Assembly (NCBI GenBank): GCA_013822395.1
Contig: PNKK01000003.1
Coordinates: 1 to 64,000 of the forward strand
DNA from: Anaerolinea sp.
GTDB lineage: Bacteria > Chloroflexota > Limnocylindria > Limnocylindrales > CSP1-4
Length of the DNA: 64,000 nucleotides
Direction: 5' to 3'
Shown here: positions 1 through 64,000 of the stretch, piece by piece
Layout of the letters: each line of letters starts with the position of its first letter
How positions within the stretch are numbered: the first letter of the stretch is position 1
Position numbers and translations under genes: made by a program
The notes under the pieces: model-generated
What the model was told of the DNA's origin: nothing
Seen by the model: the letters and a program-made list of their open reading frames with translations, nothing else
The model's database searches: none

Positions 1-92
1 ACGGGCTCGGCGCCGGCGAGCGTGAGGGCGTGGGTCGTGTCCCGGTCGCAGTTCGACCCTGGAAAGACGACGACGCCGATCCGGACGCTCAT
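1..92 (-). CDS. purQ: Phosphoribosylformylglycinamidine synthase subunit PurQ, N-terminal fragment (runs off window)
   Basis: Reverse strand reads MSVRIGVVVFPGSNCDRDTTHAL..., the typical PurQ N-terminus; ATGA overlap with purS stop. Confidence 0.85.
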   Translation of the reverse strand, partial: MSVRIGVVVFPGSNCDRDTTHALTLAGAEP

Positions 93-409
93 CGCCCGAC
101 CGGCTCCCGGGAGGTCGTCGAGCCCGCCGCTATTGTCGATGTCGTCGAGCTCGTTGCCGCGAGGAGCTCGACGGCGAAGGCCTCGATCAACGGGTTCGAG
201 AGGAGCTCGGCCGCGAGGCGCTCCACGATCGCCCGCGCGGCAGCCTCGTCGGCTGCGCTGACCGTCAGCTCGACGCGGCGGCCGACGCGGACGGCCGAGA
301 CGCCCTCGACGCCGAGGTGGGAGAGGCTGCCTTCGACCGCTCGCCCCTGCGGGTCGAGGATCCCGGGCTTCGGCAGAACGTTCACGGCGAAACGGAACTC
401 GGCGCTCAT
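89..409 (-). CDS. purS: Phosphoribosylformylglycinamidine synthase subunit PurS
   Basis: Small ORF FAVNVLPKPGILDPQGRAVEGSL.HLGV..V..VRVG, upstream of purQ. Confidence 0.9.
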   Translation of the reverse strand: MSAEFRFAVNVLPKPGILDPQGRAVEGSLSHLGVEGVSAVRVGRRVELTVSAADEAAARAIVERLAAELLSNPLIEAFAVELLAATSSTTSTIAAGSTTSREPVGR

Positions 410-1476
410 CGGGCGATCACGTCCTCCTCGAGATACCTGGTGAAGCTCGCGCCGGTGATCCGCTCGAACGCTTCCACGTACCGTGCCCGGGTGCCCTCGA
501 TGACGTCGGGCGGCAGCTCCGGCCCGGGAGCGGTCTTGTCCCAGCGCTGCGCCTCCAGCCAGTCGCGCACGAACTGCTTGTCGAAGCTCGCCTGGGGTCC
601 ATCGGGCGCATACGTGGCGGCGTCCCAGAAGCGCGAGGAGTCCGGGGTCATGACTTCGTCGATCAGGATCATGATCGATTCCGGTGGGCCGGGCGGGATC
701 GGCTCAGGCCGCCGTCCGACGCGTGAGATCGGCGCGATCCGCTCCTCCGGCGGACCGAATGGCGCATCGGGATCTCCGGTCATGGCGAGCCCGAACTCGA
801 ACTTCGTGTCGGCGAGGAGGATGCCCTTCCGCTCGGCCACCGCCGCGCCGTAGCGGTAGAGACGGAGAGCCCGGTCTCGGATCGCCTCGGCGAACGGACC
901 GGAAAAGCCCGTCATCCCACGCCGCCACGCGGCGAGATGGTCGATCATCCCGTCAAAGGTGATGTTCTGGTCGTGTTCGCCCTGCTCCGCCTTGGTCGCC
1001 GGCGTGAAGATGGGCTCCGGCAGTCGGTCGCTCTCGCGCAGTCCCGCCGGCAGGCGGATGCCGCAGACGGTGCCGCGTTCCCGGTATTCCTTCCAGCCGG
1101 ACCCAGCCAGGTAGCCTCGAACGACCGCCTCGATCGGGATGACTGACGCGGGACGACAGATCATGATCCGACCGCGGATGGCATCGAGCGGCCCGAGGTC
1201 CGGCGGCTCGTGGCCGGCGGCGCGAATCTCGGCGCGCAGCGTGTCCGCCAGGACGGACGGATCCGTGTCGAGCAGGTGGTTACGCATGATCGAGGCGGTC
1301 TCGGCAAACCAGAACCTCGACAAGCCGGTGAGGACCCGGCCCTTGTCCGGGATCGTGGATGGCAGCACGACGTCGAAGGCGCTGATCCGGTCCGAGGCGA
1401 CGAGCACCATCCGACCATCGTTGATCGAATAGAGATCGCGGACCTTGCCCGAACGAAGATACGACTCAGCCAGCAT
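406..1476 (-). CDS. purC: Phosphoribosylaminoimidazole-succinocarboxamide synthase
   Basis: GKVRDLYSINDGRMVLVASDRISAFDVVLPSTIPDKG, LADTKFEFG, LIDEVMTPDSSRFW; start set at internal ATG 1476. Confidence 0.93.
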   Translation of the reverse strand: MLAESYLRSGKVRDLYSINDGRMVLVASDRISAFDVVLPSTIPDKGRVLTGLSRFWFAETASIMRNHLLDTDPSVLADTLRAEIRAAGHEPPDLGPLDAIRGRIMICRPASVIPIEAVVRGYLAGSGWKEYRERGTVCGIRLPAGLRESDRLPEPIFTPATKAEQGEHDQNITFDGMIDHLAAWRRGMTGFSGPFAEAIRDRALRLYRYGAAVAERKGILLADTKFEFGLAMTGDPDAPFGPPEERIAPISRVGRRPEPIPPGPPESIMILIDEVMTPDSSRFWDAATYAPDGPQASFDKQFVRDWLEAQRWDKTAPGPELPPDVIEGTRARYVEAFERITGASFTRYLEEDVIAR

Positions 1477-2818
1477 CGGCCGTCGCCTTCGCTGTGATCG
1501 GTGTCGCCGCGGACCCAGCGGCCAGCCGGTCGAGACGAGCCATGACCTCGGGGACATGGACCAGGTGGCGGGCGTCGTCGAAACAGGCGTCGAGATCGGC
1601 GAGTGAGAGGCGTGACGCCAGGCCGGGCTCGACCGCCAGGAGGTCGCGCAGCGGCCGCCGCTCGTCGGCGGCGGCGAGAGCGGCCCGCTGGACGATGGCG
1701 TAGGCCCCCTCGCGATCCATTCCCCCACGATCCACGAGCGCGTCGAGGACGCGGGAGCTCGCGTGGAGACCGAGCCCCCGCTCGATGTTCTCGCGCATCC
1801 GGTCCGGCCGCGCGATGAGACCCTCCACGAGCCCGGCCATCTTCTGGAGCGCGTAATCGAGGAGGATCGTCGCATCGGGGAGGATCACCCGCTCCGCCGA
1901 CGAATGGCTGATGTCGCGCTCGTGCCAGAGGGCCTGGTCCTCCATCGCCGCGTGGGCGTAGCCGCGGAGGACGCGGGCGATCCCGGCGATCCGCTCCGAC
2001 AGGATCGGGTTGCGCTTGTGAGGCATCGCCGACGAGCCCTTCTGGCCGGGTCGGAACGGCTCCATGACCTCGCCGATCTCCGTGTGGGCCAGGTTCCGGA
2101 TCTCCGTGGCGAAGCGTTCCAGACTCCCGCCGAGGATCGCGATCGCCGTCAGCAGCGCCGCGTGACGATCGCGCTGGACGATCTGGGTCGAGACGGGGTC
2201 CACCCGGAGACCCAGCGCACCCAGGACCTCCGCCTCGAGGTCGGGGGGGAGGTGGCTGTACGTGCCGACCGGACCGGAGACCTTGCCGGTCCGGATCTCG
2301 TCAACCGCCGCGGCGAGCCGCCGCCGTCCGCGGTCAACCTCGAACGCCCACCCGGCGAGCTTCAGCCCGAACGTCGTCGGCTCGGCGTGGACCGAGTGGG
2401 TTCGGCCCATCAGCACGGTGCCGGCCTCGGTACGAGCGCGGGTCACGAGCGCCGCGACGAGCCGAGCCGCGTCTCGCAGCAGCAGGTCTCCCGCCGCCCC
2501 GAGCTGGAGCGCGAGCGCCGTGTCGAGGACGTCGCTGCTGGTCAGCCCGAGGTGGAGGTAGCGGCCCTCCGGCCCGACCGACTCGGCGACCTGGCTGACG
2601 AAGGCGATGACGTCGTGGTCCGTCGTCCGCTCGATCGCCGCGATCCGCTCGACGTCGATTCGGGCGCGCGCCTCGATCGCCGTCAGCGCCTCCGCCGGCA
2701 CCCTGCCGCGCCGGGCCTGGGCCCGGGCGACCTCGATCTCGACGCGGAGCATGTGCTCGAACCGGGCCTCATCCGCCCAGATCGCGCCCATCTCCGGCAG
2801 CGTGTAGCGGCGGATCAT
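1466..2818 (-). CDS. purB: Adenylosuccinate lyase
   Basis: Signature GSSAMPHKRNPILSERI, full length 450 aa. Confidence 0.95.
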   Translation of the reverse strand: MIRRYTLPEMGAIWADEARFEHMLRVEIEVARAQARRGRVPAEALTAIEARARIDVERIAAIERTTDHDVIAFVSQVAESVGPEGRYLHLGLTSSDVLDTALALQLGAAGDLLLRDAARLVAALVTRARTEAGTVLMGRTHSVHAEPTTFGLKLAGWAFEVDRGRRRLAAAVDEIRTGKVSGPVGTYSHLPPDLEAEVLGALGLRVDPVSTQIVQRDRHAALLTAIAILGGSLERFATEIRNLAHTEIGEVMEPFRPGQKGSSAMPHKRNPILSERIAGIARVLRGYAHAAMEDQALWHERDISHSSAERVILPDATILLDYALQKMAGLVEGLIARPDRMRENIERGLGLHASSRVLDALVDRGGMDREGAYAIVQRAALAAADERRPLRDLLAVEPGLASRLSLADLDACFDDARHLVHVPEVMARLDRLAAGSAATPITAKATADAG

Positions 2819-4188
2819 CGGGCGGCTCCTCGGGCGGCTCCTCGGGCGGCTCCGGCGGGAATCGGATGGTCGGCAGCACGCGGGGCATCGACCGCGATGT
2901 CACGGCGGCGCTGCATCCCCTCCCAGGAGATCGAGTCGGCGGCACGCTCGGCGGCGGCGCGGGCCGAATCCAGGGTCGGACCCCTGCCGAGGACAGTCAG
3001 CACCCGGCCGCCGTTGGTCACGTAGTTGCCGTCCGGCCATCGATCCGTGCCGGCGTGAAAGACAAGGGCGCCGGTGGCGCGGGCGTCGTCCAGGCCGGCG
3101 ATCGGGTGCCCCCGCTCCGGGTCGCCCGGGTACCCCTTCGCCGCGAGGACGATGCCCACGGCCGCTCCGGGGATCGTCGGAACGACCGATGGACCACCCT
3201 CGGGAAGCCGGCCGCGGGCCGCGGCGAGCAGCAGCGGGCCGAGCGGGGAGGCGATCCGGGGCAGGATCACCTGGGCTTCCGGGTCGCCCAGCCGGACGTT
3301 GCACTCCAGGAGCGCCGGACCGTCGACCGTGAGCATGAGGCCAGCGTAGAGAAAGCCCCGGAACGGCGTGCCGCGGCGGGTCATCTCGGCGAGAAGCGGG
3401 CGGTGGATGGTCTCGAGCAGGTGCTCCACGATCGCATCGTCCAGGTCCGGGAGCGGCGAGTAGGCGCCCATCCCACCCGTGTTCGGCCCACGGTCGCCGT
3501 CGCCCAGGCGCTTGTGGTCACGTGCGGCGGGCAGAGCCACGGCGCGGGTGCCGTCGCAGACGGCGATGACACTGGCCTCCCGGCCCGTCAGGCGCTCCTC
3601 GACGACCAATGCCGGTGCGTCCACCGGCCGGCCGGCCAGAAAGCCGGGCACGAGCTCAACGGCCTGTTCCAGGGACTCGGTGACGATCACGCCTTTCCCG
3701 CCGGCGAGGCCGTCGGCCTTGAGGACCGCCCCGGCCCCGGCGGCATCGAGCTCGCGGATGAACGCCCCGGCGGCATCTCGATCCGCGCCCGTGAAGGCCC
3801 GGGCGCGGGCCATCCGCACGCCGGCGGCCGCGGCAACCTCGTGACAGAAGGCCTTGGACGCCTCCAGCCGCGCCGCCGCGCGCGCCGGCCCGAAGACCGC
3901 GAACCCGGCTGCGTCGAGCGCATCGGCCGCCCCGGCTGCGAGCGGCGCCTCCGGCCCCACGACGACGAGCTCGGCGGCCAGGCCGCGTGCCGCGGCAATC
4001 ACGGCGGCCGGGTCCAGCGAATCGACCCCGGGGAGGATGCGGACGCGATGCTCGGTGGCCATCGCCGTGCTGCCCGGCGCCACGACGACCTCGTTGACGC
4101 CCGGCTCCCCGGCGAGCTTCCAGGCCAGCGCATGCTCGCGGCCGCCGCTCCCGAGGACGAGGATCCGGGTCGGCATCGCCAGACTCAT
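2815..4188 (-). CDS. purD: Phosphoribosylamine-glycine ligase
   Basis: ILVLGSGGREHALAWKL; NVRLGDPEAQVILPR; ATGA overlap with purA stop. Confidence 0.94.
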   Translation of the reverse strand: MSLAMPTRILVLGSGGREHALAWKLAGEPGVNEVVVAPGSTAMATEHRVRILPGVDSLDPAAVIAAARGLAAELVVVGPEAPLAAGAADALDAAGFAVFGPARAAARLEASKAFCHEVAAAAGVRMARARAFTGADRDAAGAFIRELDAAGAGAVLKADGLAGGKGVIVTESLEQAVELVPGFLAGRPVDAPALVVEERLTGREASVIAVCDGTRAVALPAARDHKRLGDGDRGPNTGGMGAYSPLPDLDDAIVEHLLETIHRPLLAEMTRRGTPFRGFLYAGLMLTVDGPALLECNVRLGDPEAQVILPRIASPLGPLLLAAARGRLPEGGPSVVPTIPGAAVGIVLAAKGYPGDPERGHPIAGLDDARATGALVFHAGTDRWPDGNYVTNGGRVLTVLGRGPTLDSARAAAERAADSISWEGMQRRRDIAVDAPRAADHPIPAGAARGAARGAAR

Positions 4189-5495
4189 CCGAGCGAAAGC
4201 CCCCCGCGGTGGCGCATCGGCCGCCATGCCCGCTCGATCGTCTGCGTCCGCTCCGGCCCGACCGAGACGAGGACGATCGGGACGCCGGCCAGCTCCTCGA
4301 GGGCCGTCACGTAACGCCGGGCGTTCTCCGGCAGGTCCGCGAGGGAGCGGACGTCGTGGATCGGGTCGTCCCAGCCCGGGAGGTCCTCATAGATCGGCAC
4401 GGCGTTGGCGATCGCCGTCGCGCTCGACGGCCAGTGGTCCACCCGCCGACCGTCGACCTCGTAGGCCACGCACAGCCGGATCGTGGGGATGCCGGACAGG
4501 ATGTCCAGCTTGTTCAGCATGATGCTGCTGATCGAGTTCACGGCGACCGCGTAGCGGAGGGGCACGGCGTCGAACCAGCCGACGCGCCTGGGCCGGCCTG
4601 TCGTCGTGCCCACCTCGTGTCCACGCGCCGCGATCCCCACCCCGATCTCGTCGTCCAGCTGGGTCGGGAACGGCCCCGAGCCGACACGCGTGGCATAGGC
4701 CTTCATGACGCCCATGACCTCGTCGACCTGGAGCGGCCCGATCCCTCCACCCGTGCACGCCCCACCGGCAACCGGGTTGGACGACGTCACGAACGGGTAG
4801 CTCCCGTGGTCGAGATCGAGGAGGGTCCCCTGCGCTCCCTCCAGGAGGACGTGCTCACCCCGGGCGAGCGCGGCCTGGACCAGCCATGTCGAGTCGTCGA
4901 GGCAGGCCTCGAGGCGCTCGCCCCAGGCGGCGGCCTGATCGACGAGCGTGTCGATCGTAAAGGCGTCGACGCCCATTCCGGCCAGAACGAGGTTCTTGTC
5001 CGGGAGGACGCGCTCCAGGCGGCTGCGCAGGACCGCGCGATCGAGGAGGTCCTCCATCCGGAGGCCCAGCCGCCAGGCGCGATCGCCATAGGCGGGTCCG
5101 ATCCCCCGCCCCGTCGTGCCCACCTTCGCGCCGCCCAGGCGAGCCTCGTTGCCCCGGTCCAGGGCGACGTGGTAGGGCATGATCACGTGCGCGCTCCGGC
5201 TGACCCTGACACGCGAGACGTCGATCCCGCGCGCGGTGAGCATGTCCAGCTCCGCGATGAGCGTGGCTGGGTTCACCACGACGCCGTTTCCGATGACCGA
5301 CGTGATGTGCGGATAGAGGACGCCGGACGGCACGAGGTGGAGCTTGAAGACCTCGTCGCCGGTGACGACGGTGTGGCCGGCGTTGTCCCCGCCCTGGTAG
5401 CGTACGACCATCGCGACCTGCTCCGCCAGGAAGTCGGTGGTCTTACCCTTGCCCTCGTCGCCCCACTGCAGCCCGACGATGATGGTTGCCGGCAT
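4185..5495 (-). CDS. purA: Adenylosuccinate synthetase
   Basis: IIVGLQWGDEGKGKTTDFLAE, GTTGRGIGPAYGDRAWR; ATG at 5495. Confidence 0.95.
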   Translation of the reverse strand: MPATIIVGLQWGDEGKGKTTDFLAEQVAMVVRYQGGDNAGHTVVTGDEVFKLHLVPSGVLYPHITSVIGNGVVVNPATLIAELDMLTARGIDVSRVRVSRSAHVIMPYHVALDRGNEARLGGAKVGTTGRGIGPAYGDRAWRLGLRMEDLLDRAVLRSRLERVLPDKNLVLAGMGVDAFTIDTLVDQAAAWGERLEACLDDSTWLVQAALARGEHVLLEGAQGTLLDLDHGSYPFVTSSNPVAGGACTGGGIGPLQVDEVMGVMKAYATRVGSGPFPTQLDDEIGVGIAARGHEVGTTTGRPRRVGWFDAVPLRYAVAVNSISSIMLNKLDILSGIPTIRLCVAYEVDGRRVDHWPSSATAIANAVPIYEDLPGWDDPIHDVRSLADLPENARRYVTALEELAGVPIVLVSVGPERTQTIERAWRPMRHRGGLSLG

Positions 5496-5827
5496 CAGTG
5501 GGCGCCCGCCATCTCGGGCCACGTCTGGCGTGCGCGGACCGGTTCGGGGGTGCGACCGACTCCGTACGTGCGCTCGCGGGCCTGCTCGCCCGGCGCCTTG
5601 GCCTGACCCGTCTGGTGGGCGCGGCTGGATCGGGCCGGAATCAATAGGCCCCGGGCTGATCGCCCGGGGACCTGGATGCAAATCTCCCGTGTCGCTCGCC
5701 CGCCGCCCTGACGGGGCCACAGCTGCTGGCCGCTCGGACGCCTAACGGGACGACCGATGCGCCCTCTTCGCGCGATCGCTGAACCTCCCTGTCCGGGCCG
5801 CTGCGGTACCGTCCCGGAGACCGTGCG

Positions 5828-5833
5828 AGTATA
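5828..5833 (-). promoter_or_regulatory. Candidate extended -10 element (TGCTATACT) upstream of purA
   Basis: Reverse strand TTGCTATACTCGC; no convincing -35 box. Confidence 0.35.
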
Positions 5834-6035
5834 GCAACGGTCAGAGGGGCCGGCGAGGGGCTGGTCTCGATGCTCCGTGATTCTGTCAAGGCGCCAGCGA
5901 GGATCAGGCGAGGGACCGCCGTTGGCCGACGGCGGACGGACGGCCCGCTGTCCGGACCGGGACCATTCGCAGCCGAGCCGTAGTACCTCCGGTGCGTGTT
6001 GTCGACGGTCGCCGCAGCCGTAGCCTCGACCGGAC

Positions 6036-7586
6036 ATGAGGCGCATCTGGGGGCTCTGGCCGATCGTGCCGGCCGTCGCCGCGATCCTCCTCCTGGCGAC
6101 GCCCGAGACCATCGGCCCGCTCGCTCGGCCGGTGATCGTCTCGCTCATCGCCGTGGGACTGGCGGTCGCCGTGACCCGGGCCTACGTTCGATCCCGGATC
6201 GAGCCGCTCGTCGCCATTGCAGAGCGCCTGGCCGCCGGCGAGACGGGAGTGAGCATCCCCGCCCGATGGGACTCCCTCGGGCAACGCCTCGCGGCCGCGA
6301 TCACGACCCTCGGCTCGAGCATGGCCGCGGCCCAGTCCGACGCCACCACGGACCGCCTCACGGGGCTCACGAACCGTCCGGCGATCATCGGCTCGCTGTT
6401 CACGGAGGTCGAGCGGTCCATTCGATACCGGCGCCCTCTTTCCGTGGCCTTTGCGGACATCGACCACTTCAAGACGATCAACGACACCTATGGCCACGAG
6501 GCCGGCGACGTCGTCCTTCGCGGGGTGGCGGCCGTCCTCCGTCAGAACCTCCGCGGGTCCGACCGCATCGGTCGCTACGGCGGCGAGGAGTTCATGGTGA
6601 TCCTGCCCGAGACGTCGGTCGAGGACGCCGCGACACTCGCCGACAAGCTGCGGTTGCTCGTGGCGGGCGAGCTCTACCGGTTGCCCGACGGGAGTGAGAT
6701 GGGCGTGACCGTCTCCCTCGGCGTCACCGGCGGGGTCGGTGACCGGCTCAGCATGGATTCCCTCGTCCGCGAAGCGGATGCCGCGATGTACTCGGCGAAG
6801 GCACTCGGACGCGACCAGGTGTACGCGTTCGAGGAGCCGAACGACGACTCGACCGTTGTCCGATCGCCGATCTCGCCCGCCGGCCGGAGCCAGGCGATGG
6901 ATCTGGGGCGGCGCGCCCATGGCGCCGCCGCGGACGCACTGGCGGCGATCATCTCGCCGCTCCCCCATTATCGCGGTCAGCCCTCGGCGCTCATCGCGAC
7001 GATTGTCACGACGCTCGCGCGGCAGCTGAGCCTGCCCGAGCATGAGATCGACAAGATCCGCGTTGCGGCACTCCTTCATGACGTCGGCAAGGTGGGCATC
7101 CCGCAGGACATCCTCGAGAAGCCGTCATCGCTGACGCCGGCGGAGTGGCGCTCCGTGGTCCAGCACCCGCGGATCGGCCAGGTCATCCTCGAGCAGGCGA
7201 CGATGCTCCGGGACGCGGTCCCGATCATCCTCCACCATCACGAGCGGTTCGGCGGCGCGGGCTACCCGTACGGCCTGCGCGGCCACGAGATCCCGCTCGG
7301 CGCCCGGATCGTGGCGATCGCCGATGCCTATGATGCGATGATCCAGGACCGGCCGTACAAGGGGAAGATCTCGCACGAGGCTGCCGTGGACGAGCTCCGC
7401 CAACACGCCGGCACACAGTTCGACCCGGAGCTCGTCGAGATCTTCTGCGATATCTACGGATCTCATGCCCCGCAGGCCGATCCGGCTGCGCTCGGCTTCA
7501 TCGCCGCCGCCCAGAGCCACGGGCGTGCACCACTCGAGGCCGGTCGGCGAGGCGCCGCGCGGCGGGCTGGGACCTCCGATCGCTGA
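6036..7586 (+). CDS. Membrane GGDEF diguanylate cyclase / HD-GYP-type phosphodiesterase fusion
   Basis: N-terminal hydrophobic helices; FADIDHFKTINDTYGHEAGD...RYGGEEF; LLHDVGKVGIP...HHHERFGGAGYPYGL...IADAYDAM. Confidence 0.92.
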   Translation: MRRIWGLWPIVPAVAAILLLATPETIGPLARPVIVSLIAVGLAVAVTRAYVRSRIEPLVAIAERLAAGETGVSIPARWDSLGQRLAAAITTLGSSMAAAQSDATTDRLTGLTNRPAIIGSLFTEVERSIRYRRPLSVAFADIDHFKTINDTYGHEAGDVVLRGVAAVLRQNLRGSDRIGRYGGEEFMVILPETSVEDAATLADKLRLLVAGELYRLPDGSEMGVTVSLGVTGGVGDRLSMDSLVREADAAMYSAKALGRDQVYAFEEPNDDSTVVRSPISPAGRSQAMDLGRRAHGAAADALAAIISPLPHYRGQPSALIATIVTTLARQLSLPEHEIDKIRVAALLHDVGKVGIPQDILEKPSSLTPAEWRSVVQHPRIGQVILEQATMLRDAVPIILHHHERFGGAGYPYGLRGHEIPLGARIVAIADAYDAMIQDRPYKGKISHEAAVDELRQHAGTQFDPELVEIFCDIYGSHAPQADPAALGFIAAAQSHGRAPLEAGRRGAARRAGTSDR

Positions 7587-7660
7587 CAGCCGCGGGGCCT
7601 GCCGAGGGTGGTCCGGCTTGCGGAGCCCCGTGCCGAGTGTCGGGCGGATCGCCCCAATCA

Positions 7661-7736
7661 TCGTCCCGGGGGTTTGGCCGGATCAGGGCGCGCCTGGTCG
7701 TCCCGGGCGTCTGGCCGGATCAGGGGCCGCGCCTGG
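7661..7736. repeat. Two tandem imperfect ~38-bp repeats (TCGTCCCGGGSGTYTGGCCGGATCAGGG..CGCGCCTGG)
   Basis: Units 7661-7697 and 7698-7736 nearly identical by eye. Confidence 0.75.
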
Positions 7737-7882
7737 TCGATCCATCGACCATCCGACGAAGGAGCACGCCCGGGTGGACCAAACGCGGCGCTTCCGCCCC
7801 GGATTGGTCGATCGATGCGCCAATTGAACAAAGGAAGGGGCTCGGCCACTGCCACGTTCGTCGCATGGTCGATCCATGGACC
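7735..7882. repeat. Three dispersed inverted-repeat units of the GGTCGATCCATSGACC type
   Basis: GGTCGATCCATCGACC 7735-7750; GGTCGATCGATGCGCC 7806-7821; GGTCGATCCATGGACC 7867-7882. Confidence 0.6.
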
Positions 7883-8160
7883 AGCCGAACAGCCTGGGCC
7901 GGTCGGCGAGGCGAGGCGAGGCACCTCCTGACGAGGCAAGCGCCAGCGCGTGTGGCACGGCCCGGCCCGGCACGGCCCGGCGGCACGCTCGCGGGACAGC
8001 CCGGCGTGGACCGAAGCGGTGTCAATGGCCGCGGCGAGTCGAAGCCGGCGATCGCGCCGGCAGCACCCTGGTGACCGGCATCCAAGTTGCGATGCAGCCC
8101 CAGATGACCGCGCGGTAAGCGCGTCGCTGTAGGGTTCCGATGTCCCCGCCGGCGGCCACT

Positions 8161-8236
8161 GCCCGTCGGCGGCACCGCCCGTCGGCGGCACCGCCCGCCG
8201 ACAGCCCCGCCCGCCGACAGCCCCGCCCGCCGCACG
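8161..8236. repeat. 16-bp tandem repeat, ~4.75 copies, upstream of ssb start
   Basis: GCCCGTCGGCGGCACC x2 then GCCCGCCGACAGCCCC x2 then partial GCCCGCCGCACG. Confidence 0.85.
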
Positions 8237-8284
8237 CAGGGTCGGCCCGTGACCCGTCGGCCGACCGACAAGGAGACCTGGACC

Positions 8285-8443
8285 GTGAACAAGGTCCTGT
8301 TGACCGGCCGCCTCACGCGGGACCCGGAGATGCGCGCGCTCGCCTCCGGGAAGCACGTCACGCAGTTCAGCGTGGCGACAAACGAGTATGCCGGCAACGG
8401 CAAGGAGCGTCCCGAGTACCACAACATCGTCACCTGGGATTAG
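8285..8443 (+). pseudogene. ssb: Single-stranded DNA-binding protein, 5' fragment (interrupted by integrated element; new stop TAG at 8441-8443)
   Basis: GTG start: NKVLLTGRLTRDPEMRALASGKHVTQFSVATNEYAGNGKERPEYHNIVTWD then stop; the missing part lies at 20511-20799. Confidence 0.93.
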
Positions 8444-8460
8444 CGTCCACTTGGTCGCAC
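8433..8460. promoter_or_regulatory. attL junction (core 8433-8439; element-side arm to 8460)
   Basis: Switch from ssb sequence to element sequence immediately after CCTGGGA; arm pairs with the right-end arm. Confidence 0.82.
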
Positions 8461-9014
8461 TATCGGCTTAGGCTCTCGAACCAGCCCTGGGCGACACCGC
8501 TGACGATCCCGCTAATGACGGCGACGATGAGCACACCAAGCGCAGCCGCGATCCGCCCGCGGGTCGTCCCGATCAACCACCGCAGAAACACGACAAGCTG
8601 CCCGAGCCAGAACAAGGGGCTCGTAAGCCGGTAAAGCTCGTCGCGCGACACCGGTCGCGTTGGTCCGTCCTCGACGTCTGCACGCATCCTTCCAATCGCC
8701 ATGTCGAGGTGCTGGATGGCCATGCCCGCCATCGCGTTGTAGGACGGGTGGCCGGGGCTCCCGATCGTGTCGCGCACAACGTCTGTGCTGGCAATGCCGC
8801 CGAACTGTGTCATCTGCGCGATGCCGTAGCGCGCGATGACCTTGTAGAGGCGTCCGTATTCCTGGGCGAGTAGCGCGGACTCGGTGCCGATGCGTTGCTG
8901 CGCGCGATCATCGGTCGGAACGAAGCGGATCACGTTGTCCCGGACGAAGTTCGCGTACTCGACGAGCCTGTTTCGGAACGCGACGACACGCTCCAGGTCC
9001 GCGCTGGTCGCCAC
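8460..9014 (-). CDS. Hypothetical protein with C-terminal transmembrane helix, adjacent to MTase/nuclease fusion
   Basis: 184 aa; hydrophobic C-terminus IAAALGVLIVAVISGIVSGV; starts immediately after the stop of the MTase fusion gene. Confidence 0.7.
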   Translation of the reverse strand: MATSADLERVVAFRNRLVEYANFVRDNVIRFVPTDDRAQQRIGTESALLAQEYGRLYKVIARYGIAQMTQFGGIASTDVVRDTIGSPGHPSYNAMAGMAIQHLDMAIGRMRADVEDGPTRPVSRDELYRLTSPLFWLGQLVVFLRWLIGTTRGRIAAALGVLIVAVISGIVSGVAQGWFESLSR

Positions 9015-9017
9015 GAC

Positions 9018-10712
9018 CTACTCCTCGTCGTCCTCGACGGGCTCCTCGTCATCGAAGGCGTCGTCGGCGGATGTCATGGCCGCGGCGGCCGCGCCGAGGG
9101 CCATGCTCTCAAGTGAGAGTTGGTCGGCGGGCTTCACATACCGCTTCGCCTTCATGTAGGCCGAGTGCGCCGACGCAGGGATATCGGGCTTCTTCTTGTC
9201 CTCGAGGATCTCGCGGAACGTGAGGAACTGGATCTTCGGGAAGGAGCGCTGCCAGAGGCCAGACACGTAGCTGCCCGCCGTGTCGCGCTCGGTCCTCATC
9301 GGGCCAGTCGGCTCCTCCAGCGTCACGAAGATGCCCATCGCGGCCTTCTCCCGGTCGACGCTGTTCTTGAGGTCGGCGATGTCGTTCCTCTGGACCTTGC
9401 CGGTCTTCACGCTGACGATGATCGTCTCCAGCCGCCCGTTCTCCTCCGTGAACGTGATCTTCCCGTCCATCCCGGCATCCGCGCCCATCTTGACCTCGTC
9501 CCCGCCGATGGGGGCGGCGCCGATGAGCGACAGCGCGAGGGCCTGCGCCTTGAACCGGCCGCGTGGCGTGTCGATGAGCTGACGGACGCCCTCGACCTCC
9601 TTCGGCAGACCCTCGATCTCGATGTCCTTGAGGCCGAACACGTCTTGGAGCCGCGCCCGCATGACCGCGATGGCGAGGTACGAGACGTCCATCCCGATCC
9701 ACTTGCGGGCTGAGGCCTGCGCCGCGACGAGCGCGGTCCCGCAGCCGCAGAAGGGGTCGAGGACGACATCGCCCGGGTTCGTCGCCGACTCGATGATCCG
9801 CTCCAACAGGGCGAGCGGCTTCTGCGTCGGCCAGTTCAGCTTCTCCTTCGAGGAGTTGTTGAGCTTGTCGATGTCCCACACGTTGTCGATGAAGGCGCCA
9901 CTCGCGAGGGCCTCGTCGAGGTACCGCTTGATGCGCTGACCTTTGCCACGGTCAGACAGGACGTACTCACGACCGTCCTCGTCCACGCGGACCTTCTGCT
10001 TGCGGACCTTGACGTACTCCTCCTTCGACGCCCACGGGCGCGAGTAGGAGTTGAAGACCTGCTGCTCCACGCCGTCCTTCGCGTAGAACAGGATCGTGTC
10101 CGACCGGCTCTCGAACTTCCCGCGCAGCTTCTTGTTCCAGCCCGTGTAGTGCCAGACGATCTCGTTCCGGAACTGCTTCGCGCCGAAGATCGCGTCCATC
10201 ATCACGCGGAGGTAGCTATTCGCCACCTCATTGACGTGGAGAAAGATCGACCCGCTCGGCTTCAAGACCCGACGAAGCTCGACGAGCCGGACGGTCATCT
10301 CGACGAGGTAGGCGAACATCTGGTTCGGACCGAGCGCCTGCCGCATCGCGGCGATCAAGCCGCTGACCTGGACCGGGACGGCGCCGCCATGAAGCCCAGT
10401 GTTCGTCAGATAGGTGTAGTGCTCCTCGGCCCGGGGCCCCCAGTGCCAGATGTCTTCGAAGGCGACGATCTGCGCGTCGCTCTTCCGACCCGACTCGTCC
10501 TCGAAGATCAGGTTGTAGTTGCGGTTCGAGTTGAACGGCGGGTCGAGGTAGATCAGGTCGACCGAGTCGGGCGGGAGCCAGCCGTCGCGCAACAAGTCGA
10601 GGTTGTCGCCCGAGTAGAGGATGTTCGTCCGGAGGCCAGGCGGCGTCGGCGTCGCGATGGCGGCGGGGATGGCGGTCGCGGTGATCGCTGCGGACTTCAC
10701 TCGGGTCGGCAT
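9018..10712 (-). CDS. Site-specific DNA methyltransferase fused to a PD-(D/E)XK/Mrr-like nuclease-like domain
   Basis: IYLDPPFNSNRNYN, WPTQKPLALLERIIESATNPGDVVLDPFCGCGTALVAAQ; then GADAGMDGKITF....IIVSVKTGKVQRNDIADLKN. Confidence 0.88.
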   Translation of the reverse strand: MPTRVKSAAITATAIPAAIATPTPPGLRTNILYSGDNLDLLRDGWLPPDSVDLIYLDPPFNSNRNYNLIFEDESGRKSDAQIVAFEDIWHWGPRAEEHYTYLTNTGLHGGAVPVQVSGLIAAMRQALGPNQMFAYLVEMTVRLVELRRVLKPSGSIFLHVNEVANSYLRVMMDAIFGAKQFRNEIVWHYTGWNKKLRGKFESRSDTILFYAKDGVEQQVFNSYSRPWASKEEYVKVRKQKVRVDEDGREYVLSDRGKGQRIKRYLDEALASGAFIDNVWDIDKLNNSSKEKLNWPTQKPLALLERIIESATNPGDVVLDPFCGCGTALVAAQASARKWIGMDVSYLAIAVMRARLQDVFGLKDIEIEGLPKEVEGVRQLIDTPRGRFKAQALALSLIGAAPIGGDEVKMGADAGMDGKITFTEENGRLETIIVSVKTGKVQRNDIADLKNSVDREKAAMGIFVTLEEPTGPMRTERDTAGSYVSGLWQRSFPKIQFLTFREILEDKKKPDIPASAHSAYMKAKRYVKPADQLSLESMALGAAAAAMTSADDAFDDEEPVEDDEE

Positions 10713-10891
10713 GGGCACCTCCGCCAAGAGGGTACCACGCACCACGCACCCTTGGCGGAATGGGCCGCGACGCCCCGGACTGGACTGGTCGGGCGAGCCG
10801 AGATCGAGCGTCCGGGCGCGGAGCGCGGCCCGGTGACGGATCCTACGGGTCCCCGCTTACCCGACACTTACAGGCTCCGAGAGGGCATGCG

Positions 10892-10897
10892 TTATAA
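10892..10897 (+). promoter_or_regulatory. Candidate -10 (TTATAA) for the rightward element operon
   Basis: AT-rich hexamer in a high-GC divergent intergenic region 38 nt before ATG 10935; TTACAG at -35-like distance. Confidence 0.3.
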
Positions 10898-10934
10898 GTG
10901 GATCGACACGCACGCCGACCGATCCGAGGGGACG

Positions 10935-11177
10935 ATGACCGAACCGACAACGACATGTAGCCACGGGCTGGACAAGGCCTTTCGTGGGATGCGCACGATC
11001 GCGCTGTCCATCGACACGGTGACCTTCGAGTGCCCGACCTGCGGCGCGCAGCAGATCGCGCTGCGCTGCGCCGGGATCACGAAGTCGGGTGAGCGCTGCC
11101 GCGTCGCCGCCACCAACGGCGCGACCGCGTGCTTCCGCCACCGCCGGAACGTCGCGGTCGCGGAGGTCGCCCGATGA
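10935..11177 (+). CDS. Small Cys/His-rich putative zinc-binding protein
   Basis: FECPTCGAQQIALRCAGITKSGERCRVAATNGATACFRH; ATGA overlap with next ORF. Confidence 0.72.
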   Translation: MTEPTTTCSHGLDKAFRGMRTIALSIDTVTFECPTCGAQQIALRCAGITKSGERCRVAATNGATACFRHRRNVAVAEVAR

Positions 11178-11353
11178 GTGAGCCGCGCTGCGACCGTCGG
11201 TACAACGAGGTCCACGAGGACTACATCCTCGTCACCTGCGAGTGCGGGCTCCAGTGGACTCGTCGCCGGTGCGACGCCACGACGCTCGTCGGGAACCGAT
11301 GCCGACACGGGCTCAGGGAGGGCCGCTGCCCCGCGCACGGCGACCGGCCGTGA
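11174..11353 (+). CDS. Small Cys/His-rich putative zinc-binding protein
   Basis: VTCECGLQWTRRRCDATTLVGNRCRHGLREGRCPAH; overlaps neighbours ATGA/GTGA. Confidence 0.72.
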   Translation: MSEPRCDRRYNEVHEDYILVTCECGLQWTRRRCDATTLVGNRCRHGLREGRCPAHGDRP

Positions 11354-13149
11354 AGATCTCCCTCACGCCGCGGGCTCGCTACGCCGCGCTCGTCGAGCGG
11401 CTCGAAGCGGCGAGCGGTGCCGCCGCGGACATGTACGGCTGCCCGTCGTGCGGCAGCCAGGACAACCTCCACGTCTGGCTGGACGACAAGGGGCTCGGCG
11501 TCAAGTGCTTCACCGTCGGGTGCGCCGTGCAGGGTGTCGCGTCGCTCGAGGCGGCACTCGACGCCTACGAGGGCACGTCCGAGGACGCGCCGGAGCCACC
11601 GGGGACGCCCGCGGACTTCGTCGTGACGGACGACGCGCTCGACAACCTCGCTCGCTACTGCGGCGTCGAGAGGTCAGCGGTCGAGGGGCTACCGGTCGAG
11701 GACGGGGGCAAGGGCGAGTACGTGGTCGTGTTCCCGTCCGGGGCGCGGAAGCGGCGCCACTGGACGGGGCGCGCCAAGTACACCTGGGATGCCGACGTGA
11801 AGCCGCGCCCGGTCTGGCCCGTGGACGCACAAATGCCCGAGGAGGCGTGGTTCACCGAGGGCGAGACGGACTGCATCGTCCTGCGATCGCTCGGGATCGC
11901 GGCCTACTCGCTCGGCTCGGCCAGCGACTCGGCGGGCGTCGAGGTCTGGGAGGCGCTGCGATCCCGCGGGCTCAAGCGGGCCGTCATCGCGGGCGACGCC
12001 GACGAGGCAGGTCGTGAGGCCACCGCCAAGCGGATGAGGGACGCGCTGGCCGCGGGCCTGCGCGTCGCGTCCGTAGTCCCGCCCGGCTACGACCCGCTCA
12101 CCGGCGCTCACAAGGACTGGCGAGCGTGGCACCTCGACGGCGAGACGGACGTCCCGGAGCCCACGGGGACGGGCGTGGTCCTGACGATGGACGAGTACCT
12201 CGCAGCCCACGAGGGCGATCGCGTCGAGTGGGCCGTCGAGGGCATCGCCGCATTCGGGACCGTCTCGATGCTCGCGGGTCCGATGAAGGGCGGGAAGACG
12301 ACGCTGATGGAGAACGCCTTCCGGCTCGTCGGCGGGACCGAGGACGCCTTCCTCGGCCGCTGGTCGGTCGCTGAGGGCTTGGAGGCCGCCCTGTTCACCG
12401 AGGAGGGCGCGATCACCGTCCGCCAGAACATGGGGCACCTGCCCATCCACGTCGTGTCGCGCCGCGACCGCATCCCGTCGCGGTGGTCGCTCGCGGAGGC
12501 CGTCTCCGAGGCGCTCGACTGGGCGAGCGAGCGGCCGCGGGCACTCGTCGTGTTCGATACCTACGACAAGTGGGCGGGGATCAAGGACGAGAACGCCGTC
12601 GGCGAGAACGTCGCGGCGATCGAGACGTTCTACGCGCTCGCGGAGGCCGGCGCCGCCGTCCTGCTCGCGCACCACAGCCGCAAGGGCGGAGGCGAGTACG
12701 GCGAGGGCATCCGCGGGTCGGGAGCGATCCTCGGCGCGGTGGACCACGCGGTGGAGCTGAAGTACGTGTCGCCCACCTCGGACCGGCGCCACCTGGAGAT
12801 GCACGGGCGGCTGGTCGAGAACTCGCGGCGGCTGCTCGACTTCGACCGCGAGACGATGACGTACTCGCTCGTGGACGAGGCCGACGAGTACGCCGACGAC
12901 ATGCTCGCGAAGGCGTCCCTCGTGCCCTCGAAGGCTGAGGACCCGGACGGCGTGAACAACGCGGCGCTCAACGCCCTTTGGGACTCGAAGGACGGGAAGC
13001 GCACGCGAGACAAGCTGCTGGAGATGGGCTACCTCGTCCGGTCGGACGAGCTGGTCAAGGTCGGGCGCGGGCAGGAGTGGCGCTACTGGAGGGCCACGCT
13101 GCCTGTGATCAAGTTCACGCGGCCGTCGGAGGCCACCGATGGACAGTAG
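11350..13149 (+). CDS. Primase-helicase (Zn-finger + TOPRIM-like + RecA/RepA-like ATPase)
   Basis: YGCPSCGSQDNLHVWLDDKGLGVKCFTVGC; WFTEGETDCIVLRSLG; MLAGPMKGGKTTLMENAF Walker A; ALVVFDTYDKW Walker B; GTGA overlap start. Confidence 0.87.
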   Translation: MKISLTPRARYAALVERLEAASGAAADMYGCPSCGSQDNLHVWLDDKGLGVKCFTVGCAVQGVASLEAALDAYEGTSEDAPEPPGTPADFVVTDDALDNLARYCGVERSAVEGLPVEDGGKGEYVVVFPSGARKRRHWTGRAKYTWDADVKPRPVWPVDAQMPEEAWFTEGETDCIVLRSLGIAAYSLGSASDSAGVEVWEALRSRGLKRAVIAGDADEAGREATAKRMRDALAAGLRVASVVPPGYDPLTGAHKDWRAWHLDGETDVPEPTGTGVVLTMDEYLAAHEGDRVEWAVEGIAAFGTVSMLAGPMKGGKTTLMENAFRLVGGTEDAFLGRWSVAEGLEAALFTEEGAITVRQNMGHLPIHVVSRRDRIPSRWSLAEAVSEALDWASERPRALVVFDTYDKWAGIKDENAVGENVAAIETFYALAEAGAAVLLAHHSRKGGGEYGEGIRGSGAILGAVDHAVELKYVSPTSDRRHLEMHGRLVENSRRLLDFDRETMTYSLVDEADEYADDMLAKASLVPSKAEDPDGVNNAALNALWDSKDGKRTRDKLLEMGYLVRSDELVKVGRGQEWRYWRATLPVIKFTRPSEATDGQ

Positions 13150-13377
13150 GACAACCGAAGGACAACCGATGGACAGCGCACTGTCCTTCGGTCGAGGACG
13201 GCCGGGGCGACGCCGCCTGAAAGGCGTCGCCACGTACGAGGGACCGATGGACATCGACTCGACGTATACCCCTGTCCATCGGTCCATCGGTCATCGAGAG
13301 GAGGATATGAGCACGAACGAGAACGATCACCCCGGGACCCACGATGCCCGACCGATGGACACGACCTGTCCTTCGGT
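13135..13377. repeat. Iteron-like array: nine copies of ACCGAWGGACA in both orientations
   Basis: Forward: 13135-13146, 13154-13165, 13165-13176, 13243-13254, 13351-13362; inverted: 13181-13192, 13272-13283, 13283-13291 (short), 13366-13377. Confidence 0.9.
13206..13231. repeat. 9-bp perfect hairpin GGCGACGCC-GCCTGAAA-GGCGTCGCC within the iteron region
   Basis: Direct reading of inverted repeat. Confidence 0.75.
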
Positions 13378-13389
13378 CCGGCGTACTGC

Positions 13390-13412
13390 GAGGGGTAGGC
13401 CCCTCTCTTTTT
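13390..13412 (+). terminator. Rho-independent terminator candidate
   Basis: GAGGGG-TAGG-CCCCTC followed by TCTTTTT. Confidence 0.65.
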
Positions 13413-13746
13413 CGCGGGTAGTTGCGTACTTGCGCAACCACGCAAGGGGTACGTCCGTGCGAGGAGCCGAGTCAGGCGGCTTCGCACGCATCTCCGCCTC
13501 TCTCCGTGGTGCCCTGTCGTGTCGATCGTCGTCCGTGCGATCGTCGCGGCTCTCCGTGGCTCCTACCGCGGCTCCGTGCACCGTGGCGCACGCTGCCTCG
13601 ACGGGTGAAGGTGGACTGTCCACGTCGGACCGCGATGCCTGTGGAGGCGGCCAGGTAGGCGCCTCCGGGCGGCCTGCTACTTGGCCTCGCACCGAGCCGC
13701 TCGCCTGCTCGCGAGGCGGCCGCGTCGAGACCTCCGGGGTGTCGGC

Positions 13747-14139
13747 ATGAGCGGCCAGTTCGTCCGACCCAAGCAGCGGCCGCAGCGTCGGACCATCTCG
13801 GGCCAGGGCTTCGCGGGCGGGTCCTTCGAGCGGGTCCCGGACAGGGGCCGCCACGGCCTGTCGCGGCAGGAACTGGGCGTCCTCTTGCGCGAGCAAGGGA
13901 ACCGGTGCGCGATCTGCGGGACCTACGAGTGGGGCACCCTCGGCCCGATGGTCGATCACGACCACGAGCTCGCCAAGCAGCACGGGCACAACGAGTACAA
14001 GGGCTGTCGGCGATGCGTTCGCCAACTGTGCTGTGGGCGCTGTAATACCTTGCTCGGCAACGCGCAGGACGACCCCGAGATCCTTCGGCAGGCGGCCGCC
14101 TACCTCGACCACTTCAACGCCCGTCGCGGGGTGTCCTGA
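13747..14139 (+). CDS. Recombination endonuclease VII family protein
   Basis: GNRCAICG...MVDHDHELAKQHGHNEYKGCRRCVRQLCCGRCNTLLGNAQDDPEIL. Confidence 0.88.
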   Translation: MSGQFVRPKQRPQRRTISGQGFAGGSFERVPDRGRHGLSRQELGVLLREQGNRCAICGTYEWGTLGPMVDHDHELAKQHGHNEYKGCRRCVRQLCCGRCNTLLGNAQDDPEILRQAAAYLDHFNARRGVS

Positions 14140-14140
14140 C

Positions 14141-15100
14141 GTGCCGCGGGTCTGCGTCATCTGCACCTCCGGGCTGGCACCGGCGGCCGAGAAGCTCGTC
14201 GGCGAGGGTCGCTCGATGCGGTCGGTCGCGGCGAACCTCGGGCTCTCCTACGACGCCCTCAAGCGGCACATGCAGCACGTCGCCCGGCGCGTCCAGCAGG
14301 CCCCCGCGCCGTCGCGCGCTACGTCGCGCCCGTCGCGCGGTACGGGCGCTTCGACCCCGGCCGCGCCGGTCCCGGACGACCCGTGCGAGACGTTCGAGCT
14401 GGCCTTCGGCAGCCCGCCGATGGACCACCAGCGCGAGTACCTGACGGAGACGGCGGACACGTGCTTCCTGAAGGGGCGCCAGGTTGGCGCGACGCAGGCC
14501 GCCGCGGGGCTCGCCATCCACGTCGCGCGGTCGGCGCCGGGGAAGCTCGCGGCGATCATCTCGCCCTCGATGAAGCAGAGCACCGAGGTCACCCAGCGCG
14601 CCCGCGTCGGGCTCTGGGACCTCGGCGAGCGGCTCGTGCAGGACAGCACGTCGCTCATCCGGCTGGAGAACGGGTCCCGGATCCTCTCGCTGCCCGGCAC
14701 GGCGCGAGCGGTGCGCGGCTACTCGGCCGACCTGCTCATCCTCGACGAGGCCGCGTGGATCACGGACGAGACGTGGACGGCGGCGCGCCCCATCACGAGC
14801 GCGACCCGCGGCCGGACGATCGTCCAGTCCACGCCGGGCGTCCCGGTCGGGTGGTTCTGGGAGCTGACCCGCGACGTCCCCGAGGGCTGGCACGAGATGC
14901 GGGTGACGTCCGAGCAGGCGCCGACCGTGGACCCCGAGTTCCTCGCGCGCGAGAAGGCGCGGCTCGACCCGCACCTCTACCTCCAGGAGTACGCCGGGGT
15001 GTTCGCCTCGGTCGGGTCCTCGGCCCGCTGGTTCCCCGAGGACGAGTACGACGCCAAGGTCAACAAGAAGTTCGGCGCGTGGGGCGCCGAGGAGGGCTGA
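14141..15100 (+). CDS. Phage terminase large subunit, ATPase part (with N-terminal HTH-like segment)
   Basis: GTG start; SMRSVAANLGLSYDALKRHM; FLKGRQVGATQAAA Walker A-like; ADLLILDEAAW Walker B; QSTPG coupling motif. Confidence 0.82.
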   Translation: MPRVCVICTSGLAPAAEKLVGEGRSMRSVAANLGLSYDALKRHMQHVARRVQQAPAPSRATSRPSRGTGASTPAAPVPDDPCETFELAFGSPPMDHQREYLTETADTCFLKGRQVGATQAAAGLAIHVARSAPGKLAAIISPSMKQSTEVTQRARVGLWDLGERLVQDSTSLIRLENGSRILSLPGTARAVRGYSADLLILDEAAWITDETWTAARPITSATRGRTIVQSTPGVPVGWFWELTRDVPEGWHEMRVTSEQAPTVDPEFLAREKARLDPHLYLQEYAGVFASVGSSARWFPEDEYDAKVNKKFGAWGAEEG

Positions 15101-15795
15101 TGAACACCACAGTTGCCGCGGCGAACAGTCGCGGCAGGGTCTCCGTCGTAGCGCTGGAGACCATCGAGCGCAGCGGGCTCCTGAAGCCCGTGAGCGTCGT
15201 GCGCTACACGCGACAGGTCCCCGCGTCCGCGGGCCCGGACGAGGCGCGGGAGACGGTCTTGGAGGCGTGCCGGGTGATCCTGGCCGACCCCGAGAACCGG
15301 GACGGCGACCACCCGCGCGTCGTCGTGTCGAGCACCGCCTACGGGAGCGCGCTCTACGAGATGCTCTACGAGGACGGCAGGACGGGCCGCGTCCGGCCGT
15401 TGATGCCCCGCAAGCCGCTGGGCATCAGTAGCTACGTGACGTCGCTCGACCCGCGCGTCGAGAAGGTCGCGCCGAACCGGCTCGCCGGCGCGCTCTACAC
15501 GGCCTTCAAGTCGGGTCGGGTCGAGTTCGCCGACGGCTTGACGAAGCTGCGCGCCCAGATGGGCGCCTTTGTCCCGGTCGAGACCAAGTCGGGCTCGCTC
15601 GCCTTCGGCAACGAGGACATGAGCGACTACGACCACGCGGTCGTCGCGCTCATGCTCGCGGTCATCGCGGCGGGCAACCGCGGCTACGGCGAGTACCGCT
15701 ACGAGGACAGCAGCGGCGACGTCTGGCTCTCGAAGGCGATGGCCGTCGCTCGTCGCGGCGGGTCCGAGGGCTTCACGTTCGGAGCCCGGCCGTGA
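15100..15795 (+). CDS. Terminase nuclease-domain-like protein (split C-terminal half)
   Basis: Adjacent to ATPase ORF with overlapping stop/start; ALYTAFKSGRVEFADGLTKLRAQM...DYDHAVVALMLAVIA resembles terminase RNase H-like C-termini. Confidence 0.6.
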   Translation: MNTTVAAANSRGRVSVVALETIERSGLLKPVSVVRYTRQVPASAGPDEARETVLEACRVILADPENRDGDHPRVVVSSTAYGSALYEMLYEDGRTGRVRPLMPRKPLGISSYVTSLDPRVEKVAPNRLAGALYTAFKSGRVEFADGLTKLRAQMGAFVPVETKSGSLAFGNEDMSDYDHAVVALMLAVIAAGNRGYGEYRYEDSSGDVWLSKAMAVARRGGSEGFTFGARP

Positions 15796-15995
15796 TCGGG
15801 TTCGTGTACTTCGAGGACCCGGCCGACCTCGAAGCATGGCTCGCGTACCGGCCCGTCCCGGCGGCCGTCGCACTCTGCGCCCTGAGCGCCGACGTGGACG
15901 TCCCGGCCGCGGCCACCCCCACCACCACAACGGAACCCCGGCCGCGATCGCTGCTCGATCGCATCAAGACGCTCGTCGGGAGGCTCCGTGCCTGA
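15792..15995 (+). CDS. Hypothetical small protein
   Basis: GTG start overlapping previous stop; 67 aa. Confidence 0.5.
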   Translation: MIGFVYFEDPADLEAWLAYRPVPAAVALCALSADVDVPAAATPTTTTEPRPRSLLDRIKTLVGRLRA

Positions 15996-16785
15996 CCTCG
16001 ACACCACCCAGTACGGCGCACGGACGATCCGTCGCATGGACACCGCAATCAAGACAAGGAGCACCATGAGCAAGCATCGACCGCTCTACGACAAGGCCAT
16101 CAACGCGCTGGCCGACCACATCGTCAAGCCGGGGCAGATGCTCCGGGACCTCGAGGCGAAGCGGGAGCAGTACCCGGAGACCTTCTACGACCAGGAGCGC
16201 CAGCGGCTCATCCGCTGGGCGCGCGACCACGACTCGGCCGTCATGGGGGCCATGAACGACTACCTCGGCGCGATGGGAGCGGAGGCCAACAAGCTCCGGG
16301 TGCAGGCCGACGCCGACCGGCCCGCCGCCGACCGCACGGCCGAGATGATGGAGCGGCAGCAGCTCCTCGCCTCCGGCGTCCGCGCGGGCGACCTGCTCGC
16401 GCAGGCCGAAGCGGCGCTGGAGGCCGACCGCCCGCGTCGCGCCGCGTTCCTCGTGGACGTGGCCCGCTCGATGGGCGGAGTCGCCCTCGGCGACCTTCCC
16501 AACCGCGTCGATGACGCGCTGGACGAGGTGGACGAGAAGCGATCGCAGGCTCGGGCCATCGAGGACGAGGCCGAGGAGAACTACCGCGAGCTTGAGGTCC
16601 TGCGCCTCCGCGCACTGGCGGCGGCCGGGGTCGGCCTCAACCACGACGGCGGCGCGGGCACCGGCACGCAGGAGGCGCTCGTCCGGGCGAACATCGCGCG
16701 GAAGCTCGCGGCGTTCCACGCGGGGGGCGACTTCTCGGACCCGAAGGTCGAGGAGGCGACGGGCGCGCCGTCGCTCGTCTCGTGA
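15988..16785 (+). CDS. Hypothetical Ala/Glu-rich helical protein
   Basis: 265 aa, charged helical sequence; operon overlap with neighbours; start could be later. Confidence 0.6.
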   Translation: MPDLDTTQYGARTIRRMDTAIKTRSTMSKHRPLYDKAINALADHIVKPGQMLRDLEAKREQYPETFYDQERQRLIRWARDHDSAVMGAMNDYLGAMGAEANKLRVQADADRPAADRTAEMMERQQLLASGVRAGDLLAQAEAALEADRPRRAAFLVDVARSMGGVALGDLPNRVDDALDEVDEKRSQARAIEDEAEENYRELEVLRLRALAAAGVGLNHDGGAGTGTQEALVRANIARKLAAFHAGGDFSDPKVEEATGAPSLVS

Positions 16786-17063
16786 CCGCCTTCGACTGGA
16801 CGGACCGGCTCCGCCGCCCCGTGACCGAGTACCGCCGGACCTGTCGCCGCTGCGGCGTGGTCCGGTACGTCCCGGTCGCGATCGCGACGGCCAAGCCGCA
16901 GAAGGCGTCGCGCCTCGCGGGCTGGCTGACGCCGGTAGTGGGCCGGAGGCGCCAGCAGGTCAACGCCGAACGGTCGCTCATCGCTGACCACAACGCCCGG
17001 ATCGCCGAGGAGCGGCGTTGTCGCTCGTGCGGCTCCGAGAGCTACGACGAGGAGGAGGCATGA
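16782..17063 (+). CDS. Zinc-ribbon-like small protein
   Basis: RTCRRCGVVRYV ... ERRCRSCGSESYDEEEA. Confidence 0.65.
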   Translation: MTAFDWTDRLRRPVTEYRRTCRRCGVVRYVPVAIATAKPQKASRLAGWLTPVVGRRRQQVNAERSLIADHNARIAEERRCRSCGSESYDEEEA

Positions 17064-17284
17064 CACCCGAGGAGCAGGCGGCGGCGATCATCGCCGACCC
17101 CGCGTGGAGCTTCACGGACAACCCCACGTTGGCGATCGCCCACGCATCGACCCGCGCGGCCACCGCGCAGCGCGAGGGCAACACGACCCGCGCCCGCTAC
17201 TGGACCTCCGTGGGCCTCGCCCTGTGCGAGGCGGCGGGCGTCGAGCCGGGCCAGGTGCTGGTCAACCTCCGGGACGGCCAGTAG
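17060..17284 (+). CDS. Hypothetical small protein
   Basis: 74 aa; ATGA overlap with upstream ORF. Confidence 0.55.
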   Translation: MTPEEQAAAIIADPAWSFTDNPTLAIAHASTRAATAQREGNTTRARYWTSVGLALCEAAGVEPGQVLVNLRDGQ

Positions 17285-17627
17285 CAACGATCGACGCGAG
17301 GCACGGAACTCGATACCGTCGCCTCGTCGTTGACGCCCCGGAAGTCCTGGGGCGCGACGTTCCCTTCGGGGCAACGTTGCCAACGGCGGGTGAGTCGCGG
17401 CGGCGCCGTCGGGATCACGTCCAGACCGATCATCGGGCAGCCGATGTGGACGCCCGGCGGCGTTGCTGTTCCCGGTCCACTACGAGGGCGCCCACGACGT
17501 CGGGCGCGTTCGTCGTCGCGCGCGCTGCCGCGATCGCTCTCGGTGGCCCCTACGCGCTCAGGCTGTGCCTCCGACGGGACCTTCGGACCGTATCCGCGTG
17601 CCGCTGGCGTATGCGACGCTGGCGCGC

Positions 17628-18635
17628 ATGGGAGACGTCCGAGAGCGCATCGCGAACCACGACCCGAAGGACTGCGACGCCTGCTGGGAGTTCAGGGACC
17701 GGCGGTGGCGGAACACCTGGACCAAGAAGGCCGGTGAGGCTCACTACCGCGACGGTCTGGTGCGCCACGTTCGGGTGTTCGCAGGTCGGGCGGTAGGTCG
17801 CCACCTCTCCTACCCCGAGGACGTGGCGGCGATGGACGAGTTCGTGGGCCGCGGCGAGAAGAGAGCGGCGGCGATCGCATCTCGACCTACCGAGGCGCCG
17901 GCCTGGGTGCCGGACGACATGAAACCGCTCTGGCGTTGGCTGGACTACGACGAGGAGATCATCCCGACGCACGTTCTGCTCGAAGACGGTCGCAGCTCGT
18001 TGGCGGTCCCGGAGCTGGAGATCCCCGAAGACCTCGAAGTCCGTCCCGGCCATGACGCCACCACGTGCCCCGTCTGCGTCTACTGGGCGCGCGCCTGCGT
18101 CTGTGTCCTCCCGAACATCGAGGACCTCGAACGGCAGTGGGTCAAGCGACGGCCAGACGACCACATCTGGAGCGGCATCGACGACGCGGACCCGACCCCG
18201 GCGGCCACCGAGGAGCAGCGCGCCTTCTGGCGCGAGTCGTTCGAGCACACGTCGCGCGTGATCGAGCACGTCTTCGCGGTTCGCCCAAAGGGCGAGGACG
18301 CGCTGACCTGGCACGGCCGAGTCCTGCGCGCTGCCGCTCCTGACGACGAAACGGCGATGGACAACTTGCGATGGAGCGAGTGGAATAAGGGTCGCCGGGA
18401 ACGAGGCGGCTCCTACAAGAAGGCTCGGAAGGACGAGCCGCCCCCTGCGCATCTGTACCGGGACGGCGTACCACCCATCGGCGGGGGCTACAGCTCCGGA
18501 GGCAACCGCCTGCTCGTGAAGTACCTGCGGACGCAAGGGCTCGATTGGGCCGAGGGGACGCGGTACGCCGAGAACCTGCCCGTCGAGCTGATCCGCCACG
18601 CACCGGCCTTCCTACGGAAGCCCGCTCGACACTGA
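17628..18635 (+). CDS. Hypothetical protein with CxxC pairs (orphan)
   Basis: 335 aa from MGDVRERIANHDPKDCDACWEF; TCPVCVYWARACVC. Confidence 0.6.
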   Translation: MGDVRERIANHDPKDCDACWEFRDRRWRNTWTKKAGEAHYRDGLVRHVRVFAGRAVGRHLSYPEDVAAMDEFVGRGEKRAAAIASRPTEAPAWVPDDMKPLWRWLDYDEEIIPTHVLLEDGRSSLAVPELEIPEDLEVRPGHDATTCPVCVYWARACVCVLPNIEDLERQWVKRRPDDHIWSGIDDADPTPAATEEQRAFWRESFEHTSRVIEHVFAVRPKGEDALTWHGRVLRAAAPDDETAMDNLRWSEWNKGRRERGGSYKKARKDEPPPAHLYRDGVPPIGGGYSSGGNRLLVKYLRTQGLDWAEGTRYAENLPVELIRHAPAFLRKPARH

Positions 18636-18686
18636 GGCGGGCCCGTCCGCTGGGGGATAGCGAACGAGCCCGTGAGGTCGAGCGTA

Positions 18687-18965
18687 TCAGGAGGCAGTCG
18701 GGTCGAGCGGCGCCTCGTCGGCCTTGAGCGCGACGACCTTTCCGCGGGGCGGGCGCTTGGCGTTGGTCGTGCGCGGCGATCGCGCTGCGGTGGTCGCCTT
18801 CGTGGCCTTCCTGGCCGTGGCCCGCTTGGCCTCCGCGTGCGCCTTGACATGAGCAGCACACCACGTCCATCCGGGCTTCCCGACGCGCTGGTCGCAGTCG
18901 TAGAGCTTCGCGGCGTTGCGGTGGCGGCAGATCCCCTCGGCCGGGCGGGTGGTCGTGGCCTTCAT
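18687..18965 (-). CDS. Small basic Cys/His protein
   Basis: MKATTTRPAEGICRHRNAAKLYDCDQRVGKPGWTWCAAHVKAH..., Lys/Arg-rich tail. Confidence 0.6.
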   Translation of the reverse strand: MKATTTRPAEGICRHRNAAKLYDCDQRVGKPGWTWCAAHVKAHAEAKRATARKATKATTAARSPRTTNAKRPPRGKVVALKADEAPLDPTAS

Positions 18966-19152
18966 CGCGTGTTCCCTTTCGTCTCGGTCGGCGCGTCCGT
19001 CGCGCCGGTCGAGTCGATAGGAACGAGCCGGTCCGGCAATGTCCAATGCTGCGGCGACTTCGTCGTAGGAGCCTCCGAGAGCCCGCCCAGCATGGCGCGC
19101 GACGTTCGACGCGACGATGCGGCGCGGGGCGCTCTCGGTGGCCCGGAGCGCG

Positions 19153-20454
19153 TCAGGCGGCGTCGTCCTCGTCGTCGCCGCGCATCGCCGGATCGCGCCA
19201 CTCGAAGGTCATTGCCGGGACCCACTTCGACGGGCCCCGGTACGCCTTCTCGCTCATGTCGACCTCGACGTGCGAGAACAGGCGGCGGAGGTAGGCGTTG
19301 ACCTTGGCGGGGTCGTCGTGCTCGATGTCGGGCGGCATGGTCAAGAGCTTGATCCAATGGACGGCGCTCAGCTTCGACTCTTCCTCGGCGATGCTCGTCA
19401 GGCGCACGTCGCGCTCGGCCTTGTCGTAGAGCCCGTCCTCGAAGTTCACGAGGACCCGCCGCCGCTTCTCCGCGAGGCGCCGGAGCTCGGCCTCGTCGGC
19501 GGCCGTGCCCTTCTGCATCCGTCGGATCGACACGAGCGCTCGCTCGGCCTCGGCCTTCACGACGGGCAGGAGCTTCGTCTCGTTCACCCAGCCGCGAGCG
19601 TGCGGGACCGTGCGGGCTCGCGAGCAGGCGTAGCGCACATCGCCGTGCCGCTTGTTGTACGAGCCCGTGAGGAACGTGCTCGCCTTCGAGCCGACCCGGA
19701 CGCCGCGGGCCTCGCAGGTGGAGCACCGGACGAGCCCGGAGAACCGGAACGATCGCTTCCCGGCGGGCGCGCCCCGACCGGAGGTCGGGAGCACTTCGTT
19801 CGGCGCCTCGCGCTGGATGATCGAGCGAACGACGGTTCCCGACCACGCGGCGCCACGGACGCGACACGGGACGCCCTGCTCATTGAGCGACCGCGCCGCG
19901 CCGTCGTAGGACCCACGCTCGCGGAAGGCGTCGAGCACGATCGTGACGTCCTCGCCCGGCCGCTGGCCGTAGGCAGGCTGGCCGGGACCGTCCCAACCGT
20001 CGTCGCGCGCCCGCTTCGCCGCGAAGGCGTCCTTGACTCGCTCGCTGGCGACGTCCGCCTCGAACTGCGCGAGCGACGCGAGGATGTTGCTCGTGAGCTT
20101 CCCGGTCGCGGTCGAGGTGTCGATGTGGTCCCGGTCCACGCGGACGCGGATCTTGCGCTTGTCGCAAAGCTCGAAGAAGTCGGCGAGCTGGGAGACGGAC
20201 CGGGCGAACCGCGACAGCGAGTAGGCGTAGACCCCGGTAGCGACGCCGTCCTCCACCGCGCGCAGCAACTCGTCCCACCCAGGGCGCCTCTCTCGCCCCT
20301 TGCGGCCCGAGATGTCGAGGTCGGACAGGATCACGACGTCCGCGTGCCCGTCGGCGGATGCGAGGCGCCTGATGGCCTCCTCCTGCATCTCGGGAGAGAG
20401 CATCCTTGCGGCGTCGTGGACGACGGACTTCCTGATGTAGCCGTAGGCGGTCAT
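19153..20454 (-). CDS. int: Serine recombinase / integrase
   Basis: TAYGYIRKS N-terminus, SDLDISGRKG-, YSLSRFARS, ASLAQFEADVASERVK; recombinase and zinc-ribbon-like (CSTC...C) segments; ATG at 20454 lies 50 bp from the core. Confidence 0.93.
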   Translation of the reverse strand: MTAYGYIRKSVVHDAARMLSPEMQEEAIRRLASADGHADVVILSDLDISGRKGRERRPGWDELLRAVEDGVATGVYAYSLSRFARSVSQLADFFELCDKRKIRVRVDRDHIDTSTATGKLTSNILASLAQFEADVASERVKDAFAAKRARDDGWDGPGQPAYGQRPGEDVTIVLDAFRERGSYDGAARSLNEQGVPCRVRGAAWSGTVVRSIIQREAPNEVLPTSGRGAPAGKRSFRFSGLVRCSTCEARGVRVGSKASTFLTGSYNKRHGDVRYACSRARTVPHARGWVNETKLLPVVKAEAERALVSIRRMQKGTAADEAELRRLAEKRRRVLVNFEDGLYDKAERDVRLTSIAEEESKLSAVHWIKLLTMPPDIEHDDPAKVNAYLRRLFSHVEVDMSEKAYRGPSKWVPAMTFEWRDPAMRGDDEDDAA

Positions 20455-20481
20455 CGGTCGGGCCTCGTGACGGATTAGCGA

Positions 20482-20510
20482 GTAATACCAAGTATACGTC
20501 AATCCTGGGA
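20482..20510. promoter_or_regulatory. attR junction (element-side arm GTAATACCAAGTATACGTCAAT + core CCTGGGA)
   Basis: Junction to ssb 3' half; arm is inverted-repeat related to attL element arm. Confidence 0.82.
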
Positions 20511-20799
20511 CCGGCTCGCGGAGATCTGTGGGCGGTACCTCGGCAAGGGCCAGCAGGTGGCGCTCGAGGGTCGGATCCAGACCCGTACCTGGGACGACGA
20601 CAAGGGTGCCCGGCACTGGAAGACGGAGATCGTGGCGAGCTCCGTCGAGATGCTCTCGGGCCGGCGCAAGAAGGACTACGCGGCCGAGTCGGCGGCGGAC
20701 GGCCTCGAGGCACAGGCGACGCGCTTCGAGGGCACGTCGGACGCCGACGCGGACGACGTTTCGGCCGACGACCCCATCCCCGAGGCGGCGGCCGCCTGA
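20511..20799 (+). pseudogene. ssb: Single-stranded DNA-binding protein, 3' fragment
   Basis: Frame reads RLAEICGRYLGKGQQVALEGRIQTRTWDDDKGARHWKTEIVASSVEMLSGRRK...DPIPEAAAA*. Confidence 0.92.
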
Positions 20800-20828
20800 C
20801 CCGAACCTTTCCTCCCCTCCCTCGCGGC

Positions 20829-20859
20829 CCGGCGGCGCCGCCCCCTTCGGCGCCGCCGG
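20829..20859 (+). terminator. GC hairpin downstream of ssb
   Basis: CCGGCGGCGCCG-CCCCCTT-CGGCGCCGCCGG perfect 12-bp stem, no T-run. Confidence 0.5.
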
Positions 20860-20922
20860 ACCGCGCCCGCTGGTGAGGTGCCGCCGTGTCCGGACATTGG
20901 TGCCATAGGCAATCTCCTCACG

Positions 20923-20951
20923 CTGGCACCCATGTCGAGTGATGCTATGAT
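20923..20951 (+). promoter_or_regulatory. Promoter candidate for vapBC
   Basis: CTGGCA - 17 nt - TATGAT; ATG at 20961. Confidence 0.5.
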
Positions 20952-20960
20952 GTAGCCATC

Positions 20961-21209
20961 ATGATGCAGCGCACCCAGATCGCCCTCGACTCGGCCGAGC
21001 ATCGACGCGCCAGGCGGCGCGCCGCCGAACTTGGAATTTCGCTCGCCGAGTACGTCCGGCGCCTCGTGCGACAGGACCTCGAGGGCCCGGTGATCAATGG
21101 TGACCCAGCGAGCCTCTTCGCACTCGGCGACTCGGGCGGGTCGGATGTCTCGACCGCCAAGGATGCGTACATCGCCGAGGCGGTCGCCAGCGCTCGCCGA
21201 TCACGATGA
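20961..21209 (+). CDS. vapB: VapB/CopG-like antitoxin
   Basis: RTQIALDSAEHRRARRRAAELGISLAEYVRRLV ribbon-helix-helix style; 4-bp overlap with PIN gene. Confidence 0.75.
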   Translation: MMQRTQIALDSAEHRRARRRAAELGISLAEYVRRLVRQDLEGPVINGDPASLFALGDSGGSDVSTAKDAYIAEAVASARRSR

Positions 21210-21619
21210 CCTTGTTCGTTGACTCGTCGGCCTTCTACGCCGCGGCCGATGTCGGCGACGCGAGCCATGGCCGCGCAACAAGGCTTCTCAGCTCGGGCGA
21301 GTCGTTGGTGACAAGCGACCACGTGCTCGTCGAGTCATGGCTGTTGATCCGCCACCGATTGGGACGAAGCGCCGCCGAGCGGTTCTGGGCGGCGATCCGC
21401 GGTGGGGCCGCCGCACTCGAGCCGGTCGGTTCGGCTGACCTGGAGTCGGCCTGGATCATCGGCCAGGCCTTCGCCGACCAGGATCTCTCCATCGTCGACC
21501 GGACGAGCTTCGCGGTGATGGAGCGACTCGGTGTCCTGCGAGCCGCGACGTTCGACGCCGACTTCGCCGTGTATCGCTTCGGATCCCGCCGGGAGCGCGC
21601 GTTCGAGATACCCGGCTGA
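21206..21619 (+). CDS. vapC: PIN-domain toxin (VapC-like)
   Basis: MTLFVDSSAFYAAAD; DQDLSIVDRTSFAVMERLG; FDADF. Confidence 0.85.
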   Translation: MTLFVDSSAFYAAADVGDASHGRATRLLSSGESLVTSDHVLVESWLLIRHRLGRSAAERFWAAIRGGAAALEPVGSADLESAWIIGQAFADQDLSIVDRTSFAVMERLGVLRAATFDADFAVYRFGSRRERAFEIPG

Positions 21620-21702
21620 TCGTCCCCGTCTGCGTGCGCTGCCGGGCCGGGTCGTGCCGGGTGCGCGCTGAGACCGGAACGAACCGCCTGCCGGCGATCG
21701 CC

Positions 21703-21770
21703 GCGCCGTCCCGATTGCATCGTCGCGCCGCCCCGGTTCCGTCGTCGCGCCGCCCCCGATTGCATCGCAT
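21703..21770. repeat. Three imperfect 22-24-bp tandem repeats (GCGCCGYCCCGATTGCATCGTC type)
   Basis: Direct reading: 21703-21724, 21725-21746, 21747-21770. Confidence 0.6.
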
Positions 21771-21985
21771 CCGAGGGCATTCCGTGCACGACCACGCATG
21801 ACAGGCGGTCCACAACGTTAGATCGCGCAGCGCGTCACGCTCGGTCGACGGCAGATGCGTCCTCTGCCGACTCGGAGGTGGGACGGACGACGGGAGGAGC
21901 GGTTCGCCGCGGCACGACTGGGCTGAGCCGGATCAGCTACCGGCCGCCGCTGGCTCAGCCGAGCTCAGCCGGGGAACTCGAAAGC

Positions 21986-23107
21986 TCAGGCGGGCAACTC
22001 GAAGAAGGAGCCCGCGAGGATCAGGTAAACGATCACAAGCAGGGCGCCCTCGAGCCAGTTCGACTCGCCGTCGAGAGCGATGAGCGCGCTGATCCCGATC
22101 GCCGCGCCCACGGCGACGACCTCGAGGGGGCTGAACACCAGGTCCATCGGCTGGCCGATGAGCGCGCCGGCGATCACCAGGACGGGTGCGACGAAGAGCG
22201 CGACCTGGAGGGACGAGCCGTAGGCGACGGCCATCGCGAACTCCATCCGGTTCTTCGCCGCCAGCTGGACCGCGACGAGGTGCTCGGCCAGGTTGCCGAT
22301 CGTGGGGATGATGACGACGCCGACGAAGAAGGCGGACAGGCCAACCGAGTCGACGAACGGCTCGATCGCGCCGACGAGGATCTCCGAGGTCACCGCGAGG
22401 AGAACCGCCGAACCGAGCAGGACGGCGACCGCCGTTCGCCCGCTCCAGCCTGGGCCCTCGTGGCCTGCGGCCGGCTCGTGGCCGCCGAGCGTCCGGTCCG
22501 GGTTCGTGAACTGCCAGACCAGCGCCAGCCCGTAGCCGACGATCAGGAGGACCGAGACGAGGACCGACTCCTCCTGGAGCGTATCGGTCGCCCGGCCACC
22601 GACGGTGATCGCGAAGATCGCCGGCACGAACAGCCCGATCGCGGCCACGACGAGGAGGGCCGCGTTGGAGCCCGCGACGCGGGCGTCGAACCGCTGGGTG
22701 CCATGGCGCAGGCCGCCGACGAGGACGCTGGCCCCGAGGACGAGCAGGAGATTGCCGATGATCGACCCGGTCAGCGACGCCTTCACGACGTCGAGAAGTC
22801 CGGCCTGGAGCGCGAAGAACGCGATGATCAGCTCGGCCACGTTGCCGAAGGTCGCGTTGAGGATTCCGCCGGCCTGCGGTCCGGCAACTGCCCCGAGCCG
22901 CTCCGTGGCGAGGCCCACGACCCAGGCCAGCCCGAGAATGGCGCCGGCCGCGACGAGGAAGACGAGGGTCTCGTCGGCACGGACGAGCCACTCGAGCGCG
23001 ATCGCCGCGCCGCTGGCGAGGACCGTCCCGGCGAGGATCCCCTGACCGAGCGGGCTCAGGGCGCCGAGGATCGGGAGGCGTGACGGAGCGCGGCGGTCGG
23101 TCTGCAT
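21986..23107 (-). CDS. cax: Calcium/proton exchanger (CaCA family)
   Basis: GGILNATFGNVAELIIAFFAL ... IIPTIGNLAEHLVAVQLAAKNRM. Confidence 0.92.
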   Translation of the reverse strand: MQTDRRAPSRLPILGALSPLGQGILAGTVLASGAAIALEWLVRADETLVFLVAAGAILGLAWVVGLATERLGAVAGPQAGGILNATFGNVAELIIAFFALQAGLLDVVKASLTGSIIGNLLLVLGASVLVGGLRHGTQRFDARVAGSNAALLVVAAIGLFVPAIFAITVGGRATDTLQEESVLVSVLLIVGYGLALVWQFTNPDRTLGGHEPAAGHEGPGWSGRTAVAVLLGSAVLLAVTSEILVGAIEPFVDSVGLSAFFVGVVIIPTIGNLAEHLVAVQLAAKNRMEFAMAVAYGSSLQVALFVAPVLVIAGALIGQPMDLVFSPLEVVAVGAAIGISALIALDGESNWLEGALLVIVYLILAGSFFELPA

Positions 23108-23116
23108 CCGCCGATC

Positions 23117-24004
23117 CTACCGACCCGCGTCGACCCGGTAGAGCCGCCGCCGGGGGATCCCGCTGGTCGCGGCGACCCGCCTGGCGGCCTCGGAGCGCCC
23201 CATCCCGCCGGTCACGAGGGCCTCGACCTCGGCGAGGGCCGCCGTCGCGGCGGCGTCCGGCCCCGTCTCGACGACGCGCCCGCCGCCGGCCGCCGCCCCA
23301 CGGCCGGGCCGGGCTGCGCCGGCGTGCCAGCCGACCACGATCACCACCTCACCCCGTTCCGGGATCGAGCCGTCGGCGCAGGCGGTCACCAGATCCGCAA
23401 GCGACCCCCGGACGACCTGCTCGTGGAGCTTCGTGAGCTCCCGGCAGACGGCGGCCGGCCGCTCCGGACCGCACGCCGCGGCAAGGTCCTCGAGCGTCCT
23501 CCGGGTCCGGCCCGGGGCCTCGAAGATCACCGACCCACGCTCGTCGGCCGCGACGCGCTCCAGCCGTTCGCGGCGCTCGCGGCCGGCTCGGGGCAGGAAC
23601 CCCTCGAACGCCCAGCGAGGTCCGGCGATGCCGGAGACCGCGATCGCCGCGAGGACCGCCGAGGCGCCAGGGATCGCCTCCACCCGACCGCCCTCGACCG
23701 CCCAGGCCGTCACGATCTCCATCCCCGGATCACTGACGGCGGGCGTCCCGGCGTCGGTCACGAGCGCGAGGTCCGAACCGCTGCGCAGGTGCGCCAGCAG
23801 CTCCGCCGCGCGGCCCGGGCCGCTCCGCGCGTGGTAGCTCGTCAGGCGCGTCCCGATATGGTACCGGGCGAGGAGCCGCCTGGTGATCCGCGTGTCCTCC
23901 GCCGCGATGAGCGGCACGGCACGCAGGACCTCGATCGCCCTGAACGTCACATCGCCGAGATTTCCGATCGGTGTCGCGACGAGGTAGAGGGTGCCGCCGG
24001 CCAT
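23117..24004 (-). CDS. rsmI: 16S rRNA (cytidine(1402)-2'-O)-methyltransferase
   Basis: GTLYLVATPIGNLGDVTFRAIEVLR; ALVTDAGTPAVSDPG. Confidence 0.93.
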   Translation of the reverse strand: MAGGTLYLVATPIGNLGDVTFRAIEVLRAVPLIAAEDTRITRRLLARYHIGTRLTSYHARSGPGRAAELLAHLRSGSDLALVTDAGTPAVSDPGMEIVTAWAVEGGRVEAIPGASAVLAAIAVSGIAGPRWAFEGFLPRAGRERRERLERVAADERGSVIFEAPGRTRRTLEDLAAACGPERPAAVCRELTKLHEQVVRGSLADLVTACADGSIPERGEVVIVVGWHAGAARPGRGAAAGGGRVVETGPDAAATAALAEVEALVTGGMGRSEAARRVAATSGIPRRRLYRVDAGR

Positions 24005-24012
24005 CGGCGGCG

Positions 24013-24936
24013 TCAGGAACGCGCCGAGCCCGGGCGACGCCGCGGGTAGAGGTAATCGATGCCGGCCGTCCGTGGCCCGAGCTTGGCGATCGGCGGAACC
24101 TGGCGCTTGAACTCGGCCGCCGCGACCATCCGGTCCACGCGGGCGACGAGCGCGGTGTCAAAGCCCATCGCCACGACCTCCTCGACGGAGCGCCGCTTGT
24201 CGATCCGCCAGAAGAGCAGGCGGTCCAGGTGCGGGTAGCTGAAGCCCGCCTCACCCTCGTCGGTCTGGCCCGGCCAGAGATCGGCGGACGGGGCCTTCCG
24301 GATGATCCGCTCCGGGACGCCGATCACGGCGGCAAGCTGGCGAACCTGGCTCTTGTAGAGGTCGCCGATCGGGTTGAACGCGCAGGCGCTGTCGCCGAAG
24401 AGTGTCGTGTAACCGATGAGCGACTCCGTCTTGTTGCCGGTCCCGACGACGAGCCCGCCCCACGTCACGGACCGGTCGTAGAGGACGGCCATCCGCATCC
24501 GGGCGGCGAAGTTGCCGCGCCGCAGCGCGCTCGCCGCGAGTCCCTCCGGCCCGGCGGCACCCGGGACATCGCCGGACCCGAAGAACCCGTCCACCATCGA
24601 GCTGATCTCCACGACCTCGCTCACGCAACCGAGGCTTGCCACGACGACCTCGGCGTCGGCGCGCGATGCGGGCGACGAGGTCCGGTACGGCATGAGCACG
24701 CAGCGCAGCCGCTCCGCGCCGATCGCCTCGGCGACCAGGTAGGCCACGAGCGCGCTGTCGATCCCGCCGGACAGGCCGAGCACGGCCCGCTCGAAGCCCG
24801 CCTGACGGAGCTGGCCGCGGATGAACGCGGCGATCACCCGGCGGGCGACGTCGGTGTCGATCGCAAGCTCGACCGGAAGCTCGAACAGGGGCGCGCCGTC
24901 TGCGCCCAGCGGGACGGCCGGCACCGGTCGGTTCAT
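24013..24936 (-). CDS. nadE: NAD(+) synthase
   Basis: AVLGLSGGIDSALVAYLV; VVGTGNKTESLIGYTTLFGD. Confidence 0.92.
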   Translation of the reverse strand: MNRPVPAVPLGADGAPLFELPVELAIDTDVARRVIAAFIRGQLRQAGFERAVLGLSGGIDSALVAYLVAEAIGAERLRCVLMPYRTSSPASRADAEVVVASLGCVSEVVEISSMVDGFFGSGDVPGAAGPEGLAASALRRGNFAARMRMAVLYDRSVTWGGLVVGTGNKTESLIGYTTLFGDSACAFNPIGDLYKSQVRQLAAVIGVPERIIRKAPSADLWPGQTDEGEAGFSYPHLDRLLFWRIDKRRSVEEVVAMGFDTALVARVDRMVAAAEFKRQVPPIAKLGPRTAGIDYLYPRRRPGSARS

Positions 24937-25874
24937 GTCGCACCCCTCCCGGGCTGGCCCGTGACGTCGAGGCCGCCCTCCGCCCCTTCCTCGACCATGG
25001 AATCGGGAGCGAGTCCGGCTCGCTCCGCGATGATGCGGCCCAGCTCGCGGTGCTGGAGCTCCAGGCGCTCGTCGCGCAGGAGCGGCAGGGCAATCCGCTC
25101 CCGTCGGACGTCGGCGAGGTTGACCTCGCAGATGAAGACGCCCTCGTCGTAGAGAGGTGCGGAGAAGACCGTGTCGCCGGCCGGCCCGATGACCTCCGAG
25201 CCGCCCCAGAACGAGATCGACTCGTCCACTCCGACGCGGTTCACGAAGACGACGAACGACGTCGTCAACTGGGCATACGCGCGCATCAGCGTCCGCCACG
25301 AGGTGGCGGTGCCGAGCCCCCCCTCGTTCGTCGCCGCGAGGTCGCGGCCCGGCGACGACGACACGTTGACGAGCACCTGCGCTCCGTCGAGGGCCAGCAT
25401 CTGCGCGACGGACAGGTGCCAGAAATCCTCGCAGATCGCGATCCCGAGTCCCACGCCCAGTCGGGACGGGATGGCACGAAGGACGTCCCCGGAGGCGAAG
25501 AACCGCCGCTCGTCGAACAGCCCGTACGTCGGCAGGTGGAGCTTTCGGTGGACCTGGCGGATCTCGCCGTCCTCGAGCAGCGCAGCCGCAATGAACAGCC
25601 GGTGATCCGCAGACTCCTCAACGAACGAGACGACCGCCGACAGGTCGCCGGTCGCCGCCACGAGTCGGGCGAGACGCGGGTCGTCCAGACGCATGGCGAC
25701 CTCGCCGGCGAGGTCCTGGAGCTGGTAGCCGGTCAGGCCGAGCTCGGGGAAGACAACGAGGTCGGCGCCGGTGTCGCGGGCCTCGCCGAGGACCTCGACG
25801 TGACGAGCCAGGTTCTCCTCGAGCGCTCCGAGGTGCGGTCCGAGCTGGGCGAGGATGATTCGGCGGGTCTCCAC
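24933..25874 (-). CDS. Carbon-nitrogen hydrolase (glutaminase-type) likely partner of NadE
   Basis: DLVVFPELGLTGYQLQDL; HRKLHLPTYGLFDERRFF; GIAICEDFW; ATGA overlap with nadE. Confidence 0.88.
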   Translation of the reverse strand: METRRIILAQLGPHLGALEENLARHVEVLGEARDTGADLVVFPELGLTGYQLQDLAGEVAMRLDDPRLARLVAATGDLSAVVSFVEESADHRLFIAAALLEDGEIRQVHRKLHLPTYGLFDERRFFASGDVLRAIPSRLGVGLGIAICEDFWHLSVAQMLALDGAQVLVNVSSSPGRDLAATNEGGLGTATSWRTLMRAYAQLTTSFVVFVNRVGVDESISFWGGSEVIGPAGDTVFSAPLYDEGVFICEVNLADVRRERIALPLLRDERLELQHRELGRIIAERAGLAPDSMVEEGAEGGLDVTGQPGRGAT

Positions 25875-25886
25875 GATGCCGGGAGT

Positions 25887-27145
<1,259 letters not shown>

Positions 27146-27149
<4 letters not shown>

Positions 27150-28252
27150 GCAGGACCCTCCGCGAGCAGGACGAGCTCGTCCATCCGACCGGCTGGCGCA
27201 GGCGCAGGCCGGAAGCCGGGGCGGACGGGCCGTCCCGCGGTGGCCTCCTCGGCCGTCGGCGGGTTGTGGCAGGCGATCTGGTGCGTCGCCTCCGGCCCGG
27301 TCGTCACGAGACGGGCACCTGCCTGGACGGGCCGCAGGGACGGGTTGTCCGTCCAGCACACCTCGAGCCGCCAGGTGCAGCGCGACGCGAACGGGCACCC
27401 GACGGGAGCCTGGCGCATGTCCGGTGGCCGCCCTTCGATCGGGATGAGCTCCTCGTCGTCCCGCTGGGTCACCTTCGGGATCGAGTGCAGGAGGCCTACG
27501 GTGTACGGGTGGGAGGGGTGGCCGAAGAGCTCGGGCGTCGGCGCCGTCTCGACGATGTAGCCGGCATACATGACGTTGATCCGCTGGGTCATCCCGGCCA
27601 CGACGCCGAGATCGTGGGTTATGAGGATGAGCGCGGTGCCGCCCTCCGTCGTGAGGCGCCCGAGCAGGTCCAGGACCTGCGCCTGGATCGTCACGTCGAG
27701 CGCCGTCGTCGGCTCGTCCGCCACGAGGAGCTTCGGCTCCAGCGCGAGCGCCATCGCGATCATCACGCGCTGACGCATCCCGCCGCTGAACTGGTGCGGG
27801 AAGCTTCGAAGGCGTATCTCCGGCGTCGGAATGCCGACCATCTCGAGGAGGGCGATCGCGCGCCGCCGCGCGTCGGCCTTCGAGACCCGGCGATGGGCGC
27901 GGATCGTCTCGACGAGCTGCTCCTCGATCGTCAGGACCGGGTTGAGCGATGTCATCGGGTCCTGGAAGATCATCGCGATCTCCTTGCCCCGGAGGTCCCG
28001 CATCTCGGCCTCGGACAGGGTGAGGAGATCGAGCCCGTCGAATATGACCTGCCCGCCCTCGATCCGGCCGGCCGGCTTCGGCAGGAGGCGCATGAGGGCG
28101 AGGTTGGTGACGCTCTTGCCGCAGCCCGACTCGCCGACCAGACCGAGCGTCTCGCCCGCCTCCAGCTCGAAGCTGACGCCGTTCACCGCGTGGATCGTGC
28201 CGTCGGCCGTCCGGAATCGAACAATGAGGTCGCGAACATCGAGGAGCGACAT
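27146..28252 (-). CDS. Oligopeptide ABC transporter ATP-binding protein (OppD-type), operon 1
   Basis: [35 protein letters not shown]. Confidence 0.92.
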
Positions 28253-28260
28253 TGGCCGCC

Positions 28261-29172
28261 CTACCGCTTCAACCGCGGATCGAGCGACTCCCGGAGACCG
28301 TCGCCGAGAAGGTTGAAGCCGATCGCAGAGACGACGATCGCGCCGCCGACGAAGAAGACGATGTGGGGCGCCGTCTGGAGGAAGCGCCGGGCATCCACGA
28401 GCATGGTGCCCCACTCCGGGGTCCGGGGATCGGGGGGTCCGAGGCCCAGGAAGCCGAGCCCGGCGATGTCGATGATCGCGGTCGCGAGGATGAGCGTCGC
28501 CTGGACGATGAGCGGCGTCAGAGCATTCGGGAGCATGTGCCGCACGAGGAGCCGGAGCCGGGACGCTCCGACGGCGCCCGCGGCGATCACGTAGTCCGAT
28601 TCGCGCAGGGCCAGGATGGAGCCCCGGAGCAGCCGGGCGAAGATCGGAACGTAGGTCACGGCGATCGCCAACATCAGCTGGAGCATGCCGCGATCCAGCC
28701 AGGCGATGATCCCGATCGCGAGGAGGATCCCCGGGATGGCCAGGAGCACGTCGGTCACCCGCATCAGCACCGAGTCCACCCAGCCGCCCAGGCCGCCGGC
28801 CAGCGCCCCGATGAGCCCGCCCATCACCAGCGCCATGAGAACGGCGATGACGCCGACCTGGAGGCTGATCTGGGCGCCGTAGAGCACCCGGCTGAACATG
28901 TCGCGGCCAAGGAGGTCCGTGCCGAACAGATGCGCGGCGCTCGGGGCCTCCAGGCGGCCACCGGTGCGCTGCTCGTACGGGCCGTACGGCGCGATGACCG
29001 GCGCCAGGATCGCGACGCCGATGAACGCGGTGATGCAGATGAGGCCCACCAGCGCGGGTCTGTTGCGGAGCAGCCGGCTGAACGCGTCACTCCACAGTCC
29101 ACGACTCACCCGCTCCTCGGCGCGGCGCGGCGCGGCGGCGACGGCGGTCACGCCCGGGGTCTCCAGGCTCAT
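28261..29172 (-). CDS. ABC transporter permease (OppC-type), operon 1
   Basis: [36 protein letters not shown]. Confidence 0.92.
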
Positions 29173-30173
29173 GAATACCGGATCCGCGGGTTCAGGAACG
29201 CGTACCCGACGTCCACGATCAGGTTGACGATGAGGAAGATCAGGGCGAAGACGAGGATCGTGGACTGGACGATCGTGAGATCGCGGTTGCCGATCGCATC
29301 CACGACCCAGCGGCCGACCCCGTTCCAGCCGAAGACCGTCTCGGTCAGCACGGCGCCGCCCAGGAGGCCGCCGACCTGGAGGCCGACGACGGTAGTCACC
29401 GGGAGCCATGCGTTGCGCATGATGTGCCGGTCGTCCACCCGGCGCTCCGTGAGACCCTTGGCGCGCGCCGTCCGGACGTAGTCCTCGTTCGAGACCTCGA
29501 TGACCGAGGCGCGGGTGATCCGGGCGATGATCGCGAGCGGGATCGAGCCCAGGGCGATCGCCGGCAGGATGAGATGGCGGAGCACGTCGACGAACAGGTC
29601 CCACCGTCCGGCCAGCGCGGTGTCGAGCAGCAGGAAGTTCGTGGTGGGCTCGAAACCGGCCCGGGCTTCGATTCTTCCCTGGGTCGGGAGCCAGCCCAGG
29701 GTCACCCCGAAGATGAGGACCAGGACGAGGCCGAGAACGAAGACGGGGATGCTGATCCCGAACAGGCTGATCGCGGTGACGAGCCCGTCGATCCAGCCCT
29801 GGGCGTGGCGGGCGGCGAGGCGACCCAGCGGGATTCCGACCCCGACGGCGAAGATGAGAGCCGCAACGGTCAGCTCGACGGTCCCGGGAAACCGGACGCT
29901 GAACTCATCGAAGAAGGGCTTGCTGTTGATGACCGAGGCGCCGAAGTCGCCCCGGAGCAGGCCGCCGATATAGTCCAGGTATTGCACATAGAGGGGGTCG
30001 TTCAACCCGAGGTTCTCGCGCAGGCGGGCACAGGCCGCGGGGGTCTGGCGCTGGCCGAGGATGGCCGTGCACGGATCGCCGGGCAGAAGGTGAACAAACG
30101 CGAAGAGCACGATCGACAGTCCCAGCAGGACTGGAATCGTTGCGAGCAGGCGGCGGACGATGTACTTGAGCAT
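29169..30173 (-). CDS. ABC transporter permease (OppB-type), operon 1
   Basis: MLKYIVRRLLATIPVLLGLSIVLFAFVHLLPGDP; RTARAKGLTERRV. Confidence 0.93.
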   Translation of the reverse strand: MLKYIVRRLLATIPVLLGLSIVLFAFVHLLPGDPCTAILGQRQTPAACARLRENLGLNDPLYVQYLDYIGGLLRGDFGASVINSKPFFDEFSVRFPGTVELTVAALIFAVGVGIPLGRLAARHAQGWIDGLVTAISLFGISIPVFVLGLVLVLIFGVTLGWLPTQGRIEARAGFEPTTNFLLLDTALAGRWDLFVDVLRHLILPAIALGSIPLAIIARITRASVIEVSNEDYVRTARAKGLTERRVDDRHIMRNAWLPVTTVVGLQVGGLLGGAVLTETVFGWNGVGRWVVDAIGNRDLTIVQSTILVFALIFLIVNLIVDVGYAFLNPRIRYS

Positions 30174-30203
30174 CGAGCGGGCCGTGCCGTCCCTGTGGTG
30201 TGA

Positions 30204-30238
30204 CGCACCCCCGGGGCCGAGCGGGCCCCGGGGGTGCG
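30204..30238. terminator. 15-bp GC hairpin between substrate-binding protein and permease genes, operon 1
   Basis: CGCACCCCCGGGGCC ... GGCCCCGGGGGTGCG perfect stem, 5-nt loop. Confidence 0.6.
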
Positions 30239-30281
30239 GGTCAGTCCAGCGGTCGCCGCCGCGGTGCGACGGCGATGCCGA

Positions 30282-31982
30282 TCAGCGGTCGAGCCAGACC
30301 GAGTGGAAGTACTCGTTCAGGCCGCCGCTGCCGACGAAGCCCATGACGTCCGCGCGAGCGGCCGCCGGTGGGGTGCTGTTGATCAGCGGCACCGTCGGCA
30401 TGTCCGCGCGGATGAGGTCCTGGGCCTTCTCCCAGAGCGCCTTGGCCGTGGCCTCGTCCGTGGCCGCGAGGGCGTCGTTCATCGTCTTCTCGAGCTCGTC
30501 GTTCCTGTAGGCGAACTCGGTCGACGGGGCGCCGTCCACGTAGCCGAAGAAGGCGGTCTTGAGGAAGTTGTCCGGCCCGGACCAGTCGCAGGTCCAGCCG
30601 AGCAACCACATCTCGAACTTGCCGGCGTACTCGTCGTCGAGGTAGTCCGGCCGCCACGTCTCGGTCTTGGGCACGATCGTGAGCCCGACCGCCTCGAGGT
30701 CGCTGGTGATCGCCTCGAAGATCCCCTTCGGGTCCGGCATGTACGGGCGGGTGACGTCCGACGGATAGTAGAAGTCGATCGTCAGGTCCGTCTCGCCGGA
30801 TTCGGCGATGAGCTGCTTCGCCCTCTCGGGATCGTACGTCGGGAGGTTGAGCGGCTTGGCATACAGGGTGTTCACCGGCATCCAGTTGTCCGCCGGGACC
30901 GCAAGGCCCGCATAGAAGGTCTCGATGAGGTAGTCGCGGTTGACCGCCGAGGCGATGGCCTCCCGGATCTTCAGGTTGTTGACGGGGACGTAGTTCTGGT
31001 TGATCGAGATCTGCATCGTGTTGCAGCTCTCACCCCGGTCGATGACCGCGAGCTCGCTGTTCGCCCTGATCGTCGCGATATCGACCGGAGCGATCGTCTG
31101 GGCGAAGTCGATCTCGCCCGTGGCCAGGCCGTTCAGGCGCTGCGCCTCCTCGGCGACGGGCTTGAAGACGATCGCGTCGAGGTAGGCGGTGGCGTCCTTG
31201 TTCCAGTAGTCGGGGTTCTTCTCGATCGTGACGTTGTCACCGACGACCCAGCTCTTGAACTTGAACGGCCCCGTCCCGACCATCGCGGTCGGGCCGCCCT
31301 GGGCGTATTCGACCTTGCTGATGTCGAGCTCGGTATTGTCAGCCTTGCCGGCCTTGAGGGCCGTCGGGCTGGAGATCGCGAAGACCGTCAGGGTCTGGGC
31401 GAGCAGGAAGCTCGAGCTCGGCGACTTCAGCGTGATGGCGACGGTGGCCGGATCGACCGCCACGACGGACGCCACATTCGAACTCTCCCCGTAGCCGCCG
31501 AACACGGCGCCGGCGTAGTAGCTGTAGTCCTGGAGCTCGGTCGGGAAGCTCTTCCAGCGCAGGTAGTTGTAGACGACCGCATCCGCATCGAGGGGCGTAC
31601 CGTCATGGAACTTCACGCCCTGGCGGATCTTGAACGTATAGGTCTTGCCGTCTGGCGACAGGGTCCAGCTCTCTGCGAGCGCCGGGACCACCTCGGAGGT
31701 GGAGCCCGGCGCCAGCGCGACGAGGCCCTCCATGACCTGCTGCATGACGTATGAGCTGTTGCTGTCATCGATGAGCGCGGGGTCGGTCCGGGTGATGTCG
31801 CCGGGCAGGGCCACGACCAGCGTACCGCCGGCCTTGGCTTGGTTGGCCGGCGGTGGAGTCGGGGTGGCACCATCGGCCGGCGGCGACGTCACGGCGCTCG
31901 GCGAGGGGGAGGACGCCCCACCGCAGGCTGCGGACGCCACCAGGACACCGATCAGGACGGCGCCTTTCCGCAAGGGTCTCAT
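30282..31982 (-). CDS. ABC transporter substrate-binding lipoprotein (family 5), operon 1
   Basis: Lipobox VASAACGG; GTPLDADAVVYNYLRW; GTGPFKFKSWV. Confidence 0.92.
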   Translation of the reverse strand: MRPLRKGAVLIGVLVASAACGGASSPSPSAVTSPPADGATPTPPPANQAKAGGTLVVALPGDITRTDPALIDDSNSSYVMQQVMEGLVALAPGSTSEVVPALAESWTLSPDGKTYTFKIRQGVKFHDGTPLDADAVVYNYLRWKSFPTELQDYSYYAGAVFGGYGESSNVASVVAVDPATVAITLKSPSSSFLLAQTLTVFAISSPTALKAGKADNTELDISKVEYAQGGPTAMVGTGPFKFKSWVVGDNVTIEKNPDYWNKDATAYLDAIVFKPVAEEAQRLNGLATGEIDFAQTIAPVDIATIRANSELAVIDRGESCNTMQISINQNYVPVNNLKIREAIASAVNRDYLIETFYAGLAVPADNWMPVNTLYAKPLNLPTYDPERAKQLIAESGETDLTIDFYYPSDVTRPYMPDPKGIFEAITSDLEAVGLTIVPKTETWRPDYLDDEYAGKFEMWLLGWTCDWSGPDNFLKTAFFGYVDGAPSTEFAYRNDELEKTMNDALAATDEATAKALWEKAQDLIRADMPTVPLINSTPPAAARADVMGFVGSGGLNEYFHSVWLDR

Positions 31983-32123
31983 GCGCTTGCTCCTCCAGCT
32001 GACCCGGCCGGCGGCCGGGGTCACGGGCCGTCAGAGTCCTCCGCGGACCCGTGGTCGGCTCCCATGCTAGCGAGTCGGGTGGGCCTGTGTCACACCCTGT
32101 GTCGCACTATCCGATGAACCGTC

Positions 32124-32157
32124 CCGCCTCGCGCCGCCTCGCGCCGCCTCGCGCCGT
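32124..32157. repeat. ~10-bp tandem repeat GCCGCCTCGC x3
   Basis: Direct reading. Confidence 0.6.
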
Positions 32158-32205
32158 CGATGGTGCGTCATCTCATCCCCACCGGCCGCCGGACGCCGGC
32201 GTGCC

Positions 32206-32589
32206 TCACGGACACTCCGGCGTCCGGATGTATACCTGTCCCGTCAACGATGTGTCGAGCTTGAGCACGATCATCTCGCCCGCCCGCCCCTCGGGTGTGT
32301 TCGCCGCACGCATCAGCCTCAGGGGCCCCAGGCGGTAGCCCGTATCCGGGTAGGCATTGTCGCGGTTGGAGCCGATCGGCCGGATCGCCTGAGTCCCGCG
32401 GTAGATCGAGCCCTCGAAACGAACCCAGGCCGGGAAGATCGGGTCGCGAAAGTCGAGGACGATCGGGCAGTCAGGGAGACGCTGACCGGAGCTGACCGAG
32501 GCGTCCGGCCCCGACCAGGTGTCCACCCGGTAGTCGCGCCAGAGGTTCAGGCCGGCCGTCACGACGATGTAGAGCAGAACGGCGAGCAT
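32206..32589 (-). CDS. Hypothetical single-pass membrane protein
   Basis: MLAVLLYIVVTAGLNLWRDY N-terminal hydrophobic helix; 127 aa. Confidence 0.5.
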   Translation of the reverse strand: MLAVLLYIVVTAGLNLWRDYRVDTWSGPDASVSSGQRLPDCPIVLDFRDPIFPAWVRFEGSIYRGTQAIRPIGSNRDNAYPDTGYRLGPLRLMRAANTPEGRAGEMIVLKLDTSLTGQVYIRTPECP

Positions 32590-32798
32590 CCCCGCCCGCA
32601 GGAGTGTCCACGCGATCGGGTGCCACTCGAGCCGCCTGGCTCGCCGACGCCGCCACGGAAACTCCTGACCGGCCCTGAGGGCGTGCAGCAGGCTCCGGTA
32701 CCGATCGGAGCCGGCCTGATCCAGCCGATCACGCCGCGCCGCTCGCTCGTCGATCGACGGGCGCGTGGGTGGCGAGCTTCGATCGTCGGTCTCGATGA

Positions 32799-33944
32799 TC
32801 AGCCTGCTGCGAGCTCCGCGGTCATGCCGGACTCGGAGGCTCGGCTGGCGGCCTCGATCGCCGCCGGCGAAACCTCCTCGGCGTAGTGGCAGGCGGCCAT
32901 CTGGCCGGGCCGAACCTCGCGCAGCGCGGGCTCATCCGTCGCGCAGCGCTCGGGATTGCCGAGCCGCTCACGGAGCCAGCAGCGGGTGTGGAACCGGCAC
33001 CCCGGCGGCGGAGCTGCCGGGGAGGGAACATCGCCCTTGAGCACGATCCGCTTCTTGCGCTTGCGCGGGTCCGTCTCCGGCACCGCCGACAGCAGCGCCA
33101 CAGTGTACGGGTGGGCGGGCTGCTGGTAGAGCGGGTCCACCGGGGCAAGCTCCACGAGCTTGCCGAGGTACATGACCCCCACCCGGTCGCTGATGTGCTC
33201 GACGACCGCGAGGTTGTGGGCGATGAAGAGGTAGGTCAGGCCCAGGTCCTGCTGGAGGTCGTCGAGGAGGTTGAGCACCTGGCTCTGGATCGACACGTCC
33301 AGCGCTGACACGGGCTCGTCGCAGACGACGAACTCCGGGTTGAGCGCCAGGGCGCGCGCGATCCCGATCCGCTGGCGCTGGCCGCCGGAGAACTCATGGG
33401 GATAGCGGTGGATGTGGCTCTGGTTCAGCCCCACCCGTGCCAGCAGCTCGCGGACGAGCTCCTCGCGCTCCTGCCTGCTCCGAAGCCCGTGAACGTACGG
33501 ACCCTCGCCCACGATCTCACCGACGGTCATCCGCGGGTTGAGGCTCCCATACGGATCCTGGAAGACGATCTGCATGTCGCGCCGGATCGGGATCATCTCG
33601 CGGTCGTTCAATCCGAAGATCGGGCGACCCTTCACCCGGACCTGGCCTGACGTCGCCGGGATGAGCCGGAGGATGACCTTGCCCAGGGTCGTCTTGCCGC
33701 AACCAGACTCGCCGACGAGGCCCAGCGTCTCGCCGCGCCGGACGCTGAACGAGACGCCGTCCACGGCGCGGACCGCCCCGATCCTCCGGACGCCGAGCAG
33801 CCCGCCACGGATCTCGAAGTGCTTGACGAGGCTCTCAACACCGATGAGCTCGTCGCCAGAGGGCAGCTGGCCATCTCCGGTCCCGCCCACCGGAAGCCCC
33901 TCGCTCACCGTCCCCTCCATCGCGTCGGCGGACCTCCAGCTCAT
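32799..33944 (-). CDS. Oligopeptide ABC transporter ATP-binding protein (OppF-type), operon 2
   Basis: [34 protein letters not shown]. Confidence 0.92.
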
Positions 33945-35026
33945 GCTTCCACCGAGAGGTCGGCCGCGGCGGCCTCCGCCACGGCCGACGGAGCCGCCGC
34001 ACCGATCGCCGGCGGCTCGCCGTTCGGGGTGAGCCAGCAGCGCGACAGGTGACCGGGTGCGATCTCCTGGAAGGGTGGCGCCGTATCGCAGATGGGCATG
34101 GCACTCGGGCAGCGCCGCTTGAACAGGCAGCCGCTCGGGAGATTGAGCGGATTCGGGACGACGCCGCGGATCACCTCGAGGCGCCGGCGTCGCTCGCCAA
34201 GCCGCGGGATCGAGTGGAGCAGCCCTTTCGTATAGGGATGATGCGGTTGCTCGAAGACGGTCGTCGCCGTCGCCTGCTCCACGACCTTGCCCGCGTACAT
34301 GACCACCACGTCGTCCGCCATCTCGGCGACCACGCCCAGATCGTGGGTGATGAGCATGATCGACATCCGATTCCGGCTCCGGAGCTCCATCATCAGCTCC
34401 AGAATCTGTGCCTGGATCGTGACGTCGAGCGCGGTGGTCGGCTCGTCCGCGATCAGGAGGGCGGGGTTGGTGGACAGGGCCATGGCGATCATCACCCGCT
34501 GGCGCATCCCGCCCGACAGCTGGTGCGGGTATTCGTTCGCCCGCCGCTTCGCGTCCGGGATGCCCACGAGACGCAGCATCTCGACCGCCTGCTCCATCGC
34601 CTCACGCCTGCCCAGTCCCAGATGGAGCGACACCGTTTCGGCGATCTGATCCCCACACGTGTAGACGGGGTTGAGCGACGTCATCGGCTCCTGGAAGATC
34701 ATCGAGATCGAGTTCCCCCGGACGTCCCGGATGTCGTCCTCGGACAGTTTGATCAGGTCCCGGCCGTCGAGCAGGACCTCGCCGTCGACGATCCGGCCGG
34801 GCCGGGCCACCAGGCGCAGGATGGACATCGCAGCGACGCTCTTGCCGCAACCCGATTCGCCCACGATACCGAGGGTTCTGCCGTCGTCGATCGAGAAGCT
34901 CACTCCGTCGACGGCCTTGACCACCCCGTCCTGGGTGAAGAAATGGGTCCTGAGGCTCTTGACCTCGAGGAGCGGCCCGTCGGACGCGCGGCGGACCTGC
35001 CGGGTGTCCCGGACTGCCGCCGTCAC
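33941..35026 (-). CDS. Oligopeptide ABC transporter ATP-binding protein (OppD-type), operon 2
   Basis: [35 protein letters not shown]. Confidence 0.92.
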
Positions 35027-35958
35027 TTCTTCTCGATCCGCTGGCGAGGATCGAGGGCGTCGCGCAGGCCGTCGCCGAGGAAGCTGGCGGCGAGCACGAT
35101 GAGGACGATCGTCACGGCCGGGTAGATGAGCAGGTGAGGCCGAACCATCAGGTCCTCCTGGAAGCCCTTGAGCATGTTGCCCAGGCTCGCCTCGGGCGGA
35201 CTGATCCCGAACCCGAGGAATGAGAGAGCGGTCTCCGTGACGACGGAATCGGCGATGCCCAGCGTGGCCGCGACCACGACCGGCGCGAGCGCGGCCGGCA
35301 GGATGTGGCGCGCGATGATCCGCCGGTTGCTCGCCCCGAGCGCCCGCGCCGCCTGCACGAAGTCCGCCTCACGCAGTTTGAGGAACTCGGCCCGGACGAG
35401 CCGGCAGGCGAGCGTCCAGCCGGTCAGGCCGATGGCAATGATGACGACCCACGCGTCACCCTTGCCGAAGAAGGCGACGATCATGACGATCAGGAAGAAG
35501 ATCGGCAGCGAGAGAATGACGTCGACGGCTCGCATGATCAGATTGTCGACCCAGCCGCCATAGTAGCCCGCGATCGAGCCGAGGGTCACGCCCACGGCTC
35601 CGATGATGATGACCGCCATGAAGCCGATGAAGAGCGAGGTCTGGAGGGCCTTCATCAGGCGCAGGAACATGTCCTGGCCGATCTGGTTCGTGCCGAGCGG
35701 TGTCTCCAGCGACGGCGGCAGCATCGTCTTTGAGAGACTCGTCTTGGTGTAGGCGTCGCCGGTCAGCGTCGGAACGACGACTGCCAAGGCCACCAGAGCA
35801 GCCATCAGGAAGAGCGCCATGACCGCCAGGCGATGCTGGACGAAGCGCTGGCGGACGAGCTGCCAATACGTGCGGACGGGAATGAGGTCCACCTCGTCCA
35901 CGGCGTCGGCCGGGGGGGTCTCGCGGGGGATGGCGACCAGCTTGTCGAGGCGTTCCAT
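35023..35958 (-). CDS. ABC transporter permease (OppC-type), operon 2
   Basis: [41 protein letters not shown]. Confidence 0.92.
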
Positions 35959-35968
35959 CAGACCTGCC

Positions 35969-36928
35969 TCAGTACTTGATCCGCGGGTCGACGAGGCCGT
36001 ACAGCACGTCGGCCAGGAGGTTGCCCAGGAGCACCATCACGCCGCCGATCATGATGATCGCGAGGACAACCGGGTAGTCATTTGTCCCGACGCTGTCGAC
36101 CGCGAGCCATCCGAGGCCCGGCCAGGAGAAGATCGACTCGGTGATCGCGGCGCCGCCGAGCAGGCTGGGCAGCGTCAGTCCGAGCAGGGTGACGACCGGG
36201 ATGAGCGCGTTGCGCAGGGCGTGCTTGAAGAGGACGCGAGAGCCGGCGAGGCCCTTGGCCCTCGCCGTCCGGATGTAGTCCTGCTGGAGGACCTCCAGCA
36301 TGGACGAGCGCATGTAACGGCTCCAGCCGGCGATCTGCTGGAGCGCCAGGCTCGACACGGGCAGGACCATGTGCCAGGCAACGTCGGCGACGTTGCCCTC
36401 CTGGCCGAGCGACTGCATGCCGAACGACGGGAAGAGGTTGAGCTTGATGGCGAAGATGTAGAGGAGCAGAATGCCCAGCACGAACGACGGCAGGGCGTAC
36501 GCGATTGTCGCCAGCGTCGTGATGATCTTGTCCGCCCAGCTGTACTGCTTGACCGCGGCGAGGACGCCGAGCGGCACGGCGATGATCGTCGTCACAAAGA
36601 GCGACGTGCCCATCAGAAGCAGCGTGGTTGGGATCTTCTCGGCGATCTTCTCCGTGACCGGTCGACCGTCCACGAAGGAGTATCCCCATGCCTCCGGCTT
36701 CCAGAACTGCCAGAAGGCCGTGAACCAGCTGACGAACTGCTCGGGCAGCGGCTTGTCCAGGCCATAGAGCCGAATCAGGTTCTGGATCGTCTCCTGGGAG
36801 ACGCGACCGGAACGGAACCGATCGGTCGGATCTCCCGGCGCGAGGTTGATGATCGCGAACGACACCACGCTGATCCCGATGAGGATCGGGATCGCCTGGA
36901 TCAGACGACGCAGAACGTACGTGGCCAT
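35969..36928 (-). CDS. ABC transporter permease (OppB-type), operon 2
   Basis: MATYVLRRLIQAIPILIGISVVSFAIINLAPGDP; RTARAKGLAGSRV. Confidence 0.92.
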   Translation of the reverse strand: MATYVLRRLIQAIPILIGISVVSFAIINLAPGDPTDRFRSGRVSQETIQNLIRLYGLDKPLPEQFVSWFTAFWQFWKPEAWGYSFVDGRPVTEKIAEKIPTTLLLMGTSLFVTTIIAVPLGVLAAVKQYSWADKIITTLATIAYALPSFVLGILLLYIFAIKLNLFPSFGMQSLGQEGNVADVAWHMVLPVSSLALQQIAGWSRYMRSSMLEVLQQDYIRTARAKGLAGSRVLFKHALRNALIPVVTLLGLTLPSLLGGAAITESIFSWPGLGWLAVDSVGTNDYPVVLAIIMIGGVMVLLGNLLADVLYGLVDPRIKY

Positions 36929-37003
36929 CGTGCTCCGCTCTTCTCAGCGTGCGAACGTCGTGCGGGGGACCGACGCCGGGCGTCGGATCGTCCGGCGAGG
37001 AAG

Positions 37004-37040
37004 CTCGGGCGGTGGCGACGTCACGTCGCCACCGCCCGAG
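37004..37040. terminator. 17-bp perfect GC hairpin between substrate-binding protein and permease genes, operon 2
   Basis: CTCGGGCGGTGGCGACG-TCA-CGTCGCCACCGCCCGAG. Confidence 0.65.
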
Positions 37041-37074
37041 TCAGTGACTGCCGGTGTCGGATCGAGATCAGCGA

Positions 37075-39102
37075 CTACTTCGGGAGCACCGTCCAGGCGT
37101 CCGTGTTGTAGTAGTTGATCCCGACGCTGGTGAGGTCGAGCGGCTCGTTCTGTGAGACGACCCGCTTCGACAGTCCGGTGCGTGCCCGATCGGCCCACAG
37201 GAAGTAGTACGGCAGCTCTTCGTTGATGAGGGTGCCGAATTCAAAGTAGATCTGCTTGCGCTTCGCCTGGTCGAGCTCCTGCCGGCCCGCCTCGAGAAGC
37301 TGATCGGCCCGAGCGTTCTTCCAGCCCGGGAAGTTGTTCGCCGATTTCACCTCCGCCGACGGGATCTCCGAGCTGTGGAAGATCGAGTAGTCGTCAGGAT
37401 CGAGTGCGGTCGACCAGCCGCCGAGGTACGTGTCGAACTCGTTCGGGTAGTCGAGGACCTTCGGGATGAGCACCGTGTTGAGGTCGCCTTCCTGGACGTT
37501 GACCTCGATGCCGCAATCCTTCAGCTGGTCGCGGGCGAGCTGCGCGAACGCGAGCCGCTGCGGCCGTCCGACGCGGACGTAGAGGGTGCTCGAGAGCCGC
37601 TTGCCGTCCTTCGCGTAGACGCCGTCGGAGCCGAGCGTCCAGCCCGCGCCCTCGATCTTTGCCTTGGCGGCAGCCACGTCGTACACGTACGGCTTGATGT
37701 TCGGGTTGTACGCCCACGAGAACGGCGGGATGTTCGCGAAGACCGGCACACCGTTGCCGCTCGTGGCGACCTCGACCGTCTTGTCGTGATCGATGCACAT
37801 CGAGAACGCCTGGCGGAGTGCCTTGTCCGCGTAGAGGCGCCCCTCACGCAGGTTGAAGGCGATGTAGAAGTAGCCGTTGTCCGGGTACTCGGCAAACTGG
37901 ACGTTGGGATTGTCCTTGATCGTCTGGTAGGCGTCGGACTCGATCTTCTGCTGCCACTGGATCTCGTCGTTGCCGAGGGCTGCGGTTGCGGCCGCCGAGC
38001 TGCGGATCACGACGGCGAAGGCCTTCGCCGGGATCTTGTTCGGATCGACACCGGTGGTGCCGCCGAAGTACTTCTCCCAGCGGGCGAGCTCGACGTTCTG
38101 GCCGGCGTTGTACTTGACGAACTTGTACGGTCCGGCGCCGATCGGGCTCTTGCCGAAGTCGATGATCTTCTGGGCTGCTGCGATCTGGTCGATCGCCGTG
38201 GCATTCAGGGTCGCGTTCAGGTCATCGACCTGCCTGAGGAGCGCCTGCGCGTAGGCCTCTGGATCGAACTGGTCGCCGGTCTCGCCACCGGTGTTGAAGC
38301 CGGCCTTGTTGGCGGGCTCGATCTTCGCCTTGGCGAGGAGCGCCTCGAGCTCGGACGTGTAGGTCGAGAACTTGCAGCTGTCCGGCGGGGTCTCGCCCGC
38401 GCACGGCGTTGGGTTGTTTGCGCTGTCCGCCGTCGCCGTCGCACTGGTGATCTTGTCGACGAGGGCCGCAACTTCTTCCTTCGTGACCGCGCCCGCAGCC
38501 GCCTGGAACCGGGCGAACGACGCCTCGATCGCCTTCTTCGGCAAGATCAACGCGCCGAGGCCGCTCGAGATGAACGGCGCGTACTTCTGCTTGAGCTGGA
38601 AGACGACCGTATTCGGATCCTGGATCGTGACCGACTCGACGTTGTCGGCGATCGAGGAGCAGCTGTCCGGGTTCACCCGGCAGTTCTTCGAGCCGAGCAG
38701 GTCGTACGTGAACTTGATGTCGTCGGCCGTCAGCTCCGTCCCATCGTGGAACAGGATGCCCTTCTTGATCTTGACCGTCCAGGTCAGGCCGTCAGCCGAC
38801 GTCTCCGGCATGCCATCGGCCGCGAGCGGGACGTACTCGAGCTTGTAGTTCGGCTGATAGAGGGCCGTGTAGAGCAGCCCCGTGATCCATGAGGTCGGGA
38901 GGTCGTCCGGGGGGCCGGCCAGGGTGGTCGGCTCGCTGTCGACGACAAATGTGAAGTCACCGACCTCAGCGGCCGGCGGAGCGGTCGGCTCGCCACTCGC
39001 CGCGGGCGGCGGACTGGCCGACGGAGTCTGGCCGACGCACGCGCTCGCCACGAGGGCGACCACGCCCAGCATTGCGATCGTGCGACGCTTCAACGAGATC
39101 AT
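37075..39102 (-). CDS. ABC transporter substrate-binding lipoprotein (family 5), operon 2
   Basis: Lipobox LVASACVGQ; FHDGTELTADDIKFTYDLL; GAGPYKFVKYNAGQNV. Confidence 0.9.
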   Translation of the reverse strand: MISLKRRTIAMLGVVALVASACVGQTPSASPPPAASGEPTAPPAAEVGDFTFVVDSEPTTLAGPPDDLPTSWITGLLYTALYQPNYKLEYVPLAADGMPETSADGLTWTVKIKKGILFHDGTELTADDIKFTYDLLGSKNCRVNPDSCSSIADNVESVTIQDPNTVVFQLKQKYAPFISSGLGALILPKKAIEASFARFQAAAGAVTKEEVAALVDKITSATATADSANNPTPCAGETPPDSCKFSTYTSELEALLAKAKIEPANKAGFNTGGETGDQFDPEAYAQALLRQVDDLNATLNATAIDQIAAAQKIIDFGKSPIGAGPYKFVKYNAGQNVELARWEKYFGGTTGVDPNKIPAKAFAVVIRSSAAATAALGNDEIQWQQKIESDAYQTIKDNPNVQFAEYPDNGYFYIAFNLREGRLYADKALRQAFSMCIDHDKTVEVATSGNGVPVFANIPPFSWAYNPNIKPYVYDVAAAKAKIEGAGWTLGSDGVYAKDGKRLSSTLYVRVGRPQRLAFAQLARDQLKDCGIEVNVQEGDLNTVLIPKVLDYPNEFDTYLGGWSTALDPDDYSIFHSSEIPSAEVKSANNFPGWKNARADQLLEAGRQELDQAKRKQIYFEFGTLINEELPYYFLWADRARTGLSKRVVSQNEPLDLTSVGINYYNTDAWTVLPK

Positions 39103-39354
39103 TCGCAGTCTCCTCCTACTCCACGGACGACGCCGGGTCGGCGTCCATCCGCTCCTGTCCGCGCCAAACGAACCGGATCGGCAGCCCGATCGCATGTCCG
39201 AGAGACGCTGGCGTTTCCGCATTATAGGTACCGTGCTCAGGGTGCACGTCAAGGGATTCGGGTCAAGGAATCTCCTCGCACGTGTCTGGCTGGCCTCCTT
39301 TCTGCCGTCGACATGACGACTGCCTCTCGGGTGTGTCGTGGGGCTGTCGATCGG

Positions 39355-39990
39355 TCACGACCGCGTTGCCGTGCGTGGCGGAGTCACCTCCGCGTGAGGC
39401 GTCCACGGTTGGGGCGGGCGCTCGAGCTCGGCCCGGTCGGTGGCCGCCGGCAGGATCGTGAGCGCCCTGACCCCCCGTGGGCGGTTGATCCGGTCGTTTC
39501 CCGCAAGGATCGTCACGAGCTCTGCCGTCAGTGACCTGGCCGGTGGGTCGTAGACCCGCATGACCGGAGCACCTTCGGCCGGCGAGCCACCGAACGGCGC
39601 CAGCGCCGCCTCGCCCAACAACGGCGCCCCTGGGGCGGACAGGCGCCCGAAGGCGAGCGGCAGCGTCAGGATGACAACGAACACCGTCCCAAGCATGGAT
39701 CCGCCGAGCGTCAGTCGCCAGCGCCAGATTGTTGCGGCCGGTTGGCGGCCGACGCGCGCTTGAACGCGAACCCACGCCTCGCGCGGTGGCTCGAGCGTCC
39801 GGAGCTCCGCCTGAAGGCGGCGGAGCGCGGCGATCGTCAGGGCGATCTCGGCGAGCTCCTCCTCACACCGTCTGCAGCGGTCGAGATGCGCCAGCGCGGT
39901 GTCGGTCCCGGGACTCTTCCCGCGCCGGTCGACCAGGTCGAGGAGCGCAGCTCGATTGGCGGCGCAGGACGACCTCCAGGGAAGGTTCAT
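39355..39990 (-). CDS. Anti-sigma factor (zinc-finger, one TM)
   Basis: ALAHLDRCRRCEEELAEI; hydrophobic LGTVFVVILTLPLAFG; follows sigma gene with 4-bp overlap. Confidence 0.78.
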   Translation of the reverse strand: MNLPWRSSCAANRAALLDLVDRRGKSPGTDTALAHLDRCRRCEEELAEIALTIAALRRLQAELRTLEPPREAWVRVQARVGRQPAATIWRWRLTLGGSMLGTVFVVILTLPLAFGRLSAPGAPLLGEAALAPFGGSPAEGAPVMRVYDPPARSLTAELVTILAGNDRINRPRGVRALTILPAATDRAELERPPQPWTPHAEVTPPRTATRS

Positions 39991-40625
39991 GACGACCCGC
40001 CCTCCGACTCAACGGCGAGCACGGGACCGCGGCGCCCGGTTGGGCGAGGCTCCGGCTCCAGATGCGACCGGAGCGACTCGAGCGCGTAGTGCAACCGCGA
40101 TTTCACGGTGCCGAGGCGGACGCCGAGGATCGCCGACGTCTCCTGGAGCGACAGACCGTGCAGGTAATAGAGGACGACGACGCTCTGGTGCTTGGGCGAC
40201 AGGAGGGCGATGCTCTCGCGGACCGTCCGCCGCAGCTCCGCTCGCTCGGCCCACTCGGGCGGCTCGTCCGCGGCGTCGCCGAGTGTCGCGAGCTCCGCCT
40301 CCCCGATCGGGTGGGTCTGCACGCGCCGCCGACCGAGGCGGGAGTAGCAGAGGTTCAAGGCCACTCGATGCAGCCACGGGACCGGCGAGACGTCGGTGCG
40401 CAGCGATGCGCGGTGCCGGTAGGCTCGGATGAACGTGTCCTGGAGGATCTCCTCGGCCGCGCCGGGATCGCCGGTCAAGCCGTAGGCGGTCCGGTGGATC
40501 AGGCCGCGATATCGCTCGAAGAACGCCTCGAACGCGCCGAGATCATCCGCCTGGAGCCGGCGGATTAGCTCGGCATCGGCGAGCCGTCCGGCCGCGAGCG
40601 GCTCGGACGCCTGGGTATCGTCCAC
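39987..40625 (-). CDS. ECF RNA polymerase sigma factor
   Basis: DPGAAEEILQDTFIRAYRHRASL; LSPKHQSVVVLYYLHGLSLQETSAILGVRLGTVKSRLHYAL. Confidence 0.92.
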   Translation of the reverse strand: MDDTQASEPLAAGRLADAELIRRLQADDLGAFEAFFERYRGLIHRTAYGLTGDPGAAEEILQDTFIRAYRHRASLRTDVSPVPWLHRVALNLCYSRLGRRRVQTHPIGEAELATLGDAADEPPEWAERAELRRTVRESIALLSPKHQSVVVLYYLHGLSLQETSAILGVRLGTVKSRLHYALESLRSHLEPEPRPTGRRGPVLAVESEGGSS

Positions 40626-40717
40626 GACGTGCGGCTCCTCCAGCTGGTCGAGTTCGACGCCGGTGCCTCACCCACACCATACCGGCCGCCGCCGGAGAAA
40701 GTTCACCGACGACCCGC

Positions 40718-42226
40718 TCAGTCCGGGCAGGGCGTCCAGCTGCCGGTCGCGGCGGCCCGCCAGCGAAGGTTCGGGTTGCGGGCGGCGCCGGCCTCGTCCA
40801 GGCGCTTCGTCGGGGCGGTATGCGGCGCCGATGTGACCATGTCGGGATCGGACTCCGCCTCTCGGGCGATCGTGATCAGCGCGTCGGCGAAGGCGTCGAG
40901 CGTCTCGATCGACTCGGTCTCGGTCGGCTCGATGAGCATCGCCTCGTCGACCGTCAGCGGGAAGTAGATCGTCGGGGCGTGGAAGCCGTGATCGAGCAGA
41001 CGCTTCGCGATATCGAGGGTCCGGACGCCCGTGCGCTTCTTGATGCTCGACGCCGAGGCGATGAACTCGTGCTTGCACGGCCCCTCGAACGGGATGTCGT
41101 ACAGCCCCGACGCCGCGAGCCGCGCCTTGAGGTAGTTCGCCGCCAGGACGGCGTCGTCCGTCACCTCGCGCAGCCCGCTGTCGCCATGTGTCCGCAGGTA
41201 GGCGAATGCGCGGACGAGAACGCCGGTGCTCCCGACGAACGAGCGCATCCGGCCGATGGAGGAGGGCCGCTCGCCGACCGCCTCGATGCGGAACGACCCG
41301 TCCGGCTCGCGGAGCACCCGCGGCGCGGGCAGGAACGGCAGGAGCTTCTCACCCACTCCGACAGGGCCCGCTCCCGGGCCGCCGCCGCCGTGCGGGGTGG
41401 AGAACGTCTTGTGCGTGTTGATGTGCATGACGTCGAAGCCGGCCTCGCCGGGCTTGAACCGGCCGAGGATCGCGTTCAGGTTCGCGCCGTCCATGTAGGC
41501 GAGCGCCCCGGCGCCGTGAACGAGGTCGAGCAGCTCCCCGATTCGCGACTCGAACATCCCGAGCGTGGACGGGTTCGTGATCATGATCGCGGCCGTCTGC
41601 GGCCCGAGCGCCGCCCGGAAGGCATCGAGGTCCACGCCGCCGTCCGGCGCCGCCGGGAGGGAGACGGTCCGCAACCCCGCCATCGTGGCCGTCGCCGGGT
41701 TCGTGCCATGCGCGGAATCCGGCACGAGGACCTCGGTCCGGCCCAGGTCGCCGCGGCCCTCGTGGTAGGCGCGGATCATCAGGATCCCGGTCAGCTCACC
41801 GTGCGCCCCGGCCGCGGGCTGGAGCGTGACGGCCCGCATCCCGCTGACCTCGCACAGGATCTGCTCGAGCTCCCAGAGGAGCTGGAGCGTCCCCTGCGCG
41901 ACGGCGTCGGGGGCCATCGGGTGAAGCTCCGTGAAGCCGGGCAGGCGGGCCGCCCACTCGTTGAGCTTCGGATTCCACTTCATCGTGCACGAGCCGAGCG
42001 GGTAGAAGCCCGTGTCGATGGCGTAGTTGAGCTGCGACAGGTTGACGTAGTGCCGGACGACCTCGGGCTCGTTGAGCTCCGGGAGGCCCGCCGGCACCTC
42101 ACGGCGCTGCGCTGCCGGGATACGGTCGAGGGCGTCGGGCGGCGGATGCGGGATCTTCCCGCCGCCGCGGCCGGGTCGGGATCGTTCGAACAGGGTTGGC
42201 TGGAGGCGCGAGCCGGCGACGGTCAT
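40718..42226 (-). CDS. gcvPB: Glycine dehydrogenase (decarboxylating) subunit 2
   Basis: GSCTMKWNPKLNEWAARLPGF; NINTHKTFSTPHGGGGPGAGPVGV-type PLP motif (HINTHKTFSTPHGGGGPG). Confidence 0.95.
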   Translation of the reverse strand: MTVAGSRLQPTLFERSRPGRGGGKIPHPPPDALDRIPAAQRREVPAGLPELNEPEVVRHYVNLSQLNYAIDTGFYPLGSCTMKWNPKLNEWAARLPGFTELHPMAPDAVAQGTLQLLWELEQILCEVSGMRAVTLQPAAGAHGELTGILMIRAYHEGRGDLGRTEVLVPDSAHGTNPATATMAGLRTVSLPAAPDGGVDLDAFRAALGPQTAAIMITNPSTLGMFESRIGELLDLVHGAGALAYMDGANLNAILGRFKPGEAGFDVMHINTHKTFSTPHGGGGPGAGPVGVGEKLLPFLPAPRVLREPDGSFRIEAVGERPSSIGRMRSFVGSTGVLVRAFAYLRTHGDSGLREVTDDAVLAANYLKARLAASGLYDIPFEGPCKHEFIASASSIKKRTGVRTLDIAKRLLDHGFHAPTIYFPLTVDEAMLIEPTETESIETLDAFADALITIAREAESDPDMVTSAPHTAPTKRLDEAGAARNPNLRWRAAATGSWTPCPD

Positions 42227-43617
42227 CGGGCCGCTCCCGCCGGGACGCGGCCGCCGCCGCCGATGAGCGCGCCGAGGACGCCGGCAAGGGCCGCGATCTC
42301 CTCGCTCGTCGTGACCTCCGTCGCACAGACGAGGAGCGCGTCGGCGACGGACGGCTCATCCGGCACGGCGTCGGCGAGGACGAGGCCGGCGAGGATTCCA
42401 CGGTCCAGGAGAGCACGGTGGACCGCACGTGCGTTGGGAACGCGGACGGCGAACTCGTTGAGGTAGGCGCCCGGATGGAGGCGCGGCGCCCCGATCGCCC
42501 CGAGGGCGGCCTCCAGCTCCGCGGCACGGACCGCGCCGAGCGCTGCGACGTCGCGCAGGCCGTGCGGCCCCAGCGTGGCGAGCCAGACGCTCGCGGCCAG
42601 CGCGAGGAGCGCCTGGTTCGTGCAGATATTGGACGCGGCCTTCTCACGCCGGATGTGCTGCTCCCGGGCCTGGAGCGTCATCACGAACGCCCGCTGGCCG
42701 TCCAGGTCGGTCGTCATGCCCACGAGGCGGCCGGGGATCTGGCGGACAAGCGCGTCCGTGCAGGCGAGGATCCCGAGATACGGGCCGCCGTACTGGAGTG
42801 GGATGCCCAGCGGCTGGCCCTCACCGGCGGCGATGTCCGCGCCGTACGCGCCGGGCGGGGCGAGCACCGCGAGCGAGACCGGCTCGACGACCGCGACCGA
42901 GAGCGCCCCGGCACGGTGGGCCATCGCCGTCGCCTCGGCCATCGGCTCGAGCAGCCCGTAGAAGCTCGGCTGGGCCACGAGGACGCCGGCGACCGGTCCG
43001 GTGCCGTCGGCGAGCATCGCGCTGAGCGCCTCGAGGTCCGTCGTGCCGGCGGCCGGGCCCGCCGCAACGAGCGGGATCTCGTCCACCCGGAGACCGGCGC
43101 CCGCAAAGTATGTCTCGACGACGGCCCGGTAGTGCGGATGAATCCCACGGCTGACGAGGATCCGCTCGCGACGGGTGGCTCGACAGGTCATGAGGGCGCC
43201 TTCGGCCGTCGCGGCCGCCCCGTCGTAGTGCGATGCCGAGACGACGTCCAGCCCGACGAGCTCGGCGATCAGCGACTCGTACTCATAGATGCTCTGGAGC
43301 GTTCCCTGGCTGACCTCGGGTTGGTACGGGGTGTACGCCGTGTACCACTCGCCCCGAAGGAGGATCTGGTCGACGGCGGCCGGCGACCAGTGCCGGTAGG
43401 CCCCCGCGCCGAGGAAGGACGCGAGATCGGTCCGGTTGCGGTCGGCCAGCCCTTCGAGGCGCCGGGCGAGCGTCTGCTCGGGCTCGGGCGGGTCCAGTCG
43501 GAGCGGGCTGGCACGGAGGGGAGCCGGGATGTCGGCGAAGAGTTCGTCGATGCCGGAGACGCCGATCGTCGCGAGCATCCGCTCGCGGTCGGCAGGCGTA
43601 TGGGGACCGTAGGGCAT
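42223..43617 (-). CDS. gcvPA: Glycine dehydrogenase (decarboxylating) subunit 1
   Basis: PYGPHTPADRERMLATIGVSGIDELFADIP; YTPYQPEVSQGTLQSIYEYES. Confidence 0.95.
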   Translation of the reverse strand: MPYGPHTPADRERMLATIGVSGIDELFADIPAPLRASPLRLDPPEPEQTLARRLEGLADRNRTDLASFLGAGAYRHWSPAAVDQILLRGEWYTAYTPYQPEVSQGTLQSIYEYESLIAELVGLDVVSASHYDGAAATAEGALMTCRATRRERILVSRGIHPHYRAVVETYFAGAGLRVDEIPLVAAGPAAGTTDLEALSAMLADGTGPVAGVLVAQPSFYGLLEPMAEATAMAHRAGALSVAVVEPVSLAVLAPPGAYGADIAAGEGQPLGIPLQYGGPYLGILACTDALVRQIPGRLVGMTTDLDGQRAFVMTLQAREQHIRREKAASNICTNQALLALAASVWLATLGPHGLRDVAALGAVRAAELEAALGAIGAPRLHPGAYLNEFAVRVPNARAVHRALLDRGILAGLVLADAVPDEPSVADALLVCATEVTTSEEIAALAGVLGALIGGGGRVPAGAAR

Positions 43618-43624
43618 CGGGCCG

Positions 43625-44005
43625 TCAGCCCTCGGAGATCAGCTGCTCGTACACGGCGGCGTCGAGGAGCTCGTCCACCTGGCCCGCGTCCGCCACCCGC
43701 ACCCGGATCATCCAGCCGGTGCCGTACGGATCGCTGTTGACCAGCTCCGGGGAGCCGGCGAGCGCGGCGTTCACCTCGGCGACCTCGCCCGTGATCGGGG
43801 CGAAGAGGTCGCTGACGGCCTTGACCGACTCGACGACACCGAACGTGGCGTGCTGCTCGAGTGAGCGGCCAGCGTCGGGCAGCTCCACGAACACGACGTC
43901 TCCGAGCTGCTCGGCCGCATAGGCCGTGACCCCCACGGTCGCCGTGTCGCCCTCGACGCGGACCCACTCGTGGTCCTTCGTGTACCGGAGCTCGGGTGGG
44001 ACCAT
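43625..44005 (-). CDS. gcvH: Glycine cleavage system H protein
   Basis: [16 protein letters not shown]...[21 protein letters not shown] (lipoyl lysine ESVKA). Confidence 0.95.
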
Positions 44006-44125
44006 CGCGGGAGCTTCCTCCTCTGGGCGCCCGTTCACAGGCGGGCGGTTCGGTGTCTGAGCGGTTGCTGAGGGTTTCCCCGACGAGCCGGAACGAGGCT
44101 CTCCGGGGATCGAGGCGACGCCCTC

Positions 44126-45253
44126 CTAGCCATCGGTCCGAGGATGGCGCCGATAGAACGGCATCGGGACGACCTCTGCGGAGACTCGTTGACCACGGAT
44201 CTCCACGTCGAGGATCGTACCCGGTTCGCCGTCGGCGGGGGCGACGTAGGCCAGCGCGATCGCACGTCCGAGCGTCGGCGAGTGGGTCCCGCTCGTGACC
44301 ACGCCGGTGCGCCGCCCGTCACGCAGGACCGGGTGCCCGTGGCGGGCGATCCCGCGCCCGGTGACCGTCAGCCCCACGAGCCGCTTCGCGACGCCGTCGC
44401 GCGCCACGCGGGCAAGCGCCTCGCGGCCGACGAAGGCGCCGGGCTTCTGAAGCTTCACGACCCGGCCCAGGCCGGCCTCGAAGGGGTTCGTCCCGCGGTC
44501 GAGGTCGTTGCCGTAGAGCGGCATGCCTGCCTCGAGCCGGAGGGTGTCGCGGGCGCCGAGCCCGGACGGGGCGACGCCGGCGCCGCGGCCGGCCGCCTCG
44601 AGCGCGTCCCAGGCCTCGGGTCCCCGGTCCCAGTCCACGAACAGCTCGAAGCCGTCCTCACCGGTGTAGCCGGTGCGCGCGACGAGCGCGGGGATGCCGG
44701 CAACGTGACCCTCGGCGATCGCGTAGTAGCGGAGGGCGCTCAGGTCGATGTCGGTGAGCGGTGCGAGGACGCCGGCCGCGGCCGGGCCCTGAATCGCGAC
44801 GAGCGACGTGGCGAGCGAGCGATCGTCGAGAACCGCGCTCCAACCGTGGAGCCGGGCGGCGAGCTCGTCGGACACGATCGCGGCGTTCCCCGCGTTCGCC
44901 ACGACGAGAAATCGATCCTCGGCGAGCCGGTAGATGATCAGGTCGTCGATGATCCCGCCGTCGGGTGCGCAGATCATCGAGTAATGAGCGCGCCCCACGG
45001 CGAGCGCCCGCGGGTCTGTCACGACCGCCGCCGCGAGGGCATCGCCCGCGGCCGACCCCTCGACATGGAGCTCGCCCATGTGCGACAGGTCGAACAGGCC
45101 CGCCCGCTCTCGGACCGCACGGTGCTCCTCGAGGATCCCGGCGTACTGGACCGGCATCAGCCAGCCGCCGAACTCGATGAGCCTGGCACCAAGCCTCCGG
45201 TGGACATCGATGAGCGCAGTCTCGTGGAGAGGCAACGCCTCCGTGTCGGTCAT
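44126..45253 (-). CDS. gcvT: Glycine cleavage system T protein (aminomethyltransferase)
   Basis: EFGGWLMPVQYAGILEEHRAVRERAGLFDLSHMGEL. Confidence 0.95.
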   Translation of the reverse strand: MTDTEALPLHETALIDVHRRLGARLIEFGGWLMPVQYAGILEEHRAVRERAGLFDLSHMGELHVEGSAAGDALAAAVVTDPRALAVGRAHYSMICAPDGGIIDDLIIYRLAEDRFLVVANAGNAAIVSDELAARLHGWSAVLDDRSLATSLVAIQGPAAAGVLAPLTDIDLSALRYYAIAEGHVAGIPALVARTGYTGEDGFELFVDWDRGPEAWDALEAAGRGAGVAPSGLGARDTLRLEAGMPLYGNDLDRGTNPFEAGLGRVVKLQKPGAFVGREALARVARDGVAKRLVGLTVTGRGIARHGHPVLRDGRRTGVVTSGTHSPTLGRAIALAYVAPADGEPGTILDVEIRGQRVSAEVVPMPFYRRHPRTDG

Positions 45254-45756
45254 CCGGCGGTCGCCTCCCGGCCGAGTGTGGGGACGGCTCCGGGGGCGAC
45301 CGATCCCTGGCCGACCGAGCGGAGGGCACTTGCCGCGGTCTCCACGAGCGCCCGTTCCGTGTCGAAGGTCAGGAGACTCCGGGCGTCCTCGAAGCGGACC
45401 CAGCGGACCCGCTCGAACTCCTGGTCGTGGCGGGCGAGGTCGCCGCCGACGGACTCCATGAGGAAGTAGTGGACGGTCTTGTGAATCCGCGTGCCGCCCT
45501 GGATGAACGTGTACTCGATCGACGGCAGCGGGGCCACGATCCGGACGCGCAGCCCGGTCTCCTCCTGGACCTCGCGGACGGCGGTCTCCTGATGCGTCTC
45601 GCCCGGGTTCGGCGTCCCCTTCGGAAGCGTCCACGTCCCGCCGCGCCGGTGGCCGTCGCGTCGGCGGAGCCCGGCAACCAGCGACGGGCGGCCCCCGTCG
45701 AGGCGAACGACGATTCCGCCGGCGGAGGTGGCGGTGGCGGACCTCAGGCGCGCCAC
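45250..45756 (-). CDS. NUDIX hydrolase
   Basis: GTPNPGETHQETAVREVQEETGL Nudix box. Confidence 0.92.
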   Translation of the reverse strand: MARLRSATATSAGGIVVRLDGGRPSLVAGLRRRDGHRRGGTWTLPKGTPNPGETHQETAVREVQEETGLRVRIVAPLPSIEYTFIQGGTRIHKTVHYFLMESVGGDLARHDQEFERVRWVRFEDARSLLTFDTERALVETAASALRSVGQGSVAPGAVPTLGREATAG

Positions 45757-46079
45757 GGCGCCGCGGCGGCGCTCGATCGCCCCGGCAGCGGGACGGAACG
45801 CGACCAGGTCATCGAGACGACCGGGTGCGGCCGACCCGTCGCCGGTCGGCGCGTCCGCGTCGGGGTGATGGAACGGGAGCCTGCACGGAGCCGCGCGAGG
45901 GCGGAGATCTCCGGCTGCCGAAGCACGGTTGGCCGCCAGCCGGCTCCACGGAACGCGATGGCGGACCGCAGGCCGAGGCGGCGCTCGCGGGTCCGGGACG
46001 AGGGTCGGGGGAACCGGGCCGCGGGGCGCGCTGCGTACTTCGCGGCGATGCTGTGCTCCATCGGCCGTATGGTACCGCG

Positions 46080-47126
46080 TCAGTCCCGCTGCGCAAGGGA
46101 ACGGCGCATCGCGGCGGCAGCCTCCGGTGCCAGCGCGCCCCGGCCTTCCGCCAGGGCGATCTCCCGCTCGGCCGCGGCGGCGTACAGCGGCAGGACGGCT
46201 GGCGCGTGGGCGTGGAGCGTGGCGAGATGCCGTTCCAGCGTCCCGATGTCGCCGCGGGTCATCGGGCCGGTCAGAGCGCGGGCGATCCCCAGCGCACGGG
46301 CGTTCGCAAGCGTCTGCTCCGCGAGGCGGCCGTAGATCGCCAGGGAGCCAGCCTCGTCCAGCCCGGCGACCTGTCCGAGCTCCGCGATCGCGTCGAGAAG
46401 CGCGACGAACCCCCCGGCCGCGAGGACCGCGGCCGCGTGGTAGGCCGCCTTCGTGCCAGGTGCCAGGCGGACCGGATGGGCGCCGAGCGCCTCGGCCATC
46501 CGGGCGAGGAGATCCGCGAGCTGGTCGTCCCCCTCGATCGCGACCGTGGCGCCGTGAAGCGCCGTGACCGCGAGCTCCGTGTCCGCGAAGGCGACGAGCG
46601 GATGGAACGCGCCGACCTGCGTCCCCGCCGCCATCGCCGGCTCGAGGACCTCCGCGCCGAGCGCCCCGGAGGTGTGGATCATCGCCTGGCCGCTGTACAT
46701 CCGGAGCCGGCCAGCGACTGACGGGATGGCGTCGTCCGGCACCGCGAGGACGATGAGCTCGACCTCGTCGAGGAGCGCGGTCGCCTCGGCGAACCCGCGC
46801 GCGCCGGGCACGAGCCCGCGAAACCGCTCCCGCCGGACTGGGTCCCGGGACGCGACCGCACCGACCGGCCAGCCGGCGCGGGTGAGGGCGACTCCGAGGG
46901 CCGTCCCGACCGCGCCGGCCCCCACGATCCCGACGACCGGCGGCTCCTCCGGATCTGAGTGGGCGTGCGGGTGGGCATGGTCCGACGCGTGGGCCGCGTC
47001 GCCGTGGCGATGGTGCCCGGGAGGCACCGGGTCCAGGTCGATCCCGCGGTCGTCCAGCTCGCGGAGTGTGGCATCGGCGGCCGGGACGGGCTCGCGCGCC
47101 TCCTCCGGATCGGGCCAGGCTCTCAC
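46080..47126 (-). CDS. DUF2520/Rossmann-like dehydrogenase-type protein with His-rich N-terminal extension
   Basis: VGIVGAGAVGTALGVALTRAGWPVGAVASRD; GALGAEVL...GAFHPLVAF; GTG start inferred. Confidence 0.8.
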   Translation of the reverse strand: MRAWPDPEEAREPVPAADATLRELDDRGIDLDPVPPGHHRHGDAAHASDHAHPHAHSDPEEPPVVGIVGAGAVGTALGVALTRAGWPVGAVASRDPVRRERFRGLVPGARGFAEATALLDEVELIVLAVPDDAIPSVAGRLRMYSGQAMIHTSGALGAEVLEPAMAAGTQVGAFHPLVAFADTELAVTALHGATVAIEGDDQLADLLARMAEALGAHPVRLAPGTKAAYHAAAVLAAGGFVALLDAIAELGQVAGLDEAGSLAIYGRLAEQTLANARALGIARALTGPMTRGDIGTLERHLATLHAHAPAVLPLYAAAAEREIALAEGRGALAPEAAAAMRRSLAQRD

Positions 47127-47210
47127 GCGGCGGCCCGCCGGAGATGGTCGGGTCGGGCGCGGTACGCTTGCACGCAACGAGTGTATCCAGCAGAGCGAAG
47201 GACGGACCAC

Positions 47211-49898
47211 GTGCCGACCCACGATCCCTTCGGTGCTCGGGGCCCGCTCGGCCCGGGCCTCCCAGATCGCTACCGCCTCAGCGCGATCGGCGATCGGATC
47301 AACCTGGACCGGGCACCGGTCACCCTGAAGGTCCTGCTCGAGAATGTCCTCCGCCACGCCGGCGGCGGGATCGTGGAGGCCGAGGACGTCGAGCGCCTCG
47401 CGTCGTGGCGTCCCGGCGCGACCGGTGAGGCGGAGATCCCGTTCATGCCGTCGCGCGTGGTCCTCCAGGACTTCACCGGCGTGCCGGCCGTCGTCGACCT
47501 CGCCGCAATGCGCGACGCGATGGCCGACCTCGGCGGTGATCCCGCGCGTGTGAATCCCCTCGTCCCGGCCGATCTCGTCATCGACCACTCGGTCCAGGTG
47601 GACGCGTTCGGCACCCCGGCGGCCTTCGCCTTCAACGTCACCCGCGAGTACGAGCGCAACGGCGAACGCTACCAGCTCCTGCGCTGGGCCCAGACGGCGT
47701 TCCGGGACCTGCGGGTCGTGCCGCCGGGGACGGGGATCATCCACCAGGTCAACCTGGAGCTCCTCGCAACGGTCGTCGCCGACCGCCCCGACGCGCACGG
47801 CCGGGTCGCCTTCCCGGACACCCTCGTCGGGACGGACTCCCACACCACGATGATCAACGGCCTCGGGGTGCTGGGGTACGGCGTTGGGGGGATCGAAGCG
47901 GAGGCGGTCCTCCTGGGTCAGCCGCTCTACCAGCCGATGCCTCGAATCGTGGGCGTTCGCCTCACCGGCGAGCTGCCCCGGGGGTCCACCGCGACCGACC
48001 TCGTCCTGGTCGTCACGGAGATGCTCCGGAAGTTCGGGGTCGTCGAGTCCTTCGTGGAGTTCGCCGGCGACGGCCTCGCCGGCCTGTCGCTCGCCGACCG
48101 GGCGACGATCGCCAACATGAGCCCCGAGTTCGGGGCGACCTCCACCCTCTTCCCGATCGACGACGAGACGCTGACCTATCTCCGCCTCACGGGCCGGCCC
48201 GAGGAACGCGTGGCCCTCGTCGAGCGCTATGCGAAGGAGCAGGGCCTGTGGCGCGAGCCCGGCCCCGGCCCGGACTTCGACGCGCTCCTGACGCTCGACC
48301 TCGCGTCCGTCGAGCCGTCGGTGGCCGGCCCTCGACGCCCCCAGGACCGGGTGGTCCTGCCCGCCCTGCCCGCGAGCTTCCACCTCGCCTTCCCGCAGAC
48401 CGGCCCGCCCGATGCACCGGCCGCGACGATCCCGGTCGAGGTCGATGGCGAGCGCGGCGAGGTCGGCCATGGATCGGTGGTCATCGCCGCGATCACGTCC
48501 TGCACCAACACGTCCAATCCGACGGTCATGGTCGGAGCCGGACTGCTGGCCCGGAACGCGGTCGCCCGTGGCCTGACCGTTGCGCCGACGGTGAAGACAT
48601 CGCTTGCACCCGGCTCGAAGGCCGTCACCGGATACCTCGAGGCCGCCGGGCTGATGCGGCCGCTCGAGCAGCTCGGGTTCGCCCTGGCCGGCTACGGCTG
48701 CACGACCTGCATCGGGAACTCCGGGCCACTCGACGTCCCCGTCGCGGAGGCGATCGAGCACGGTGAGCTCGTCGCGGCCGCCGTCCTGTCCGGGAATCGC
48801 AACTTCGAGGGGCGGATCCATCCGCTGGCCCGTGCCAGCTACCTCGCGTCGCCACCGCTCGTCGTCGCCTTCGCCCTCGCGGGGCGGGTCGACGTCGACC
48901 TCACGACCCAGCCACTCGGCATCGGGGACGACGGCAGGCCGGTCTTCCTCGCCGACCTCTGGCCGGCCGCGGACGAGATTCGGGCGGTCATTCGCGACTC
49001 GATCGATCCGGAGCTCTTTCGGCGCACCTATGCGACCGTGTTCGATGGTGACGATCGCTGGCGCGCCCTCCCGATCCCCGACGGCGATCGATACGAATGG
49101 GACCCGGCCTCCACCTACATCGCCCGACCGCCGTTCTTCGAGGGCATGACGGCGGAGCCCGTGCCGGTCCGCGCGATCGAGGGAGCCCGGGCGCTGGTGG
49201 TCCTCGGTGACAGCGTGACCACCGACCACATCTCGCCCGCCGGGACGATCTCGGCGTCATCCCCGGCCGGCGGGTGGCTCCAGTCGCGCGGCATCACACC
49301 GCTCGAGTTCAACTCGTACGGCTCGCGGCGCGGTCACCACGAGGTGATGATCCGCGGCACGTTCGCCAACATCAGACTCCGGAATCGGCTCGTCGAGGGC
49401 CACGAGGGGCCGTTCACCCGGCACCTCCCGGACGGGGCGGAGATGACGATCTTCGACGCTGCGATGCAGTACGCCGCGGAGAGTGTGCCGCTCCTCGTCA
49501 TCGCCGGGAGGGAGTACGGGTCCGGATCGTCGCGCGACTGGGCGGCCAAGGGCACGGCGCTCCTCGGCGTCCGCGCGGTCATCGCGGAGAGCTTCGAGCG
49601 GATCCATCGAAGCAACCTCGTGGGGATGGGCGTGCTGCCGCTCCAGTTCCCGCCGGGCGTGACTCTGGACGGCCTCGGCCTGACCGGCCGCGAGGCCTTC
49701 ACGATCGACGGTGTCGCCGGCGGGCCCGAGGCGCGGAACCGGCTCACCGTCCATGCCACGGACGACGCCACCGGGCAGACGGCCACCTTCGAGGTGGACT
49801 GCCGCCTGGATGGCCCGATCGAGGTCGACTACTACCGCCAGGGGGGGATCCTGCCGGCGGTCCTTCGGCGGATCGCGGCGGAGTCCCGGACGGCCTGA
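47211..49898 (+). CDS. acnA: Aconitate hydratase
   Basis: ITSCTNTSNPTVMVGAGLLARNA; GYGCTTCIGNSGPL; YGSGSSRDWAAKGTALLGVRAVIAESFERIHRSNLVGMGVLPLQF; GTG start. Confidence 0.94.
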   Translation: MPTHDPFGARGPLGPGLPDRYRLSAIGDRINLDRAPVTLKVLLENVLRHAGGGIVEAEDVERLASWRPGATGEAEIPFMPSRVVLQDFTGVPAVVDLAAMRDAMADLGGDPARVNPLVPADLVIDHSVQVDAFGTPAAFAFNVTREYERNGERYQLLRWAQTAFRDLRVVPPGTGIIHQVNLELLATVVADRPDAHGRVAFPDTLVGTDSHTTMINGLGVLGYGVGGIEAEAVLLGQPLYQPMPRIVGVRLTGELPRGSTATDLVLVVTEMLRKFGVVESFVEFAGDGLAGLSLADRATIANMSPEFGATSTLFPIDDETLTYLRLTGRPEERVALVERYAKEQGLWREPGPGPDFDALLTLDLASVEPSVAGPRRPQDRVVLPALPASFHLAFPQTGPPDAPAATIPVEVDGERGEVGHGSVVIAAITSCTNTSNPTVMVGAGLLARNAVARGLTVAPTVKTSLAPGSKAVTGYLEAAGLMRPLEQLGFALAGYGCTTCIGNSGPLDVPVAEAIEHGELVAAAVLSGNRNFEGRIHPLARASYLASPPLVVAFALAGRVDVDLTTQPLGIGDDGRPVFLADLWPAADEIRAVIRDSIDPELFRRTYATVFDGDDRWRALPIPDGDRYEWDPASTYIARPPFFEGMTAEPVPVRAIEGARALVVLGDSVTTDHISPAGTISASSPAGGWLQSRGITPLEFNSYGSRRGHHEVMIRGTFANIRLRNRLVEGHEGPFTRHLPDGAEMTIFDAAMQYAAESVPLLVIAGREYGSGSSRDWAAKGTALLGVRAVIAESFERIHRSNLVGMGVLPLQFPPGVTLDGLGLTGREAFTIDGVAGGPEARNRLTVHATDDATGQTATFEVDCRLDGPIEVDYYRQGGILPAVLRRIAAESRTA

Positions 49899-49965
49899 CG
49901 CGCCCGAATGGGCCGGACGGCCTGACGCACGCCGACCCGGCGTTGGTTGATCGTTGGACCCGGAC

Positions 49966-50002
49966 GGTCAGACGCCCCCGGGACTGCCGGGGGCGTCTGA
50001 CC
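49966..50002. terminator. 16-bp perfect inverted repeat downstream of acnA
   Basis: GGTCAGACGCCCCCGG-GACTG-CCGGGGGCGTCTGACC. Confidence 0.6.
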
Positions 50003-50255
50003 TGGAGGAGGATCGCGCGGGCCCGCGCCCGCGTTGTCCGTTGGACGCCCGCGCGGCGCGGCGCGTGACGGCCCGACGAGACGAGGTTCGCGGACGGCTC
50101 AACCAGCGCTCGCCGCGGCCGCGGCTGGTGTGACGGTCCTCCGGTCGGTGGGAGGAGGCCGGCCGTCGCGAGCTGGCGCAACAGGCTCGAATCTTCGCCC
50201 GTGGCGTAACCAGACGCCCGCGGCCCACGTCTCCCCGTCGAACAGCAGGAGGACC

Positions 50256-51347
50256 TTGACGTTGCCGTCGCTCCGATGGACATCCCTGGCCACGGTCGCG
50301 GTCCTCGTCGTCGCCGGTTGTGGGGTGGGTGGACCCCTCCCCTCCTCGGCCGGACCGTCCGGACCGCCCGCCTCGGGATCTCCACCCCCCAGCGCGACAC
50401 CGCCGGCCGACTGTCCCAACTTCGTCGAGGTCGTCGAGACCGGTCCGCTGCCCGGCGACGATGGGGCGGAGGACGGCCCGGTCGCGCGCGAGCAGGACCG
50501 GCTGCGCGCGGACGTGGAGGCCGCGTCTGCGTACGGCGCCGCCCACACCGGGGAGTTCGCCTCCATCCGGTTCGAGAACGGGCCGCGGGTCCGGATCGTC
50601 ATCGGGTTCACGACCCGCCTAGCGGAGCACTGCGCCGCCCTGCGCTCGATCCTCGAGTACCCCGACGAGTTCGAGATCATCCGTCAGCCAACGACGGCGG
50701 CCCGGCTGGAGGAGATCCAGCGCGAGATCATGGTGCTCGCCGGGGATCGCATGCAGAGCACGGGCATCGGCGCGGGGACGATCGACATCCAGCTCCGAGC
50801 GGATGGAGAGGCAATCGCCGATCGGATCCAGGCGGCGTACGGCGAAATCGTGACGATCACTGTCGGCATGCTCCGGTATCCGGATCGGTCCCTGCCGGCG
50901 GACGCCAGCTGTGCGCTCCTGCCCGACCCGATCATCAGCGAGACGCCGCTCGTCGCCGAGGCGGCGCTCGACGTCGCCGCGGTGCGCCCGGGCGCGGACT
51001 TCCGGGGCACCGTGACCGTGACCAACACCGGCCCCGAAATCGTCGAGTTCGCGTCCGGCGATCCGATGACAGCGGTCGTCTTCCGGGCCGGCTCGAACCG
51101 GCCCGTCGGCGGCTTCACAGGCGCGATCGGTGGCGTCGGCACCGGAGGTACGCTGGCGCCCGGCGACAGCCTCGACATCGGCGTGCTCGGCGGCACCGCC
51201 AGCTGCGATCCAGCCCTTGGGTACGCGCTCCCGCCGGGGCGCTACGATGTCCGGGTTCCGGTGGACCAGTACACGATGCGCGACAACGCCCCGACGGAGA
51301 TCTCGTACCTGCTCTCCGAGCCGGTGCCGCTGACGATCGTTCCCTGA
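50256..51347 (+). CDS. Putative secreted lipoprotein, unknown function
   Basis: Signal/lipobox LATVAVLVVAGCGVGG then Pro/Ser-rich linker; TTG start inferred. Confidence 0.7.
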   Translation: MTLPSLRWTSLATVAVLVVAGCGVGGPLPSSAGPSGPPASGSPPPSATPPADCPNFVEVVETGPLPGDDGAEDGPVAREQDRLRADVEAASAYGAAHTGEFASIRFENGPRVRIVIGFTTRLAEHCAALRSILEYPDEFEIIRQPTTAARLEEIQREIMVLAGDRMQSTGIGAGTIDIQLRADGEAIADRIQAAYGEIVTITVGMLRYPDRSLPADASCALLPDPIISETPLVAEAALDVAAVRPGADFRGTVTVTNTGPEIVEFASGDPMTAVVFRAGSNRPVGGFTGAIGGVGTGGTLAPGDSLDIGVLGGTASCDPALGYALPPGRYDVRVPVDQYTMRDNAPTEISYLLSEPVPLTIVP

Positions 51348-51368
51348 AGCTGACGATCGTTCCCTGAA
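51329..51368. repeat. 20-bp perfect tandem duplication at the 3' end of the lipoprotein gene
   Basis: GCTGACGATCGTTCCCTGAA x2. Confidence 0.9.
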
Positions 51369-51417
51369 CCGCCCGGGGGAACAGGAATCCGAGCGAGCCC
51401 TGGTGAATGGGTCGAGA

Positions 51418-51494
51418 TGGTGGGCGATACTGGATTCGAACCAGTGACCTCGCGGATGTGAACCGCGCGCTCTAACCGACTGAGCCAATCGCCC
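51418..51494 (-). tRNA. tRNA-Val(CAC), CCA encoded
   Basis: Reverse strand GGGCGATTGGCTCAGTCGGTTAGAGCGCGCGGTTCACATCCGCGAGGTCACTGGTTCGAATCCAGTATCGCCCACCA; anticodon loop TTCACAT. Confidence 0.94.
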
Positions 51495-51532
51495 CCGGCC
51501 CGCACCGGCCGCCGGCCGGAGCAGGGTGCCGA

Positions 51533-51823
51533 TCATACACCGAGGTCCGGCCAGCGAGCGACCAGCAGGGACCGATCCGCGCCCTCCACGGCGACGAGCT
51601 TACGCCGCCCTCTGGCACCCTCGATGAGGCGCGCCGCGCGCCGGTGGACACCGGCGGCCTCGGCCACGATGCGCAGGACGGCCTCGTTGGCGGCGCCGTC
51701 GGTGGGTGCCGCTGCCACGCGTACGAGGAGATGGCCGTCGCGGACGCCGTCGATCGCGTCGCGGCCGCCACGTGGCGTGACCCGGACGGGAATCCGGAGC
51801 TCGCCCCGGTCCCGCGGTCTCAC
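51533..51823 (-). CDS. DUF167 (YggU) family protein
   Basis: LRIPVRVTPRGGRDAIDGV...GHLLVRVAAAPTDGAANEAVLRIVAEAAGV. Confidence 0.82.
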   Translation of the reverse strand: MRPRDRGELRIPVRVTPRGGRDAIDGVRDGHLLVRVAAAPTDGAANEAVLRIVAEAAGVHRRAARLIEGARGRRKLVAVEGADRSLLVARWPDLGV

Positions 51824-52068
51824 GGCAGGGCCTGGACGATCGCTCCCAGCACGAGGATGACGATGAGCGGTGAGAAGTCGAACATCCCGCCCTTCGGCAG
51901 GACGCGGCGCACGGGCCCGAGGACCGGCTCCGTCACCCCCACGAGGAACTGCGTGAGCCCCGATCGCCCGGTCGGCTCGATGTACGACATCAGCACCCGC
52001 CCGATGACGAGGAGCTCGAACGCGATGAGGAGGAAGCGAAGGAAGTTGTAGACGAACGCGGCACCCAC
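51820..52068 (-). CDS. YggT family membrane protein
   Basis: RVLMSYIEPTGRSGLTQFLVGVTEPVLGPVRRVLP. Confidence 0.88.
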   Translation of the reverse strand: MGAAFVYNFLRFLLIAFELLVIGRVLMSYIEPTGRSGLTQFLVGVTEPVLGPVRRVLPKGGMFDFSPLIVILVLGAIVQALP

Positions 52069-52082
52069 AGCACGAGTCTAGC

Positions 52083-52916
52083 CTACGTGCCCGGGACGGC
52101 CCGGTCGCCCGGCCGGTGGACCCGAGTCTCCTCGCCATGGGCGGGCCCGTGGCCGCCTTCGTAGACGTGCGGTCGCTCGCCGAACAGTGCGCGCCCGACG
52201 CGAACGATCGTGGCCCCCTCCTCCACCGCGACCGGAAAGTCGTCGCTCATCCCCATCGAGAGCTCCGGACCGAGGCTTGGGTGGTCGCGTCGCAACGCCT
52301 CGAACAGGCGGCGAAGAGCCACGAACGTGGGCCGCGCCGCCTCAGCGGCCGCCACGAGCCTGCCCACGGTCATCAGGCCGCGGATCTCCAGGTTCGGAAG
52401 GGCAAGGATGTCGGGCAGGGCCGCCGCGAGCTCGGGCGGGCGGAACCCGGCCTTCGCCGGATCCGCATCGACGTTGACCTGGAGGAGGACCGGAAACGGC
52501 CGGGCCGGCCGGAGCTCGCCGGCCAGCCGGTCCAGGCGAATCGCCAGCTCCGTGGAGTCCACGGACTCGATCATCGCGAAGACTTCGACCGCCCGGCGGG
52601 CCTTGTTCGACTGGAGGGGCCCGACGAGGTGCCACGAGGCGCCCTGGACCTGGCCGATCTTGCCGAGCGCCTCCTGGACCCGGTTCTCGCCAAGGACGTC
52701 CAGGCCGGCCGCGACGGCGGCGCGCAGTCGCTCGGGCGAGACCCCCTTCGAGACGGCGACCAGTCGCACCCCGGATCCGTCGCGACCGGCCCGCCGGGCC
52801 GCGTGTTCGATCCGCTCCAGGACGCGGGCGCGCGCGACGGCGAGGGCCGCCACGTCCGCCGGATCGATCCGGAACGGCTTGGGCGGCGCGCCGCGGTCAG
52901 GGTCTCGAGCGTCCAT
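52083..52916 (-). CDS. YggS-family pyridoxal phosphate homeostasis protein
   Basis: VRLVAVSKGVSPERLRAAVAAGLDVLGENRVQE; LSMGMSDDFPVAVEEGATIVRVGRALFG. Confidence 0.92.
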   Translation of the reverse strand: MDARDPDRGAPPKPFRIDPADVAALAVARARVLERIEHAARRAGRDGSGVRLVAVSKGVSPERLRAAVAAGLDVLGENRVQEALGKIGQVQGASWHLVGPLQSNKARRAVEVFAMIESVDSTELAIRLDRLAGELRPARPFPVLLQVNVDADPAKAGFRPPELAAALPDILALPNLEIRGLMTVGRLVAAAEAARPTFVALRRLFEALRRDHPSLGPELSMGMSDDFPVAVEEGATIVRVGRALFGERPHVYEGGHGPAHGEETRVHRPGDRAVPGT

Positions 52917-53064
52917 GGGCCGCCACAGGCCGCGTCAGGTGCCCTCGCGCCAAGGCGGAGCCGAGCACGCGAACGAGCGCACTCGAACGTGCGTGAGAGA
53001 GCGCGCACAGGCGACAACGCCGGCGCGCGGGCGCATCACGCGGCCCTCATGGACGACGCCGCCC

Positions 53065-54282
53065 CTATTTGGGGCGGCGGAGGAAGCTCGGAATCTCGAG
53101 GTCGTCCGCGTCGTAGGCAGCCCGCTTCACCGGGACGGGCTCACCGACCGAGCGGCTCCCGGTTCTCGCGGCGGCCTCGTCCGGACGTGCGGCCGGGGCG
53201 TCTGGGACACCGGCGTCGTTGAGCTGCGTCCGCTGCCGCTCGAGCTCCTGAAGGAAATCGCGCGGGGCGCGGGTGATGGCGTCCAGCGGTGCGCTCGAAG
53301 TCGCGTGCACGGCGGAGCGACTCGTCGTGCGGCGACCATCGAAGCCGGTCGCGATGACCGTGATCATCACTTCCTCACCGAGGCGCTCGTTGAAGCTCGT
53401 TCCGAAGATGATGTTCGCCTCCGGGTCCGCCGCGGCGCGGATCTCCTCGGCCGCCTCCGTGACCTCGAACAACGACAGGTTCTGAGAGCCGGTGACATTG
53501 AACAGGATGCCCTGGGCGCCGTTGATGTTGACCTCGAGGAGCGGACTGGAGATCGCCTGGCGGGCGGCCTCCACGGCGCGGTTCTCGCCGCTCGCCCGGC
53601 CGATCCCCATGAGCGCCGAGCCGGCATCCTTCATGATCGCCCGCACGTCGGCGAAGTCAAGGTTGATCAGGCCGGGCACGGTGATGATGTCGCTGATGCC
53701 CTGGACGCCCTGGCGGAGAACGTCGTCCACGACACGGAAGGCGTCGAGGATGCTGGTGTTCTTCTGGACCACATCCCGCAGACGGTCGTTTGGGATCGTG
53801 ATCAGGGTGTCCACCTTGCCCTTCAGCTCCTCGGCGGACTTCTCCGCACTGAGCCTGCGCTTGGCACCCTCGAACGTGAACGGCTTGGTGACGACACCGA
53901 TCGTGAGCGCGCCGGCGGCCTTGGCGAGCTCCGCAACGACCGGGGCGGCGCCGGAGCCTGTTCCTCCCCCGAGGCCGGCCGTGATGAAGACCATGTCAGA
54001 GCCTTCAAGGGCCGATGCGATCTTGTCCGCGTCCTCCTCGGCGGCGCGCTGGCCGATGGACGAATCGCCGCCCGCGCCGAGGCCTCTGGTGATCTTGTCG
54101 CCAATCCGGATCTTGTGCGGCGCATCGGACTGAAGAAGGGCCTGCGCGTCCGTATTCAGCGCGATGAACTCCACGCCCATCATCTCGGCGCGGATCATCC
54201 GGTTGACGGCGTTGCTGCCACCGCCACCGACCCCGATGACGCGGATGAGCGCGAAATTCTCCGAATCGGAACGCAGGGCCAC
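53065..54282 (-). CDS. ftsZ: Cell division protein FtsZ
   Basis: [23 protein letters not shown]-terminal [14 protein letters not shown] start. Confidence 0.96.
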
Positions 54283-54665
54283 CGTTCTCCTCCAATGACC
54301 TCCCGGGGAGGCCGGGGCTGAACCGTCTGGATTGGCGACCCAAAGCCGTCCTGGAGCGGTCTCTTGGCGCGCTCGGGGTCGTTGGGCGAGTCTATCATTG
54401 GCGGCGCCCGGCGTGCCCCCTGAATCTCGATGGGTGCCCCCGAATCCGTCGCCGAGCGTGCAAACTCCGGCCGTAGCCGCGAACGCGTGGCGTGGGCGCA
54501 CCGCCCGGGGCGCACCGCCGGGTATGGAATCGCTGCGGACGAGGGTAGCCGCGCACGACGTCGGTTGATTCCGCGGCTCGGCCGAGGGTGGCCGGGCCCG
54601 GTCTGATGCGCCACCTTGATCAGCCGGCGGGAGGTCCGTGTGGACGACCTCCCCGGGAATCACAG

Positions 54666-55895
54666 TTACGGGAAGATGCTGCGGAGAGCGTCCCGGAGAC
54701 GGCCGAGGATCCCGAAGGCGGGCGCCGACTCGTAACGCGCCGGCTCCCCCTCGGCGAGCGACCGCGCACCCCACTGGAGCAGCCCGATCGCGGTCGCGTA
54801 GGCCGGAGTGAGGATCGAGTCCGTGAGCCCGCCGACGCCGGTCGGGGCGACGACGCGGACGGGCATCTGGAGAACCTCGCGGCCCAGCTCGGCGATGCCC
54901 GACAGCTGCGCCGCGCCGCCGGTCAGGATGATCCCGGCGGGCAGCATGCCGGCGCCGGCCGAGCGCATCTCGGCGCCGAGGAGCTCGAACGTCTCGCGCA
55001 TCCGGGCTTCGATGATCTGGCACAGCTCGAGACGGCTGATGGACCGGCCGGCCTCTTCGCCCAGAACGGAGACGCCGATCTCCTCGTTCTCCCCCACCCC
55101 GCGCAGATCGCACGTGCCGTGGCGGATCTTCAGCTCTTCGGCGACCGGCAGCGAGGTCTTGATCCCGATCGCGACGTCGTTGGTGACAAAGTTCCCGCCG
55201 ACCGGCAGGACGCTCGTGTGGAAGGGGGAGCCTTCGTTGAACATCGCGAGGTCGATCGTTCCCGCGCCGATGTCGGCGATCGCGACGCCGAGATCCTTCT
55301 CGGTCTCAGAGGCCACGGCGTCCGCGGCGGCGAGGGCGTTCGCGACCCGCTCGTCGATCTTCACACCGGCTGCGGCAACGCACTTCGTGAGGTTCTGGAC
55401 GGCGGTCGCGGGCGCCGTGACGATGTGGGTCTCGACCTCCAGACGGAGGGCGCTCATCCCGAGCGGGTCCTTCACGCCCTCCTGGCCGTCGACGATGAAG
55501 CCCCGCCGCTCGACGTGGAGGACCTCCCGGTTCGACGGGATCGCCACCGCCCGGGCGACCTCGATCGCCCGGAGGATGTCCTCCCGGCTGATCTCGCGGT
55601 CGTGGGCCGTGACGGCGACCTGGCCGGTCGAGTTCAGGCTCTCGACCTGGGCGCCGCCCACGCCGACGAACGCCTTGTCGATCTTCCAACCCGACAGGCG
55701 TTCGGCACGCTCGACGGCGTCGGCGATCGAGCGGACGGTCTGGTCGATGTTGACGACGGCGCCCTTCTTCAGGCCGGACGAGGGCACGGTCCCGTGTCCG
55801 ATCACGGTGACCCTCCCGTCGCGGCTCACCTCGCCGATGAGCGCGCAGACCTTGCTCGTGCCGACGTCGATCCCGACGAGGACTCCTTCCACCAC
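54666..55895 (-). CDS. ftsA: Cell division protein FtsA
   Basis: [55 protein letters not shown]. Confidence 0.94.
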
Positions 55896-55927
55896 GGTTA
55901 TCGCCTGCTCCCTCCCGGCTGCCCGGG

Positions 55928-56251
55928 TCAGATGAAGTGTCGCCGGATCAGGGCGACGTTATTGAAGATCCGGAACCCGAAGTTGATGAGCGCCACTAGG
56001 TAGAGATCGAGGCTCAGCCGGTCGCCGATGAACGTGAGGATCACGGCAACCACCGCGTTCGTGACGAAGCCCGAGATGAAGATCCGATTGTCGTAGACGC
56101 CGTCGAGCTCCGCCCGCACCGCCCCGAGCACCGAGTCGAGCGCGGCGAGGATCGCCACCGCCGAGTAGCGGGTGAACTCGAAGCCGACGTTGACATTGAG
56201 GACAAGCCCGAGCAGGACGCCCAGCAGCAGGCCTGCCAGGGGAAGGAACAC
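55928..56251 (-). CDS. DUF1290 small basic protein (Sbp-like)
   Basis: LAGLLLGVLLGLVLNVNVGFEFTRYSAVAILAALDSVLGAVRAELDGVYDNRIFISGF. Confidence 0.85.
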   Translation of the reverse strand: MFLPLAGLLLGVLLGLVLNVNVGFEFTRYSAVAILAALDSVLGAVRAELDGVYDNRIFISGFVTNAVVAVILTFIGDRLSLDLYLVALINFGFRIFNNVALIRRHFI

Positions 56252-56364
56252 CGTGGGTCGTCCTCGTGCGGTACGTTTCGGCAAGGCTACCCGACGCGCG
56301 AGGGGCGGGGCAACCGGTTCGCGCGTTCCGGTCGTCGCGCCGAAGGAAGAGCCGCCGGCCGGGA

Positions 56365-57303
56365 TCACGGCGGCTGGCCCTTCGGCGTCGGTCTCGGGAT
56401 GAACGTCCCGTTGTCGGCGTCGGCGAGGATGACCTCCGCGATCCCGCTTTCGCGGCCGTCGAGGAGGCTGCGCAGCAGCCGGACCTGGCCCGGGATGAGG
56501 TCAGGCGTCCGGAGGCTCGGCGTGTAGAGCCCGAAGACCGCGACCCACGACGCGGGGGACGTCCCGACGACGAAGCCGTTGGCGTCCGAGACGGTCACCA
56601 GCAGGGCGTCGGCAACGCTGCCGACGTCGGTCGGGACGAGCGATCCCAGGCGCCTCGCGGCATCGAGATCGACCGGGTTGAGCGTGCGGCCGAGGGCGAG
56701 CTCGGTCGAGGCTGCGCGGGCGTCGTCGATGACCGGGAGCCCGGCGACCGTCACCGCGCCGGGCTCGGCGACCGCGAAGAGGACGCCGTCGCGGTCCACG
56801 AGGAACCGGGCCTCTCCGACCGACCAGGCGAGGATCGCCTCCCGCTCGGTGACACCGACGACGAGGGTGTCCGGCAGGGAGACGACCACGGTCGCGTCGG
56901 CGACCCCGGGGAGCGCGCTGATCCGGTCCGCGAGCGGCTCGACCGTCAATCGGAAGAGGTTGGTGCCGGTCGGGATGCCGATCGCCGCCTCGACGGCGTC
57001 GCGGGGGGTCCAGCGCAGCTGGGGGATCTCGGCCCGCATGTACGTGAAGGCGGGCGTCGCGGCCAGCCCGTAGATCGAACCGAGCGAGGCGAGGATCCCG
57101 AGCAGGGCTCCGGCTCGCGCCGGGGTGAAGCGCGGCACCCTGCTCGGCCGCGGGAGCCGAACGGCGGGGCCGCCCTCACGGTGTACCGGGCCGCCTCGGA
57201 CCGGTCGCGCTCCGGTCCGACCTTCCGCCCGACCCTCCGGCCGGTGTTCGCCGGAGCGCGTGGCGACCGAGCGTGGACCGGAGCTGCGCCCGAGAAGCCT
57301 CAC
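56365..57303 (-). CDS. ftsQ: FtsQ/DivIB-like cell division protein
   Basis: POTRA-like TGTNLFRLTVEPLADRISALPGVADATVVVSLPDTLVVGVTEREAI between ddl and ftsA; start uncertain. Confidence 0.82.
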   Translation of the reverse strand: MRLLGRSSGPRSVATRSGEHRPEGRAEGRTGARPVRGGPVHREGGPAVRLPRPSRVPRFTPARAGALLGILASLGSIYGLAATPAFTYMRAEIPQLRWTPRDAVEAAIGIPTGTNLFRLTVEPLADRISALPGVADATVVVSLPDTLVVGVTEREAILAWSVGEARFLVDRDGVLFAVAEPGAVTVAGLPVIDDARAASTELALGRTLNPVDLDAARRLGSLVPTDVGSVADALLVTVSDANGFVVGTSPASWVAVFGLYTPSLRTPDLIPGQVRLLRSLLDGRESGIAEVILADADNGTFIPRPTPKGQPP

Positions 57304-57313
57304 CGGGCGGTTC

Positions 57314-58441
57314 TCATCGCGGCAGGTCGCCCGGGGTCAGGCGCCCCGCCATACGGCCGGCGTGCCGCTCGAGCGCCAGCTCCAGGACACGCCGGCAGAC
57401 GGCGGTGAAGTCAAGACCGCCCTCGGACGGCATCGTCGGGAAGAGGCTGATCGGCGTGAAGCCCGGGATCGTGTTGATCTCCGAGAGGTGCGGCTCGTCG
57501 CCGCGGAGCAGGAAGTCCACCCGCGCGAAGCCCTCCGCGCCGGCGGCGCGATAGGCGTCCCGGGCCAGCTTCCGGAGTGTCGCCCGGAGAGCGTCGGAGA
57601 CCTCTGCCCGGGTGGAGGTCTCCGACAGGCCGGGCGTGTATTTCGCGGCGTAGTCGTAGAACTCGTGCCCGGCGACGATCTCGCCCGGCCCATAGATGCC
57701 CAGCGGCGGATCCGACCCGATGACCGAGATCTCGAGGTCCCGTGCGCCGGCGAGATAGGCCTCGGCGAGCGCGAGCGTGTCGTAGCGGAACGCGAGCTCG
57801 AGGGCCGCGGCCCGCTCGCGGGGCCCATGGGCGAGCGTCATGCCGACCGAGCTCCCCAGGCGCGCCGGCTTGATCATCAGCCGTGGATCGCCCGTGCCCG
57901 CGGCGAACGCCTCGAGCTCGGCCAGCACCGCGTCGCGTTCCGTACGCCAGCGAGCGATCCGGATCTCGCGCCAGTCCACGACCGGCAGGCCCAAGCCGCG
58001 CCAGATCCGCTTCTGCATCGCCTTGTCCATGCCGATCGCGGATCCCAGGACGCCAGCGCCAGTGTACGCCACGCCGACGGCGTCGAGAAGCGCCTGGACC
58101 GTGCCGTCCTCGCCGAACGGCCCGTGGAGCGCGATGAAGACGACCGGCGCCGGGCTCGCCGCGGCCAGGCGGTCGATCGCCGCTCCAACGCTCACCGGTC
58201 CCTCCGCCCCGAGCGCGACCGGGTCGTCGTAGGCAGCGGCCGTGCGCTCACCGCGCACGTGGTCCGCCGGCAACCACCACCAGCGGCCGTCGAGATCGAT
58301 GAGGACCTGGCTGAGGTCCAGGCCGTCCGCCCGGAGGGCCGTCGCGATCGCCGTCCCCGACACGATCGACACGTCGTGCTCCGCGGACGGGCCGCCGAAG
58401 AGGACGACGACAGGCGGGTGGGCACCGGCCGGGATGGTCAT
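57314..58441 (-). CDS. ddl: D-alanine-D-alanine ligase
   Basis: VLFGGPSAEHDVSIVSG; ARVDFLLRGDEPHLSEINTIPGFTPISLFP. Confidence 0.94.
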   Translation of the reverse strand: MTIPAGAHPPVVVLFGGPSAEHDVSIVSGTAIATALRADGLDLSQVLIDLDGRWWWLPADHVRGERTAAAYDDPVALGAEGPVSVGAAIDRLAAASPAPVVFIALHGPFGEDGTVQALLDAVGVAYTGAGVLGSAIGMDKAMQKRIWRGLGLPVVDWREIRIARWRTERDAVLAELEAFAAGTGDPRLMIKPARLGSSVGMTLAHGPRERAAALELAFRYDTLALAEAYLAGARDLEISVIGSDPPLGIYGPGEIVAGHEFYDYAAKYTPGLSETSTRAEVSDALRATLRKLARDAYRAAGAEGFARVDFLLRGDEPHLSEINTIPGFTPISLFPTMPSEGGLDFTAVCRRVLELALERHAGRMAGRLTPGDLPR

Positions 58442-59433
58442 GCGGGGTCCGCGCCTCCAGCGTCGTCGGCCGGCCAGGGCCAGCCGGTCCAGTCGCCGAC
58501 GAACTCGACCTCGAAACGCAGGTCGATGCCGTCGGTCGCCTGAATCGTGGCACGGACATGGTCGGCGAGGCGGCGGACGTCGGCTGCGGTCCCGGTTCTG
58601 TCGTGCACGATGAAGTTCGCATGCTTCTCGCTGACGGTCGCGCCGCCGATGCGGAAGCCCTTGAGGCCCGCTCGCTCGATCAGGAGGCCGGCGGCCGGAC
58701 CGTCGTCCGGGTTGCGGAAGACGCTCCCTGCCGAGGCCAGACCGAGCGGCTGGTGCGCCTGGCGCCAGCGGCGGATGTCGTCGAGGCGCCCGCGAATGAC
58801 GTCGGGAGGCTCGGGCCTCAGCCGGAATGTCGCCCCGAGGACGAACTCGCGAGTCGCCGGATCGTCCTGATGCTTGAACCGGCTGTCGCGATAGGCGAAG
58901 CCCAGCTCTGCCGCCGCCAGCCGTGCCTCCGTGCCGTCGGCCAGGAGGACGTCCGCGGATTCGAGGATCGTCGCGACCTCGCTCCCGTGGGCGCCGGCGT
59001 TCGCCCAGACCGCGCCGCCCACGGTGCCCGGGATCGCCAGCCCGAACTCCAGGCCGGACAGGCCCGCCTTCTGGGTCTCGGTCGCGGCGCGCGCCATCTG
59101 GACTCCGGCCGCGGCGATGTAGCGCTCGCCGTCGACGCTGGACTGCTCGGCGCGGACGTGGACGACGAGACCGCGGATGCCACGATCGGAGACGACCACG
59201 TTGCTCCCCCTCCCCAGGACGAGCAGCGGGATGGCGCGGCTCCGAGCGAACCGGATCAGGCCCCGCAGCTCGAACGCGTTGTGGGCGGTCGCGAACAGGT
59301 CTGCGGTGCCGCCGACCCGCATCGTGGTCAGCTTCGCGAGCACTGCGTCGCGCTCGGCGCGGACGCCGATCCGCCGGGCGATCTCGGCGCCGAGCGCCGT
59401 GGCGTCGAAGGCGGGGGGGGTGGGTGGGGTCAT
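58438..59433 (-). CDS. murB: UDP-N-acetylenolpyruvoylglucosamine reductase
   Basis: TTMRVGGTADLFA; LGRGSNVVVSDRGIRGLVV; GSVFRNP; AGLLIERAGLKGFRIGGATVSEKHANFIV. Confidence 0.95.
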   Translation of the reverse strand: MTPPTPPAFDATALGAEIARRIGVRAERDAVLAKLTTMRVGGTADLFATAHNAFELRGLIRFARSRAIPLLVLGRGSNVVVSDRGIRGLVVHVRAEQSSVDGERYIAAAGVQMARAATETQKAGLSGLEFGLAIPGTVGGAVWANAGAHGSEVATILESADVLLADGTEARLAAAELGFAYRDSRFKHQDDPATREFVLGATFRLRPEPPDVIRGRLDDIRRWRQAHQPLGLASAGSVFRNPDDGPAAGLLIERAGLKGFRIGGATVSEKHANFIVHDRTGTAADVRRLADHVRATIQATDGIDLRFEVEFVGDWTGWPWPADDAGGADPA

Positions 59434-59446
59434 GGCCGATCGAGGC

Positions 59447-60598
59447 TCATGCTCGGGCCCCGCGCGCGATCCGTTCGACCGTGGCGGCATCCGGCAGCGG
59501 GCGGCGCTCCGCCAGCGCGACCAGGATCGTCGCGACCGCATCGGCGGCCGCCGGTCGCCCGAGAGCCCGCGACGCTGCGGCCATCGCCGCGTGGGTCGCG
59601 GGATCGTCGAGGATGGTCGCTGCCCCGAGGAGCGCGGCAGCGTCGAACGCCTCGTCCTCGACCAGGCGGGCTGCCCCGGCTTCAGCGAGACCAGCGGCGT
59701 TCGCCCGCTGGTGGCCCCCCGCGTGCGGGTAGGGCACCACGACCATCGGCAGGCCCATCGCGGTGACCTCCGCGAGCGTGGATGAACCGGCTCGGCCCAC
59801 GACGAGATCCGCCGCCGCAAGCGCGGTGAGCATCTGGTCGCGGAGGAAGGGCTCCGGCCGGTAGCGGGAGCGGAGCTCGACAGGGAGCCGCTCGCGGGTG
59901 GCGAGCGCGAGTGCGTACCCCTCGTCGCCGGTCACGTGGATCAGATGGATCCGCTCCACGAGACGCGGGAGCGCCTCGGCGACGGCCGCGTTGAACCGGC
60001 GGACCGCCTGCGAGCCACCGAACATGAGGAGGACGCGGCCGCCCGGCGGAATCCCAAGGCGCTCGCGAGCCGCGAGCCGATCCACGTCACGGGTCTCACG
60101 GATGGGCGTCCCCGTCTCCAGGCACGGCCGTTGGGCGCCGAGGGCCGTGCAGGTTGCCGCGAACGACACCGCGATCGCGGAGGCGAGCCCGGCCGTCGCC
60201 CGGACGCTCCGCCCGGGGATCAGGTTGCCCTCCCAGAGAAGGACGGGGATTCGAAGGATCGCCGCCGCGACGAGAACCGGGATCGCGACGTAGCCGCCGG
60301 TCGTGAAGATCGCAGCCGGTCGGTCGCGGGCGAGGAACGCGATCGCCTGCGGGACGGACAGCCCGAGACGGACCGGGTCGGCGACGAGGTGGACGTCGCG
60401 GCCGACCGTCCGGAGCGATCGGAGTGCGAGCCGGCGCAGGGGGATGCCGGCCGCTCGGACGATCCGGTCCTCCAGGCCTCGGTGCCCCCCGATCCAGCGG
60501 AGCTCAGGCGGGCTCGGCTGGTGTTGCAGGGAGTCCGCGACGGCGAGGGCCGGGTAGATGTGACCGCCCGTTCCCCCGCCCGCGATCAGCAGGCGCAT
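59447..60598 (-). CDS. murG: UDP-N-acetylglucosamine-N-acetylmuramyl transferase MurG
   Basis: MRLLIAGGGTGGHIYPALAVAD; VVGRAGSSTLAEVTAMGLPMVVVPYPHAGGHQRANA. Confidence 0.95.
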   Translation of the reverse strand: MRLLIAGGGTGGHIYPALAVADSLQHQPSPPELRWIGGHRGLEDRIVRAAGIPLRRLALRSLRTVGRDVHLVADPVRLGLSVPQAIAFLARDRPAAIFTTGGYVAIPVLVAAAILRIPVLLWEGNLIPGRSVRATAGLASAIAVSFAATCTALGAQRPCLETGTPIRETRDVDRLAARERLGIPPGGRVLLMFGGSQAVRRFNAAVAEALPRLVERIHLIHVTGDEGYALALATRERLPVELRSRYRPEPFLRDQMLTALAAADLVVGRAGSSTLAEVTAMGLPMVVVPYPHAGGHQRANAAGLAEAGAARLVEDEAFDAAALLGAATILDDPATHAAMAAASRALGRPAAADAVATILVALAERRPLPDAATVERIARGARA

Positions 60599-61898
60599 CG
60601 GTCTCCTGGTTCGTGCGTTCCACCGTTTCCCGGGAGATTGACAGGAGGATCCCGACGGCGGCAAAGCTGACGATAAGCGACGAGCCGCCCGCGCTGATGA
60701 ACGGGAGGGTGATCCCGGTCACCGGCAGGAGCGCCACGACGACCCCGATGTTGATGAACGCCTGGAGGCACAACCAGGCGGTGATCCCGACGGCCAGCAG
60801 GGCCCCGAACGTGTCCGGTGCTCGGAGAGCGGTCCGGATCCCGGCGTACGCGAGGACGACGAAGAGTGCGATGACGGTCGCCGCCCCAACGAACCCGAAC
60901 TCCTCGCCGATGATCGCAAAGATGAAGTCGTTCCAGGCGTTCGGGAGAAAAAGGCCGCCGGCGAGCTTGCTCTCTCCGAGGCCGGATCCGAAGATCCCGC
61001 CGAGGCCCAGGGCGAGGAGCCCCTGGATCGTATGGAAGCCGGCGCCGAGCGGATCCTGCCACGGGTCGAGGAACGTCCGGATCCGCACGAGCTGGTACTC
61101 GCGGAGGCCCACGAGGATCGCGGTCAGGACACCCAGCAGGCCCATCGCCCCGAACTGCCAGATCCCTGCCCCGGCGATGAAGAACATCACGAACGCGGTC
61201 GCCGCGATGACGGTCGTGGTGCCCAGGTCCGGTTGCCTGAAGACGAGCGCGACGACCGGCAGCAGGATCAGGAGGAACGGGATCGTGCCGGATCGGAAGC
61301 TGGCGATCCGGGTGCCACGCGACGCCATCCAGTGGGCCAGGTAGACGATCAGCCCGAGCTTGGCGATCTCGGCCGGGTGGATGGCCGGGAGTGGCCCGAT
61401 GACGAGCCAGCGCGCCGAGCCCCCAACCACCTTGTTCAGGCTCGGAACGAAGACGAGGACGAGGAGGACGACCGCGGCGAGATATGCCGGGAGCGAGACG
61501 AGCCGGAGGTATCGGTAGTCGATCCGCATGGTCACGAGCATCGCGAGGACGCCCAGGGCCGCCCACAGGATCTGCGGCCCCACGATCGCGAGCGTGTTGT
61601 CCTGCTGGACGTAGGCCCGCATCGCAGACGATGAGTACACCATCAGGATGCCGACGGCCGCGAGCGTGACGACCGCCACCAGGATTGACCAGTCGGGCTG
61701 ATGGCGCTCACGACGCAGGATGACGTCCGGGCGGGCGGGCACGGCCTGGCGGCGAGAACCGGCCCGAGCTCGGTCGGCATCCCCCCCGCGCCCGGCCCGG
61801 GCGTCGCGGTCGGCGGCGGCGCGGCGCCCCGGGATCGGTCGCACGACCGCGTTGGCGGCCCGGCTCCCGGGAAGCGAGCGTTGCACCAGGCCCATCAC
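60504..61898 (-). CDS. ftsW: Peptidoglycan polymerase FtsW (SEDS family)
   Basis: ILMVYSSSAMRAY; IHPAEIAKLGLIVYLAHWMA; RQPDLGTTTVI; LPFISAGGSSLIVSFAAVGILLSISR. Confidence 0.94.
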   Translation of the reverse strand: MMGLVQRSLPGSRAANAVVRPIPGRRAAADRDARAGRGGDADRARAGSRRQAVPARPDVILRRERHQPDWSILVAVVTLAAVGILMVYSSSAMRAYVQQDNTLAIVGPQILWAALGVLAMLVTMRIDYRYLRLVSLPAYLAAVVLLVLVFVPSLNKVVGGSARWLVIGPLPAIHPAEIAKLGLIVYLAHWMASRGTRIASFRSGTIPFLLILLPVVALVFRQPDLGTTTVIAATAFVMFFIAGAGIWQFGAMGLLGVLTAILVGLREYQLVRIRTFLDPWQDPLGAGFHTIQGLLALGLGGIFGSGLGESKLAGGLFLPNAWNDFIFAIIGEEFGFVGAATVIALFVVLAYAGIRTALRAPDTFGALLAVGITAWLCLQAFINIGVVVALLPVTGITLPFISAGGSSLIVSFAAVGILLSISRETVERTNQETDAPADRGRGNGRSHLPGPRRRGLPATPAEPA

Positions 61899-63478
61899 CC
61901 CGCCTCTCCGGCGATCAGGTGCCTGACCGCCGCTTTGAACGCCCGGCCCCGAGCCGCATAGTCGACGAACATGTCGAAGCTCGCGGCGGCCGGCGACAGG
62001 AGCACGGTGCAGATCCGGCCGGCCGGTCCGGTGCCCGCCTCGCCGGCGCGGGCAACCGCCTCCCGGGCGATCGCCGTTGCCGTCGCGACGGCCTCTTCCA
62101 GCGTCCCCGCCCGCTCGACCCGCTCGAGCCCGGCGGCCCCGAATTGCGCCGCCATCGCCTCCGCCGATTCGCCGATGAGCACCGCCGCCGCCGCCCGCTC
62201 GGCGACAACCCGGGCCAGCTCGGACAGGTCGACGCCCTTATCGCGGCCGCCGGCGATGAGGACGATGGGCGTCGGGAAGGCCCGGAGCGCGGCGATCACC
62301 GCGTCCGGCTGCGTGCCCTGGGAGTCGTTGACGTAGCGGACCTCGCTCGCGACCGCGACGGTCTCGAGCCGGTGCTCCACGCCGGTGAAGGATGCGGCCG
62401 CCCGCCGGATCGCGTCCGGCGCGACCCCGAACAGGAGCGCGACCCCGATCGCGGCGAGCGCATTCGAGACGTTGTGCCACCCGGGAATCGCGAGCTCGTC
62501 GACCGGCATGATCCGCCCCCCGGGCCCCACCGCCGCGGGGCCGCCGCCGGCGATCGGCAGGCGCTGCACACCAGCCCCCACAATCCAGCCGTCCACGACC
62601 CCGACGCCGCCCGGCACCGGCCGCTCCGCCCGGTACATGAGGGCCGGCGCGGTCCCGAGGCCGGCGTACGCTCCGACCACCGGATCTTCCGCATTGAGGA
62701 CGAGCGCGCCGCCCGGGTCCACGAGCTCGGCGAGACGCCGCTTCACGCGCCGGTACGTCGCCAGGGAGCCGTGCCGGTCGAGGTGGTCGATGGTCACGTT
62801 CGTGTAGACCGCCACGGTGGTGCCGCGCGACAGGGTCGGCAGCTGGAGCTCGGACAGCTCGATGACCGCGCGGTGTCCCGGCGTCAGTTCAGGCAGGCGC
62901 TCAACCAGCGGGATCCCGATGTTCCCGCCGAGCACCACGGGATGCAGGGGATCGGCCGCCAGCAGCGCCGCGATGAGGGACGCGGTCGTCGTCTTGCCCT
63001 TCGTGCCGGTCACGCCGATCGTCGGCGCAGGGCAGAGCCGCAGGAAGAGATCCGGCTCGGAGACGAGCGCGGGCGCTGCGGGGTCTCCGGCCGCCCGCGC
63101 AGCGACGAGCTCGGCGAGCTGGGTGCGAAGCCGCAGCTCCGTCGTCGGGAAGTCCGGGTTGATCGACGGCGACGTCACGACGAGCACCGCCCGTTGCCAG
63201 GTGGTCACGGGGTCCACGTCCGGGCCCAGGCGGAGCGTCACGTGCCGGCCCTCGAGGGAGGCGATCGCGGCATGGAACTCCGCGGCCGGTCGGCCGTCGT
63301 AGACCGTCACCCGGGCGCCGACGTCGGCGAGGAAGCGTGCCGCGGCGATCCCGCTCCGGGCGAACCCGAGGACGGTGACCGGCCGGTCGCGCAGGCCACC
63401 GGCGAGGACGTCGGCGAGCACCAGTCCGTCGGGATCGATGGTCCGGGCGCCGGGGCGGTCCGTCATCAGAGCCCTCAC
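61895..63478 (-). CDS. murD: UDP-N-acetylmuramoylalanine-D-glutamate ligase
   Basis: [66 protein letters not shown]. Confidence 0.95.
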
Positions 63479-64000
63479 TGGAGCCTGTCGATGGACGCGA
63501 GGAAGAGCGTGACTCCGAGCAGGCCGGCGAGGATTCCGACGATCCAGAACCGGAGGGTGATCTTCTCCTCATCCCAGCCGGACAGCTCGAAGTGGTGGTG
63601 GAGGGGCGCCATCTTGAACACCCGCCGACCCTTCGTGAGCTTGAAATAGGCGATCTGGATGATGTCCGACGCGGTCTCCACCACGAACACGAGCCCGACG
63701 AGCGGCAGCACGAGAATCTGTCCGGTGATGAGGGCGATGACCGCGAGGGTCGCTCCGAGCGCCAGGGAGCCAGAGTCGCCCATGAAGACCTGGGCCGGAT
63801 GGACGTTGAACCAGAGGAATCCCAGGAGCGCACCGATGATCAGCGCGCTGAGGAAGGCGACGTTCGGCTGGTTGCCGAGCGTCCCGTCGGGCTGCGGCAC
63901 GACGTTGAGGAGCGCGATGAGGAGAAACGCCACGAACGCGAAGATGAGGGTCCCGCCGGCGAGGCCGTCGAGACCGTCGGTCAGGTTGACGCCGTTGCTC
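63475..64000 (-). CDS. mraY: Phospho-N-acetylmuramoyl-pentapeptide-transferase, C-terminal part (runs off window)
   Basis: [16 protein letters not shown] (from window end), [39 protein letters not shown]. Confidence 0.95.

Follow-up and report, generated by a model that had tools for sequence, protein, structure and literature searches.

Why does a gene for a single-stranded DNA-binding protein (SSB) run into a stop codon in mid-frame, with the rest of its reading frame 12 kb downstream? We analysed this locus in a window of 64,000 nucleotides, the whole stretch of DNA under study (contig PNKK01000003.1, positions 1 to 64,000). The window belongs to G000, a genome assembled from a metagenome (194 contigs totalling 2.93 Mb, with 69.7% completeness), which was compared with other genomes of Ca. 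Limnocylindrales.

The split ssb2 gene and its junctions

The gene, designated ssb2, starts with GTG at 8285. Its codon 52, GAT, occupies 8438-8440, and the directly following TAG stop codon (8441-8443) comes from the inserted DNA. The continuation of the gene begins at a second copy of CCTGGGA.

8285..8440, + strand: ssb2 5' part, codons 1-52, N-terminal half of the OB-fold (Pfam SSB, 1.4e-14)
8433..8439, no strand: attL core CCTGGGA; the joined flanks align gap-free to empty sites
8440..20510, no strand: integrated element, 12,071 bp including one core copy; missing from relatives with an intact ssb2 at this place
20504..20510, no strand: attR core CCTGGGA
20506..20799, + strand: ssb2 3' part, codons 50-147, without a DDLPF tail

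The 12,071-bp element cuts ssb2 after codon 52. Joining 8285-8432 to 20504-20799 gave a single ORF of 147 aa, free of stops and gaps, and a genome-level profile search matched Pfam SSB to both halves. The joined flanks aligned without gaps to the intact ssb genes of relatives, over 388 bp with 86% identity (L007/L200) and over 356 bp with 88% identity (L201). With either half alone, the match to relatives' ssb broke off only a few bases from the core. The preliminary description had placed the stop and the remainder of the gene at these positions, with CCTGGGA at both junctions, and had predicted an in-frame 147-aa SSB after removal of one core and the interior; its coordinates were exact, and the restored frame was confirmed by the gap-free alignments.

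The window contains 11 occurrences of CCTGGGA, its complement included, so the 7-bp core by itself is weak evidence. The insertion is settled because many relatives carry the empty site. The order purA - GGDEF/HD - ssb2 - (CaX) - rsmI was common to element-free relatives, in which the uninterrupted ssb sought by the preliminary description was found at this locus with the same neighbours. That description had also considered that the halves might be joined by misassembly. An artefact of assembly or binning, with foreign DNA joining two ssb halves, might be suspected in a metagenome-assembled genome of 194 contigs and 70% completeness, but synteny was conserved on both sides, the att structure had an integrase at attR, and the same arrangement was present in other genomes; we consider such an artefact extremely improbable. 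The gene order, which matches that of the element-free relatives, excludes that two unrelated halves were misassembled. The 12,071-bp element is a real insertion at a known empty site.

A VapBC-like pair (small antitoxin-like and PIN proteins) was located at 20961-21619 of the window, between ssb2 and the CaX antiporter gene. It was absent from the same place in the relatives compared.

Genes of the 12-kb element

The following features were found between the two cores.

8449..8455, + strand: left-end outer arm, ACTTGGT, of the inverted repeat at attP
8460..9014, - strand: protein of 184 aa, C-terminal stretch hydrophobic, without a family match
9018..10745, - strand: N6/N4 DNA methyltransferase with a C-terminal Mrr/iREase-like domain (PF01555 1.2e-43, PF22722 2e-10, PF04471 1e-5)
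11353..13149, + strand: Toprim + AAA_25 primase/helicase (PF13481 9e-13, PF13155 2.8e-6, phrog_239 3e-11)
13681..14139, + strand: recombination endonuclease VII (PF02945 4.6e-16)
14135..15100, + strand: terminase large subunit, ATPase part (Terminase_6N 1.5e-13; phrog_7579 2e-30)
15097..15795, + strand: ATGA-overlapping ORF, possible terminase nuclease part, judged by position and reading frame only
15988..16785, + strand: 265-aa all-helical protein
17625..18635, + strand: protein, start uncertain
18687..19046, - strand: small Cys/His-containing protein adjoining the integrase
19153..20454, - strand: large serine recombinase (integrase), 433 aa (PF00239 3.7e-29)
20487..20493, + strand: right-end outer arm, ACCAAGT, of the inverted repeat at attP

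When the element ends were joined, a 7-bp inverted repeat (ACCAAGT...ACTTGGT) was centred on the core, with its arms 13 bp out. Alone, this repeat is weak (p about 0.09). The independent element of another genome, G088, showed the same att layout; there the repeat measures 9 bp and its arms stand 14 bp out (p 0.0065).

The integrase gene lies 50 bp from attR. Its product has a resolvase catalytic domain and exceeds 400 aa, as large serine recombinases do; the zinc ribbon PF13408 scored 0.0027 and 18.5 bits, below the 25.3-bit cut-off. With a short core at both ends, an integrase beside one att site and an empty site in relatives, the insertion has the structure of an integrative element, which supports the earlier proposal of a serine-recombinase element inside ssb. 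The integrase is distantly related to phage serine integrases; an alignment brought up one phage with an integrase 34% identical. Identity to the other two integrases at ssb2 sites was 41% and 36%. A tree of 16 integrases was poorly resolved, with the G035 row out of frame, and shows only the diversity of the ssb2-site integrases. The integrase was also compared with the NCBIfam equivalog for XisF of the fdxN element; it matched in the catalytic domain only, with 68 bits against the 375 required, and this assignment was rejected. The protein encoded at 18687..19046 had no family match, and its position suits a candidate recombination directionality factor.

The terminase region (14135-15795) consists of two ORFs with an ATGA overlap, the ATPase part and then the possible nuclease part. 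The former was 37% identical to a Thermus phage TerL; the latter matched no named family above threshold. A structure model of the 265-aa protein gave no fold match. For the product of 17625..18635 no family was matched, and the structure model was unreliable.

Searches with Pfam/PHROG-type profiles recognised no capsid, portal or tail family in the 12-kb element, in which some ORFs are without a family. The gene set, with an integrase, primase/helicase, TerL and endonuclease VII and no full virion set, resembles that of PICI- or PLE-like phage satellites. A complete temperate prophage was rejected, the terminase being the sole recognised virion-type gene in 12 kb. Judged by gene content, the element may be a phage satellite or a reduced or remnant prophage, and either fits. 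Scans of viral contigs with the element's integrase, primase and terminase returned no close relatives.

Recurrent insertions in ssb2 and comM

A separate SSB gene was located in rpsF-ssb-rpsR in 9 of 9 relatives examined. The DDLPF-type tail was absent from all 31 ssb2 proteins checked and present in all ten other SSBs, nine rpsF-linked ones and a prophage SSB of G000. These comparisons indicate that the interrupted gene is a conserved accessory paralogue; the housekeeping ssb was rejected as the target, given the missing tail and the separate rpsF-ssb-rpsR of relatives. A search of 107 genomes of the family returned an unbroken ssb2 in most of them. S6 and S18 were not found in the 69.7% complete G000 assembly, and its rpsF-ssb-rpsR most likely lies in the missing part, simply unassembled. 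A search of this genome for a second ssb, as the preliminary description had advised, returned one full copy (L004:4886-5398, G000:C2), which sits in a prophage-like region beside genes of RusA-like and DnaC-like type. Because its neighbours are prophage-like, it is not the host's replicative SSB, and it was rejected as a host back-up.

The preliminary description had further suggested that ssb might be switched off and on, with excision responding to DNA damage or the state of replication. Read as a switch of the housekeeping SSB, this has only the exactly restored frame in its favour. The gene is the tail-less paralogue and the housekeeping gene is separate in relatives, so no such switch is supported, and we regard it as highly improbable.

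In total, ssb2 was disrupted in six Ca. Limnocylindrales genomes, at several positions and by different elements. We counted only junctions within contigs and G088, for which both element ends were assembled. G113 was cut in the same codon region as G000, with an integrase directly beside it that is 41% identical to that of G000; the cuts in G035, G012 and G016 fell at codons 46 and 84-86. Contig ends within ssb2 (G102, G090, G026, G036, G112, G061, G086) were about as frequent as expected by chance in fragmented assemblies and were left uncounted. So was a fragment on G005:C46, which adjoins an IS630-like transposase gene, with an intact copy elsewhere.

The ssb2 pieces of G035 lack codons 47-84 and are separated by 14 kb (L035:4036-17960). 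This insert carries the defence genes for an ApeA/HEPN-type protein and an MmeI-like type IIG restriction-methylase; no integrase was recognised between the pieces.

The G088 element is complete on a 5,299-bp contig (L086, G088:C7) with ssb2 sequence at both ends. Its core has 17 bp, differs from CCTGGGA and lies at ssb2 codons 59-64. It encodes a probable major head protein (3e-21), a scaffold (7e-10) and a large serine recombinase, indicating a probable capsid-bearing, satellite-like element. The flanking contigs end exactly at the core; each overlaps the element contig by 23 bp, and they overlap each other by 17 bp. Since de Bruijn assembly breaks in this way when the left flank has two continuations, the empty site was apparently present too. 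Empty and occupied ssb2 sites probably coexisted in the sample, which makes excision plausible.

Could ssb2 then be under a reversible switch, as in active lysogeny, with cue-driven excision restoring the gene as with prophages in Listeria comK or the element in Bacillus gerE? The frame is restored precisely, the contig ends of G088 fit coexisting empty and occupied sites, and gene-restoring elements are known, gerE being one (PMC5595907). However, genomes differ in their elements and att positions, the majority are simply uninterrupted, neither a regulator nor a cue was visible, the mixed sample of G088 fits incomplete occupancy equally well, and the G000 contig reads straight through the element. 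We therefore consider a switch of this kind quite unlikely. That ssb2 is intact in most family genomes, and that unrelated insertions entered it at several different codons, speaks for parasitic disruption on repeated occasions over a single evolved regulatory device.

Truncated comM genes were first found near integrases of the same group as that of G000, in which comM itself is intact. comM is hit even more often than ssb2: at least 13 of 98 genomes carried a break inside the gene, clear of contig ends. The cuts lay near aa 70 (G014, G018), aa 294 (G080, G108), aa 315 (G035) and aa 370 (G003, G025, G034, G090, G097, G105, G117, G122, G124). Where one contig holds both ends, the insertions span 8 to 65 kb, and several adjoin serine recombinases; the aa-370 elements of G025, G090 and G117 have a common serine recombinase (50-57% identical). 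The hotspot loci are L163, L165, L168-L173 and L179-L198.

As controls, purA had no insertion in 96 genomes, its truncations being contig ends or in-place frame breaks, and lepA had none in 105 genomes. The lepA truncations of G095 (a scaffold gap) and G099 (plain loss of the match near the C-terminus) were not accepted as insertions. Fisher tests gave p 1.6e-4 for comM (13 genomes) against purA, p 0.0023 for comM against lepA, scored with the two lepA truncations later judged non-insertions, and p 0.03 for ssb2 against purA, with small ssb2 counts; the genomes are phylogenetically non-independent, and these values are guides only. Independent elements thus entered the same gene more often than they entered purA or lepA.

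The genes lepA, pheT and ndk also had related serine integrases at their 5' ends (loci L090:3276 in G026, L166 in G100 and L095 in G003). The ORFs beside these integrases appeared intact.

These insertions may be understood as follows. The satellite-like element's own large serine recombinase joined attP to an attB inside ssb2; the insertion cuts the OB-fold after residue 52, so that the protein is off while the element stays, and precise excision would restore the gene. The second recurrent target in the same bacterial family, comM, by homology encodes a branch-migration helicase of natural transformation. Disabling transformation would keep element-free chromosomal DNA from displacing the element through recombination. 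Loss of ComM, a transformation helicase, lowers transformation (PMC11472951), loss of ssbB lowers pneumococcal transformation (PMC3128108), and integrated elements are thought to break transformation genes and so avoid removal by transformation (PMC4774983, PMC12637031). From the convergence of independent elements on ssb2 and comM, together with these published cases, we infer a protective effect, and we favour with moderate confidence a serine-recombinase, satellite-like element in ssb2, with ssb2 and comM targeted because loss of transformation protects the element.

That the elements act against transformation, and that ssb2 serves competence, are both proposals, and the function of ssb2 is the weak link. 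Its neighbours are GGDEF/HD, CaX and rsmI, and no com genes adjoin. Since pneumococcal SsbB keeps an acidic tail, tail loss by itself is no mark of a competence SSB. ComEC was present in G000 and in 33 of the 41 genomes searched, which is permissive only; it also occurs in bacteria without known competence. We know of no demonstration of natural transformation in Limnocylindria.

Alternatively, serine integrases may simply choose coding sequence that is conserved, and ssb2 and comM may be convenient targets, merely conserved and non-essential, whose loss brings the element nothing. Conserved genes of unrelated kinds (lepA, pheT, ndk) do serve related integrases as targets, each at its 5' end, and disruptive insertions persist only in dispensable genes. 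Because the essential purA cannot be disrupted at all, part of the comM and ssb2 excess reflects mere dispensability. On the other hand, two transformation-related genes were entered at many positions by different recombinase groups, while lepA, which is long, conserved and dispensable in E. coli, had no insertion in its 105 genomes, although it is only one control of the dispensable type. We consider mere dispensability, with no gain to the element, the less likely explanation. Less likely again, transformation might be active in this uncultured family and constantly attacked by unrelated satellite-like elements, each with a large serine recombinase, whose att sites evolved separately in ssb2 and comM; excision of some would be frequent enough to keep empty sites alongside occupied ones, making transformability reversible and element-controlled.

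Comparison with known systems

The kind of event is already known from elements in ssbB and comM. As far as searched, what is new is the lineage of the hosts, an SSB paralogue as a target of large serine recombinases, the presence of several att sites within a single short gene, and comM as a companion target within one family. If disabling of transformation is the correct reading, the conflict between mobile elements and transformation reaches uncultured Chloroflexota, beyond streptococci, Acinetobacter and a few others; the insertions would be an indirect sign that Limnocylindrales bacteria take up DNA, and the tail-less SSB paralogue would be a candidate transformation protein. The many natural att sites of large serine recombinases in two genes are useful for studying the evolution of new targets.

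The statement that no described element uses ssb as attB was incomplete. Prophage phiB6 disrupts ssbB near its 5' end in Streptococcus mitis B6 (PMC2828477), and rare pneumococcal prophages disrupt it too (PMC12637031). As in G000, a secondary SSB gene is broken near the 5' end, and reduced transformation is the proposed effect. However, those are full-size streptococcal prophages, in which the attP core follows the integrase gene at a distance of 36 bp, whereas the Chloroflexota element described here measures 12 kb and encodes a large serine recombinase. The SsbB of streptococci has an acidic tail and a proven role in competence; ssb2 is a tail-less candidate.

The Listeria comK prophages and the B. 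cereus gerE element (PMC5595907) likewise interrupt a gene that precise excision can restore. They differ in regulated excision, of which no sign was seen for the G000 element. Vibrio cholerae PLE (PMC6002521) is, like the G000 element, small, with a large serine recombinase, replication and packaging-type genes and no complete virion set; the likeness is one of gene content, and the target gene of PLE differs from ssb2. In Acinetobacter, Aggregatibacter, Mannheimia, Francisella and Pseudomonas, unrelated elements converge on comM (PMC4774983, PMC11472951), as they do here. The published insertions are Tn7-like AbaR islands or use other integrases, whereas large serine recombinases are involved here, and ssb2 as a second target in the same family distinguishes the present insertions from the published comM cases.

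Follow-up and report, generated by a model that had tools for sequence, protein, structure and literature searches.

The 12,071-bp (~12 kb) element that interrupts the ssb gene of an uncultured Chloroflexota host in the window, i.e., the whole stretch of 64,000 nucleotides analyzed here, is probably an integrated phage satellite with its own DNA-packaging motor. It would borrow both heads and tails from a helper phage. The integrase, the att sites, and the lack of a full virion gene set suggest that it fits a phage satellite in the broad sense. The integration site, the gene content, and the conservation of the modules are read from the sequence; the features are as follows (coordinates in the window):

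8285–8443, plus strand: host ssb, 5′ part (PF00436, 1.4e-14)
8433–8439: att core CCTGGGA at the left junction, a 7-bp direct repeat matching the right end
8460–9014, minus strand: 184-aa protein, hydrophobic C-terminus (by eye), ORF without a family match
9018–10712, minus strand: N6/N4 DNA methyltransferase with an Mrr-like C-terminal domain (PF01555, 1.2e-43; PF22722, 2e-10; PF04471, 1e-5)
10938–11177, plus strand: small Cys-rich ORF, weak (weak zinc-pocket match, 0.0045)
11174–11353, plus strand: small Cys-rich ORF without a family match
11350–13149, plus strand: Toprim and AAA_25 primase-helicase (PF13481, 8e-13; PF13155, 2.5e-6; phrog_239, 2.5e-11)
13135–13377: iteron array, nine copies of ACCGAWGGAC in both orientations (motif count)
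13747–14139, plus strand: endonuclease VII-type HNH nuclease (PF02945, 3e-16; phrog_2914, 1.5e-20)
14141–15100, plus strand: TerS-like N-terminal domain fused to the TerL ATPase (PF03237, 1.5e-13; phrog_7579, 2e-30)
15100–15795, plus strand: TerL nuclease subunit (phrog_27743, 3.3e-4, weak; alignments)
15792–15995, plus strand: 67-aa ORF (ORF list; Pfam and PHROGs scans)
16066–16785, plus strand: 239-aa protein, predicted to be all-helical (AF2 pLDDT 79.6)
16782–17063, plus strand: 93-aa zinc-ribbon-like ORF (weak match)
17060–17284, plus strand: 74-aa ORF (phrog_3969, 0.0036)
17598–18635, plus strand: 345-aa Cys-rich ORF without a family match (AF2 pLDDT 37)
18687–18965, minus strand: 92-aa Cys/His-rich ORF (Pfam and PHROGs scans)
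19153–20454, minus strand: large serine integrase, 433 aa (PF00239, 4.6e-29; phrog_95, 5e-56)
20504–20510: att core CCTGGGA at the right junction, a 7-bp direct repeat matching the left end
20506–20799, plus strand: host ssb, 3′ part (PF00436, 1e-5 and 1.3e-12)

The first-pass annotation placed an element at 8433–20510 between att sites, and this placement is borne out by the CCTGGGA repeats, the rejoined SSB, and the empty site in relatives. In-silico removal of one CCTGGGA together with the interior yields an intact SSB of 147 aa, and an undisrupted ssb is present in the same-genus genomes G010 (84% nucleotide identity) and G004 (87% nucleotide identity). Most same-genus genomes searched carry two ssb genes, and hence one of them is plausibly dispensable. 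In the host genome (70% complete), the sole other ssb found sits inside a prophage. A search for a close copy of the element elsewhere found none.

The integrase and the primase-helicase named in the same annotation are confirmed by their HMM matches (see the list above), and the iterons are real: ACCGAWGGAC occurs ten times in 64 kb relative to 0.5 expected occurrences, and nine of the ten copies fall within 13135–13377. This array is a candidate replication origin. For the predicted "MTase-nuclease", the methyltransferase assignment is upheld by PF01555, but the nuclease half is not. Mrr nucleases carry the motif Q/ExK; the C-terminus of the methyltransferase has SVK at this position, both in the element copy and in its homolog. 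Nuclease activity is therefore improbable, and the Mrr-like half is probably inactive as a nuclease. The reported lack of virion genes agrees with our scans: no ORF of the element matches portal, capsid, protease, tail, or lysis families in Pfam or PHROGs, and one structure search, with the 239-aa protein, gave no Foldseek match at E ≤ 0.001. For the ORFs at 15988–18635, the structural match to virion proteins that the first-pass annotation named as a refutation was not found, with the caveat that the model of the 345-aa ORF (pLDDT 37) is unusable.

The terminase is present, although its layout has to be corrected to two ORFs, the ATPase and the nuclease, overlapping by one base. The TerS-like part of the ATPase ORF corresponds to a separate gene in phage G090 (18026–18199, matching profile positions 1–58). 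This gene stands just upstream of endoVII-terL, and it is read as TerS because of this position; by homology to it, we read the N-terminal domain of the ATPase ORF as TerS. The second ORF aligns with the gene that follows terL both in phages and in the sister element discussed below. Moreover, phrog_27743, which it matches weakly, is also matched at 4e-38 by the terminase nuclease of G440:C155, alongside TerL families. Together, the alignments and this match indicate that the 15100–15795 ORF is the terminase nuclease. In this element, the conserved motif-II Asp of the nuclease is replaced by Ser, while the other aligned homologs retain Asp, and packaging competence of this particular copy is uncertain for this reason. 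The idea that motif I had been lost in satellites only was rejected, as related phages are likewise degenerate there. The identification of endoVII stands, with a likelier role than the resolution function first assigned to it: the gene adjoins terL in phages G053, G090, and L055–L057 as well as in G095:C81, the sister element, and given this linkage it is better read as a member of the packaging cassette.

The sister element, G095:C81 (PMXR01000064.1; Chloroflexi MAG fen_1026), comes from the same family as the host genome. Its 7.8-kb island lies exactly at the pheS/pheT junction (end of pheS, start of pheT) with a duplicated 12-bp core, GGAGCAGTTCCG, and the empty junction is seen in relatives. 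Its gene order matches that of the ssb element: serine integrase, primase-helicase, iterons, endoVII, TerS-TerL fusion, and nuclease, accompanied by a few small proteins; no virion gene was found in the island. The iterons, seven copies of CGGGACAC, occupy the same place as the array of the ssb element. The two TerLs are 52 to 55% identical and form one clade in the tree (support 98/99), separate from phages. By contrast, the serine integrases share only 27% identity, and no similarity between the primases was detected at the threshold used; the two islands are therefore not copies of one recent insertion.

Outside both islands, the nearest TerLs belong to full siphophages, with the same endoVII-TerL-nuclease order and a terminase of ~50% identity. 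In phages G090:C51 and G053:C8, the order is endoVII, TerL, nuclease, portal, protease, capsid, and tape measure, and the IMG/VR contig L057 is laid out in the same way. Another phage contig, L055, has a related primase upstream of endoVII-TerL. The islands have the phage packaging cassette in common with these phages, minus all that comes after it. The viral-contig relatives were reached only with a TerL alignment as the query; viral-contig scans with single element proteins (TerL, the primase, the 239-aa protein, and the 345-aa protein) gave no matches.

Virion-less integrase-terminase islands recur within the genus of the host and more widely in its class and phylum. One of them, G014:C145 of the same genus, encodes a serine integrase, a primase, a TerS-like protein, a methyltransferase, and a full-length TerL that belongs to another clade. 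The methyltransferase is 50% identical over 542 aa to that of the ssb element, and the primase is 57% identical to that of G095:C81. TerLs of the G014:C145 clade are also found in other virion-less integrase-terminase islands, namely G104:C85 and two that lie on partial contigs (G016:C84 and G100:C15), with a more distant relative in the island G161:C137; among the IMG/VR matches listed, this clade has only relatives of 29% or less. The virion-less G104:C85 island (10,271 bp) has 51-bp att repeats and a tyrosine integrase, while att repeats of G014:C145 and G142:C87 were searched for and not found. G142:C87 and four islands of G440, a genome of another family in the phylum, also count among the integrase-terminase islands; they carry a terminase, some with a tape-measure-like protein, and no capsid or portal was seen in them; the G440 genome has no Phage_portal match. 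A same-genus island of 10.6 kb bounded by tRNA-Arg, G003:C34, has a TerS-like gene without TerL. It also encodes a homolog of the 239-aa protein (8e-8 to 2e-8), detected by phmmer, which was used for the small-ORF comparison; single-sequence hhalign had given nothing usable. Rough dN/dS values, with strong GC bias, are 0.19 to 0.36 for island terL genes relative to 0.11 for a phage pair, and suggest that the island genes are under purifying selection where this is measurable; for the two sister terL genes, the value (0.58) is too saturated for use.

Collectively, the relatives strongly support the reading of the ssb element as a satellite. The earlier proposal of a satellite lineage that hijacks a helper phage gains support from the sister island, the TerL clade, and the other islands, with the hijacking itself as an inference; the "phage-plasmid remnant" offered beside it is without support. 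Homologous full-length phages, which the first-pass annotation regarded as potential evidence for a deletion remnant, do exist (G090:C51, G053:C8, and L057). It is conceivable that the element is a defective prophage, i.e., a serine-integrase siphophage in ssb that is decaying after deletion of its structural and lysis modules. The closeness of its terminase cassette to those of true siphophages, in sequence and in order, the primase of L055, and the missing Asp in the terminase nuclease are in keeping with this scenario. However, neither the ORFs nor the two att sites are disrupted, and TerL appears to be under purifying selection in other virion-less islands. Moreover, a simple deletion remnant is contradicted by G095:C81, which is independently integrated, bounded, and equally virion-less, with its own iterons, a sister TerL, and the same TerS-TerL fusion. 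We therefore regard a defective prophage as unlikely.

A complete small phage, or a cfPICI-like element, with a capsid and portal beyond recognition is considerably less plausible still. The 345-aa ORF, without a homolog and with its low-pLDDT model, leaves some room for it. Against this stand the coding capacity after the terminase, which is ~3 kb and consists of small ORFs throughout, the predicted all-helical nature of the 239-aa protein, and the G095:C81 island, where the space after the terminase holds only 126-aa and 205-aa proteins; in addition, the related phages have a portal and an HK97 capsid that are easily recognized. Equally improbable is an integrative element of non-viral nature, or a domesticated island, in which replication and terminase genes of phage type serve another use, e.g., a packaging-interfering defense: the methyltransferase and a terminase nuclease without a catalytic-type residue would suit it, but related islands show the same combination of integrase, replication gene, and terminase, and both sisters have iterons, which favors self-propagation.

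As for the satellite reading, the genome contains one complete-looking prophage, C2, with an integrase at 79.6 kb beside tRNA-SeC and a portal at 110 kb. C2 was considered as the helper and rejected, since it shares no more k-mers with the element than are found in host control DNA and its TerL is unrelated to that of the element. Its excision, replication, packaging, and transfer are inferred for the element as follows. Entry or induction of a helper siphophage would lead the integrase to excise the element, which would restore ssb. The primase-helicase would copy the element, starting at the iterons. The element terminase (endoVII/HNH, TerS-TerL, and nuclease) would pick element DNA and dock on the portal of the helper procapsid, and helper tails and lysis would result in the release of transducing particles. 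The methyltransferase may shield element DNA against restriction.

Satellites of the P4 type are small and integrated, with a primase-helicase and an iteron-type origin, and the element is likewise small and integrated, with a primase-helicase and iterons. None of its ORFs matches, in Pfam or PHROGs, the P4 genes for capsid size and helper activation (Sid, Psu, and Delta). P4 depends on the helper terminase for its packaging and uses Sid to resize capsids (PMC10690885). In SaPIs and classical PICIs, TerL comes from the helper, and the island contributes its own TerS or a modifier of TerS (PMC10690885). They resemble the element in island size, in the integrase and primase-replication genes, and, for some, in having their own TerS; the element differs in its own TerL ATPase and nuclease, its fused TerS-like domain, and its serine integrase. 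The gene set of the cfPICIs includes capsid, protease, portal, and connectors (PMC10690885). Like the element, they are integrated and combine replication genes with a packaging cassette that comprises HNH nuclease, TerS, and TerL, and endoVII beside terL parallels the HNH nuclease of their packaging module (PMC10690885). However, capsid, portal, and protease were not found in the ssb element with Pfam and PHROGs. The Mulch and Flayer satellites of Streptomyces phages also have TerS and TerL. In these satellites, portal and capsid genes are present and a primase is missing (PMC10690885); the ssb element shows the opposite pattern. PICMIs, for which a packaging motif suffices, carry int, alpA, and a primase (PMC10803314, PMC11389934). 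They are likewise small integrase-primase islands without virion genes; in contrast to their AlpA, DUF3987/DUF5906 primase, and fis site, the element has no AlpA match, a Toprim/AAA_25 primase, and the ssb site. Literature searches returned no report of phage satellites in Chloroflexota or of satellites with a serine integrase and a terminase.

We tentatively suggest that own-motor satellites, with an integrase, an origin, and a full terminase whose TerS is fused to TerL in one lineage, are a distinct class that is widespread in Chloroflexota and steals whole procapsids and tails. In this scenario, the G440 and G142 members might reset the length of the stolen tail, because they carry a short tape-measure-like protein. 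The well-known satellites either borrow the helper TerL or come equipped with a complete set of capsid genes, and a recurrent motor-only family would bridge both. If this is correct, integrase, primase, and terminase without a portal would provide a searchable signature for satellites of uncultured phyla, and terminase-portal compatibility as the basis of helper choice would become directly testable.

Within the genome that carries the element (G000), a complete-looking siphophage prophage lies at tRNA-SeC (contig C2, about 79,500-132,522; L229 and L166-L168) and encodes a portal and its own SSB. Considered as a candidate helper, this prophage shares DNA with the element at a level not above chance.

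Islands with all or part of a terminase are also present in other genomes. One Chloroflexota genome of another family, G440, has four related islands with a terminase (contigs C155, C180, C163 and C83; L194-L198). A short tape-measure-like protein (420-483 aa) is encoded in at least two of the four, and neither capsid nor portal was found in the islands bearing it. The contents of two further islands are as follows.

G003 (same genus as the element's host), contig C34, L225:5341-15950, 10.6 kb, TerS-only and bounded by tRNA-Arg: TerS-like gene, tyrosine integrase, replication initiator, methyltransferase
G142, contig C87, 40658-52837 (L246), without virion genes: tyrosine integrase, 723-aa tape-measure-like protein, TerL, RepA-like helicase

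Directly outside the element (20961-21619), a small ribbon-helix-helix-like ORF is followed by a PIN-like ORF; as judged by eye, the two may form a toxin-antitoxin pair of the VapBC type. The intergenic stretch 7661-7902, which lies upstream of the ssb region, holds direct (D8) and inverted (I2) repeats.

In the element's separate terminase nuclease (15100-15795), the motif-II position is occupied by Ser, whereas the other aligned homologs keep Asp. Judged from its sequence, this nuclease may be inactive.
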